43,393 nt of DNA, from positions 1 through 43,393 of the forward strand of contig JASMLT010000010.1 of the NCBI GenBank assembly GCA_030748555.1. Direction: 5' to 3'. The translations under genes and the position numbers were made by a program. This stretch comes from Acidimicrobiales bacterium. GTDB taxonomy: Bacteria > Actinomycetota > Acidimicrobiia > Acidimicrobiales > MedAcidi-G1. Below the pieces are notes generated by a model, which saw nothing but the letters and a program-made list of their open reading frames with translations, made no database searches and was not told the DNA's origin. Shown piece after piece: positions 1 to 43,393 of this stretch; within the stretch, counting starts at the first letter, position 1; every line of letters starts with the position of its first letter.

Positions 1-207
1 TAGTGAGTCATCATGAAAAGCGAAAACTTTTCCGTCTTTACTCGCATGCACGTCCGTTTCTAGATATTTATAACCCATATCCACCGCATTTTGAAATGCT
101 GGCATTGTATTTTCTGGGAACACCCCAGCTCCGCCTCTATGAGCGAAAGGTATAGGTCCAAGATGGTCTAGAAATGGTAATGATCTAGGATTCAATAAAG
201 GGTTCAT
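1..207 (-). CDS. Glycerophosphodiester phosphodiesterase, N-terminal part (cut by window start)
   Basis: Reading the minus strand from the ATG at 205-207 gives 69 codons open to the window edge. The translation carries the GDPD signature in order: FAHRGG near residue 22, PENT near 32, AF, then [11 protein letters not shown] and FHDD. These are the catalytic His-Arg, the metal-binding Glu-x-Asp and the second His of the family, which hydrolyses glycerophosphodiesters to glycerol 3-phosphate and an alcohol. No signal peptide is seen, so it is probably cytoplasmic. A second GDPD lies at 29801-30571 with a similar N-terminus, so the two are paralogues. It is divergent from pyruvate kinase. The C-terminal part is outside the window. 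Confidence 0.88.
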
Positions 208-216
208 ATGAAAAGA

Positions 217-267
217 TTACTCAATCTTCACTGAGTATTAACATTATGGGCTATTACTCGGGAGTAA
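217..267. promoter_or_regulatory. Paired inverted repeats with a shared TTACTC/GAGTAA half-site
   Basis: In the 70-base divergent gap between the GDPD and pyk, TACTCA (218-223) pairs with TGAGTA (232-237) across 8 bases. Further on, TTACTC (254-259) and GAGTAA (262-267) form a perfect palindrome around GG. All four half-sites share the ACTC/GAGT core. The 3' arm of the second repeat holds GGAG, the nearest Shine-Dalgarno-like sequence to the pyk ATG at 278. This looks like a pair of operators for a dimeric regulator, or a leader hairpin masking the ribosome site; which one is inference. Confidence 0.45.
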
Positions 268-277
268 CCTTTAATAG

Positions 278-1714
278 ATGGCGAGAAGAACCAAAATAAT
301 TGCGACGATCGGTCCAGCTTCAGAGTCTGAAACAGTCCTTCGCGAGATGATTAGATCCGGAATGGACGTAGCTCGCCTTGGCTTAGCGCATGGAAGCATA
401 GAAGATGCTATAGGTCGACTAAAAATGATTCGCAGTATCGCTAAAGAAGAAAGTAGAACTGTAGGTATTTTAGTGGATCTACCAGGCCCCAAGATCCGGT
501 TGGCGTCTTTTGGCGATTCGCCTGTTCTTTTGGCTGAAGACTCCGAGATAAAAGTTCAAATTGGCAATTCATCCAGCAATGGTCAAGTTATTCAGGTCGA
601 TTATGAAAACTTGTTTAACGACGTTGAGCTGGGTGACCGTCTCATCGTGGGTGATGGCCGCGGAGTTATACAGATAGAAGAAAGACATGACACCCATTTA
701 GATGCGCGCGTTATACATGGAGGAGTGATGAGCGGGCGACCAGGTCTTTATATACCTGCTAGCCGGTTGTCGATTTCCGCTCCAACAGAATGGGACTTAC
801 AAGCACTTGAAAGATTTCTGGAAATGGATGTCGATATGGTTGCTCTGTCATTTGTGCGCTCTGCATCAGATCTGGCCAAACTTTCACTAGACCCACATCC
901 AAGCGGACCGTTGGTTGTAGCAAAAATTGAGACCAGAGACGCTGTCGAAGATCTTACCGGGATCATTGAAGCCTCTGGTGCTGTGATGGTAGCAAGAGGT
1001 GATCTAGGAAACGAGTGGCCCATACAGGAACTTCCCATTCTGCAAAAAGAAATAATTCGCAGGTGTATAGCTCTTGGACGTCCTGCAATCACAGCAACAC
1101 AAATGTTGGAGTCGATGATTATCGCACCTGACCCGACTCGAGCCGAGGTCTCTGACGTAGCGAACGCAGTTTGGGATGGGACAAGTGCATTGATGCTTTC
1201 AGGGGAGACAGCAGTTGGGGCGGATCCGGTAAATGCCCTCGAAGCAATGTCGCGGATAGCTGAAAGGGCTGATGATGTGTTCGATCATCGCTCATGGGGG
1301 GAAGAGTTGTCAGAAATGAGACTAACGGACGCCGATGATCCAAATACCTCTGTAACTGATGCGATGACACAGGCAACCTATAGGGCAGTTACTGAATTGG
1401 GAGTCGAGACGATTCTCTGCATATCCGGAACTGGCTTTACGGTTAGATCGATGGCTCGATTTAGACCCACTGCAAGGATAATTGGCTTAACTTCGAACTC
1501 TAGAACGGTTGGACAACTGTCACTTAGCTGGGGAACGGAATCAATACATCTTCAAGAAGGGGGGGATGTGGAATCGCGCATTAACGCCGCATTGCATCTT
1601 GTTCGAGACGGAGCAGGTTTAAAAGCAGGGGAACTTGTAGCAGTTTTAGCGGGCACTAATGCCAATGCGAGAGCAACTAATGTTTTGAGAATTGAACAAA
1701 TTCCCCACGCTTGA
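278..1714 (+). CDS. pyk: Pyruvate kinase
   Basis: The 478-residue product has the usual pyruvate kinase length and order: TKIIATIGPASES at the N-terminus, the KIE catalytic-lysine segment, ARGDLG, ATQMLESM, PTRAEVSDVANAV and MLSGETA, then a C-terminal effector-domain-like region. It transfers phosphate from phosphoenolpyruvate to ADP in the cytoplasm at the end of glycolysis. The GPKIR motif has Lys72 where K+-dependent enzymes have Glu (muscle Glu117); Lys here is known to mark K+-independent enzymes. The usual NFSHG cation-site motif reads GLAHG (residues 35-39), so the Asn and Ser ligands are missing too. The ATG sits directly after a palindromic region. The family is certain; kinetic properties are inference. 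Confidence 0.96.
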   Translation: MARRTKIIATIGPASESETVLREMIRSGMDVARLGLAHGSIEDAIGRLKMIRSIAKEESRTVGILVDLPGPKIRLASFGDSPVLLAEDSEIKVQIGNSSSNGQVIQVDYENLFNDVELGDRLIVGDGRGVIQIEERHDTHLDARVIHGGVMSGRPGLYIPASRLSISAPTEWDLQALERFLEMDVDMVALSFVRSASDLAKLSLDPHPSGPLVVAKIETRDAVEDLTGIIEASGAVMVARGDLGNEWPIQELPILQKEIIRRCIALGRPAITATQMLESMIIAPDPTRAEVSDVANAVWDGTSALMLSGETAVGADPVNALEAMSRIAERADDVFDHRSWGEELSEMRLTDADDPNTSVTDAMTQATYRAVTELGVETILCISGTGFTVRSMARFRPTARIIGLTSNSRTVGQLSLSWGTESIHLQEGGDVESRINAALHLVRDGAGLKAGELVAVLAGTNANARATNVLRIEQIPHA

Positions 1715-1722
1715 TATTTTCT

Positions 1723-2028
1723 CTAGGATTCATCGCAGAAAGGGTTTTTTCCCGATGGAATCTGAAGTTTCTGCCCGAAAATCTCACAGTCACAAGTATT
1801 AATACATCCAGATAAGTCTGATCGCTCACTCCAGATTCCTAACGCTAAAGCAAGAATAATTAACATAAAAGCGAGCTTGAGTATAATTTTGCTTATAAAT
1901 CTAAGAACTAAAAGCAGGAGTATTCCTAAAACTACTAGCGCGACAATGCTTAAATGTTCAGAAATTTCTGGCGAGAGCCAGTCAGGGAGAGAATTCGAAA
2001 AAGTAATTTCAGGGATCGCATCGGACAC
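1723..2028 (-). CDS. Small two-helix membrane protein with extracytoplasmic Cys cluster
   Basis: The 101-residue protein has no family I can name. An acidic N-terminus is followed by two hydrophobic helices (about residues 26-45 and 50-68) separated by a short basic turn (RFISK). By the positive-inside rule the turn is cytoplasmic, so both ends face outward. The C-terminal tail of about 32 residues has four cysteines in a C-x3-C-x-C pattern plus a distal C (CINTCDC ... FC). That suggests a disulphide-bonded or metal-binding outer module. The gene is convergent with pyk, ending 9 bases from it, and its 5' end faces mobA across a gap of about 100 bases. The reading frame is clean and the composition is typical of a real membrane protein. 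Confidence 0.7.
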   Translation of the reverse strand: MSDAIPEITFSNSLPDWLSPEISEHLSIVALVVLGILLLLVLRFISKIILKLAFMLIILALALGIWSERSDLSGCINTCDCEIFGQKLQIPSGKNPFCDES

Positions 2029-2125
2029 ATACGAAGATTAGTCAGACTCGCTTGAAGATATGTGGAGGGCTCCGAAAATAGGAGGATTGCAGATGTTAAC
2101 GGTTGAAAGTAAATAGAGTAAAAAG

Positions 2126-2713
2126 ATGAATAAAAGTCGCGTTACTGAATTTGGAGGAGCTGTTTTAGCAGGCGGGGCGAGTAAAAGAATGGGTTTCAAT
2201 AAGGCTTTAGTTGAGATTAATGGCGAACCCCTGATTAGCAAGGTTGCTAAAACTCTAAATAGGGCGGGAGTAATGAATTTAAAGATCGTAGGGGGAGACA
2301 GTAAAACTTTTACGCTTTTAGGTCATGAGTGTTTAGCAGATGAACATCCCGATGAAGGGCCACTTGGAGGAATAATCACAGCGCTAAATCACTTTAATAA
2401 TATAGGTAAAAAGCATGTTCTTGTAGTTGCTTGCGATCTCCCAAATATTTCAGAAGATCTCATTAGAAAGATGATTGAACATTCACTGAAGGAACCGAAA
2501 TCGATCGTCATACCATTAGTAGATGGTCATTTACAGTGGATGCATGTTTTATGGCCAACAAGTGTTTTGCCTACTTTATTGAGATCGTTTTCGAATGGGG
2601 TGAGAGCCCCATGGAAGGCGAGTAAAGGTTTACCAATATTAAGAATTGAAGGAATCAATCCCCATGTTTTATTCGATGTTGATCGGCCCGAAGATCTAAC
2701 AAATATATTGTGA
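2126..2713 (+). CDS. mobA: Molybdenum cofactor guanylyltransferase MobA
   Basis: The 195-residue protein opens with the nucleotidyltransferase P-loop-like motif AVLAGGASKRMGFNKA (residues 11-26). It continues with DEHPDEGPLGG (the D-x-x-x-x-GPL-x-G motif) and VACDLPNIS, the metal-binding Asp segment. MobA attaches GMP to molybdopterin to make Mo-bis-MGD in the cytoplasm. This implies that the cell makes at least one DMSO-reductase-family enzyme, none of which is in this window. The ribosome site is weak (AGAGTAAAAAG before ATG). The next gene, RNase D, begins about 28 bases after the mobA stop. The fold is shared with other NTP transferases, but the motif spacing fits MobA best. Confidence 0.88.
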   Translation: MNKSRVTEFGGAVLAGGASKRMGFNKALVEINGEPLISKVAKTLNRAGVMNLKIVGGDSKTFTLLGHECLADEHPDEGPLGGIITALNHFNNIGKKHVLVVACDLPNISEDLIRKMIEHSLKEPKSIVIPLVDGHLQWMHVLWPTSVLPTLLRSFSNGVRAPWKASKGLPILRIEGINPHVLFDVDRPEDLTNIL

Positions 2714-2725
2714 GAACCGACTCCT

Positions 2726-2734
2726 GGAAGGAAG
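2726..2734 (+). promoter_or_regulatory. Strong Shine-Dalgarno site that decides the RNase D start
   Basis: GGAAGGAAG lies directly before ATT (2735) and 6 bases before CTG (2741), both in frame with RNase D. The in-frame stop at 2711-2713 limits the gene on the left, and there is no ATG, GTG or TTG in frame before GTG at 2876. The site therefore supports initiation at CTG 2741, or less likely ATT 2735. Confidence 0.6.
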
Positions 2735-2740
2735 ATTGAA

Positions 2741-3901
2741 CTGAGCTCGAAAAGGGAAGAATTTCAGTTAATTGATTCAAATAGTGGTGTCGAAAAACTA
2801 TTTGCTGAAATAAAAAATGAGAAAGTATTAGCTATTGATACTGAATTTCATCGCGAAGGAACCTATTTTCCAAAAGTGGCTTTAATACAAATAGCGTGGG
2901 CTGAAGGCAATGTTGCGTTATTAGATCCACTGTCTTGTGATTTATCTTCATTGTCAGAACTTTTTAAAAGTAAAATAAAATTTGTAATGCACGCCGCCGC
3001 ACAAGACTTGGAGGTTTTTTCTAGGGTTTGCGGAAGCGTTCCACAGAGATTATTTGATACTCAGATTGCTGCTGGATTCTTAGGGCTCTCAACCCCATCG
3101 CTGGCGGTTTTATATCAGAAATATTTGGGAATCGACCTTCCAAAAGAAGACAGAATGACCAATTGGTTATCCCGCCCATTAACTGAAAGACAAAAATCTT
3201 ATGCAGCGTCAGACGTTAAAGAATTGATTAAAATCTACAATTTTCAAATTGGTCGCTTGAATCAATTGGGACGCTTTTCTTGGGTTGAAGATGAGTGCAG
3301 AGCCTTTCTTGATAAAGAGTCGATGCGTCGTTCACCTGATGAAGCGTGGAAAAGGATAAAAGAGTTGAAGCGTTTAAAAGGTAAAGCAAAAGATGCAGCG
3401 TGCTCGCTTGCAAAATGGCGTGAAATAGAAGCAGCACGGTTGGATGTCCCAGTTCGGAGAGTTGTATCCGATTTGGCAGTTGTTTCCATCTCACAACAAC
3501 TTCCAAAATCGATACAAGAACTCTCCAAAGTTCGTGGAATGGAAAAACATAAAATCAACAATGAAACATCGGAAGAAATTTTGCGTGTTATATCAGATCC
3601 CCCTAAGGCACCCCCAGAAGAAAACCCTAAAGAGATTATGTCAAAAAATTCAGATTCAAGAGCTGCTGTTGCTCTGGTGACCGCTTATATACATCAACTG
3701 GCACGTGATGTGGAGATCGATCCTTCTTTGCTCGGAACGCGAAATGATATCGAAGCTTTAATAGGTGGTGACATTAACTCAAAACTCTCCAAGGGTTGGA
3801 GAGGCGAAGTTGTAGGAGAAGTGGTTAGAAATATCTTGGAAGGTACGGTTTCATTGGTTTTTGATGGCCAAAATAGAATATTATTGGAACCCCGTAATTA
3901 G
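2741..3901 (+). CDS. rnd: Ribonuclease D (DEDDy 3'-5' exoribonuclease with HRDC domain), probable CTG start
   Basis: The protein is a 3'-5' exoribonuclease acting on tRNA and other stable RNA precursors. With the CTG start it has 386 residues, normal for RNase D. All DEDDy residues are then present: Asp33 and Glu35 (AIDTEFHREG), His84-x4-Asp89 (MHAAAQDLEVF), and Tyr154-x3-Asp158 (YAASDVKEL). HRDC-like helical regions follow (about 200-280 and the C-terminus). The first ordinary start, GTG at 2876, would delete the DTE motif and the first strand, so it cannot be the start of an active enzyme. A good Shine-Dalgarno precedes CTG 2741. A sequencing error that destroyed an ATG is the main alternative. 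Confidence 0.87.
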   Translation: MSSKREEFQLIDSNSGVEKLFAEIKNEKVLAIDTEFHREGTYFPKVALIQIAWAEGNVALLDPLSCDLSSLSELFKSKIKFVMHAAAQDLEVFSRVCGSVPQRLFDTQIAAGFLGLSTPSLAVLYQKYLGIDLPKEDRMTNWLSRPLTERQKSYAASDVKELIKIYNFQIGRLNQLGRFSWVEDECRAFLDKESMRRSPDEAWKRIKELKRLKGKAKDAACSLAKWREIEAARLDVPVRRVVSDLAVVSISQQLPKSIQELSKVRGMEKHKINNETSEEILRVISDPPKAPPEENPKEIMSKNSDSRAAVALVTAYIHQLARDVEIDPSLLGTRNDIEALIGGDINSKLSKGWRGEVVGEVVRNILEGTVSLVFDGQNRILLEPRN

Positions 3902-3973
3902 AAAAGGTAACGCATTTGCTTTGCAGTATTCGCTATGATTGCTTTTTGTTGAATTGTAAGTGGAGGTTTCAAG

Positions 3974-4180
3974 TTGAAAAAAGGACGCCACCGTCGTTTT
4001 GAAGAAGCGAGAGCTTTAAAACGAAACCAAGAAATGGATATTGACTCAATTTTGGAGAGCCTCGCCAGCGACGACGATGAATCCCAAATTGAGGATGAAG
4101 GGCATTCACCTGCATTTGAAGCTTGGGCATCAGACTTCGAAGATGGGGAAAATAGTCTCGATGAAGAGAATAAGAACTAA
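3974..4180 (+). CDS. Small charged protein, function unknown
   Basis: The 68-residue product begins at TTG (3974-3976) with TGGAGG (3961-3966) correctly spaced upstream, which is the main reason to accept it. The N-terminal 20 residues are strongly basic (KKGRHRRFEEARALKR) and the rest is very acidic (DDDESQIEDEG, DFEDGENSLDEENKN). No membrane segment or cysteine is present. Such a split charge suggests an RNA- or ribosome-binding tail with a disordered acidic arm, but that is speculation. The stop codon overlaps the stop of the convergent ClC gene (shared bases 4178-4179). An overlapping frame (4041-4244) is considered a shadow. Confidence 0.65.
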   Translation: MKKGRHRRFEEARALKRNQEMDIDSILESLASDDDESQIEDEGHSPAFEAWASDFEDGENSLDEENKN

Positions 4181-5937
4181 GCCCCTGTCTCCTCTAAAAT
4201 TTCATCGAGTTTCAAAATATCGTCTGCCCGTAGGACTCCTATGAATGACCCGGCAGGATCAGTTACAGCGAGAATATCTGTGTGCGTGCTTTCCATTGCA
4301 GCTATTGCATCCCTCAGAGACCATGACGGCATAGCAGCGGGTAGTTCGGTTTGAATCAGGTCCACAACCTTTGTTTTATCCCAGTCATCCCGATCAATGT
4401 TTGAGACATCACTGAGGCTGATAATCCCGAGATATTTCTCCTTGTCGACTACTGGGACTGAAAGTTCTCGTCTTCCCAAAATATGTGAATAGACGAATTC
4501 TGATACGGAAGCATCTGGTGGGACAGTTAAAACGTCTGTTGTCAAAGCGGAGGTTACAGGGAGTGTAAACCGTCTCTCGAGGTGACCAAGGCGCACACTA
4601 TGTTGATGTTCAGCGACAGATGATTTTCCGGCGACAAGCTGACTGACAGCTGCAGCAATCAAAGCGGGTACAACAAATGTCCCAGCTGTTGATTCTGCAA
4701 CGAACATCACAGCAGAAATAGGTGCCCTGTAACCAGCACCCAAAAAAGCAGCAAGTCCAAGCGTGGGGTATAGGCCAGGCCTGTCTGAGCCAATTAATTG
4801 TCCGGTGAATTGACCTAAAATCACTCCTTGTGCGGCTAGCGGTATGAAAAGACCTCCTACACCACCAGCGGCTAAGGTCACAAGTGTTGCTGAAATCCTA
4901 AGCCCGAACAGCAAAGCGATTAAACCCAGACCATTTTCCGGCGACACAACCCATTCCATAGCTTCTATTCCTGGGCCTATAGTCAACGGAGAGCCGAAGG
5001 CTGCATCAGCAGAAATAGCGAGTGCAGCTAGAAGGATTCCTCCGAAGGCAACTCGGGGTATGAAAGAGGTTTTCCGCGACTGGCTTTTTGACCACCTGAC
5101 CAACCAAGCCATTGAGCGACCCCCCAAGCCAGCAAGAACACCTAAGAGGAGAGCTCCGAACAGGTCACCTGTTTCAACACCCGTGAATAAGTCTGCGAGT
5201 TTAGATGCATCAAACCATGCCATGCTTTGATCGGATCCCACTTGCACACTTTTGAGGTCAATACCTATTCGATATTCGGGATCATTTAAGAAGGGGACGA
5301 CAGGTTTAGTGCCCACGAGATTAATGTAGGTCACATAACTGGTAGCAGCAGCAAAAAGTGACGGAAGCAGGGCACGTCTATTTACATCGTCGCGGTAGGG
5401 TGCTTCAAGAGCAAACAAGACGCCAGTTGCTGGGGCTTTGAAAACCGCTGCAACTCCAGCTGCAGCACCGGCAGTAAGTAGGACTTGAATATCTTCTCTT
5501 CGAAGCCAATTTTTGAAACGTTCTGAAAGAGTGATACCTGTTGTGGCACCCGCATAAATTGATGGCCCCTCTAATCCCAGTGAGCCACCCAACCCTATAG
5601 TCGCCGCTCCAGCTAAGAGTTTTATTGGCAAGTCCCTCAAAGGTAGTCGGGGTTTTCTTTCGTGAAATGCTCTTACGAATTCATCTGATGTACCTGCTCC
5701 GGAATTCTTTCCGAAAAAATGGATAATGGATACAGCCAAAAGCAAACCTATGCCAGGCGCTATAGCGATTTGCCATAACGGACGGCTAGAAATCTCTGAT
5801 AACAGAAGGTCATCTGTTAGTATCTCAAAACCGGCTATCAGAAACGCAACTATAAAACCAGTTGCGATTGACAAAAGGAGAACTGGACTATTTCCCGTTG
5901 GTAGTAGTTTTTTTAGTTTCTCCATTAGATCATTCAT
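4177..5937 (-). CDS. ClC-family chloride channel/transporter with C-terminal CBS pair
   Basis: The 586-residue membrane protein has the ClC core (about residues 20-450) followed by two CBS domains (about 460-580) that usually bind adenine nucleotides. The gating motif GLEGP (Glu123) and the GGLFIP motif are present. The first chloride motif, normally GSGIP, reads GAGTSDE. After FKAPATGVLFALE the second Glu of the ClC-ec1 pair (Glu203, the internal proton relay) is replaced by Ala179. Loss of that Glu uncouples proton exchange in known proteins, so this may act as a channel rather than an exchanger. Only a weak ribosome site is visible before the ATG at 5935-5937; Met5 is an alternative start. 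Confidence 0.93.
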   Translation of the reverse strand: MNDLMEKLKKLLPTGNSPVLLLSIATGFIVAFLIAGFEILTDDLLLSEISSRPLWQIAIAPGIGLLLAVSIIHFFGKNSGAGTSDEFVRAFHERKPRLPLRDLPIKLLAGAATIGLGGSLGLEGPSIYAGATTGITLSERFKNWLRREDIQVLLTAGAAAGVAAVFKAPATGVLFALEAPYRDDVNRRALLPSLFAAATSYVTYINLVGTKPVVPFLNDPEYRIGIDLKSVQVGSDQSMAWFDASKLADLFTGVETGDLFGALLLGVLAGLGGRSMAWLVRWSKSQSRKTSFIPRVAFGGILLAALAISADAAFGSPLTIGPGIEAMEWVVSPENGLGLIALLFGLRISATLVTLAAGGVGGLFIPLAAQGVILGQFTGQLIGSDRPGLYPTLGLAAFLGAGYRAPISAVMFVAESTAGTFVVPALIAAAVSQLVAGKSSVAEHQHSVRLGHLERRFTLPVTSALTTDVLTVPPDASVSEFVYSHILGRRELSVPVVDKEKYLGIISLSDVSNIDRDDWDKTKVVDLIQTELPAAMPSWSLRDAIAAMESTHTDILAVTDPAGSFIGVLRADDILKLDEILEETGA

Positions 5938-6012
5938 ACAGGTAGTCAGCGCCTGATCCTCATGTGTGGGAAGATTGACTTGAATTCTTAAAAATAAGAG
6001 GCAGAATTAGTT

Positions 6013-7467
6013 ATGCGAAAAAGGCAGCGTAAAGTTAAAGACCCGCTTCTGATTTCTTTAATAGAAGCATTGAGTGAAGACAGGGTCACAGATGGGGCTT
6101 CTGCCAGGCGTATATACAGTAAAGACGGTTCAGTTATGGAAGGAGGTCGTGCTGGGATCATATGCTTCCCGGAAGACACTTCAGAAGTAGCAAAATGCGT
6201 CTCTATAGCTAATGAACATGATCGAGAGTTTGTGACCCGAGGAGCAGGAACAGGTCTGGCGGGAGGATCTGTTCCTTGCAATGATCCAATAATGATTGTT
6301 ACGACCCGGATGAATAAGATCATTGATGTTGATTTAGAAAAGAGAATTGCCTGGGTTCAACCAGGGGTTGTTAATTTAGATCTTTCAAATTCCTTAAAAG
6401 GCACCGGGCTACATTTTGCTCCTGACCCTTCGAGTCAGCAGGCATGCACAATAGGTGGGAATGTTGCTAACAATTCAGGTGGCCCGCACTGTTTGGCTTA
6501 TGGGGTTACTAATTCACATGTAGCGGCTCTAGAGGTAGTGCTTCCTGATGCTTCGATTGTGCAAATGGGATCCACCGAAGGGGAGGCGTGTGGTTATGAC
6601 CTGAGAGGTGTCTTTGTTGGAGGTGAGGGTACTTTAGGTGTAGCTACACAAATAGCAGTTCGGCTAACTGAGGATCCGCCTGAGATAGCCACATTGCTTC
6701 TTGATTTCTCCAAAATTACTGATGCTGCTGAAACGGTAAGTCAAATAATTGCAAACGGTGTGTTGCCGGCAGCGTTGGAATTAATGGATAGGAATGTTGT
6801 AGCCGCAGTTGAACCTTTTGCTAAAGCGGGATATCCGTTGGATGCTGAGGCGGTATTGATAGCGGAAGTCGATGGGCTGCCGGACGGTGTCGCTCAAGAG
6901 GTAGACATTATTTCGGAGATAGCGATGAATAATGGGGCGAGGGAAGTGCGAATAGCTCTCGACCAAGAAGAGCGTGAACGCATCTGGAAAGGCAGGAAAA
7001 GCGCTTTTGGGGCAATAGCTAAAATAAAACCTGATTACTACCTGCATGACACTGTAATACCTAGAGGACGTCTGGCTGAAGTTGTCGAAAAGGTCTATGA
7101 AATTGCAGAAAGATATGACTTATTAGTCATGAATGTTTTTCATGCAGGAGATGGAAATCTGCACCCATTGTTAGTTTTCGATGCTCGAATCCCAGGGACG
7201 TTAGAAAAAGTAAGACAGGCCGGTGAAGAAATCGTAAGGATTTCTCTGGAAGCGGGAGGAGTTCTTTCCGGCGAGCATGGTATAGGACTCGAGAAGCAGA
7301 GATTCATGTCACAGCAATTTTCAGAACGAGACTTAGAGGCACAAGACGCCCTTCGCCGCTCGTTTGACCCAGATAACCGATCGAACCCACATAAGGTTCT
7401 TCCAAGTGGTGCTTCTTGTGGAGAATTGAATTCTTTGAACGAAATTCCAGAGGGTATTTGGGTATGA
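6013..7467 (+). CDS. glcD: Glycolate oxidase subunit GlcD (FAD-binding)
   Basis: This 484-residue protein is the FAD-bearing catalytic subunit of glycolate dehydrogenase, which oxidises glycolate to glyoxylate and passes electrons to GlcF. It shows the PCMH-type FAD domain: GAGTGLAGG (77-85), DPSS (138-141) and GGNVANNSGG (148-157). The C-terminal oxidase domain carries GDGNLHP and SGEHGIG, which hold catalytic and metal-binding His residues. GAGG lies about 10 bases before the ATG. It heads the glcDEF operon and overlaps glcE by four bases (ATGA at 7464-7467). Glycolate is a common algal exudate, so the operon fits an aquatic heterotroph. A D-lactate dehydrogenase is the nearest alternative, but the separate GlcE and GlcF subunits favour glycolate. 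Confidence 0.93.
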   Translation: MRKRQRKVKDPLLISLIEALSEDRVTDGASARRIYSKDGSVMEGGRAGIICFPEDTSEVAKCVSIANEHDREFVTRGAGTGLAGGSVPCNDPIMIVTTRMNKIIDVDLEKRIAWVQPGVVNLDLSNSLKGTGLHFAPDPSSQQACTIGGNVANNSGGPHCLAYGVTNSHVAALEVVLPDASIVQMGSTEGEACGYDLRGVFVGGEGTLGVATQIAVRLTEDPPEIATLLLDFSKITDAAETVSQIIANGVLPAALELMDRNVVAAVEPFAKAGYPLDAEAVLIAEVDGLPDGVAQEVDIISEIAMNNGAREVRIALDQEERERIWKGRKSAFGAIAKIKPDYYLHDTVIPRGRLAEVVEKVYEIAERYDLLVMNVFHAGDGNLHPLLVFDARIPGTLEKVRQAGEEIVRISLEAGGVLSGEHGIGLEKQRFMSQQFSERDLEAQDALRRSFDPDNRSNPHKVLPSGASCGELNSLNEIPEGIWV

Positions 7468-8336
7468 AAAGCATGCAAGAGTTCACAGAAGAAATCGGCG
7501 ATACTTCTTTTGTGTCAGTTCGTGGTGGAGGGACTCGTTGGGATCTGGGCGGGCCTTTAAAAGAAGGAACAATTGAAGTTGAGGCACCACAAGGCGTGAT
7601 TGACTTCAAACCTGAAGAAATGATTGTTCGGGTAGGTGCTGGAACTAAATTAAGCAAATTGCAGAATGATTTGACTGAATTAAGACAGGAAATCGCTCTT
7701 GCAGGTCCTCCCGGCTCCACTGTCGGAGGAAGCCTCGCAGTCGGGTCGAGTAGCCACAGGAGCGCGCGTATCGGGAGAGCGTGCGACGTTCTCCTTCAAG
7801 CTGATTGTGTTGGTGCTGATGGGAAACAATTCGTAGCAGGGGGTCCAACCGTAAAGAACGTGACTGGATACGACATTTGTAGACTTTTGGTTTCCTCTCT
7901 GGGAACCCTTGCGTTAATGGGGGTAGTAACTTTGCGAACTAGACCTAAACCAGAAACTGGAGTCTGGTTAAGAGGAGAACTCGCTCTTGAAGAAATCAGA
8001 AAACACTGCTACCGACCTGCCAGTGTTTTACACGACGGTTCTAAAACGTTTTTACTCATAGAAGGTTACGAAAAGGATGTTGAAAAAGAGAAAGCATCTC
8101 TGGAGAAAATAGGAATGGAAGTTCTGGATGGGCAGTTGGAAATTCCCCCTCTGCAAAAAGGAGCAACAAAAGAAGATTTGAACGGAGGATTCTTGGATCT
8201 TCAAGTCGGTGCAGTTTATTCAAATACTCCCCATTGCACTAACCAGATATCAGAAGAGGTGCAGAGACTGTCGAGGCGAATTAAGAAAAATTTTGATCCA
8301 ACTGGCAGACTGAATCCCGGCAGAATGCCTTATTGA
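7464..8336 (+). CDS. glcE: Glycolate oxidase subunit GlcE
   Basis: The 290-residue protein resembles the FAD-binding half of GlcD, as GlcE does: VGAGTKL, AGPPGSTVGGSLAVG near residues 82-96, and GPTVKNVTGYD, followed by a short C-terminal region ending in FDPTGRLNPGRMPY. It joins GlcD and GlcF in the membrane-associated complex. I chose ATG 7464 because it overlaps the glcD stop as ATGA, typical of translational coupling; the frame is open further upstream to 7416 but only inside glcD. It lacks the GlcD-type GDGNLHP segment, so it is unlikely to be catalytic by itself. The next gene starts one base after its stop. Confidence 0.9.
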   Translation: MKSMQEFTEEIGDTSFVSVRGGGTRWDLGGPLKEGTIEVEAPQGVIDFKPEEMIVRVGAGTKLSKLQNDLTELRQEIALAGPPGSTVGGSLAVGSSSHRSARIGRACDVLLQADCVGADGKQFVAGGPTVKNVTGYDICRLLVSSLGTLALMGVVTLRTRPKPETGVWLRGELALEEIRKHCYRPASVLHDGSKTFLLIEGYEKDVEKEKASLEKIGMEVLDGQLEIPPLQKGATKEDLNGGFLDLQVGAVYSNTPHCTNQISEEVQRLSRRIKKNFDPTGRLNPGRMPY

Positions 8337-8337
8337 T

Positions 8338-9558
8338 ATGAGTGGGAATACGGAAACCGATTTAAGTAAAGAACTATTTCTTTTGGAACCTGAAGCACTT
8401 AATGCCTGCGTTTCTTGTGGTTTATGTCTCCCATATTGCCCTACATACCGTGTAACTGGGGATGAACGCATGTCGCCGAGAGGAAGAATTGCATTAATGC
8501 GTTCAGCCGGAACAAACGAGTTCCACCCCACAGACGAATGGATTCATTCCATGGACACTTGCGTCCAGTGTCGAGGATGTGAAACTGCATGTCCTTCAGC
8601 AGTTCCTTTCGGAGAGTTGATGAGCGACACAAAAAAAGCACTTGCAAGTGTTAGGAAATTACCATTAGCGGTCCGAATTGGACTTTCAATCCTTAATAAA
8701 CCGCTGTTACTCGCAGGAGCTACTTTCTTGATTGGGACTTTGCAAAAATTAGGTTTCATGCGGAATTCTCCTTACATTCCCTCGGGAGTGCCACTTTTGC
8801 GACGTAAATTTAAGACAACTTATTCTTCAGTTGAGCCTGTTCTTTTTACAGGTTGCGTGATGGAAGCTTGGACTCCATGGGTGCACGACGCCGCGTTGAA
8901 AACACTTGATTTTTTTGGTGTAAATGTTGCCATATCAGGTAAAAGAGTTGGTTGTTGTGGGGCTCTGCATGAACATTCAGGTTTAAGGTCAGTTTCAGTA
9001 AAAATGGCAGAAAACGTAATTGATGGAATTCCGACCACCGGACCGGTACTCGTCAATTCGGCCGGCTGCGGGGCAATGTTGAAAGAATATGGAAAATTAT
9101 TAGGAACAGAGGAAGCTAAGAGATTCTCGGAGAGGGTATTCGATGTGCACGAATGGATTGCTGAAAATTACCAGTTGCCAAAAAGAACTGAAAAGAAAGA
9201 ACGTGTTGTGATTCAAGACCCTTGCCATCTTAGGCACGTGCAAAATTCTCACCAGTATGTACGAGAAGTACTGAGCCCCCTGGTGGAAATAATCGAATTG
9301 CCGGATGAAGGGCTCTGTTGCGGTGCTGGTGGAGCATTTTCTGTTTCACAAAAAGAACTCTCTACTGAAATTCGAAAATTAAAAAGCATAGCTTTGACAG
9401 AGGTCACCACTGAAGGAGAAAAATATCGTGTTGTTAGTGCCAATCCTGGGTGTGTTACCCACCTTCAGGCGGCAGGTTTTGAGATCAAACACCCCCTTGA
9501 AGTAGTCGCAGAGTATTTAAACCAAATAAGTGAGAGTGACGAAATGGACAGATTTTAG
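8338..9558 (+). CDS. glcF: Glycolate oxidase iron-sulfur subunit GlcF
   Basis: The 406-residue protein has two ferredoxin-type 4Fe-4S motifs: Cys24, 27, 30, 34 (CVSCGLCLPYC) and Cys75, 78, 81, 85 (CVQCRGCETAC). Two CCG domains follow, seen as GCCGALHEHSG and GLCCGAGGAFS, with a CHLRH segment between. These are the hallmarks of GlcF, which takes electrons from the flavin subunits to the quinone pool at the inner membrane. The RMSPRGR stretch after the first cluster is also typical. It lies one base after glcE and directly before a coiled-coil mini-gene. No membrane anchor is visible, so attachment should be peripheral. Confidence 0.94.
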   Translation: MSGNTETDLSKELFLLEPEALNACVSCGLCLPYCPTYRVTGDERMSPRGRIALMRSAGTNEFHPTDEWIHSMDTCVQCRGCETACPSAVPFGELMSDTKKALASVRKLPLAVRIGLSILNKPLLLAGATFLIGTLQKLGFMRNSPYIPSGVPLLRRKFKTTYSSVEPVLFTGCVMEAWTPWVHDAALKTLDFFGVNVAISGKRVGCCGALHEHSGLRSVSVKMAENVIDGIPTTGPVLVNSAGCGAMLKEYGKLLGTEEAKRFSERVFDVHEWIAENYQLPKRTEKKERVVIQDPCHLRHVQNSHQYVREVLSPLVEIIELPDEGLCCGAGGAFSVSQKELSTEIRKLKSIALTEVTTEGEKYRVVSANPGCVTHLQAAGFEIKHPLEVVAEYLNQISESDEMDRF

Positions 9559-9753
9559 ATGAGTAGCGAAATAGAAGAAATAAGATCCCAAATCGAAGGT
9601 CTAGTTGAAAAAATAGCAGATCTTGCTATGCAAGACTTAAGAGAAACAATCGAAGCTGGCGAAGAGAAGTCTTCTTCGAAAGAGAAACAACTTATTCGAG
9701 CGAGGAGGTCGTTGGAAAAAGCCTCCCATCTTCTTTCAGACCTGGGGGACTGA
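9559..9753 (+). CDS. Small coiled-coil protein downstream of glcF
   Basis: The 64-residue frame begins with ATG immediately after the glcF stop codon, with no spacer, so it is probably translated by coupling. It is predicted to be nearly all helical, with heptad-like spacing (IEEIRSQIEGLVEKIADLAM) and a second charged helix (RARRSLEKASHLLSDL) after a lysine-serine linker. I do not recognise the family. It does not match the exonuclease VII small subunit motif. Its position suggests a small partner or assembly factor for the glycolate oxidase complex, or a passenger gene; only the linkage is seen. It ends one base before the convergent fbiC stop. Confidence 0.6.
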   Translation: MSSEIEEIRSQIEGLVEKIADLAMQDLRETIEAGEEKSSSKEKQLIRARRSLEKASHLLSDLGD

Positions 9754-9754
9754 C

Positions 9755-12136
9755 TTAGGCATTAACCACCGGTAGAAGGAGGCGACCTTTTCTATTCACA
9801 TTCAAAATTTGGTCAGAATTTAAAGTCCCGTAAAGAGTATTCCGTTGTACAAGTTCTCTTCCTAAGGGTGCCACAAGATCTTCAAAGTCAGATCTTTTAA
9901 CCATTTGCCCATGTTGAGCACCGGCGGCTCTAGAGATATTCTCGTCAATCAATGTGCCACCCAGGTCGTTGACCCCTGATTGAAGCAGTTGGCGAACTCC
10001 TTCAAAACCTATTTTCACCCAAGAGGCTTGAATGTTTGGGATTAGTTTGTTGTAAGCGATTCTTGCCACAGCATGCAATAAGAGAGTTTCGCGAAAAGTA
10101 GGTCCTCGCCTAGATTTTTCTTGCAGGTAAATTGGTGAAGCCATATGGACGAATGGCAAACCGACAAATTCTGTAAAACCGCCAGTTTCTTTTTGCAGAT
10201 CCCTGCAAAGAAGTAAGTGCTTGACCCAGTGTCTGGGATGTTCGATTGAGCCAAACATCATTGTGACATTGGAACGAAGACCAATTTTATGAGCGGTACG
10301 GTGGACTTCTAACCATTCTTCAGTGTTTATTTTGTCGGGACACAGGTCTTTGCGGATCTCATCATCAAGAATTTCTGCTGCCGTTCCAGGCAGTGAAGCT
10401 AGACCAGCTTCCATTAGACGCTTTAGGTAAGATTCGAGCGGTTCATCTAAGCGTCTAGCACCCTCGAGGACTTCAAGAGCAGTAAAACCATGAATATGCA
10501 TGCCTGGGACAGCATCATGAACTGTTTTTGCAACTTCTATATAATAGTTGCCGTCGAAATCTGGATGGATGCCTCCTTGAAGACATACTTCAGTAGCCCC
10601 AGCGCGAGCCGCTTCAGCAACTCGTGAGGCTATTTCTTCCATTTCGAGCAAATAAGGTTTACCACGAAGATTGAGCGATAACGGTCCCTTTGAAAAGCCA
10701 CAAAAGCGGCACTTGAAAGTGCAGACATTTGTATAGTTGATATTTCTGTTTGCAACCCAAGTGACCTTATTGCCAACTGCTTCGCAGCGGAGAGAGTCAG
10801 CCAGTCCGGCAACTGCAGACACTTCTGAACCTCGTGCTGAAAGAAAAAGTTCGAGTGTTCCTGCATCCGCTTCTTCGCCAGATTTTATTGCTTCAATTGC
10901 ATCATTGATCGCTCCAGTAGGTTTCCTATTTGAGCTAACAAGATTCGGGAGAGACCCCGGGGAACCAGAAAACCAGACATCTTGAGACACTTCTTCTGTT
11001 TCAGAGGCGGATGAGTGTCCTTCAATAAACTCATGGCCACGACTAAGAGGATCAGAACGTGCATACCCAGACGAGTCACTTAATTCCATCACCGGAAAAG
11101 AAACCTCAGGAGCAACCCACTTTTCTAAGTTGGAAGCGAATTCTGGGTAAATTGTCAAACGCGGAACCAGTTCAAAACCTTCCGATTCGGTTACTTGCTT
11201 CAGTTTTTCCAAATCAGGCCAAGGTCGTTCCGGATTAACGTAATCTTTCGTCACAGGTGACACCCCACCCCAGTCATCGATACCCACTGAAAGCAATTTC
11301 TTGAAATCATCAGAAAGGTTAGGTGGAGCCTGGACATGGATCTCTTTTGGAAGAATAATGCGCGCCAAAGCAATTGTTTCCAAAAAATCACCTTCCGGAC
11401 AAGGTGGATGTTTGCGCATAGCGGTGCCCGCTTTCGGAAGAAAATTTTGAATTATAACTTCCTGTATATGCCCAAAAGTTTTTTGAATTTGAGCGATAAC
11501 TTTCAAACTTTCTATTCTTGAACCTCTACTTTCCCCCATGCCGACGAGAATTCCAGTAGTGAAAGGAATTTCCAATTCACCGGCATCTTTGAGAGTAGAG
11601 ATGCGTCTTTCGGGTGTTTTATCAGGAGAGTTGCGGTGGCAGGCGAGATCGGGATCGACACTCTCTAACATCATGCCCTGCGAGGCAGAAACATCTCTCA
11701 GAGCGAGCAACTCTTCGCGGTAGAGGGCACCCGCATTTGCATGTGGCAAAAGTCCCGTTTCTTCTAATACGAGTTTTGACATCTCGACTAGATAATCAAT
11801 AGTGGAAGAGTAGCCTTTTGCTGATAGCCATTCCTTAGCGTAGGGGTAGCGCAATTCAGGTCGTTCTCCGAGTGTGAAAAGAGCTTCATGGCAGCCTGCC
11901 TGCTTGCCGGCTTTTGCCACCGTTAAAATTTCTTCTGGCTCCATGTAAGGAGCTTCGAGACGAGCTGGCGGTTCAGCGAAAGTGCAGTATCCACATCGAT
12001 CTCGACAAAGCTTTGTAAGAGGGATGAAAACCTTAGGACTATAAGTGATCGTATTCCGGTAAGTTTCTTTTCTGATTGTGTCAGCTAGCTCAAAGAGAGT
12101 TTCGGTAGGGAGATTTTCAATCTCATCAACTTGCAT
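9755..12136 (-). CDS. fbiC: FbiC: fused CofG-CofH, 7,8-didemethyl-8-hydroxy-5-deazariboflavin (Fo) synthase
   Basis: The enzyme makes the Fo chromophore of coenzyme F420 from tyrosine and a flavin precursor, using two radical-SAM centres. With the start at ATG 12134-12136 it has 793 residues. The CofG half has CRDRCGYC (Cys44, 48, 51) and the CofH half has CTFKCRFC (about Cys472, 476, 479), both C-x3-C-x2-C. Fusion of the two halves is the actinobacterial arrangement. An upstream ATG at 12262 would overlap hxlR by 137 bases and adds an unconserved-looking leader, so I prefer the shorter form with an 11-base overlap. It ends the tkt-tal-hxlR-fbiC operon. An F420-type reductase occurs at 41086. 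Confidence 0.95.
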   Translation of the reverse strand: MQVDEIENLPTETLFELADTIRKETYRNTITYSPKVFIPLTKLCRDRCGYCTFAEPPARLEAPYMEPEEILTVAKAGKQAGCHEALFTLGERPELRYPYAKEWLSAKGYSSTIDYLVEMSKLVLEETGLLPHANAGALYREELLALRDVSASQGMMLESVDPDLACHRNSPDKTPERRISTLKDAGELEIPFTTGILVGMGESRGSRIESLKVIAQIQKTFGHIQEVIIQNFLPKAGTAMRKHPPCPEGDFLETIALARIILPKEIHVQAPPNLSDDFKKLLSVGIDDWGGVSPVTKDYVNPERPWPDLEKLKQVTESEGFELVPRLTIYPEFASNLEKWVAPEVSFPVMELSDSSGYARSDPLSRGHEFIEGHSSASETEEVSQDVWFSGSPGSLPNLVSSNRKPTGAINDAIEAIKSGEEADAGTLELFLSARGSEVSAVAGLADSLRCEAVGNKVTWVANRNINYTNVCTFKCRFCGFSKGPLSLNLRGKPYLLEMEEIASRVAEAARAGATEVCLQGGIHPDFDGNYYIEVAKTVHDAVPGMHIHGFTALEVLEGARRLDEPLESYLKRLMEAGLASLPGTAAEILDDEIRKDLCPDKINTEEWLEVHRTAHKIGLRSNVTMMFGSIEHPRHWVKHLLLCRDLQKETGGFTEFVGLPFVHMASPIYLQEKSRRGPTFRETLLLHAVARIAYNKLIPNIQASWVKIGFEGVRQLLQSGVNDLGGTLIDENISRAAGAQHGQMVKRSDFEDLVAPLGRELVQRNTLYGTLNSDQILNVNRKGRLLLPVVNA

Positions 12137-12590
12137 TAGAGACCCCGCTATCAATTTCATGTTTACTGGATTTATCGAGACTGCGAATTTCATTTGCCCT
12201 AACATCCGTTTCGCAAGTGTTGCACTTGACGGAATGCGTAAGTGGGGAACCACAATTGTCATGTATCAGTTCAACAGGAGGTTCTTCTGAGGAGCACCAT
12301 TGATCACCCCACTGCATGAGGGCAATAAGTGAAGGGGACAGCGCTCGTCCTTTATCTGTCAATCTGTATTCATAACGGTCAGGTTTTTCTTGGTATAAGA
12401 AGCGTTCGAGTACACCATTTTCGACTAGATGGTGAAGTCTTTTACTGAGAAGGTTTCTCGCGATGCCAAGGTCTCGTTGAATTGTTTCAAAGCGTTTGAT
12501 ACCTCTAAAAATGTTTCTCAATATAAGGAGCGTCCATCGGTCACCAACGATCCTTATAGTGGCTTCGATTGAACATCCTGCAGCTTGCAT
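12126..12590 (-). CDS. HxlR-family winged-helix regulator
   Basis: The 154-residue protein begins MQAAGCSIEATIRIVGDRWT and continues with LILRNIFRG, FETIQRDLGIARNLLSKRL and a winged hairpin ending YRLTDKGRAL. This is the HxlR pattern. The Cys near the N-terminus (Cys6) is placed like the redox or aldehyde sensing Cys of several family members. A C-terminal extension of about 45 residues carries a CNTC pair that could bind metal. It is sandwiched between tal and fbiC and overlaps fbiC by 11 bases, so it is probably co-expressed with both. Its targets cannot be read from the sequence; control of its own operon is an inference. Confidence 0.88.
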   Translation of the reverse strand: MQAAGCSIEATIRIVGDRWTLLILRNIFRGIKRFETIQRDLGIARNLLSKRLHHLVENGVLERFLYQEKPDRYEYRLTDKGRALSPSLIALMQWGDQWCSSEEPPVELIHDNCGSPLTHSVKCNTCETDVRANEIRSLDKSSKHEIDSGVSNAS

Positions 12591-12634
12591 TCAACCAAAA
12601 TAGCACTAAGTTTCATAATTAAACTGACTGAGCG

Positions 12635-13726
12635 TCAATTTTTAAGTAGCGCCACTTTTTGATCAAGAGTTCCCAAGAGGTCATTAAATGATTCGATGAA
12701 TGATGAGACTCCTTGTTCCTCCAGCAGTTCAGCAACTTCCCGAAGATCCACACCCTCTTTTTGAATTTGTTCCAGTATTGAAGAATCATGCTCAGCAGAA
12801 TCTATGGTACGAGCTACTTTCCCATGGTCGATGAAAGCCTCCAGAGTTGAATCAGGAATAGTGTTGACTGTTTCAGGTCCTATTAGTTCATCAACGTACA
12901 AAGTATCTGAAAATTCCGGATTCTTAGTTGATGTCGAAGCCCATAGAGGTCGTTGTGGTCGCGCTCCTCGTTCTTGAAGTGCAATCCACCTCGGTCCGCT
13001 GAAACTGCTCTTGAAGATTTGATATGCAGCTCGCCCTTGAGCAATAGCTGCTTTTCCTTGAAGGGCGAGAGCATTATCAGATCCGATAACTTGAAGCCTT
13101 TTATCAACTTCTGTATCAGTACGACTTATAAAAAAAGACGCGACTGAAGAAATGTTAGACAAGTCACCTTCACAGGACTCAAGTCCAGATAAGTAAGCTT
13201 CAATGACTTCCTCATACCTTTCAAGAGAAAAAATTAGGGTGACATTAACACTCTTGCCATCAGAAATAAGTTGTTGTATCGCTGGGATACCTGCAGAAGT
13301 GGCAGGTATTTTAACGTATAAGTTTGGCTTGTCTATAAGCGAATGGAGATGACGAGCTGCCGTTATTGTTTCTGAAGTGTCATGCGCTAACGAAGGGTCA
13401 ACTTCGAGAGAAACAAAGCCATCTAATCCCTCTGATTCATCATAAAGCGGGCGGAGTATCTCGAGGGCACCGTTTATATCGTCTACAACAAGTTCCCAAT
13501 AACTCTCTTCAATTGACTTACCCGAGGCAATCAATTCCATTAATTGTGAATCGTAGTCGTTTGTGTCGGTCATTGCTTTTTGGAAAATTGTCGGATTTGA
13601 GGTAATTCCGCGCACTCCACTGTTGATCCAATTCTCCAGTTCACCCGTTGCTATCCAAGATCTGCGCAAATTATCGAGCCACGGACTTTGGTTTTCTGAC
13701 GAAAATAGATCGATGAGTCTCGTCAT
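12635..13726 (-). CDS. tal: Transaldolase
   Basis: The 363-residue protein is of the long actinobacterial transaldolase type. It has GVRGITSNPTIFQKA (37-51), the Schiff-base segment NLYVKIPAT with Lys139, and VNVTLIFS. It moves a dihydroxyacetone unit between sedoheptulose 7-phosphate and glyceraldehyde 3-phosphate in the cytoplasm. Its ATG overlaps the transketolase stop as ATGA (13723-13726), so the two enzymes of the non-oxidative pentose phosphate pathway are translationally coupled. The C-terminal extension beyond the barrel (after about residue 290) is usual in this subfamily. Confidence 0.95.
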   Translation of the reverse strand: MTRLIDLFSSENQSPWLDNLRRSWIATGELENWINSGVRGITSNPTIFQKAMTDTNDYDSQLMELIASGKSIEESYWELVVDDINGALEILRPLYDESEGLDGFVSLEVDPSLAHDTSETITAARHLHSLIDKPNLYVKIPATSAGIPAIQQLISDGKSVNVTLIFSLERYEEVIEAYLSGLESCEGDLSNISSVASFFISRTDTEVDKRLQVIGSDNALALQGKAAIAQGRAAYQIFKSSFSGPRWIALQERGARPQRPLWASTSTKNPEFSDTLYVDELIGPETVNTIPDSTLEAFIDHGKVARTIDSAEHDSSILEQIQKEGVDLREVAELLEEQGVSSFIESFNDLLGTLDQKVALLKN

Positions 13727-15702
13727 GCATTCTCTCCATTTTTAAGTAAATTAACTGCAGCTTCTAGAAGAGTTTCGGAAGTAATACCGAATTCAGCAAG
13801 AGCAATGTCGCCCGGAGCAGAAGTTCCGAAAGAGTCGATACCAATCGTCACCTCTGCCCACTTACTCCAGCCGTATGTTGAACCAGCTTCAATCGAAATT
13901 GATGGAATTATAGGACTGATGACACTCTTCTGATATTCAACTGTTTGACGTTCGAATCTTTCCATGCAAGGCATTGATACCACACAAACACCCAAATCAA
14001 GCTCTCTCTCGATTTTCTCCGCAGCTATGCATGCAACTGAAACTTCACTCCCAGTTGCAATAATGGTCAGGGCTTTTTCTGTAGAAGACTCTCGAATAAT
14101 GTATGCACCTTTTGAAACACCGTCCGTGTTCCTGGCGTTCGTGATCACCGGAGTATCTTGACGGGTCAGAAGCATTGCACTTGGTCCGTCATGTGTGACG
14201 GCAATCTCCCACGCAGACGAAGTTTCGTTTGCATCAGCTGGGCGGAATACATCAAGATTCGGTATTGCACGCAAGGAAACGGCATGTTCAACAGGTTGGT
14301 GCGTGGGACCGTCCTCTCCAACAGCAACAGAATCGTGACTCCAAACAAAGACACTTCTAGCATTACTCAGAGCGGCTAATCTGACAGAACCTCTCATGTA
14401 GTCACTGAAAACAAGAAAAGTTCCTGTCACAGGGAATAAGGTTCCATGCAGGGCGATGCCATTACTGATTGCACCCATAGCATGTTCCCTTACACCAAAA
14501 AATATTTGTCTGCCCTCCGGCTCTTCATGCGATTGAATTCCATAGTTTGAAATTGAGGTGCCTGTATTGCCGGTGAGATCCGCACCACCTCCCATAAGCC
14601 CCGGCATGCACTCCATCAAAGACTGGATGCATTCGTTGCTTGCCTTTCTAGTAGCAACAGTTGATCCTTGTTCCCAGCAAGGGAGAGACTCTTCCCAGTT
14701 CGGCGCAAGACCCGAACCCGAGAGAGTGGCCCAAGTTTCACTTCTCTCATCATCCAATGAAGGAAATAATTCTTCCCATTTTTTACGTGTTTCTTCGCCT
14801 CGATTACCAGCAGCTCGGTAATGCTCCAAGACATCGTCCGGTATCCAAAAGGTTTTATCTTCTGGTATTTCTAAAATTCTTTTTGTTTCTTTTATTTCAT
14901 CATCTTTTAGAGAGTAACCGTGCACAGCGGCAGTGTCAGTGTGCGGCGAAGGGTTCCCAATAAGTGTCTTCAAAATTATGATAGAAGGTTTTCGACCTTC
15001 ATTTTTAGCGTCAAGCAGTGCAGATTCAATTGAATCAAGGTCATTACTTTTGTCACCTAATTCAATCACGTTCCATCCGTAGGACTTGAAACGTAAAGGA
15101 GCGTCATCGGAAAGTGCTAAATCAGTTCTTCCGTCAATAGTTATTTGATTATCGTCATAAATAACAGTTAAACGGGACAACTTAAGATGTCCAGCCAGTG
15201 AAGCTGCTTCGTGACTCACTCCTTCAGAAAGGTCTCCATCTCCACATACGACCCAAATGTTGTGGTCACAAATTTCGTTTCCAAGACGCGCCCTGAGGTT
15301 TCGTTCAGCTATCGCCATTCCAACCCCGTTAGCAAAACCTTGTCCCAAAGGTCCCGTAGTGACTTCAACACCGGCAGTGTGGCCACGTTCGGGGTGTCCA
15401 GGTGTGAGGGAACCTAATTGCCTGAATTGTTTAAGGTCCTCCAATGAGAGTTCATATCCAGTGAGGTGAAGCATCGAATATAGCAAAATAGATGCGTGAC
15501 CAGCTGAAAGAATGAATCGATCCCTATTAGGCCAAAGAGGGGCTTTAGCGTCATAGGTCATTACTCGAGTCCAAAGTACATGGGCAAGAGGCGCAAGAGC
15601 CATTGCTGTTCCCTGATGCCCGGATTTTGCAGCATGGGGAGCGTCCATTGCAAGACCTTTAACTACTGCAATTGAGCGGTGGTCAATTTCACTAAAAGGC
15701 AT
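13723..15702 (-). CDS. tkt: Transketolase
   Basis: The 659-residue thiamine-diphosphate enzyme interconverts pentose and hexose phosphates. The N-terminal domain has SGHQGTAMALAPLAHVLW, DRFILSAGHAS and the ThDP-Mg motif GDGDLSEG with DDNQITIDG. The middle domain has FFGVREHAMGAISNG, with the catalytic Glu, and SHDSVAVGEDGPTHQPVEH. I place the start at ATG 15700-15702; an in-frame TTG 24 bases upstream adds only LTLKNRN-type residues with no better ribosome site. It is the first gene of the tkt-tal-hxlR-fbiC run. The 155-base gap to divergent dacB should hold both promoters, but I see no convincing -35/-10 pair in it. Confidence 0.95.
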   Translation of the reverse strand: MPFSEIDHRSIAVVKGLAMDAPHAAKSGHQGTAMALAPLAHVLWTRVMTYDAKAPLWPNRDRFILSAGHASILLYSMLHLTGYELSLEDLKQFRQLGSLTPGHPERGHTAGVEVTTGPLGQGFANGVGMAIAERNLRARLGNEICDHNIWVVCGDGDLSEGVSHEAASLAGHLKLSRLTVIYDDNQITIDGRTDLALSDDAPLRFKSYGWNVIELGDKSNDLDSIESALLDAKNEGRKPSIIILKTLIGNPSPHTDTAAVHGYSLKDDEIKETKRILEIPEDKTFWIPDDVLEHYRAAGNRGEETRKKWEELFPSLDDERSETWATLSGSGLAPNWEESLPCWEQGSTVATRKASNECIQSLMECMPGLMGGGADLTGNTGTSISNYGIQSHEEPEGRQIFFGVREHAMGAISNGIALHGTLFPVTGTFLVFSDYMRGSVRLAALSNARSVFVWSHDSVAVGEDGPTHQPVEHAVSLRAIPNLDVFRPADANETSSAWEIAVTHDGPSAMLLTRQDTPVITNARNTDGVSKGAYIIRESSTEKALTIIATGSEVSVACIAAEKIERELDLGVCVVSMPCMERFERQTVEYQKSVISPIIPSISIEAGSTYGWSKWAEVTIGIDSFGTSAPGDIALAEFGITSETLLEAAVNLLKNGENA

Positions 15703-15857
15703 ATTTCTATTCTTCAAAGTCAACAACTAGCATGTACGACTTACCGTATACGCCGCAGTGTGTTCAGTAGGGTATTTTCATTAAAGTCTGAGGAAATAAT
15801 CCAACAGTTATTGCAAATTGATTCTCATAACACACGACGGCATCTGGGGGGAATACC

Positions 15858-17303
15858 ATGAATCTGATGCTTAAGAAAATGGCTGTTCCTTTACTTCTTT
15901 TAATCGTTTCTGTGTTCGCGTGGTTTAATGCGGCGTCACTAGACAGCCAAAGTGGAAAAGAATTAGTGCCTGTAGTTTCTGACAATGAAAGCTCACTGTT
16001 AACTCCTTTACTGTCAGCTCGAAGGGTGCCAGTCTTCCTGCAAGCTCCCATCGCTGATAGAGAGCTCAAAAATGAACTGGAAAACCTTGTAGCTCAACTT
16101 CCTGGACTGTCTTGCATTAATTTGCTAGAAGACGGAAGAGTGATCTTCGAACAGCTATCTAATGAACCTATAATTCCAGCAAGCACCCAGAAACTATTAA
16201 CAGCAGTCGCCCTTCTGGAGAATTTCGGGCCTGAGTACAAGTTTTCTACCAAAATAATTTCTGAAACGCAGCCAGTAAACGGAACTTTAAAAGGGGATTT
16301 ATGGGTCATCGGAGGAGGGGATCCTCTCTTGATGACCTCTAAATATGCTGAGCGTTATAAAGATGCATTTCCTTATACAAACATTAAAGACTTTGCTCTA
16401 AAAGTTGTTTCTTCGGGTATAAATCACATTGAAGGGTCAATTATTGGCGATGAGAGCCTTTTTGATGAAATGAGATTTGTAGATACTTGGCCGGAGAGAT
16501 TTAGATATACGGATCAAAAGCAATCTGGGCCAATAAGCGCCCTTTCTTTAAACGCAGGGTTTATCCGTTGGGATCCCGTAAAAGAGTCAAATGGATTTAA
16601 CACTCCGGCAGAGGAACCAGCAGAATACACAGCGAGAGTGTTGATGGGAATTTTAGAAGACAATGGAATCACAGTAAGTGGTGATTCTTCGACTGGCCAA
16701 GCTCCAGAAACCGCTTTTTTTGAAGTCGCCACGATCGAATCACCGCCGATGTCGGAAATCATTTCCAAAATGCTCCTGGGAAGCGATAATACAACAGCCG
16801 AAATATTACTCAAGGGTCTTTCAGCACGTGTTGAAAGACCTGGAACTTCGCGCGCGGGCGCCACTATTGTAGCTGAGTCATTGAGACTTTTAGGGTACAA
16901 CATGGAACAAGTCGAGGTTATGGATGCGTCAGGTCTTGATTATGGAAATCGAGTCACTTGTAAACTCCTAACGGAATTGTTGGACAGTGGTGCACATTCG
17001 AATGAATTAAAACAAAGTTTGCCAGTAACTGGTAAAAGTGGCACTCTACGTAAGAGACTGTTAGATACACCCGCCGAGGGACTGGTGAGTGGAAAAACAG
17101 GCTCTTTGAATGGTGTTATAAGTCTTGCCGGTACAGTCGACACTATTTCCGACAGGAGTTTAAGTTTTGCTTTTGTAACTAATTTCGAGGGAGATAAGGC
17201 TCGTATCAAATATCTACATGATCAGATATTGCTCGAAATGATCAAATACCCGCAAGGTCCTTCAATTGATTTGTTAAAACCGGTTCTTCGCAATGGGTTA
17301 TAG
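15858..17303 (+). CDS. dacB: D-alanyl-D-alanine carboxypeptidase/endopeptidase (PBP4, DacB type)
   Basis: The 481-residue exported protein trims peptidoglycan peptides. An N-terminal basic stretch and hydrophobic helix (about residues 6-25) form a signal peptide or anchor. Three penicillin-binding motifs are present in order: SxxK at Ser109-Lys112 (ASTQK), SDN at 309-311, and KTG at 413-415 (SGKTGSLNG). The long insert between SxxK and SDN is the PBP4 (peptidase S13) hallmark. GGGGGGAA lies 4 bases before the ATG, a strong ribosome site. The 3' end overlaps the LON-domain gene by 11 bases, and this gene probably heads the run to the lipoprotein protease at 20157. Confidence 0.93.
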   Translation: MNLMLKKMAVPLLLLIVSVFAWFNAASLDSQSGKELVPVVSDNESSLLTPLLSARRVPVFLQAPIADRELKNELENLVAQLPGLSCINLLEDGRVIFEQLSNEPIIPASTQKLLTAVALLENFGPEYKFSTKIISETQPVNGTLKGDLWVIGGGDPLLMTSKYAERYKDAFPYTNIKDFALKVVSSGINHIEGSIIGDESLFDEMRFVDTWPERFRYTDQKQSGPISALSLNAGFIRWDPVKESNGFNTPAEEPAEYTARVLMGILEDNGITVSGDSSTGQAPETAFFEVATIESPPMSEIISKMLLGSDNTTAEILLKGLSARVERPGTSRAGATIVAESLRLLGYNMEQVEVMDASGLDYGNRVTCKLLTELLDSGAHSNELKQSLPVTGKSGTLRKRLLDTPAEGLVSGKTGSLNGVISLAGTVDTISDRSLSFAFVTNFEGDKARIKYLHDQILLEMIKYPQGPSIDLLKPVLRNGL

Positions 17304-17913
17304 AACGATTCCGATGTTTCCTCTTGGTCTTGTTCTTTTCCCCGGGCAGGTCTTGCCATTGCATGTTTTCGAAGATCGATACCGAATAATGGTTGAGGAA
17401 ATAATCGACAAAGATAGAGAGTTTGGTGTCGTTTTAATTGAACGTGGAAGTGAAGTAGGGGGCGGCGATACTCGCAAGAACGTGGGGACTCTTGCCGAAA
17501 TAATTGATTCTGAAAAATCCAACGATGGAAGATGGTTGCTTTTAACTGAGGGAACGAAACGAATTGAGACTTCTAGGTGGCTTGAAGATTCCCCTTACCC
17601 AAGAGCAGAAGTTTCATTTTTAGATGAAGATAAGTTTCTTCCGCACGATACACAGGACTGGCTTAAAATCGTGACTCATATGAGAAGGGTGTTGGCTGTT
17701 CTCGCTGAGTTAGGAGATGACGTTGCACCAATTTCCATCGATATCTCCGAAGATCCTCATTTGGGATCTTTCCAGATGAGCTCCATTCTTCCAATTACAC
17801 CGTTTGATTCTCAGAAATTGTTAGAAGTTGATTCAGTAAGAGAACGGTGCACTCTGTTGAAAAGATTTCTAGCAAATCTTGAAGAAACTGCTAGTTCTCG
17901 CCTGCTCGAATAA
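17293..17913 (+). CDS. LON N-terminal (PUA-like) domain protein
   Basis: The 206-residue protein matches the substrate-binding domain of Lon: IPMFPLGLVLFPGQVLPLHVFEDRYRIM at the start, FGVVLIERGSEVGG and VGTLAEI, then a helical half ending near DSVRERCTLLKRFL. It has no AAA or protease domain, so it is a stand-alone LON-domain protein as found across actinobacteria. Its biochemical role is not established. It starts inside the end of dacB (11-base overlap). Signal peptide and membrane segments are absent, so it should be cytoplasmic. Proximity to the proteasome block is notable but proves no functional link. Confidence 0.9.
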   Translation: MGYRTIPMFPLGLVLFPGQVLPLHVFEDRYRIMVEEIIDKDREFGVVLIERGSEVGGGDTRKNVGTLAEIIDSEKSNDGRWLLLTEGTKRIETSRWLEDSPYPRAEVSFLDEDKFLPHDTQDWLKIVTHMRRVLAVLAELGDDVAPISIDISEDPHLGSFQMSSILPITPFDSQKLLEVDSVRERCTLLKRFLANLEETASSRLLE

Positions 17914-17949
17914 GAGGATCTGAGGCTTCTCACAAGATAGCGTTGTTGT

Positions 17950-18249
17950 ATGAGTTCAAAAGGAAAATTTGAAAACATGCTGGACTTGCTCCGCGACTAC
18001 ATTCGTCAAGAAACCATAGAACCAGTCAAATCTCTCTTTGGTTCCGTTCTTTTCCTTTTCATAGGGTCTCTATTCATTTCGCTCGGATTTATTTCCATTT
18101 CAATTGGCTTAGTCACTTTTCTTCAAAGATTCGATGGGTTGCAGGCGTGGTTTTCATGGGTTCCTTACTTGTCTGGCTCATTGTCTCTCTTATGTATGGC
18201 ATTTTTCGGCATCAGAATACTAATCGTTAAAAAAGGTAAAGATGTCTAG
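17950..18249 (+). CDS. Small two-helix membrane protein, holin-III-like
   Basis: The 99-residue protein has an amphipathic, charged N-terminus (about 1-28) followed by two hydrophobic helices (about 29-56 and 68-92) and a short basic tail. This resembles the actinobacterial phage-holin-superfamily III proteins, which are usually chromosomal and not phage-derived; the assignment is by overall pattern. No phage gene is nearby. Its stop overlaps the next small gene by 8 bases. Together with the next two small genes it forms a coupled trio leading into trmI. Confidence 0.65.
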   Translation: MSSKGKFENMLDLLRDYIRQETIEPVKSLFGSVLFLFIGSLFISLGFISISIGLVTFLQRFDGLQAWFSWVPYLSGSLSLLCMAFFGIRILIVKKGKDV

Positions 18250-18448
18250 TAAAAGAATTTCTGAAGCGGATCTTGAGGAAGCTTTTGAAGATTTTATTGG
18301 GGAGTCTCTTCCCAGCGAGGCTGATGCACCATCTTTACTTATCATTGGTGCGACAGTATTAGCAGCTGCCGTGGTTTTCGGTATTTTCACTGCTGGAAAA
18401 CGTTCAGGCAGACTCCTGTCAACTGTTGTTGAAATTAAAAGGTCGTAA
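18242..18448 (+). CDS. Small single-helix membrane protein, unknown function
   Basis: The 68-residue product has an acidic N-terminal half (EADLEEAFEDFIGESLPSEAD), one hydrophobic helix (about 31-50, PSLLIIGATVLAAAVVFGIF) and a basic C-terminus (GKRSGRLL...EIKRS). The charge pattern predicts an N-out/C-in topology. It overlaps the preceding holin-like gene by 8 bases and is followed after 2 bases by another small gene, so translation is probably coupled. I do not recognise the family. Confidence 0.6.
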   Translation: MSSKRISEADLEEAFEDFIGESLPSEADAPSLLIIGATVLAAAVVFGIFTAGKRSGRLLSTVVEIKRS

Positions 18449-18450
18449 CA

Positions 18451-18672
18451 ATGTCATTTCGCAAGTTGCTTCTACGGATTACATTACGCTTTTTAAAGCG
18501 AAGAAATAGATTGTTCGCACCAATAGTTTTTTTCGGTTGGATCATTTCGTTTTTACGTTGGCTTTCGAGGAGAGAGAAAAAATCAAATCACTTAATCGAA
18601 GATCTCAGAATAGGGGAAAATATTTCGATATCACATTTGAACAGCCACAACGATTCGGAAACTGATGAATAA
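18451..18672 (+). CDS. Small basic protein with a hydrophobic segment, unknown function
   Basis: The 73-residue product starts strongly basic (FRKLLLRITLRFLKRRNR), contains one moderately hydrophobic stretch (about 20-37, LFAPIVFFGWIISFLRWL), then RREKK and an acidic tail. It could be a peripheral or single-pass membrane protein. It begins 2 bases after the preceding gene and overlaps trmI by 8 bases. The overlap with genes on both sides and the fixed strand support it as real. No family is recognised. Confidence 0.55.
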   Translation: MSFRKLLLRITLRFLKRRNRLFAPIVFFGWIISFLRWLSRREKKSNHLIEDLRIGENISISHLNSHNDSETDE

Positions 18673-19438
18673 GACTTATCAGATTGGAGATCAAGTTTTA
18701 CTCATAGATACCAAAAGAAGACAGTATCTAGTAACTCTTAAAGAGGGGGGTGAATTTCATACTCATTCTGGTGTCGTCTTTCACGACAAACTGATAGATG
18801 TCCCTGAGGGGACGTCGGTAGTATCAAGTTCAAATTCTGTTTACATGTCATTCAGACCGTCTATGTCTGAATATATAAAAAAGATGCCGAGAGGTGCACA
18901 GGTTATATACCCCAAAGATATAGGTGCGATACTGATGACCGCTGATGTTTACCCCGGGGCGAAAGTATTTGAGACAGGCGTTGGTTCAGGTGCTCTTTCT
19001 ATGGCGCTATTAAGAAATGGGGCAAATGTATTTGGATACGAAATTAGGGAGGATTTTGCTAATCGAGCTCAAGAGAACGTCAGAGTTATGCTTGGAGAGG
19101 ATGCGCTGAAAAGATACAACGTAGAACTCAGAGACTCTTACGAAAAGATAGAAGAGCAAGATTTCAATCGCGCAATTATAGACCTGCCAGAACCGTGGCT
19201 AGTCGTACCCCATCTGAAGAAAACCCTTTTAAGCGGAGGAATTGTTGTCGCTTACACCCCGTCGATAAAACAAGCAATAAAGTTCCGCGAAGCTATAGCA
19301 AGTAACGGGTTTTCATTGGCAGAAACTATTGAGGTTTTACACCGTGGATGGCATATTGATGGGGAAGCAGTTAGGCCTGACCATCGTATGGTTGCCCATA
19401 CGGGTTTTATCAGTTCAGGACGACTACTTAACAAGTGA
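18665..19438 (+). CDS. trmI: tRNA (adenine-58-N1)-methyltransferase TrmI
   Basis: The 257-residue class I SAM methyltransferase makes m1A at position 58 of the tRNA T-loop. The clear markers are RPSMSEYIKKMPRGAQVIYPKD (63-84), which is diagnostic of the TrmI N-terminal region, and FETGVGSGALS (102-112), the SAM-binding glycine motif. A catalytic-type DLPEPW segment follows. Family enzymes act as tetramers. It lies upstream of mpa, as in mycobacteria. It overlaps the preceding small gene by 8 bases and the next gene by GTGA (19435-19438). Confidence 0.95.
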   Translation: MNKTYQIGDQVLLIDTKRRQYLVTLKEGGEFHTHSGVVFHDKLIDVPEGTSVVSSSNSVYMSFRPSMSEYIKKMPRGAQVIYPKDIGAILMTADVYPGAKVFETGVGSGALSMALLRNGANVFGYEIREDFANRAQENVRVMLGEDALKRYNVELRDSYEKIEEQDFNRAIIDLPEPWLVVPHLKKTLLSGGIVVAYTPSIKQAIKFREAIASNGFSLAETIEVLHRGWHIDGEAVRPDHRMVAHTGFISSGRLLNK

Positions 19439-20157
19439 AAATAAACTCGATAATTTTGCTGAAATTTCTTCTTGTGATGCTTGCTTCATGCGCCTCTTCA
19501 GAAAAAGAACAAACAAATGAATCGTTCAACACGAACAACGAAGAATATTCCCAACTTCATAACGAGATAGCGGGTTCAGATCAGCGAAACTCCATATTTC
19601 AGATAAAAGGCTTAGGTTGCAACTCCTTGCAATACGGAACAGGATTTTTCATCGAAGAAAATACTATTGTTACTAATGCCCATGTGGTTGCTGGCGTGAA
19701 TTCCCCGAGAATTATTCATAACGGTGAAGGGTATGATCTCGATTTTATTTCACTTGACCCCAATAGTGATTTAGCAATCTTGAGAAGTGAAAACTTTTCA
19801 CATCAACCGTTGAAACTGGATGAAGCAGAAGAAGGGGAATTAGGGACAGTTGTAGCTTTTGTCAAAGACGGACAGAAAGTTACAACTGAAGTCAAAATTC
19901 GAGAAAAAATACTAGCCGTCGGTAAAGATATTTTTGGCCAACCGGGGGAATCCAGAGAAGCATTATCCTTGGAAGCAAGAATCGAATCAGGTTTTTCCGG
20001 TGCACCCGTTCTTAATGAGGACTTTGACGTAGTGGGGGTAATATTTTCACGTTCCAGAGGGGGAAGTTCGACAGCTTATGCAGTCCAGTCCTCAGAGGTA
20101 GAAAAAATATTGGAAAAAGAACCTGACTTAAGTAGTTCCACTAACTGCGTTCCCTAA
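19435..20157 (+). CDS. Lipoprotein trypsin-like serine protease
   Basis: The 240-residue protein begins with a lipoprotein signal: a hydrophobic stretch ending LASC, with Cys19 as the lipidated residue. A linker rich in Asn, Glu and Ser follows. The chymotrypsin-fold triad is His83 (TNAHVVAG), Asp112 (NSDLAIL) and Ser188 (SGFSGAPV). Cys62 and the near-terminal Cys (TNCVP) could form a disulphide, as in mycobacterial MarP-like proteases. It has no PDZ domain. The GTG start overlaps the trmI stop as GTGA. It should act outside the membrane. Its substrate is unknown; cell-envelope stress response is an inference from HtrA and MarP relatives. Confidence 0.88.
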   Translation: MKINSIILLKFLLVMLASCASSEKEQTNESFNTNNEEYSQLHNEIAGSDQRNSIFQIKGLGCNSLQYGTGFFIEENTIVTNAHVVAGVNSPRIIHNGEGYDLDFISLDPNSDLAILRSENFSHQPLKLDEAEEGELGTVVAFVKDGQKVTTEVKIREKILAVGKDIFGQPGESREALSLEARIESGFSGAPVLNEDFDVVGVIFSRSRGGSSTAYAVQSSEVEKILEKEPDLSSSTNCVP

Positions 20158-20161
20158 TCAA

Positions 20162-20392
20162 CTAGTCAGCTTCTAAAAAGATGCACTCCCCAGGACATTC
20201 TTCAGCAGATTCGATACAGGCTTCCACCTGATCATCTGGAACATTTGCAAGACCTTCAGGTCCCGCTCCAAAAACCTTTTCTCCTTCTTTCACATAAGCA
20301 AGTCCATCGTCGAGGAGTACGAAAACGTCAGGTGCTATTTCCTCGCATAACCCATCTCCTGTGCAGAGATCTTGGTCAATCCAAACTTTCAT
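20162..20392 (-). CDS. Ferredoxin, 3Fe-4S type (CxxDxxC)
   Basis: The 76-residue acidic ferredoxin has Cys10-x2-Asp13-x2-Cys16 and Cys66-Pro, the pattern of actinobacterial 3Fe-4S or convertible 3Fe/4Fe ferredoxins that serve P450s and other oxidoreductases. Cys59 and Cys70 are extra. AGGAGG lies 9 bases before the ATG, a strong ribosome site. It is the only minus-strand gene between dacB and the end of pafBC-lepB. No P450 or ferredoxin reductase gene is in the window, so the partner is unknown. Confidence 0.88.
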   Translation of the reverse strand: MKVWIDQDLCTGDGLCEEIAPDVFVLLDDGLAYVKEGEKVFGAGPEGLANVPDDQVEACIESAEECPGECIFLEAD

Positions 20393-20458
20393 TTATATTT
20401 CCTCCTGGGTAAAGTAAAGATTTCTCCTATGTAAATAGTAACAATTCTGTAGCAAATT

Positions 20459-20488
20459 TTGCCGAATGTTACACATAAATTTTAGAAT
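20459..20488 (+). promoter_or_regulatory. Candidate sigma-70-type promoter for the mpa operon
   Basis: TTGCCG (20459-20464) and TAGAAT (20483-20488) are separated by 18 bases and lie 50 bases before the mpa ATG, in the gap between the divergent ferredoxin and mpa. Each hexamer matches its consensus at four or five of six positions. This is a pattern match only; no transcription evidence is available. Confidence 0.35.
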
Positions 20489-20537
20489 GTATTATTGTGA
20501 ACCACTTCATAGTGAGAAACGAATTTTAGGAGCAAAA

Positions 20538-22307
20538 ATGACAGATTCAAAGGATGTTTCAGGTCAGTCATTTGAAATGGACGATGAGAACGTTTCGCAA
20601 GCCTTCTTGAAGGAAAGTAAAGCAGTGCTTGAAGAAGTGAAAGAGTTGCGTAAACACAGATTAGAGAACGCACAAAAAATTAATGAACTTAGAAAACAAA
20701 ATCGCGAAATTCTTTCTTCTTTAGATCAAGAAAAAACAAGAAATAGCAAACTAGCTGACACGCTTGAATCAGTTCGAGAGCAAGTTCTCAGTCTCCGAAA
20801 TGAAATAGAGAATCTTTCGAAACCACCTTCCGCTTATGGCACCATAGTGAAGATAAATGATGATGAAACCATCGACGTTACTTCTTCAGGAAGGAAAATG
20901 AAGTTAAATGTTCTCCCATCTGTAATCGAAACTTTAAAAATTGGTGATGAGGTAGTTCTGAATGAATCAATGGTTGTAGTCGACTCGCGCGAACCCGAAG
21001 TCAGTGGTGAAATAGTCAGAGTGAAAGAGATTCTGGAAGCTGGAAAGAGAGCAGTAGTCGTTGGGCGAACCGACGAAGAGCGCGTAGTGGAAATGGCTAA
21101 AGGCCTCCATGAGTCCGGCCTTAGGAGTGGTGATCATGTCCGAGTAGATGAAAGATCCGGAATTCTTTTGGAACGACTACCTCGACCTGAGGTCGAAGAT
21201 CTGGTTTTGGAGCAAATACCGAAAGAAACTTACGAAGATGTGGGAGGCCTGGACCGTGAAATCGAGATGATCGTAGACGCTGTCGAACTCCCCTTCATGC
21301 ATAAGGAGCTTTTTTCTCTGTATGAATTACCAGCACCAAAAGGAATTTTGTTATATGGACCACCCGGATGTGGCAAAACTCTCATAGCTAAAGCGGTTGC
21401 AAATTCACTTGCCTTAAAAGTTGCGGAAGTGACTGGAGATCACGCAGCGCGTAGTTACTTTTTGAATATCAAAGGCCCAGAACTTCTTAATAAATACGTA
21501 GGTGAAACAGAAAGACAAATACGACTCGTATTTCAACGAGCGCGAGAAAAATCTGAGCAAGGGTGGCCTGTAATTGTTTTTTTTGATGAAATGGAATCCC
21601 TTTTCAGAACTCGTGGGACTGGTATTAGCTCTGATATGGAATCAACGATTGTTCCACAGCTTTTAGCGGAGATTGATGGAGTGGAAACCCTGCAAAATGT
21701 GATTGTTATAGGAGCGTCTAACCGTGAAGACCTCATAGATCCTGCAATTCTTAGACCAGGTCGACTAGACGTGAAAATCAAAATAAAGAGACCAGATGAA
21801 GTTGCTGCCGCTCAGATTTTTAGTAGGTATCTCACAACAGATCTGCCTGTAGATGCCGGTCTAATTGAATCGCTCGGAGGAGGGGATGAAGATAAAGCAC
21901 TTAAAGCCATGACTGATGAAGCAGTTGCTGCGATGTACAGCACTGAAGAAGCCAATCAATTCCTCGAAGTCACCTACCAAAATGGGGAAAAAGAAGTTTT
22001 ATACTTCAAAGATTTCGCATCAGGAGCGATGATTGAAAACATAGTCAGACGGGCGAAAAAGTTGGCTATAAAAAGAGACCTTGCCGATGGTGCAAAAGGT
22101 TTACAGGTTGAAGACCTCCTTACCGCCGTAAGACAAGAGTTCAGGGAACATGAAGATCTACCTAACACCACTAACCCTGATGACTGGGCCAAAATTTCTG
22201 GAAAGAAAGGCGAAAGAATTGTATATGTCAGGACTTTAGCTCCGGATGCTCCAGAAGACAGCGGAGGGCGTTCTATCGAAGCCGTTACGACTGGCCAATA
22301 CCTGTAA
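20538..22307 (+). CDS. mpa: Proteasome-activating AAA+ ATPase Mpa/ARC
   Basis: The 589-residue ring ATPase unfolds pupylated proteins and feeds them to the 20S proteasome. I place the start at ATG 20538, preceded by AGGAG (20528-20532); an upstream ATG at 20466 adds unlikely residues. A long coiled coil (about 20-95) recognises Pup, followed by OB-fold repeats (about 98-220). The AAA domain has GPPGCGKT (274-281) and Walker B FFDEMES (Asp350, Glu351). The C-terminus ends TTGQYL, the penultimate-Tyr motif that docks on the alpha ring. Mycobacterial Mpa is of similar length (609). It leads the proteasome block. Confidence 0.97.
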
Positions 22308-22365
22308 CCTGCACGTTCTTTTACCTCAAGGCAAATTTCTTATTTTCTTAGGTTAAAGTCCGATT

Positions 22366-23886
22366 GTGGCACTCCGAAGAATTTATGGAACTGAAACCGA
22401 ATATGGGATTATTCATCGTGGAGTTAAGGAATCGAATCCTATAAGCGCATCATCTTTTTTAATTAACGCCTACTTAAGCAAGACATCTGATCCGGGTGTT
22501 GGCCCGAATTCGCCCAGAGTCGGCTGGGATTTCATAGACGAAACTCCTGATATCGACATACGCGGGTTTGCTCCAATCGGTTCATTGCCGCCAGAAATAG
22601 AACCAAATTTAGTTAACGCAGTTCTAGTTAACGGTTCTCGTTATTACGTTGATCACGCACATCCTGAACTCAGCACTCCGGAATGCTTGGATCCACTTTC
22701 TTTACTCAAATGGGACAGAGCAGGTGATGAAATACTCATCAACTCCATGTCAGCTGCTAACGAGGCACTCCCCGAAGGCGAGGAAATCATCATCTATAAG
22801 AACAACTCTGATGGCAAGGGCAACAGCTATGGTTGTCATGAAAATTACCTCGTGAGTAGAGAAACCCCATTTGGGCGGATAATTCAACACGCAACCACAC
22901 ATTTTATAACTAGGCAGATCTTTACTGGAGCCGGAAAAGTAGGAAGTGAAGCTGCAGGTGATAAAAGGATGGAGACGCCTTTCCAGTTGACACAGAGAGC
23001 AGATTTTTTCGAAGAAGAAGTTGGTTTAGAAACAACCTTGAAAAGACCAATCATCAACACAAGAGATGAACCTCACGCTGATCCTCTTAAGTATCGACGC
23101 CTTCATGTGATCATTGGAGATGCTAATTTGTGCGAAGTCGCTACCTTCTTGAAGTTAGGAACAACAGGAATTGTTATGGCGATGATCGAGGACGATTTTT
23201 TAGATAATCGAGTAAAAATAGCAGACCCTGTTTACGCACTACGGGAAGTTTCACGAGACCTGTCGCTAGAAGCACCTATTCGTTTAGAAGATGGTAGAAC
23301 TGTGACAGCTTTGTCCTTGCAATGGGAGATTTTCGAACGATCTGATAAGTACATAAATGAATTCGGGTATGAAAATGTTGGTGGTGAAAATGCACTAAAA
23401 GTTATGGATTATTGGGAAAAAGTCTTGTCAGCTTTAAGTTCAAATCCTGACCAATTATTTGGTGTTTTGGACTGGGTCACAAAGAAAAAAATCATTGATT
23501 CATATGCTCATAGGCACAACCTAGAAGTTGACGATTACAAATTGTCGGCTCTCGATTTGCAATACCACGATCTCCGACCAGAAATGTCACTTTTTTCTCG
23601 TATTTCAGCCGAGAAAATCGTCTCACCTGAAGAAGTTGCTTTCGCCATAGAAAATCCACCAGAAGAAACTAGAGCCTTTTTTCGCGGCAAATGCTTACAA
23701 AAATGGCCTGAGAACGTGATAATTGCGAACTGGGATTCGATAGTTTTCGATACTGGAGGTCAAAACCTTCACCGTGTGCCGATGATGGAACCTTTAAAAG
23801 GAAGTGCCCAACATGTGGGAGATCTGATTGATAACTGTGAAACGGTAATAGAGTTAATTCAAAGCATTTCAGAAACGGTCAAATAA
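22366..23886 (+). CDS. dop: Dop, Pup deamidase/depupylase
   Basis: The 506-residue carboxylate-amine-ligase-fold enzyme removes Pup from substrates and, where Pup ends in Gln, deamidates it. It shows GTETEYG (8-14), the Dop-type loop insert (about 38-75) absent from PafA, and YVDHAHPELSTPE, whose Asp96 matches the catalytic Asp. [10 protein letters not shown] and INTRDEPHAD are also present. The GTG start (22366) gives the invariant-looking MALRRIYGTE opening; the ribosome site is weak. Because this Pup ends in Glu, the deamidase step is not needed here and depupylation is its likely role. Confidence 0.96.
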   Translation: MALRRIYGTETEYGIIHRGVKESNPISASSFLINAYLSKTSDPGVGPNSPRVGWDFIDETPDIDIRGFAPIGSLPPEIEPNLVNAVLVNGSRYYVDHAHPELSTPECLDPLSLLKWDRAGDEILINSMSAANEALPEGEEIIIYKNNSDGKGNSYGCHENYLVSRETPFGRIIQHATTHFITRQIFTGAGKVGSEAAGDKRMETPFQLTQRADFFEEEVGLETTLKRPIINTRDEPHADPLKYRRLHVIIGDANLCEVATFLKLGTTGIVMAMIEDDFLDNRVKIADPVYALREVSRDLSLEAPIRLEDGRTVTALSLQWEIFERSDKYINEFGYENVGGENALKVMDYWEKVLSALSSNPDQLFGVLDWVTKKKIIDSYAHRHNLEVDDYKLSALDLQYHDLRPEMSLFSRISAEKIVSPEEVAFAIENPPEETRAFFRGKCLQKWPENVIIANWDSIVFDTGGQNLHRVPMMEPLKGSAQHVGDLIDNCETVIELIQSISETVK

Positions 23887-23901
23887 CTGAGGTTTATAAC
23901 A

Positions 23902-24096
23902 ATGGCTGAGAGAGAACTAAAGAAACGTAAAACACCTGAAAGTGATAAAAACGCTGGAGAATCAAGCGAACTTGCTCCAACCCGTAATGAAGAACTTTCA
24001 TCAGAGCTAGATGAACTCCTTGATGAGATCGACGAAGTGTTGGAAACAAATGCGGAAGAATTTGTGAAGAACTATGTCCAAAAAGGCGGGGAGTAG
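23902..24096 (+). CDS. pup: Prokaryotic ubiquitin-like protein Pup, GGE form
   Basis: The 64-residue disordered, acidic modifier has the conserved helical segment ELDELLDEIDEVLETNAEEF and ends YVQKGGE. Ligation to substrate lysines occurs through the side chain of this terminal Glu. Many actinobacteria encode GGQ and depend on Dop to make GGE; here it is encoded directly, as known in corynebacteria. GAGG lies 9 bases before the ATG. It follows dop by 15 bases and precedes prcB, with a small hairpin at its stop codon. Confidence 0.97.
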   Translation: MAERELKKRKTPESDKNAGESSELAPTRNEELSSELDELLDEIDEVLETNAEEFVKNYVQKGGE

Positions 24097-24112
24097 GCGC
24101 ACGTATTCGCCT
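24095..24112 (+). promoter_or_regulatory. Hairpin at the pup/prcB junction
   Basis: AGGCG (24095-24099) pairs with CGCCT (24108-24112) around an 8-base loop, overlapping the pup stop codon. A weak T-containing stretch follows (TTGTAGAGTTTTATT), but there is no clean terminator tail. It could attenuate or process the message so that pup is made in excess over prcBA. Such a short stem could also be chance. Confidence 0.35.
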
Positions 24113-24126
24113 TGTAGAGTTTTATT

Positions 24127-24921
24127 GTGACACTTCCAATTTTTACCCCAACAGAAGATCCAGGACCAAGTTTTTTCAGTCTGCTGCAAAAACTTGGAAT
24201 CCAACAAAATCCCTCTGAAAAAATCGCAAATAATGATTCAATCACACACGGGACAACCATTGTTGCGATTCGCTATAAAGGCGGTGTCCTTATGGCGGGA
24301 GATAGAAGGGCGACAAGCGGGCACTTAATCAGTCATCGAACCATGGAAAAAGTTTTCCCCGCGGATGCATTTTCAGGTGTGGGGATATCAGGTGCTGCGG
24401 GACCAGCTATGGAAATGGTGAGGTTGTTTCAATTGCAACTTGAACATTATGAAAAAGTTGAAGGTTCACCATTGAGTCTTGAGGGAAAGGCTAATCAGTT
24501 GAGTCTCATGCTAAAAGGCAACTTTCCTGCGGCATTGCAGGGCTTAGGAGTCATACCAATTTTCGCGGGGTATGAAGAAAAAACAACCGAAGGAAGATTA
24601 TTTCAATTTGATATAACGGGTGGGCGATATGAGGAGAAGGATTTCGTATCTACTGGATCTGGAAGTCTTCACGCTTCAACGGTCGTGAAACTACGGCATT
24701 CATCCTCTGTGGAACTCAGCGAAGCAATTGATATCGCTTTAGAAGCACTTTTAGAAGCATCTGAAGAAGATAGCGCTACTGGTGGACCTGATCTCTTAAG
24801 AGGAATTTTCCCGGTCGTAGCAAAAATCGACTCAAATGGCTTTGAACGCATATCCGATGATGAACTAGAGGGTCGCACTGAAACGATAGTTCAGAATATT
24901 TCACAAAGAGGAAACTCGTAG
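24127..24921 (+). CDS. prcB: 20S proteasome beta subunit
   Basis: The 264-residue precursor is the catalytic subunit. A 42-residue propeptide ends at THG, and autocleavage before Thr43 (TTIVAIRYKGG) exposes the nucleophile. AGDRRAT and MEKVFP supply the Asp and Lys partners. SGAAGPAMEM and the YEEKDFVSTGSGS segment are typical of actinobacterial PrcB. The GTG start is the first in frame after pup with a plausible, weak ribosome site (TAGAG). prcA follows after two bases. Confidence 0.97.
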   Translation: MTLPIFTPTEDPGPSFFSLLQKLGIQQNPSEKIANNDSITHGTTIVAIRYKGGVLMAGDRRATSGHLISHRTMEKVFPADAFSGVGISGAAGPAMEMVRLFQLQLEHYEKVEGSPLSLEGKANQLSLMLKGNFPAALQGLGVIPIFAGYEEKTTEGRLFQFDITGGRYEEKDFVSTGSGSLHASTVVKLRHSSSVELSEAIDIALEALLEASEEDSATGGPDLLRGIFPVVAKIDSNGFERISDDELEGRTETIVQNISQRGNS

Positions 24922-24923
24922 CT

Positions 24924-25601
24924 ATGACTATGCCAATGTATGTCTCACCTGAGCAACTTATGAAAGATCGCGCTGATTATGCGCGGAAAGGAATTTCGCG
25001 AGGAAGAGCCGCAGTCGCTTGCACATATTCTGAGGGAGTTTTATTGTGTGCGGAAAACCCCTCCAAAACTCTGCGAAAAGCTGGTGAGATATATGACAAA
25101 ATCGGCTTCATGGGAGTCGGAAAATACAGTGAATTTGATCAATTACGAATAGCAGGAATACGACATGCCGATCTAAAAGGTTATTCCTTCAGTCGTGATG
25201 ATGTAGATGCGCGTTGGTTGGCCAATCAATACGCGCAGATATTGGGCCAGTATTTCACTCACGAGATGAAACCACTAGAGGTCGAAATGATTGTTGCAGA
25301 AATCGGCGATTCTGCAGAAGATGATCAACTTTTTCATTTACTTTATGACGGGACGGTTATGGATACTTCTTCCTTCGTGGTGATAGGTGGAGAGGCTGAA
25401 GTTATAAGGGATCGAGTTCAGGAGAATTGGGAACCAGGTTCCTCGTTGAAAGAGAGCATTAAGTTAACTACCCGTGCATTATCCGGGCCAGAAAAAAGTT
25501 TCTCCGCAGATGAATTGGAAGTGGCTCTCCTTTCGCGCGGGAATGGTAGGAGAGCTTTTTCTCGGATAGAAGGTGAAGAGTTAAACGGGCTTCTTGCCTA
25601 A
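24924..25601 (+). CDS. prcA: 20S proteasome alpha subunit
   Basis: The 225-residue protein forms the outer rings that gate the chamber and bind the Mpa C-terminus. The N-terminus MTMPMYVSPEQLMKDRADYARKG is the PrcA gate and H0 helix. It continues with ISRGRAAVACTY, IYDKIGFMGVGKYSEF and LFHLLYDG. No catalytic Thr is present, as expected. The gene is two bases behind prcB. A 7-base-pair hairpin covers its stop codon. The C-terminus is shorter than in some relatives, ending GLLA. Confidence 0.96.
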   Translation: MTMPMYVSPEQLMKDRADYARKGISRGRAAVACTYSEGVLLCAENPSKTLRKAGEIYDKIGFMGVGKYSEFDQLRIAGIRHADLKGYSFSRDDVDARWLANQYAQILGQYFTHEMKPLEVEMIVAEIGDSAEDDQLFHLLYDGTVMDTSSFVVIGGEAEVIRDRVQENWEPGSSLKESIKLTTRALSGPEKSFSADELEVALLSRGNGRRAFSRIEGEELNGLLA

Positions 25602-25607
25602 AGCCCG
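25586..25607 (+). promoter_or_regulatory. Hairpin at the prcA/pafA junction
   Basis: CGGGCTT (25586-25592) pairs perfectly with AAGCCCG (25601-25607) around an 8-base loop, covering the prcA stop codon. No T-run follows, so it is not a standard intrinsic terminator. It may stabilise the upstream message or reduce read-through into pafA. Confidence 0.45.
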
Positions 25608-25624
25608 CTTAGTCTCACAAACAA

Positions 25625-26983
25625 ATGCAGAGACGAATATATGGGATCGAAAGCGAGTACGGAGTTACTTGTACAGTTGATGGTCAAAGACGCTTAAGCC
25701 CAGATGAAGTAGCCCGATACTTATTTAGAAGAGTTGTTTCTTGGGGTAGAAGTTCAAATGTCTTCCTGCAAAACGGAGCTCGCCTTTACTTGGATGTTGG
25801 TTCTCATCCTGAATATGCTACGCCCGAATGTGATTCCGTTCGGTCTGTAATCGCATACGAAAAAGCCGGCGAGCGAATATTAGAACAACTTTCAAAGAGT
25901 GCAGAAAATCGTTTAAACGAAGAAGGTGTTGAGGGGAAGATATACCTTTTTAAAAACAACACAGACTCTGCTGGTAATTCTTATGGGTGTCATGAGAATT
26001 ATTTAACAAATCGGCGTGATGAATCGCTTCAATACTCTGAAGTTCTAATTCCTTTCTTGATAAGTCGACAGATATATGCAGGTGCCGGAAAAATTTTACA
26101 AAGCGGAAACGGGGCTATGTATTGTTTAAGTCAAAGGGCAGAACATATTTGGGAGGGAGTTTCAAGCGCGACTACAAGGTCGCGACCGATTATTAATTCA
26201 CGAGATGAACCTCATGCTGACGCGGAGAGATTTCGGCGTCTGCACGTAATAGTGGGGGATTCAAATATGAGTGAATACGCATCCTTTTTAAAAGTTGGGG
26301 CATGTGGATTGCTTTTACGAATGTTGGAAGAGCCGAACATGATTTTTCGCGATATGACCTTAGAGAATCCAATAAGCGCGATTCGACAAATCAGCCACGA
26401 TCTTACTTGCAGAAGAAAAGTACGGTTAACTAACGGACGTGAAATGTCAGCTCTTGAAATGCAAAAGGAATTTTTAGGAAAAGCTCATCGTTTTTCTGAG
26501 ATGAGGGAATTAAACGATGAAGAGCAAGAGGTTATGAAAATGTGGGAACATTGTCTGGACCGTTTAGAGGATGATCCGCTTTCCTTATCCGCTGAATGTG
26601 ACTGGGTTGCAAAATACCATTTGGTGGAAAAGTACCGAACGCGCAATAATCTTTCGCTTGCCGATTCACGAGTAGCTCTACTTGATCTTCAATACCATGA
26701 CATCAACACACATAGAAGCTTGTTTTATCACATGGATAGAAAAGGTTTAACTAAGAGCATTTTAGATGAAGAAGAAATCAGACACTCTGTCGAGGAACCC
26801 CCTGCGACAACTCGCGCAAGACTACGAGGTGAATTTATCCGACGCGCTAAAGAGAAGAAACGGGACTACACGGTGGACTGGGTTCACCTAAAACTAAACG
26901 ACCAAGCTCAAAGAACTGTTCTATGCAAGGATCCGTTTCGCTTTGAGGACGAAAGAGTCCAAAAGCTTATTGATTCCCTATAG
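25625..26983 (+). CDS. pafA: PafA, Pup-protein ligase
   Basis: The 452-residue enzyme uses ATP to phosphorylate the Pup C-terminal Glu and join it to substrate lysines. It opens [13 protein letters not shown] (Glu9 binds Mg), has [15 protein letters not shown] with catalytic Asp57, and shares SYGCHENYL and [10 protein letters not shown] with Dop. It lacks the Dop loop. Residues Glu9 and Asp57 fall at the same positions as in the mycobacterial ligase. It lies 23 bases after prcA, giving one compact locus for tag, ligase, depupylase, unfoldase and protease. Confidence 0.97.
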
Positions 26984-26996
26984 GACCGTAACGGTC
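26984..26996. promoter_or_regulatory. Perfect palindrome at the pafA/pafB junction
   Basis: GACCGT-A-ACGGTC (26984-26996) starts directly after the pafA stop codon (26981-26983) and ends 12 bases before the pafB GTG. It could be an operator for the PafBC regulators or another dimer, or a small RNA hairpin. It does not match the reported PafBC promoter motif. Confidence 0.4.
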
Positions 26997-27008
26997 TAAC
27001 ATGTTTCA

Positions 27009-27914
27009 GTGAAGAAAATCGAAAGACTATTAAATCTAATTTCTGCTCTATTAGCGACAGAAAGGCCACTGAGCAGACATCAGATACGCGAGAAGATACC
27101 GGGAGCGTATGCAGAAAACGATGAGTCTTTCAGGCGAACTTTTGAACGTGACAAAGACGAATTGAGAGCTCTAGGCCTCCCTATTTCTATGGAAGAAGTT
27201 CCAGGCACTGATCCACCTTTAAAAGGTTACCTAATACGACGAAGCGACTATGAAGCGAATCACCCAGTATTAGATGCTGAAGAGATAGCAGCGTTACATT
27301 TGGCGTCAAATTTAATTCATTTACAAGGCGATGATATTGATTCACCCTTTCACAAAATGGGAGGTGTCTTGCGGGATAAAGCACCTGCAATGGGTGAAAT
27401 ACCAAGAGAAAAACTTATCGATACTTGCATGCACGCCCTAATTGAACGTCTAGCCATCTTGTTTAGTTATAAGAATGACAAACGCGAAGTTAATCCAATC
27501 CGACTAGTTTTTTCAGGTAGCAACTGGTATTTAATCGCTTATGACAAAGACCGTCAAGCTATTAGACATTTTCGGTTAGACCGTATTGAAGGACAAATTG
27601 AATTAACCAATGAAAAATTCGAAACGCATCCAGAAGCTTCAGAAATAACACAAGAGCCACCTTGGCGATTCGGGGAGGAAGAAAAATCAGTTGAACTGAA
27701 AATCGATAAAAGCCATGCGGCATGGGCTTTGGAAACGGTAGGTGAGAGAGCTGTTTACGACGAATTGTCTGACGGATCTATAATCCTGCATGAAGTAGTG
27801 CGTGACTGGAAAATTTTTCGCTCTTTCATATTATCCTTTCTCGGCTCAGCTGAAGTAATGAAACCCCCTGAATCTCGCAAAGCGATAACCGATTGGCTGG
27901 AGTCGATGCAATGA
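27009..27914 (+). CDS. pafB: PafB, WYL-domain transcriptional regulator
   Basis: The 301-residue protein has an N-terminal winged-helix segment (about 1-60: IERLLNLISALLATERPLSRHQIRE) and a WYL domain centred on NWYLIAYDKDRQAIRHFRLDRIEG. PafB and PafC together activate the LexA-independent DNA damage regulon in mycobacteria. The gene uses a GTG start and overlaps pafC by ATGA at its end. It need not act in pupylation itself, although the genes travel together. Regulation by the palindrome just upstream is possible. Confidence 0.94.
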   Translation: MKKIERLLNLISALLATERPLSRHQIREKIPGAYAENDESFRRTFERDKDELRALGLPISMEEVPGTDPPLKGYLIRRSDYEANHPVLDAEEIAALHLASNLIHLQGDDIDSPFHKMGGVLRDKAPAMGEIPREKLIDTCMHALIERLAILFSYKNDKREVNPIRLVFSGSNWYLIAYDKDRQAIRHFRLDRIEGQIELTNEKFETHPEASEITQEPPWRFGEEEKSVELKIDKSHAAWALETVGERAVYDELSDGSIILHEVVRDWKIFRSFILSFLGSAEVMKPPESRKAITDWLESMQ

Positions 27915-28876
27915 GCAAGATGACTTCATTGGAAAGAATCAAACGCTTATTGTCAGTAATACCTTGGATTGAAAGTCAAAAAGGTCCTTACATAGAAGAA
28001 GTGGCGTCAAGGTTCGATTACCCACAGAAAGAGTTGATTGAAGATCTTGAAAATGTAGTTTTTTTTGTTGGTGTTTACCCATTTACACCAGACTGTTTGA
28101 TTGAAGTCTTCATCACTGAAGAAAGAGTATGGGTTCGTTACGCAGATTGGTTCAGACAGCCAATGAAATTAAATAAAAAAGAGTTGACATCATTACGTGC
28201 AGCTGGGGAATCTCTTATTGAATTTAGCGAGTCACTAACAGGTGGCATAGAAGAAGAGTTGGGACCTTTAGAGAGAGCTGTAACGAAATTGTCAACTTTC
28301 GAAGATGGAATGGAAAATATTGTAGAAATAAAGTTGGCAACACCGACAAAACACCTCCTTGGGGTGCGGAACTCCATTCAGGACAAAACTGTTATCCAAA
28401 TTGAATATTTAGTCGGCTCTCGAAATGAGCTTTCTACACGCAAAATAGAACCTGAAAAAATCTTCACCATAGGGGGCAACTGGTACGTTGATGCCTATTG
28501 TAAAAACTCATCTGCAAAGAAGACTTTTCGCGTAGACAGGATCAAAGATTTCAAAACCCTAGATGAGATGAGGGAAACACATTCAGGTGGCGATTCACCC
28601 AGTAAAGACTTCTTTGATTTAGCTGAATTTCCAAATGCGATCATTGAAATCCCAGTTCGAGACAAACCACTTATTGATGGTTTCCCGAATATAGAAGTTG
28701 AAGAAATTCCAGGTGAAAAAGTGAGACTAGTATGCCCGGTTGCGTCGGAAGCGTGGTTTAAACATTTATTGGTGGTTTTGGGAGAAAATGCTGAAATTCA
28801 AAAAGTTCCGGAAGGGATAGACGGAAACATTCGGTCAGAAGCGGCTAACGAAATATTAAAAAGATATAACGCATAA
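27911..28876 (+). CDS. pafC: PafC, WYL-domain transcriptional regulator
   Basis: The 321-residue protein is a PafB paralogue with an N-terminal helix-turn-helix region (SLERIKRLLSVIPWIES, then EEVASRFDYPQKELIEDLENV) and a WYL-type domain at GGNWYVDAYCKNSSAKKTFRVDRIKD. The WYL motif reads WYV here. ATG 27911 overlaps the pafB stop as ATGA, so the two subunits are coupled as expected for a heterodimer. An in-frame TTG at 27893 is less likely. lepB follows after 39 bases. Confidence 0.93.
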   Translation: MSKMTSLERIKRLLSVIPWIESQKGPYIEEVASRFDYPQKELIEDLENVVFFVGVYPFTPDCLIEVFITEERVWVRYADWFRQPMKLNKKELTSLRAAGESLIEFSESLTGGIEEELGPLERAVTKLSTFEDGMENIVEIKLATPTKHLLGVRNSIQDKTVIQIEYLVGSRNELSTRKIEPEKIFTIGGNWYVDAYCKNSSAKKTFRVDRIKDFKTLDEMRETHSGGDSPSKDFFDLAEFPNAIIEIPVRDKPLIDGFPNIEVEEIPGEKVRLVCPVASEAWFKHLLVVLGENAEIQKVPEGIDGNIRSEAANEILKRYNA

Positions 28877-28915
28877 CGGCCACACCTGCTTTGTGAACGC
28901 GACTAAGTTATCCAT

Positions 28916-29797
28916 GTGGACGGTGAAAATAATAACGAAGAATCGAATAAAAGTTTCGCTGAAACTGAAAAGTGGGCAGAAGAAATTTTGGAGCGTGCTA
29001 GAAACCGGTCCGAAGAAACTTTCGAAATGGAAGACTTTCTTATTAATGAAAATTCACCACCAGAAGACAAAAATCTTGGTGAAATCCTCGTAGAAGAAAT
29101 TCAAGAACACGAAGAGGACTCTTTCCGTGGATCAATCGTGACTCTAGAAGACATTGAAGGCAAGCAAGCAGTGACTCCATTGCCGCGTGAGAAGGGTTCA
29201 AAAATTTCTAAGAATGACGATTTTTTCCCCTCAGTAGTTAAGAGAACTAGAAACTCAGTAGTGGAGTGGGCGGTAGTTTTAGTAGGAGCGGTCGGTCTAG
29301 CTTTATTAATAAAAGCTTTCCTTTTTCAGGCGTACTATATCCCATCACCGTCCATGAACCCCACACTCCTTGAGGGTGATCGAATATTGGTAAATAAGCT
29401 GAGTTACAATCTTCACTCCGTTAATAGAGGGGACTTGGTGGTCTTCTCGGCACAGGAAGAAAACGGAGGGGAAGACGATTTGATAAAGCGCGTAATCGGA
29501 TTGCCTGGAGAATTTGTAACCGTCGGAGATGGAAAAATAGAAATCAATGGTGGTTTGCTACTCGAACCCTACCTCCCCTTGCAGATTGAAATCAATCCAT
29601 TTGCTACACCCATTAATTGTGTGAATCGGCCAGAAGAAATTTCCGGTTGCAGAGTTCCTGGAGATCATGTTTTTGTAATGGGTGACAATAGAAGCAACTC
29701 GCGCGACAGTAGATTTTTCGGACCAGTTCCTATAGAAGATATTGAAGGAAGAGCATTTATCCGTATTTGGCCCCTTGGCGATATGAAGAGGCTTTAA
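28916..29797 (+). CDS. lepB: Signal peptidase I with long acidic N-terminal extension
   Basis: The 293-residue membrane protease removes signal peptides. It has one membrane helix (about 115-137), the nucleophile Ser146 in PSPSMNPTL, the general base Lys191 in IKRVIGLPGE, and the C-terminal GDNRSNSRDSRFFGPV motif. About 110 residues precede the membrane helix and are highly acidic and Asn/Glu-rich, unlike most bacterial LepB proteins. The GTG start at 28916 is the longest reasonable; an overlapping ATG at 28914 is in a different frame. Its place between pafC and tatBC groups protein export and quality control. Confidence 0.92.
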   Translation: MDGENNNEESNKSFAETEKWAEEILERARNRSEETFEMEDFLINENSPPEDKNLGEILVEEIQEHEEDSFRGSIVTLEDIEGKQAVTPLPREKGSKISKNDDFFPSVVKRTRNSVVEWAVVLVGAVGLALLIKAFLFQAYYIPSPSMNPTLLEGDRILVNKLSYNLHSVNRGDLVVFSAQEENGGEDDLIKRVIGLPGEFVTVGDGKIEINGGLLLEPYLPLQIEINPFATPINCVNRPEEISGCRVPGDHVFVMGDNRSNSRDSRFFGPVPIEDIEGRAFIRIWPLGDMKRL

Positions 29798-29800
29798 TCT

Positions 29801-30571
29801 CTATTTTTCATACTCTCCTAAGTTTTTATACCTCTCCCAAGCGCTAGTCATTCTTTTCACATGGTCGCTGAAGACTCCGTCGATTCCGATACTGAAAAGC
29901 CAGTGAATTTGCCTCTCTTCCTGAGCGTCCCAAGCGAAACTTCTAATTTTAAATCGATGACATAGTGACACAAGCGCTTCATTCCATTCAGAAAAATGCA
30001 TGTTAAAAGCGTCGACGCCAATCTGACTTAGAGTAGCGATCCTTCTTTCAGGTCCTTCTTTCAGGTGTTCAATTGTTGTTGAATTTACAAGCCTCACTGT
30101 CGAATCCAAATTACGCCATAACGACAGCTTTTCGAGGCTTGGATGACACAGCCATAGGTTTTCGAGCGGGAACGAAAATTCTTTTGAAACCTCTAGAACC
30201 TTTTTTACTGCTCTCGGGTTTTTTATATCGATAGAAAAATCGTATTCCCCGACAATTTTTGAAAAGAAAGACTGCAGCGATGGGATGCTGGACGGAAGAG
30301 AATCTAGTTCGCACCTGTTGATTGCTTTACGCTTGAAAAGTGAGCCAAAGTGATGATCGTGATGGAGGACAACGTGGCCGCATTTGGTGACCTGCACATC
30401 ACTTTCCAGTCCATTAGATCCATTCGAAAGAGCTTTCTTAAATGCCTCGATCGTATTTTCGGGAGCATCAGCCTTTCCGCCCCGATGAGCGAAAAGAAAT
30501 GGAGTTGGTTCGATTCTATTTAATGCCTCCATACAGTAAGCATGCCTTAAAGGGTCATCTATGTCATCCAT
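29801..30571 (-). CDS. Glycerophosphodiester phosphodiesterase, second copy
   Basis: The 256-residue protein has the GDPD motifs FAHRGGKADAPENT, GLESDVQ (Glu and Asp metal ligands) and VLHHDHHFG, followed by a TIM-barrel-length region with VDAFNMHFSEW and IDGVFSDH. It yields glycerol 3-phosphate. I choose ATG 30569-30571, with AAGG 6 bases upstream; the longer frame from 30595 would leave three bases to divergent tatB. No signal peptide is seen. It interrupts the plus-strand run between lepB and tatB. It is a paralogue of the gene cut by the window start. Confidence 0.9.
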   Translation of the reverse strand: MDDIDDPLRHAYCMEALNRIEPTPFLFAHRGGKADAPENTIEAFKKALSNGSNGLESDVQVTKCGHVVLHHDHHFGSLFKRKAINRCELDSLPSSIPSLQSFFSKIVGEYDFSIDIKNPRAVKKVLEVSKEFSFPLENLWLCHPSLEKLSLWRNLDSTVRLVNSTTIEHLKEGPERRIATLSQIGVDAFNMHFSEWNEALVSLCHRFKIRSFAWDAQEERQIHWLFSIGIDGVFSDHVKRMTSAWERYKNLGEYEK

Positions 30572-30598
30572 TTGAACCTTATTATGTAGGATCACAAT

Positions 30599-30856
30599 AT
30601 GGGAAATATCGGTAGCGGAGAAGTTCTAGTTATTCTGGTGCTTGGCCTCTTAGTGCTTGGCCCTGAACGACTTCCAGAATTTGCTAGAAAAATTGGAAAT
30701 TTTTTAAAAGAAGCAAAAAGAATGAGTAGAAGTTTTCAAGAGGAACTTCGGAGCGCTGTAGAGGATCCTGATATTGAAATAAAAGCGAGAGCTGAAGGTG
30801 CTTTATTGTCTCAAGAGACACCGAATAACCACGATTCAGAGAACCAGAGCACCTAA
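30599..30856 (+). CDS. tatB: Twin-arginine translocase TatA/TatB-type subunit
   Basis: The 85-residue protein has a short N-terminal membrane helix (about 7-22, EVLVILVLGLLVLG) with the hinge GPERLPEFARK, then an amphipathic helix and an acidic tail. The Glu early in the helix (GSGEVL) and the LGPERLP hinge resemble TatB more than TatA. No separate TatA gene is in the window. tatC starts immediately after its stop with GTG. The same order after pafBC (tatA, tatC, helicase) is known in mycobacteria. Confidence 0.9.
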   Translation: MGNIGSGEVLVILVLGLLVLGPERLPEFARKIGNFLKEAKRMSRSFQEELRSAVEDPDIEIKARAEGALLSQETPNNHDSENQST

Positions 30857-31624
30857 GTGGCAACTGTAGAAAAAGATCGAATGCCTTTACTGGGTCACCT
30901 GCAAGAGTTGAGGAAGAGGTTGCTGATTTCTTTTCTTTCGGTTTGCGTGGGAGGGATAGCATGCTGGTTCTTGTACGACATGATTCTCGAGTTGTTATTA
31001 GAGCCGTATTGTCAAATACGAGACGATTCAAATCCTGAGCGTATTTTCGGAAGTGGTTGTGAGTTATTAGTGACTGACCCCCTAGAACCATTTGGGGTAA
31101 GATTGACAGTTGCAGGATACGGAGGGGTCATTCTTTCAATTCCTATGCTGCTTTGGCAAGCATGGCGTTTTATTGCACCAGGTCTACTCTCAAAAGAGAA
31201 AAAATGGGCGATACCTTTTGTGCTCTCAGGTCTACTTTTGTTCGTTATGGGTTCATTTCTCGCTTATTGGAGCATCCCACGGGCTTTGGATTTTTTAGTA
31301 GAAATCGGAGGACCTGATCTCGTCAGTGTATTTTCACCTGCTAAGTACATCGGTTTCGTTATAAAGATGGTTGTCGCTTTTGGTATTGGATTTGAATTTC
31401 CGTTATTTTTGATATTTTTACAGTTGCTCGGTGTGTTGACACCGGCTGCTTTACGAAAGAGTCGTAGATATGCAATTGTGGGAATCGTTGCACTGGTTGC
31501 TGTTTTAACCCCGAGCGGAGACCCTTTTACACTATTAATACTTTCTCTTCCCATGTTGCTATTTTATGAGATAGCAATACTTGTAGGTTCTTTACGGAAT
31601 CGCAGAACGTTGACAAAGGCGTGA
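30857..31624 (+). CDS. tatC: Sec-independent protein translocase TatC
   Basis: The 255-residue protein begins MPLLGHLQELRKRLLISF after a short leader, the TatC signature, and has six hydrophobic helices. The first outer loop is long and contains two cysteines (YCQIRDD, GSGCELLV). DPLEPFGVRLTV and the FEFPLFLIFLQLLGV segment are typical. It forms the receptor for folded proteins with RR signals. It uses GTG directly after tatB and overlaps helY by GTGA (31621-31624). Confidence 0.95.
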   Translation: MATVEKDRMPLLGHLQELRKRLLISFLSVCVGGIACWFLYDMILELLLEPYCQIRDDSNPERIFGSGCELLVTDPLEPFGVRLTVAGYGGVILSIPMLLWQAWRFIAPGLLSKEKKWAIPFVLSGLLLFVMGSFLAYWSIPRALDFLVEIGGPDLVSVFSPAKYIGFVIKMVVAFGIGFEFPLFLIFLQLLGVLTPAALRKSRRYAIVGIVALVAVLTPSGDPFTLLILSLPMLLFYEIAILVGSLRNRRTLTKA

Positions 31625-33636
31625 AAACAAATTTCCCATACAAGTTAGATCAATTTCAAAAAAAGGCATTCGAATCGTTGGATGCTGAAAATTCAGTTTT
31701 GATAACAGCTCCAACTTCTAGCGGGAAGACTCTCGTAGCAGAGTACGCAATCGGAAAAGCCCTTGAAGAATCTAAATGCCTTTACTACACCGCGCCGATA
31801 AAAGCTTTATGTAATCAAAAATTCCGTGATTTCTCGTATCAGTTCGGCGAAGAAAATGTAGGTCTCGTAACGGGAGATCATTCAATAAGGAACGATTCAA
31901 AAATTCTTGTAATGACTACTGAGGTTTTACGGAACATGCTTTACACAACAAAAGGAGTTCCCGAAGATCTTTACTGTGTGGTTCTCGATGAGATTCACTT
32001 CTTGGAAGACCCATATCGCGGAGCTGTCTGGGAAGAGATTATTTTGACGTTACCAAGAAGAGTCCTACTTGTTGCTCTATCGGCAACGGTGTCAAATGCG
32101 GACGAACTTACCGATTGGATACGTTCAGTTAGGGGGGATATCGACCAAATAAGCCGCGATGTCCGCCCTGTCCCTTTAAAGAGTCATTTTCTAGCTTCTG
32201 AAAAGCGGAAAAATTTTCAATTAACCAACATTGAAATACTGAAAAATGGGAAACCCAATACTAAAGGGCAAATGTTTAAGAATATGTATAAGGGGAGAGA
32301 AAGGCGACATTCTAAACTTTGGACGGTTCCGCGTAGAAGTGAGATTGTGGCCGAGTTGAATAAGTTGGGAATGCTGCCGTCGATTTTTTTCATCTTCAGC
32401 AGAAAGGGATGTGATGAAGCTAGGGATTTAATGGTTCGATACGTCGGGTCACTCAACAATAAAGATGAAGGGAATAAAGCCAGAGCTTATGCTGAAGAAA
32501 AGTTTCGTTCACTCACGGCAGAGGAAAAGAAAGTTTTAAGCGTTGATTCTCTTTTGGAGGGTATTGAAAAAGGTTTCGCTTCTCATCATGCTGGACTACT
32601 ACCAGTGTTTAAACAAACGATTGAAGAATTATTTTCTTTGGGTTTACTCAAATTGGTATTTGCTACAGAAACCCTAGCTGTCGGAGTGAATCTGCCTGCA
32701 AAATCAGTAGTCCTAGAAAAGTTAACCAAATTCAATGGTGAAAGTCATGACCTGCTCAAACCGAGTCAATTCACACAATTGACCGGTAGAGCAGGGAGGC
32801 GAGGAATAGATGACGAAGGGCACAGCTTTACGTGCTGGTCTCCATTTGTGCCTTTTAGTGAAGTTGCGGATCTGGTCATGAGCAAAGAATTTGCCCTGAC
32901 TTCTGCTTTTACGCCGACTTATAACATGTTGGCAAACCTGCTATCGACTCGCACTGAAGTGGAAGCTGCAGAATTGTTAGCGAATTCCTTCGCACAATTC
33001 CAATGGGTCAGAAATACCAGAAACATAAATTCTGGACTCCTCGAAGAAGTAGCACTTCGTAGAAATGTATTAGAAGCAACTGGGTTAGCTGATGGTTGGA
33101 GTTTAACTGAGGAGGGTATGCCGTTAAAAAAGATCTTTAATGAATCTGACCTGTTAGTCACACGTGCTATCTCTGATGGGATCTTTGAAGGATTAGAACC
33201 CGCAGAATTGGCTGCTCTTGTTTCGTGCTTGATTTTCAGAAATAGGCGGCATGATTCAAAGGCAGGGAAAAGGCGAAATGGAGAACGTTATACAAATAGC
33301 CGGATCGACGACTTGATATTGTTAAGTGCTGAAATTGAAAGAATAGAAACTGGATACGGGCTTGAACCAGTCACCTCTCCTGATGCAGGGTTCGCTAAAG
33401 TTGTATTTGATTGGGTATCCGGTAGGACTTTAAGTGAAGTTTTAACGAGAGAGTTCACGGGAGGAGAGTTTGTAAGAAACGTGAGGCTCTCAATTGATTT
33501 ACTGCATCAAATTTCTAATGTTTCAAGCCCTGAGACATCAGAACTGGCTAGACAGGCGATTGGATCAATGGAGCGAGGTGTTGTTTCCTTAAGTGGAGAA
33601 TTTGAATCAGAACTCCTACAAGGAGAAAGTTCGTAG
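31621..33636 (+). CDS. helY: HelY-type Ski2-like DEIH-box helicase, short form
   Basis: The 671-residue superfamily 2 helicase has APTSSGKT (30-37), TAPIKALCNQKF, LDEIHFLED (Asp123-Glu124-Ile125-His126), ALSATVSN and QLTGRAGRRGID, in order. It is related to Ski2/Mtr4 RNA helicases and to mycobacterial HelY, which also follows tatC. The mycobacterial protein has about 900 residues, so this one is some 230 shorter, mainly C-terminal to the helicase core. The frame is closed by a normal stop with the next ATG adjacent, so it looks like a real short form rather than a frameshift. Confidence 0.92.
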   Translation: MKTNFPYKLDQFQKKAFESLDAENSVLITAPTSSGKTLVAEYAIGKALEESKCLYYTAPIKALCNQKFRDFSYQFGEENVGLVTGDHSIRNDSKILVMTTEVLRNMLYTTKGVPEDLYCVVLDEIHFLEDPYRGAVWEEIILTLPRRVLLVALSATVSNADELTDWIRSVRGDIDQISRDVRPVPLKSHFLASEKRKNFQLTNIEILKNGKPNTKGQMFKNMYKGRERRHSKLWTVPRRSEIVAELNKLGMLPSIFFIFSRKGCDEARDLMVRYVGSLNNKDEGNKARAYAEEKFRSLTAEEKKVLSVDSLLEGIEKGFASHHAGLLPVFKQTIEELFSLGLLKLVFATETLAVGVNLPAKSVVLEKLTKFNGESHDLLKPSQFTQLTGRAGRRGIDDEGHSFTCWSPFVPFSEVADLVMSKEFALTSAFTPTYNMLANLLSTRTEVEAAELLANSFAQFQWVRNTRNINSGLLEEVALRRNVLEATGLADGWSLTEEGMPLKKIFNESDLLVTRAISDGIFEGLEPAELAALVSCLIFRNRRHDSKAGKRRNGERYTNSRIDDLILLSAEIERIETGYGLEPVTSPDAGFAKVVFDWVSGRTLSEVLTREFTGGEFVRNVRLSIDLLHQISNVSSPETSELARQAIGSMERGVVSLSGEFESELLQGESS

Positions 33637-34245
33637 ATGAGCCTAAAAAAAGGTCAAAGTTGGGGATTTCCAGCTCCGCTACCCAGCGATGGTGTGATTG
33701 TGTATAGCAACAAAGAGCTATTAGAGAAAGTCATTAGCCACAAAAGAGCTGGGGTGAGTTTGCCTGTCTTCGGCTTGTTGGGTGGAGATTTGTGGCGCAC
33801 TCTTGGGGGACGTCATGAGGAGAATCGACTATATAACGAAAACGCTATTACCGTGAATGTAGATCTTGGTTGTGTTTTGCTTGATGGAAAAATCTACTGG
33901 TTCTGTGCTCACATGCTCATCGGCAACAAGTTTTTTGGAAACAAGGTTTTCGTTTCAAATGCTGCACATTATGGAAAAAGTAATCCCGCACCGAAAGCCC
34001 ATCCAGGGGATGGGAAATTCGACATACTGAAAGTTGAATTATCTGCGATGCAGACCATTAAGGCTCTGAAACGAATTTCAGCAGGTTCTCATGTCCCTCA
34101 TCCTGGGATTACGTACGAAAGAGTCGAATCTATACAATTTTCATTCGATCAAAAGATGAAAGTTGAAATCGATGGACAAAGGATCGGCAAATTCGCAAAT
34201 ATGTCATTACGTATTGAAAATGAAGCGTTAAGAGTAGTCGTTTAA
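33637..34245 (+). CDS. Degenerate diacylglycerol/lipid-kinase-like protein
   Basis: The 202-residue protein resembles the second half of the DAGK/YegS family. VFGLLGGDLWRTLGG mirrors the family LGTGNDLARTLG. VNVDLG precedes a beta domain with AHPGDGKFDILKVE, GSHVPHPGI, VEIDGQRIG and EALRVVV, all typical of the C-terminal domain. Where the kinase GGDGT motif should lie, about 22 residues upstream, the sequence reads YSNKE, so ATP binding is not expected. It starts directly after the helY stop. It may be a lipid-binding pseudokinase; no function is claimed. Confidence 0.7.
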   Translation: MSLKKGQSWGFPAPLPSDGVIVYSNKELLEKVISHKRAGVSLPVFGLLGGDLWRTLGGRHEENRLYNENAITVNVDLGCVLLDGKIYWFCAHMLIGNKFFGNKVFVSNAAHYGKSNPAPKAHPGDGKFDILKVELSAMQTIKALKRISAGSHVPHPGITYERVESIQFSFDQKMKVEIDGQRIGKFANMSLRIENEALRVVV

Positions 34246-34267
34246 ATGATGGTTGAGTGTTAATAAA

Positions 34268-35065
34268 ATGATTTCACAGTTTGTAAATGAAACAACTTTC
34301 GAAAGAGAAAACGAAGATTCTTGGACGGGAAAATTGAATGAAAACTGGAATATCGGCGATACCCCAAATGGTGGTTATTTGTTGTCAGTTGTTTTAAGGG
34401 CAATGCAAGAGCAAGCAGGATCTGAAAATTTACTTTCGGCAAATGCACACTACTTGCGGCCTGGATCCACACATGAGGAAGCAAAAATTGATTCAATACT
34501 CCTTCGCAAGGGAAGCAGCATCTCAACTAGCAGCGGATCACTCACACAGAATGGCAAACTGTCCTTGCAAGTGCTAGCAGCGTTTGGTGACTTGACTGCT
34601 AAAAGGGATTCTTTTGAAGAAATTCAAAAAGAGCCACCTCAAATACCTCCTCCAGATGCATGTCAGAAGAGATCAGCTGAAAACCAGGGTATAAAATTAC
34701 CAATTCAACAAAGAGTGGATGTAAGAATCGCTGAATTGGAGCAGGATTCAGAAAGGTCGGATCTGTACGGTTGGATTAAATTTTGTGACTCTTCCCCCGT
34801 TGATTCACTAGCATTAGCACTTTTCTCTGATGCCTTTCCGCCGTCAATATTTGCGAAACTTGGGCGAGTCGGATGGGTGCCGACAGTTGAGTTAACTGTG
34901 CAAGTGCGATGCATTCCCGTAGAAGGTTGGATAATGGGTCATTTTTTCACTGACGACTTGCAAAACGGCACTATGGTTGAGACGGGTTGTCTTTGGGACA
35001 GCGAAGGCACCCTTGTGGCACAAAGTAGACAACTAGCTTTGATTAAGGGCCTCTCCGAGGGTTAA
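34268..35065 (+). CDS. Thioesterase-like (double hot-dog) protein
   Basis: The 265-residue protein looks like an acyl-CoA thioesterase of the TesB-like/4HBT_3 group. The first hot-dog has NIGDTPNGGYLLSVVLRAM and NAHYLRPGS, and the second has WVPTVELTVQVRCIPVEGWIMGHF followed by WDSEGTLVAQSRQLALIKG. These segments are typical of substrate-binding helices and strands. I use ATG 34268; an in-frame TTG at 34253 adds MSVNK without a better ribosome site. It ends the plus-strand run that started with tatB and is convergent with thiP. Confidence 0.82.
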   Translation: MISQFVNETTFERENEDSWTGKLNENWNIGDTPNGGYLLSVVLRAMQEQAGSENLLSANAHYLRPGSTHEEAKIDSILLRKGSSISTSSGSLTQNGKLSLQVLAAFGDLTAKRDSFEEIQKEPPQIPPPDACQKRSAENQGIKLPIQQRVDVRIAELEQDSERSDLYGWIKFCDSSPVDSLALALFSDAFPPSIFAKLGRVGWVPTVELTVQVRCIPVEGWIMGHFFTDDLQNGTMVETGCLWDSEGTLVAQSRQLALIKGLSEG

Positions 35066-35073
35066 TATTCTTC

Positions 35074-36690
35074 TCAATCTGATTTTCGTGCTAGTTCTAT
35101 GAGGAAGATGCTGAGTGATGTAATACCTGCCAAGATCACAGAAAGTGCCATTGCCTGACCGCGTAGTTCTTCCCCTGGCGTACTTAAAAGCCTGTAAATT
35201 ACCAGCGGGGCGGTAAGAGTGTCGGGGTTCCTTGGCAGAAATGAAGTTGCTCCGAATTCCCCTAACGAGATAGCAAAGGAAAACCCGCCCCCGACTAAAA
35301 ATGAACGGTAAGACAGTTTGAAATCAATATTAAACCAACTCTTAAGAGGGTTTACGCCGAGAAGTTTCGAGTTCTCATAGAACAATGTTGGAATGCGGCG
35401 CATTGAAGGGACAACACTCCTGACAACAAATGGGACACCTAGAAGTGCATGCAGAATCGGTATCATCCACTGGGAGGATCGTAAATCCGCTAAAGGTCCA
35501 TTGAAAGCAAGAAAAATACCAAACCCTATTGTTACCGCGGAGACTCCCAGAGGAATTGATGCTGACACATTTAAAAAAGTTGAAAGTATTTTACTCCCGC
35601 GAACTACAACGATGGAGGTAAGTATTCCAATGAGAACTGCTATGAGTGCTGCTAGCAGGGCGAAGTGCAGCGAGTTCCATAAGGAAGAAATTGGAGTTAT
35701 AGGGATGACATTTGTTTGTTTTGTTAATCCTGTGAAAAAAGCAAAAATATTTGAGTTGCCATGGTTTAGAGATCGTTCAAGAAGAATGAAAATAGGTAAA
35801 CCAAATAAAGAAAAAAGGTAAGTGAAATGGAAAACTATAGTTCTTTTCCGTGGTTTTCTTTTGATCTTGTTAGCGAGGTTCTCATCAGAAGTTGTCTTTT
35901 TCTCGGCTTGTATAAGGATCGACGACAATAAAATTACAAAAAGCAATTGGAGTAGAGCAAAAACACTTGCTGTGCTTATATCACCACGCCATATAGCTTG
36001 TCGCCAGATTTCTGTTTCGATAGTTGAGTTTTTTGGACCTCCAAGAATGAGAATTATCCCAAATGACGTAAGACAGAAAAGAAATATCGTAGTTGCAGCA
36101 GAGAATATTGCAGGGCGTAAACGCGGGAGAGTAATTTGACAAAATGTACCTAGTCTGCTGACTCCAAGAATTCGAGACTGATTTTCAGGGTTTTCGTTCA
36201 AACCTTCCCAAAAAGTAGAAATTATTCGGATTGCGATAGAGGCATTGAAAAAAGTATGTGCAATTAAAATGGCCCATACGGTATGCCGCAAGTTGAGCGC
36301 ACCGCCATCTAGATTGAGCCTCGTGAATACAGCAGTGAATGCACTTCCTACTACAACAGTTGGCAGCACAAAAGGAATTGTTACTAAGGATCTAAGGATC
36401 CTGCTTCCTTTAAATTCATATTTTGCAAATAGATAAATAACTGGAAAAGCAAAAGCGATTGAAAAAACAGTTGAAAGAAAAGCTTGCCAAAGAGTGAACC
36501 AAGCAATAGACCAAAACCTTGTAGTGGTGAAAATCTCACGGATTGGACTGAAAGAATAATCGAAAGCCTCTTTCAAAATATGGAAAACCGGTAGGAAAAA
36601 TAAAAGCGAAAAGAAGGAAATAGGCAATAGTGCAATTCCCCATGCCTTCAAAGGTAGAGAAGATTTCAGCGAAGCACCGTTTCTGTCCAT
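35074..36690 (-). CDS. thiP: Thiamine ABC transporter permease (fused two-domain, ThiP type)
   Basis: The 538-residue protein has about twelve membrane helices in two homologous halves, each with an EAA-type loop (EGLNENPENQSRILGVSRLGTF-like; YENSKLLGVNPLKSWFNID). This is the fused arrangement of ThiP. It overlaps thiB by 25 bases, and the thiB leader has a TPP riboswitch, so thiamine or its phosphate is the likely substrate. An iron-type FbpB permease is similar in fold and is the alternative without the riboswitch. No ATPase gene (thiQ) is found next to it. Confidence 0.88.
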   Translation of the reverse strand: MDRNGASLKSSLPLKAWGIALLPISFFSLLFFLPVFHILKEAFDYSFSPIREIFTTTRFWSIAWFTLWQAFLSTVFSIAFAFPVIYLFAKYEFKGSRILRSLVTIPFVLPTVVVGSAFTAVFTRLNLDGGALNLRHTVWAILIAHTFFNASIAIRIISTFWEGLNENPENQSRILGVSRLGTFCQITLPRLRPAIFSAATTIFLFCLTSFGIILILGGPKNSTIETEIWRQAIWRGDISTASVFALLQLLFVILLSSILIQAEKKTTSDENLANKIKRKPRKRTIVFHFTYLFSLFGLPIFILLERSLNHGNSNIFAFFTGLTKQTNVIPITPISSLWNSLHFALLAALIAVLIGILTSIVVVRGSKILSTFLNVSASIPLGVSAVTIGFGIFLAFNGPLADLRSSQWMIPILHALLGVPFVVRSVVPSMRRIPTLFYENSKLLGVNPLKSWFNIDFKLSYRSFLVGGGFSFAISLGEFGATSFLPRNPDTLTAPLVIYRLLSTPGEELRGQAMALSVILAGITSLSIFLIELARKSD

Positions 36691-37709
36691 ATTTCAGTCC
36701 AATTGTTACGATTGGCGTCGATTTCGGCAGAAGTTATGGAGTTCAAATGACTAGGGATTGTTGGATAAGTCGAAAAAGCGGCTGGCAGAACGGCTTTCTC
36801 CAAAACCGGCATCATAAACATATTAAGGGGGATATCTTCTTGAAAGTCCTGCGATAATAAAAAGTCAAGTAAAGCCTCAGCTTCAGGTATATTTTGCGAG
36901 TTCTTCAAAATCCCCGCGTATTCAATTTGTTTAAAACAACTGTCTTCAATTATTCCGGTCGGAGGGGTTTGAGATGGAGGATTAGAATAGATAAGTTCTG
37001 CTATCGGACTAGAGGCATAAGAAACAACTATTGATTTTTCTCCGCCTCCTGCAATGAAGTCCCCGTAGTATGAACTTTCCCAATCACTTGTTACAGAAAC
37101 ACCATTTTGCTCTAGAGTTTTCCAAAAATTTTCCCAATTGTTCCCAAAGTGCGAAATGGTTGCCAACAGGAAAGCTAAACCTGGCGATGACGTTTCGGGA
37201 TTCTGGACGACTAACAACTTTGCGTATAACGGGTTGAGTAAGTCATCGATACTTTTTGGTGGTGGAAAATTGTCACTGAATGAACTTTTCCAGTAATTGA
37301 GACAAACATGACCGTAATCGACTGGAGTCAAATAGTCAGATTTTTCGTGGTCCAACTCTTTGATAATCTGAGATTGCAGCGGAGATTTGTAAGGGACGAA
37401 AATTTCAGCATCCAGAGCTCTGCCTAGGAACGTATTATCGATTCCGAAAATGACGTCGCCAATTGGATTACTCTTGGTCAAAATCGAAGTTGAGAGTAGT
37501 TGCCCGGTGTCACCTAAAGATAGCTGTTCGACAGTGATACCAGTTTTGGAAGTGAATGTCTCAAACAACCCATCAGAGACTGCAAAGGAATCATGTGTAA
37601 TGAGGGTCACGGATGATTCATTGATTCGATCGGTACTCGGTTGAGAACTCCCACAAGCAAAAATGGCAAATAGTACCGTAATCGCTGGGATGCTTAGATA
37701 TTTTCTCAT
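36666..37709 (-). CDS. thiB: Thiamine-binding lipoprotein of ABC importer
   Basis: The 347-residue solute-binding protein has a lipoprotein signal ending FAC (Cys19). It contains NPIGDVIFGIDNTFLGRAL and PVDYGHVCLNYW, which match ThiB closely, plus TWxEIW-like sequence near its end. It captures thiamine or thiamine phosphates outside the membrane and delivers them to ThiP. The ribosome site GGAGGA (37712-37717) is part of the 3' end of the TPP riboswitch, so translation should fall when thiamine diphosphate is plentiful. Confidence 0.93.
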   Translation of the reverse strand: MRKYLSIPAITVLFAIFACGSSQPSTDRINESSVTLITHDSFAVSDGLFETFTSKTGITVEQLSLGDTGQLLSTSILTKSNPIGDVIFGIDNTFLGRALDAEIFVPYKSPLQSQIIKELDHEKSDYLTPVDYGHVCLNYWKSSFSDNFPPPKSIDDLLNPLYAKLLVVQNPETSSPGLAFLLATISHFGNNWENFWKTLEQNGVSVTSDWESSYYGDFIAGGGEKSIVVSYASSPIAELIYSNPPSQTPPTGIIEDSCFKQIEYAGILKNSQNIPEAEALLDFLLSQDFQEDIPLNMFMMPVLEKAVLPAAFSTYPTIPSHLNSITSAEIDANRNNWTEIWTETVLR

Positions 37710-37711
37710 AT

Positions 37712-37806
37712 TCCTCCGCTGGCATTATCCAGATCAGGTTCCCGGGTCAACTGCCCTCCGAATTCGGATTCAGTCCTCTCAGCTCGGGCGGTCCGAGCTC
37801 CCCGTA
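37712..37806 (-). promoter_or_regulatory. TPP riboswitch (THI element)
   Basis: On the minus strand the leader shows all core THI-box elements in order: CGGGGAGC (from 37804), GCTGAGAGG (37783-37775), a P3 arm with the self-complementary CCGAATTCGG, GACCCGGGAACC, then CTGATCTGGATAATGCCAGC (37737-37718) and GGAGGAA. It binds thiamine diphosphate. Because the last element contains the thiB ribosome site and lies 2-8 bases before the ATG, control of translation initiation is likely. No terminator hairpin with T-run is seen. Confidence 0.95.
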
Positions 37807-37814
37807 TGTCAGTG

Positions 37815-37842
37815 AATATAGTATCCCATGTGAGTTTGTTAA
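37815..37842 (-). promoter_or_regulatory. Candidate promoter of the riboswitch-thiBP operon
   Basis: Minus-strand TTAACA (37842-37837) and TATATT (37820-37815) are separated by 16 bases; each matches the sigma-70 consensus at five of six positions. The predicted start of transcription falls a few bases before the riboswitch core, as expected. This is a sequence match only. Confidence 0.5.
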
Positions 37843-37867
37843 TGTAAATCGTACACATAGGAGAAAA

Positions 37868-38656
37868 ATGGATTTCGATTCAATGCGAGTTCTAGTTACA
37901 GGTGGTGGTACAGGGATTGGACGTGCGTGTGCAGAATCTTTAGCAGCAGAGGGAGCAAAAATTGTAATATGTGGAAGGACTCTCGAAACGCTCGAAAAAA
38001 CAGCTGAAGAAATCCATTCCACCCTTGGTGTCACAGTTGAGTATCTGACATGTGATGTAACAGATGAAGAATCTGTTAGAGATTGTTTATCGAGGGCTGC
38101 TGGACCTTCAGGGAATTTAGCTGGGGTAGTAGCGAACGCTGGTGGAGCTATTGGTCTTGGTAATTACCAAGACTTAAGCGCTGAGCAATACTTGGACACT
38201 TTAAAGCTTAATATTTTGGGGACCATGCATTGCGTGAAACACTCCATTTCTTATCTTGCCAATAACGGTGGAGGATCTTTCATAGGGATGTCCTCGATAG
38301 CTTCTAGTTTGACGCACCGGTTTTTTGGAGCGTACACAGTTTCGAAGGCAGGGATCGAAACAATGATGAAGAATGCGGCTGATGAATACGGAAGTCAAAA
38401 AATCAGGTTCAATGCAGTAAGGCCAGGATTTATCGCGACCGAAATGATGGAAGTAATCCCACGCGATAGTGAGATTTTCAAAAGTTATGTTGAAAACATA
38501 CCGTTAGGTAAAGTTGGGGAACCTGAAGATGTTGCTGCTCTCGTAAAGTTTTTAATAGGGCCGGAATCAAGCTGGATTACTGGTCAAACATTTACCATTG
38601 ATGGTGGACACTCCTTACGAGCAGGGCCTGATTATTCAGAATTTTTCAACAATTGA
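37868..38656 (+). CDS. Short-chain dehydrogenase/reductase
   Basis: The 262-residue SDR has the Rossmann motif VTGGGTGIGRA (near residues 10-20), an NAGG segment (VVANAGGA), catalytic Ser in IGMSSIASS, and YTVSK with catalytic Tyr and Lys. VRPGFIATEMM and TFTIDGGHSLR close the fold. It uses NAD(P)H; the substrate cannot be told. AGGAG (37859-37863) lies just before ATG. It is divergent from the thiamine importer and shares its 60-base upstream region. Confidence 0.93.
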   Translation: MDFDSMRVLVTGGGTGIGRACAESLAAEGAKIVICGRTLETLEKTAEEIHSTLGVTVEYLTCDVTDEESVRDCLSRAAGPSGNLAGVVANAGGAIGLGNYQDLSAEQYLDTLKLNILGTMHCVKHSISYLANNGGGSFIGMSSIASSLTHRFFGAYTVSKAGIETMMKNAADEYGSQKIRFNAVRPGFIATEMMEVIPRDSEIFKSYVENIPLGKVGEPEDVAALVKFLIGPESSWITGQTFTIDGGHSLRAGPDYSEFFNN

Positions 38657-38669
38657 AATAAATTGACTT

Positions 38670-39083
38670 CTAGTTTTCGTCGATAACTTTTTCGCGGGTG
38701 GGGACGCGGCCAACTATGTACCAGATGCCTAAAAAAGCAACCAAAATTACCAAAGCCTTTACCAATGGATTTGTGACTAACAGGAATGTCGCCAAAGCAG
38801 TAAATATAAAGATGGAAGAAACCGCGAAAATCTTTGCCTTTAGCGGCATGCCCAACCCATTGCGGAAGTTCTGAATAGCAGGACCAATTTTCGGAAGGCC
38901 AAGTAGCCATTGTTCAAACCGGGGATTTGAAATTGAAAATAACCAAGCTGCGACAATCATGAAAACAGTTGTCGGAAGGCCTGGAACCACTATTCCGATA
39001 ATTCCTATCGCTACACATACGAAACCCAGAAATGTCAAAGTTGCTTTTTTTGCTTTAGATAAAACTTTTTTCCTAATTGACAA
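38670..39083 (-). CDS. DUF454/YbaN-family inner membrane protein
   Basis: The 137-residue protein has the DUF454 core VVPGLPTTVFMIVAAWLFSISNPRFEQWL followed by LPKIGPAIQNFRNG and PLKAK, then two more hydrophobic helices. E. coli YbaN is the known member; its role is not established. It starts with TTG (39081-39083) with GGTGA upstream, and the next minus-strand gene upstream lies 15 bases away, so the two may be co-transcribed. Four hydrophobic stretches suggest about four membrane passes. Confidence 0.88.
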   Translation of the reverse strand: MSIRKKVLSKAKKATLTFLGFVCVAIGIIGIVVPGLPTTVFMIVAAWLFSISNPRFEQWLLGLPKIGPAIQNFRNGLGMPLKAKIFAVSSIFIFTALATFLLVTNPLVKALVILVAFLGIWYIVGRVPTREKVIDEN

Positions 39084-39098
39084 TTAGTTCACCAACAT

Positions 39099-39422
39099 TT
39101 ATGACGAGAGATCTGAAATATCCATCACAACGAGAATGGAAAGGAGGATAATTACACAAAAATTCACAGTTGCGACTAGCCATTTTAGTTTGTGGTTACT
39201 TTTCCAGAATCTACGGATACTTAGTACATTGAAAAAAATTGCAACCAGGCCAATGGGAAGTCCCAAACCCGCGGTGATTCCGCCAGCGACTCCCACAAGA
39301 GGTAAAAGCCACGGGAAGACTACGTAAGTCAATGTGCACCTAATACCTGAAATGACCATTGAGGTGGAAAAGGTTTTACTAGCTGACTCCAACTCTGTAT
39401 CTTTGGAAATATCAAGACTCAT
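39099..39422 (-). CDS. Small membrane protein, unknown function
   Basis: The 107-residue protein has a hydrophilic N-terminus of about 20 residues, then two adjoining hydrophobic stretches (about 30-66, with PWLLPLVGVAGGITAGLGLPIGLV), a basic turn (RRFWKSNHKLK) and a final helix (about 81-100). I do not recognise the family with certainty. It begins with ATG at 39420-39422 and is probably co-transcribed with the DUF454 gene. A short inverted repeat lies just upstream. Confidence 0.65.
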   Translation of the reverse strand: MSLDISKDTELESASKTFSTSMVISGIRCTLTYVVFPWLLPLVGVAGGITAGLGLPIGLVAIFFNVLSIRRFWKSNHKLKWLVATVNFCVIILLSILVVMDISDLSS

Positions 39423-39434
39423 ACTCTAAGCCTG

Positions 39435-39455
39435 CCATAAAAAAAACATTTATGG
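39435..39455. repeat. Inverted repeat in the divergent gap before the acyl-CoA synthetase
   Basis: CCATAAA (39435-39441) and TTTATGG (39449-39455) are perfect inverted copies separated by 7 mostly-A bases. The repeat lies 13 bases before the minus-strand small membrane gene and about 67 before the acyl-CoA synthetase ATG. It could be an operator for either; a chance AT-rich repeat is possible. Confidence 0.35.
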
Positions 39456-39521
39456 GCAAAACTCCGATCATAATAAGTGGATCAATTGAGGATAGTTTCG
39501 TTTAGGACGGAAGGTAGTTAT

Positions 39522-41084
39522 ATGTCAATCTTAATGAAGGACTTTGCAGAAACTAAGGGCGAAGAGATTGCTTTAGTTGATGATAATCGTTCGATAACTT
39601 GGAAAGATTTTGATAAGCGGGTCAACTCGCTTATCAATGGTTTTAGAAAATCAGGTTTAGAGCAAGGTGATGCCGTTGCAATAATCGCAGGTAACCGGAT
39701 TGAATGGTTCGAAACCTCTTTTGCCTGTGCTCACGCTGGCCTTATATATGTGCCGGTCAATTGGCATTGGGTGGCCGATGAACTCGCTTATGTTTTCGAA
39801 GATTCCGGTTGCAAGGCAGTAATGGTCGATGAACGGTTTCAGGAAGAAGTTAAAAAAAGCCTGACGGATTCACGCTCTAATAACGTTTCTTTGGTTTTGC
39901 AGGTGGGTGGTGAACCTAATTCAAATTTTGTTGATTATGAAGATTTTTTAAGTGCTCAATCAGACGAAGAGCCTGACGGTCAGCTTCTGGGGGGGCCAAT
40001 GTTCTACACATCCGGAACTACTGGAAGACCAAAAGGGGTTCGGAGCGGTTTAACTGAATCTGGCCCAGGTGTCACTCCAGATGTTATGCAGCTGGTAGCT
40101 GCCGGATTTGCCGCCATGCTGCCAGTGCCGGGTGTAACAGCTCTTTGTGGCCCTGTCTATCATTCTGCCCAATGGGCGTTCTCGTGGCTGCCCATGATTG
40201 CTGGTTCTTCAGTTGTCATGCAACACAAGTTTGACCCGGCAGGCTTGCTATTAATGATGGAAGAACACAAAGCAACAAATGTTCACTTGGTGCCCACCCA
40301 ATTCAAGCGGCTATTGGACTTATCGGATGAGGAGAAGGAAAATTTCACTGGTGATTCTCTTGAAACCGTTTTACATGGTGCAGCACCGTGTCCACCAAAA
40401 GTTAAAACACAAATGATCGAGTGGTTTGGAGAAAAGATAACTGAATACTATGGCGCCACCGAAGGAGGGATAATTTCACTCATAAGTTCCCAAGAATGGC
40501 TAGAGAGAGGTGGAAGTTTAGGAAAACCACTTGAGACTATCGAAGCGATAGTCGTCGATGAATCTGGTAAGCGCTGCGAAAGTGGAGAAGAGGGAACCCT
40601 GTATTTCAGAAACTTAATGGGAACAGATTTTGAGTACCATAATGCTCCCGAAAAAACAGAAGCAGCACATCTAGAACCAGGTGTTTTCACATTTGGTGAT
40701 ATCGGTTTTTTGGATGCGGACGGCTATTTGTGGTTGAGTGATAGAAAGATAGACATGATAATTTCTGGTGGGGTTAATATTTACCCTGCTGAAATTGAGG
40801 GTGTTCTCGGTGGGCATCCCGAAGTCAAAGATGTGGCTGTCATCGGCATCCCGGACGAAGAATTTGGCGAACAGGTGAAAGCCATAGTGGTTCCGGGAGA
40901 AAATAAAGAAAATCTTGACTCCTTGGCAAAAGAATTGATCGCATATTGCAGAGAAAATCTAGCGGGTTATAAATCACCGAAATCAATAGATTTTCTAGAT
41001 GAATTGCCACGGACTGGAACGGGCAAAATTCAAAAACAACCATTGAGGGAACCATATTGGAAGGAAGAGGATAGGCGAATTTGA
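39522..41084 (+). CDS. Acyl-CoA synthetase (AMP-binding enzyme)
   Basis: The 520-residue adenylate-forming enzyme activates a carboxylic acid to its CoA thioester. Motifs are MFYTSGTTGRPKGV (P-loop), YYGATEGG, GDIGFLDADGYLWLSDRKIDMIISGGVNIYPAEIE (hinge and A8 region) and PRTGTGKIQK with the catalytic Lys. I use ATG 39522 with GGAAGGTAG just upstream; an in-frame ATG at 39477 adds 15 unlikely residues. Substrate is unknown; fatty or aromatic acids are both possible. The F420-type reductase starts one base after its stop, suggesting a shared catabolic role. Confidence 0.92.
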   Translation: MSILMKDFAETKGEEIALVDDNRSITWKDFDKRVNSLINGFRKSGLEQGDAVAIIAGNRIEWFETSFACAHAGLIYVPVNWHWVADELAYVFEDSGCKAVMVDERFQEEVKKSLTDSRSNNVSLVLQVGGEPNSNFVDYEDFLSAQSDEEPDGQLLGGPMFYTSGTTGRPKGVRSGLTESGPGVTPDVMQLVAAGFAAMLPVPGVTALCGPVYHSAQWAFSWLPMIAGSSVVMQHKFDPAGLLLMMEEHKATNVHLVPTQFKRLLDLSDEEKENFTGDSLETVLHGAAPCPPKVKTQMIEWFGEKITEYYGATEGGIISLISSQEWLERGGSLGKPLETIEAIVVDESGKRCESGEEGTLYFRNLMGTDFEYHNAPEKTEAAHLEPGVFTFGDIGFLDADGYLWLSDRKIDMIISGGVNIYPAEIEGVLGGHPEVKDVAVIGIPDEEFGEQVKAIVVPGENKENLDSLAKELIAYCRENLAGYKSPKSIDFLDELPRTGTGKIQKQPLREPYWKEEDRRI

Positions 41085-41085
41085 T

Positions 41086-41556
41086 ATGGAAATAGAGAAT
41101 CAAAAAATTGAACAATTTTGGGACACGCCAACACACTCACAAATAGTCGAGATTTCACATGCCCACGTGGAAGCATTAGAAGCGAGTGATGACGACAATG
41201 TGTGGCAACAGGTCGGCATGCATCACATAATCCTTACTACGACAGGTAGACGCTCTGGCAACAAGCATAAGTGTGCACTTCCGATTTGGCGCGATGCAGA
41301 TGGACACAGAGTGGTGGTTGGTTCGTTCGCCGGAGCGGATAAAGAACCTGATTGGTTAGCAAATCTTAGAGATAAAAATTCTAATGGGGAAGTAAAAATC
41401 AGAACGCAGAAGTCAGAGTATATTTCCGTCCCAGAAATTTTAGAAGGAGATGAGCGTGATCTGCTTTGGGATCAACTTTGTGAAGATAGGGCATGGTATA
41501 ACGACTATCAGAAACGAACAGAAAGAGTAATTCCTTTAATTAGATTCCCAGAGTAG
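41086..41556 (+). CDS. F420-dependent nitroreductase-like (DDN/F420H2_quin_red) protein
   Basis: The 156-residue protein resembles the deazaflavin-dependent nitroreductase group. ILTTTGRRSGNKHKCALPIW is the family signature near residue 50, followed by GHRVVVGSFAGADKEPDWLANLRDKN and a conserved C-terminal RVIPLIRF. Such proteins use reduced F420 to reduce quinones and other compounds, or sometimes bind other flavins. FbiC at 9755 shows that the cell can make the F420 chromophore. The gene starts one base after the acyl-CoA synthetase and is convergent with the SMP-30 gene. Confidence 0.88.
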   Translation: MEIENQKIEQFWDTPTHSQIVEISHAHVEALEASDDDNVWQQVGMHHIILTTTGRRSGNKHKCALPIWRDADGHRVVVGSFAGADKEPDWLANLRDKNSNGEVKIRTQKSEYISVPEILEGDERDLLWDQLCEDRAWYNDYQKRTERVIPLIRFPE

Positions 41557-41558
41557 GA

Positions 41559-42401
41559 CTATGGCATTCCAGAGTGAGGGATTTCAACCTGAGTGGTGTA
41601 GATAGCGCCTTCACCAGGATCGACCCCTGTCTCAGGATCGCTTGTAGCGGTAAGGATAAAAAGTGTTTTACCGTCGTTGCCTCCCAGCATGCAGGCAAAG
41701 GTACGTTGAGGCAAGTCAATTACGTCAGTTATTTCGCCACCTTCAATCACTCGCACAACCTGTGAGGAAAATGCATCAGCAAACCATATTCCATTATCAC
41801 TATCAAGAGTGCAGCCATCTGGTAAACGACCTGGCATTTCTGCCCAAATCCTACCTTCACTTAAAGTTCCGTCCGGGTGAATTGAAAACGCCGAGTATTG
41901 GCAGGAAAAAGTCTCCCCAACGATCAAAGTTTGTTGATCTTCTGTTATTACCGATCCATTCGGAAAATTGAGTCCTTCCGCAGCCACTGTTTTAGTTCCG
42001 TCTTCAGAGACTGCTGCAAGGTTTGCCATGACGGCAGGAGTTCCCGAGCCATAGTCATATCCGAAGTTGCCAACGTAAGCTATTCCACTTTTCGAAACGA
42101 CCATATCGTTGCAATGCCAAGTAGCGATGTCGTCTAACTCAGCGTGCACACTTAAATCGATGCCGTCATAGCGTAAAATTCTGCGACCTAACATTCCAAC
42201 AACAAGCAGGTCTCCGTTGGGAAGCCAGCCAAGTCCAGATGGCTGTTCATCACCTAAATCCAATATGACTTCACGTTTTCCATCAAGTGAAACTGTGTAT
42301 ACACGATGCTGAAAAAAGTCCGAATACCAAAGGAGGCCGTTGTGCCAGCGGGGCCCTTCACCAAAATCCAATCCACCAATCAATAATTCAATAGAAGCCA
42401 T
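41559..42401 (-). CDS. SMP-30/gluconolactonase family protein
   Basis: The 280-residue beta-propeller has GGLDFGEGPRW with the first metal-ligand Glu, WHCNDMVV with Asn, GLNFPNGSVI with Asn, and LPDGCTLDSDNGIWFADA with Asp, matching the SMP-30 metal site. Family members hydrolyse sugar lactones or other lactones. No signal peptide is present, so it is cytoplasmic. The substrate cannot be told. Its ATG lies at 42399-42401 with AAAAGGAAAA upstream; the divergent YciI-like gene begins 92 bases away. Confidence 0.92.
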   Translation of the reverse strand: MASIELLIGGLDFGEGPRWHNGLLWYSDFFQHRVYTVSLDGKREVILDLGDEQPSGLGWLPNGDLLVVGMLGRRILRYDGIDLSVHAELDDIATWHCNDMVVSKSGIAYVGNFGYDYGSGTPAVMANLAAVSEDGTKTVAAEGLNFPNGSVITEDQQTLIVGETFSCQYSAFSIHPDGTLSEGRIWAEMPGRLPDGCTLDSDNGIWFADAFSSQVVRVIEGGEITDVIDLPQRTFACMLGGNDGKTLFILTATSDPETGVDPGEGAIYTTQVEIPHSGMP

Positions 42402-42493
42402 AGTTTTCCTTTTAGTAAAAGAATATACATGCTGGAAGAATTAACTAACTTTTCTTGACAATTCAAAGTGTACGATCTCAGAGGAGGTAAGAA

Positions 42494-42778
42494 ATGCTTT
42501 TTGCTGTTTACGCGATAGATAACGAAGATTCTCTTCAGCTTAGAATGAGCACCCGAGAGAGCCATCTTGCATACCTGTCAAACTCTCCACTTGTTTTTGC
42601 TGGACCTCTTTTAGACGAGCAAGGGAATATGTGTGGCTCTTTGATCGTGCTGGATATGCAAGATATTTCCGAGGTTAAGGATTTTATTGAAAATGACCCC
42701 TACGCAATCGCCGGTTTGTTCAAAAGTGTTGCAATCAGAAGGTTTGTCAAGGCTTTCCCACGAGATGAAATCAATTAG
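42494..42778 (+). CDS. YciI-like protein
   Basis: The 94-residue protein has the YciI fold pattern: MLFAVYAIDNED, ESHLAYL with the conserved His, LVFAGPLLDEQGNMCGSLIVLDM, and DPYAIAGLFKSVAIRRF with the conserved Asp. Members are small ferredoxin-like-fold dimers sometimes with dehalogenase-like or unknown activity. A strong ribosome site (GAGGAGG) lies before ATG 42494. The GlpD-like gene starts 2 bases after its stop, so they are likely co-transcribed. Confidence 0.88.
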   Translation: MLFAVYAIDNEDSLQLRMSTRESHLAYLSNSPLVFAGPLLDEQGNMCGSLIVLDMQDISEVKDFIENDPYAIAGLFKSVAIRRFVKAFPRDEIN

Positions 42779-42780
42779 GT

Positions 42781-43393
42781 ATGAAATTAATATCAGCGGA
42801 AATCGAAAAAGAACGCTCTGCGAATATTGAAGAAATCTCGAAGACAAACTTCGATGCACTTATCATCGGAGGCGGTATCAATGGGGCTGTTTCAGCTCTT
42901 GCGTTGCGATCGCATGGCGTGAATGTTGGGCTATTCGAGAAGAATGATTTCGCTTCAGGAGTAAGTCAGGAATCTTCAAATTTGGTGTGGGGTGGATTCA
43001 AGTACTTGGAAAGCTATGAATTGAAGCTCGTTATGGAGCTATGTCATTCAAGAAACCGGTTAGCTCGTGCTTACCCATCAAGATTAGTTGAGAAGAGATT
43101 TCTTGCAGCTCTTGATTCCTCTTCTCCTTTCCCTCCGTGGTTCGCCTCCATTGGGGCCAACGCGTATTGGGGTATTGGACAGTTTGCTACTAAAAGACCG
43201 CGCTACCGATCACCTAGAACTATTAAAAGACTCGAGCCTTCTGTGAGAGTCGACAATTTGATCGGAGGAATCGAATATTCCGACTATTTGATTGTTGATA
43301 ATGATTCAAGATTCGTTATTCAAATGATTGTGGACGCCAAAAACAGAGGAGCGTCAGTAAGTAATTACATGACCGTCTTGGATGCTGAATATT
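42781..43393 (+). CDS. Glycerol-3-phosphate dehydrogenase-like FAD enzyme, N-terminal part
   Basis: From ATG 42781 the frame stays open for 204 codons to the window edge. It has the FAD-binding motif ALIIGGGINGAVSALALRSHG, then FEKNDFASGVSQESSNLVWGG and KYLESYELKLV, all characteristic of GlpD-type dehydrogenases, which oxidise glycerol 3-phosphate to dihydroxyacetone phosphate at the membrane. The usual motif here is DFASGTSSRSSKLIHGG; the altered residues (GVSQES, VWGG) hint at a divergent subfamily. Two GDPD genes in the window could supply glycerol 3-phosphate. The C-terminal part is outside. Confidence 0.85.
   Translation, partial: MKLISAEIEKERSANIEEISKTNFDALIIGGGINGAVSALALRSHGVNVGLFEKNDFASGVSQESSNLVWGGFKYLESYELKLVMELCHSRNRLARAYPSRLVEKRFLAALDSSSPFPPWFASIGANAYWGIGQFATKRPRYRSPRTIKRLEPSVRVDNLIGGIEYSDYLIVDNDSRFVIQMIVDAKNRGASVSNYMTVLDAEY

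Follow-up and report, generated by a model that had tools for sequence, protein, structure and literature searches.

Operons of small membrane proteins have been described in Escherichia coli, Pseudomonas, and Actinoplanes. The E. coli genes yqjD, yqjE, and yqjK are packed similarly to the three genes upstream of trmI that are the subject of this study. The Pseudomonas genes PA3040-3042 encode a YqjD-like protein, a YqjE-like protein, and a variable third product, and are reported, in the part of the source available to us, to be induced by envelope stress and in stationary phase (PMC11302039). The Actinoplanes genes ACSP50_3380-3382, which belong to the families DUF4235, DUF3618, and Holin-X, are tabled in the accessible part of another source as upregulated when a sigma-H-type factor is expressed (PMC11205660). 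In the phylum Actinomycetota, Holin-X (PF07332) recurrently precedes a small partner gene. The family was found in 64 of 100 phylum genomes at E ≤ 1e-4, and DUF3618 gave 58 matches in 40 of 100; 42 of these matches, from 34 of the 40 genomes, lie on the same strand within 400 bp behind Holin-X. A literature search for PF07332 and Phage_holin_3_6 found no papers under those names, and among the matches listed for Acidimicrobiia, the proteasome, and TrmI none deals with this gene cluster by title.

The window, which is the whole stretch of 43,393 nucleotides that was analyzed, comes from an Acidimicrobiales genome of 1.35 Mb in 73 contigs that is about 70% complete. Three small open reading frames follow each other on its forward strand: ORF1 (17950..18249, 99 aa), ORF2 (18242..18448, 68 aa), and ORF3 (18451..18672, 73 aa). 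ORF1 overlaps ORF2 by 8 nt (18242-18249), ORF2 is separated from ORF3 by 2 nt (18449-18450), and ORF3 overlaps trmI by 8 nt (18665-18672). A sequence-only reading had given the same lengths and spacing, and they proved exact when the coordinates were rechecked. The 8-nt overlap of ORF1 with ORF2 is kept in all five own-genus loci measured, and that of ORF3 with trmI in 6/6 loci. Across the loci fetched from the order, the genes are mostly touching, with gene starts in this packing survey set by rule.

By hydropathy, ORF1 has two transmembrane segments and ORF2 a single one, the one segment of ORF3 being marginal (mean 1.69). Two segments are found in all 73 ORF1-family sequences tested, and the AF2 model of ORF1 is a helical hairpin of helices 4-59 and 70-97 with a mean pLDDT of 83.5. 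ORF2 ends in a conserved basic tail, G+R.GR..STVVEI+R. ORF3 is very basic, with a net charge of +6, a short helix, and a conserved tail motif of the GE.(L/I).(I/V).HL type; its model is of modest confidence (pLDDT 70.9), and the C-terminal part is without regular structure. The transmembrane cut-off of 1.5 is reached by only 16 of 72 ORF3 sequences tested across the wider family, which weakens the case for a one-helix membrane protein. The earlier description of a two-helix, a one-helix, and a basic one-helix protein therefore holds for ORF1 and ORF2, and for the basic character of ORF3, but its helix is marginal.

As judged from profile comparisons, ORF1 is related to Holin-X, the YqjE kind of protein. 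The window copy scores 14.9 bits against PF07332, for which the Pfam cut-off is 28.4, and all 30 aligned ORF1 members match the family at E ≤ 0.1, with a best value of 1.5e-7. Five of the eight genomes of the class in the phylum-wide PF07332 search match at E ≤ 1e-4; only one of them passes the cut-off, and its match stands at the ORF1 place as an orthologue. An ORF1 relative from outside the class (genome G183) also passes the cut-off. In profile-profile comparison, ORF1 matches the set of ORF1 relatives from outside the class with an E-value of 5.5e-13, and that set matches Holin-X of other actinobacteria with 2.8e-15. The direct comparison of ORF1 with Holin-X gives an E-value of 3e-5 and a probability of 73%, with a Holin-X profile built from 19 of the 20 loci fetched, in which starts were set by rule. 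The aligned ORF1 members match 24 further Pfam families, Ost5 in 8/30 and each of the others in 1-3/30. The window ORF1 also matches the NCBIfam model LBF_4227 weakly (19.7 bits, cut-off 75), as do 4/30 members at E ≤ 0.1. Searches of the PDB yielded a best E-value of 0.16 with the ORF1 sequence profile and, with Foldseek and the ORF1 model, eight matches at E ≤ 10, none of them at E ≤ 0.001. As a direct homologue of E. coli YqjE, ORF1 was rejected at a profile comparison probability of 0.4% (single sequence).

By sequence, ORF2 and ORF3 appear to form two families without a consistent Pfam match. Members of the ORF2 family match 20 scattered Pfam families, each in 1-3 of 32 members and with a best E-value of 0.0018, which were taken as chance matches to transmembrane or coiled segments. 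ORF3 members match a single family, in 1/28 at E = 0.091. Neither window protein matches an NCBIfam model at E ≤ 1; in the PDB sequence search, the ORF2 profile reaches a best E-value of 0.044 and ORF3 has no match at E ≤ 1. Several candidate assignments were rejected. DUF3618 (PF12277) is absent from the Pfam matches of ORF2 and its 32 aligned members, and hhalign gives it a probability of 5% (12 of 20 fetched loci used). For YqjD/DUF883, the hhalign probability with ORF2 is 1.1% (single E. coli sequence), and there is no DUF883 Pfam match; for ORF3 as YqjK it is 0.2% (single E. coli sequence). The sequence-only reading had stated that none of the three proteins has a known role. This is borne out for ORF2 and ORF3 in that they lack a consistent Pfam match, but not for ORF1, which is a relative of Holin-X, itself a family of poorly known role. 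Tiny genes of this sort, from two families that most genomes of an order carry, are easily passed over by annotation pipelines.

All three ORFs are real genes under purifying selection in the genus. Compared with five own-genus loci, dN/dS is 0.09-0.17 for ORF1, 0.13-0.22 for ORF2, and 0.06-0.21 for ORF3 (four of the five pairs, one pair being saturated); trmI, for comparison, has 0.03-0.07 with the same loci. Profiles built without the own genus were scored on the window ORFs, on shuffled sequences, and on other frames. They recover ORF1, ORF2, and ORF3 with 72.1, 57.3, and 19.9 bits, respectively, whereas 1000 shuffles of each reach at most 9.4, 6.9, and 5.9 bits, and 458 other frames of the window at most 6.8, 6.4, and 2.9 bits. 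The recovery is weakest for ORF3, indicating that the own-genus ORF3 is a divergent member of its family.

The order ORF1-ORF2-ORF3 is co-conserved through most of the Acidimicrobiales. Single-sequence searches found ORF1 in 56 of 61 relatives and ORF3 in 12 of 61 (both at E ≤ 1), the latter strongly only in seven of nine own-genus genomes, and ORF2 in 112 of 148 genomes of the order at E ≤ 0.1. With profiles, which include rows from some of the 148 genomes searched, ORF2 was found at E ≤ 0.001 in 140/148 genomes (110 of the 114 that are at least 90% complete) and ORF3 in 117/148 (91 of 114), 16 of the 117 ORF3 matches crossing an in-frame stop that is presumed to be the gene's own end. Every one of the 117 ORF3 matches shares its contig and strand with ORF2 and lies at most 255 bp downstream.

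Eighty loci were also fetched. They were hand-picked from trmI matches, some from genomes in which ORF2 was already listed, and 32 of them are from the own family, so the even draw of 148 genomes provides the fairer count. The ORF1 profile was found in 78 of the 80 loci, and in a 79th (L147) by tblastn only; ORF2 was found in 79, and ORF3 in 76 of these 79. One locus (L077) starts inside trmI. The complete trio is present in 76/80 loci from 34 of the 36 families sampled, with the models of the three ORFs built from the same loci, that of ORF3 by iteration, and with a few ORF3 matches partial or oddly placed (e.g., L090, L108, and L117). The sequence-only reading had named a lack of co-conservation beyond near-identical genomes as the result that would speak against its proposal of a small membrane complex; the search for it found the trio spread over the order.

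The trio is located in an apparent housekeeping gene run. Upstream on the same strand are a D-Ala-D-Ala carboxypeptidase of the S13/PBP4 type (15858..17303) and a stand-alone LON substrate-binding domain protein (17293..17913). Downstream, trmI (18665..19438, +), of the tRNA m1A58 methyltransferase family with GCD14 and TrmI-like N-terminal domains, is followed by a trypsin-like protease with an N-terminus that by eye resembles a lipobox (19435..20157, +). The nearest NCBIfam model of the protease is MarP (141.9 bits, below the cut-off of 250), and many relatives have a related protease behind trmI. After a ferredoxin gene on the opposite strand come the Pup-proteasome genes (20466-26983), downstream of trmI in the window: the proteasome ATPase ARC/Mpa (20466..22307, +), Dop (22366..23886, +), two proteasome subunits, and a Pup ligase family protein. 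Two WYL-domain proteins follow. Promoter-like sites around the trio are no commoner than in shuffled sequences in a promoter and terminator scan.

Gene order alone could be taken to mean that the trio is a small membrane complex acting with TrmI, which would anchor tRNA modification, or the whole translation and proteolysis operon, at the membrane. Of the 137 genomes that have ORF2 and in which trmI could be placed, 136 carry ORF2 at most about 3.1 kb upstream of trmI and on its strand, and in the remaining one the two genes are on different contigs; placement was typed in 144 of 146 trmI genomes, leaving out G055 and G131 (weak or split trmI matches) and two weak second ORF2 matches (G140 and G010). 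The ORF2 profile also gave matches in 58 of 296 phylum genomes at E ≤ 0.01, many of them weak, and 14 stretches were fetched: five of them from other orders of the class, six from beyond the class, and three from the order itself. ORF1-ORF2 precede trmI in all five class members of other orders. However, the link of the trio to trmI is not constant. The pair is adjacent in all six loci outside the class, yet neither trmI nor the proteasome ATPase was found there (tblastn at E ≤ 1e-3 in the 7.5-11.5 kb fetched). These six pairs (L166-L171) may be of use for functional comparison. Within the order, 46 of 79 loci, from 23 families, have ttuB and ttuA between ORF3 and trmI, and trmI is present in 146/148 genomes whereas ORF3 was found in 117. 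ORF3 has no secure match outside the order; of the five class members, two have wrong-strand matches only, one has a broken weak match (6e-4), and two have none.

The ttuB product is a 66-aa ThiS/SAMP2-like protein and the ttuA product a TtuA-like PP-loop protein. One example pair, directly upstream of trmI (L097:3406-4565, TtuA_LIM_N and PP-loop), was identified with Pfam and NCBIfam, and the 45 further loci among L071-L150 by tblastn; phmmer aligns the example TtuA to the PDB sequence of Sulfur Transferase TtuA at 1.9e-86. At E ≤ 1e-20, ttuA is absent from the nine own-genus genomes searched, which are only 68-84% complete, and a literature search on TtuA with Actinobacteria gave only archaeal work by title. 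In Thermus, m1A58 made by TrmI promotes the 2-thiolation of m5U54, according to the part of the source available (PMC6313347), and ttuBA may thus be the functional neighbor of trmI. Together, the intervening ttuBA and the pairs without trmI outside the class argue against the functional tie to trmI and a lipoprotein protease that the sequence-only reading had drawn from the strict packing. The three proteins probably work with one another at the cell membrane and not with the adjacent tRNA enzyme, and a complex with TrmI is very unlikely. The case shows that a partner read from the packing of genes in a single window, here trmI, may be the wrong one, with the wider synteny pointing elsewhere.

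The same gene order bears on a role as a Pup-proteasome membrane adaptor, in which the trio would recruit ARC/Mpa to membrane substrates. ARC lies downstream of trmI in 66 of the 80 fetched loci, some of the remainder being short contig pieces, but it is missing from the fetched stretches of the six pairs outside the class, and the Pfam matches of ORF1, ORF2, and ORF3 members include no adaptor domain, leaving such a role little chance. Somewhat less improbable is an order- or class-dedicated hetero-oligomeric platform, in which the proteins with the STVVEIRR tail and the GE.L.I.HL motif would tether to the membrane either ribosomes or the products of the downstream genes for tRNA modification and the Pup-proteasome. 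The name Holin-X itself raises the idea of a phage-derived lysis or toxin cassette with a true holin and helpers, to which two weak matches could be added, one of ORF2 to a spanin among PHROGs (E 0.1) and one between ORF1 and a generic 2TM effector of defence (E 0.025). Against it, the trio is under purifying selection, spans the order nearly always as a single copy, and stands beside housekeeping genes. The three window ORFs have no PHROG match below E 0.1, the neighbors identified are housekeeping genes rather than a prophage with an endolysin, and the ORF1 effector match was the only one among the six proteins scanned for anti-phage defence with PADLOC. A phage cassette is thus highly improbable.

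Three unrelated small genes might also have remained together only through unbroken gene order. Overlaps are common in compact genomes, and trmI and the downstream protease overlap in the window too. Given trmI alone, the evolutionary rates of trio pairs covary at 0.38-0.51 over 65 loci, with 0/999 label permutations as high. In the 33 loci with controls, still given trmI alone, the trio pairs reach 0.23-0.42 compared with 0.29-0.33 between the trio and ARC, and the value for ORF1-ORF2 (0.23) is no higher than that for ORF1-ARC (0.29). Given trmI and ARC, the trio pairs retain 0.15-0.35 compared with 0.08-0.13 between the trio and LON. The rate covariation within the trio is therefore weak and suggestive at most. 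On the other hand, ORF3 lies right behind ORF2 in all its matches across many families, whereas other neighbors (LON, ttuBA, and the protease) come and go among the loci of the order, and beyond the class ORF1 and ORF2 are still paired at other loci. Operon inertia is accordingly unlikely.

The explanation we prefer, with a probability of roughly 0.4, is that the trio is a single, tightly packed module of small inner-membrane proteins, passed on vertically, that would serve as a scaffold for the envelope, resting ribosomes, or both. Its components would be the Holin-X hairpin (ORF1), a single-span protein with a basic C-terminal tail (ORF2), and a very basic, membrane-associated helix (ORF3). 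Most likely, the three proteins would form a small scaffold of the kind predicted for E. coli YqjE and YqjK; complex formation, topology, and translational coupling are inferred. By analogy, the scaffold might, in cells that grow slowly or are under stress, stabilize the envelope, hold resting ribosomes at the membrane, or do both, and its place beside trmI and the Pup-proteasome genes would be inherited gene order. Co-conservation across the order, packing, purifying selection, kinship with Holin-X, the pairs of Holin-X and DUF3618, and the analogous operons count for the module. Against it count the absence of a relation of ORF2 or ORF3 to DUF3618, YqjD, or YqjK and of a direct match of ORF1 to YqjE; the score of the window ORF1 below the PF07332 cut-off, which one of eight class genomes passes; the housekeeping-like run with promoter-like sites no commoner than in shuffles; the weak rate covariation; and the lack of a secure ORF3 outside the order. 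The assignment of a scaffold, envelope, or ribosome role, which draws on the analogues, is the most uncertain part and is in itself doubtful.

Very probably, the trio is a variant, specific to the class, of the Holin-X/YqjDE-type operon of small membrane proteins. To call it an undescribed system, as the sequence-only reading did, is therefore too strong, since ORF1 is a Holin-X relative and like operons are described, as far as the available parts of the sources show, in E. coli (yqjDEK), Pseudomonas (PA3040-3042), and Actinoplanes. With the Holin-X family (Phage_holin_3_6, PF07332, YqjE type) ORF1 shares the two-transmembrane hairpin and the profile link; it differs in being divergent, with the window copy below the curated cut-off and without a direct match to E. 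coli YqjE. Like the trio, E. coli yqjCDEK and Pseudomonas PA3040-3042, as these appear in the material available, are closely spaced genes for small membrane proteins, one of which is of the YqjE type; there, however, YqjD comes before YqjE, and no sequence relation was found between ORF2 and YqjD or between ORF3 and YqjK. The Actinoplanes genes are, in the accessible part of their source, consecutively numbered actinobacterial neighbors that include Holin-X and share one table of upregulated genes, but they have other partner families and a tie to a sigma factor, whereas the trio lies in the trmI-proteasome neighborhood. In the Holin-X and DUF3618 pairs of Actinomycetota, the partner follows straight after Holin-X in the same strand and order, often touching it. 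DUF3618 is not detectably homologous to ORF2, and 11 of the 12 DUF3618 frames used are longer than it. Because DUF3618 is often found behind Holin-X, ORF2 may be read as the occupant of the partner slot in this order. The pairing with Holin-X ties the ORF2 and ORF3 families to the YqjDE-type operons and makes the trio an actinobacterial test case for a possible role of such operons in envelope stress and ribosome hibernation.
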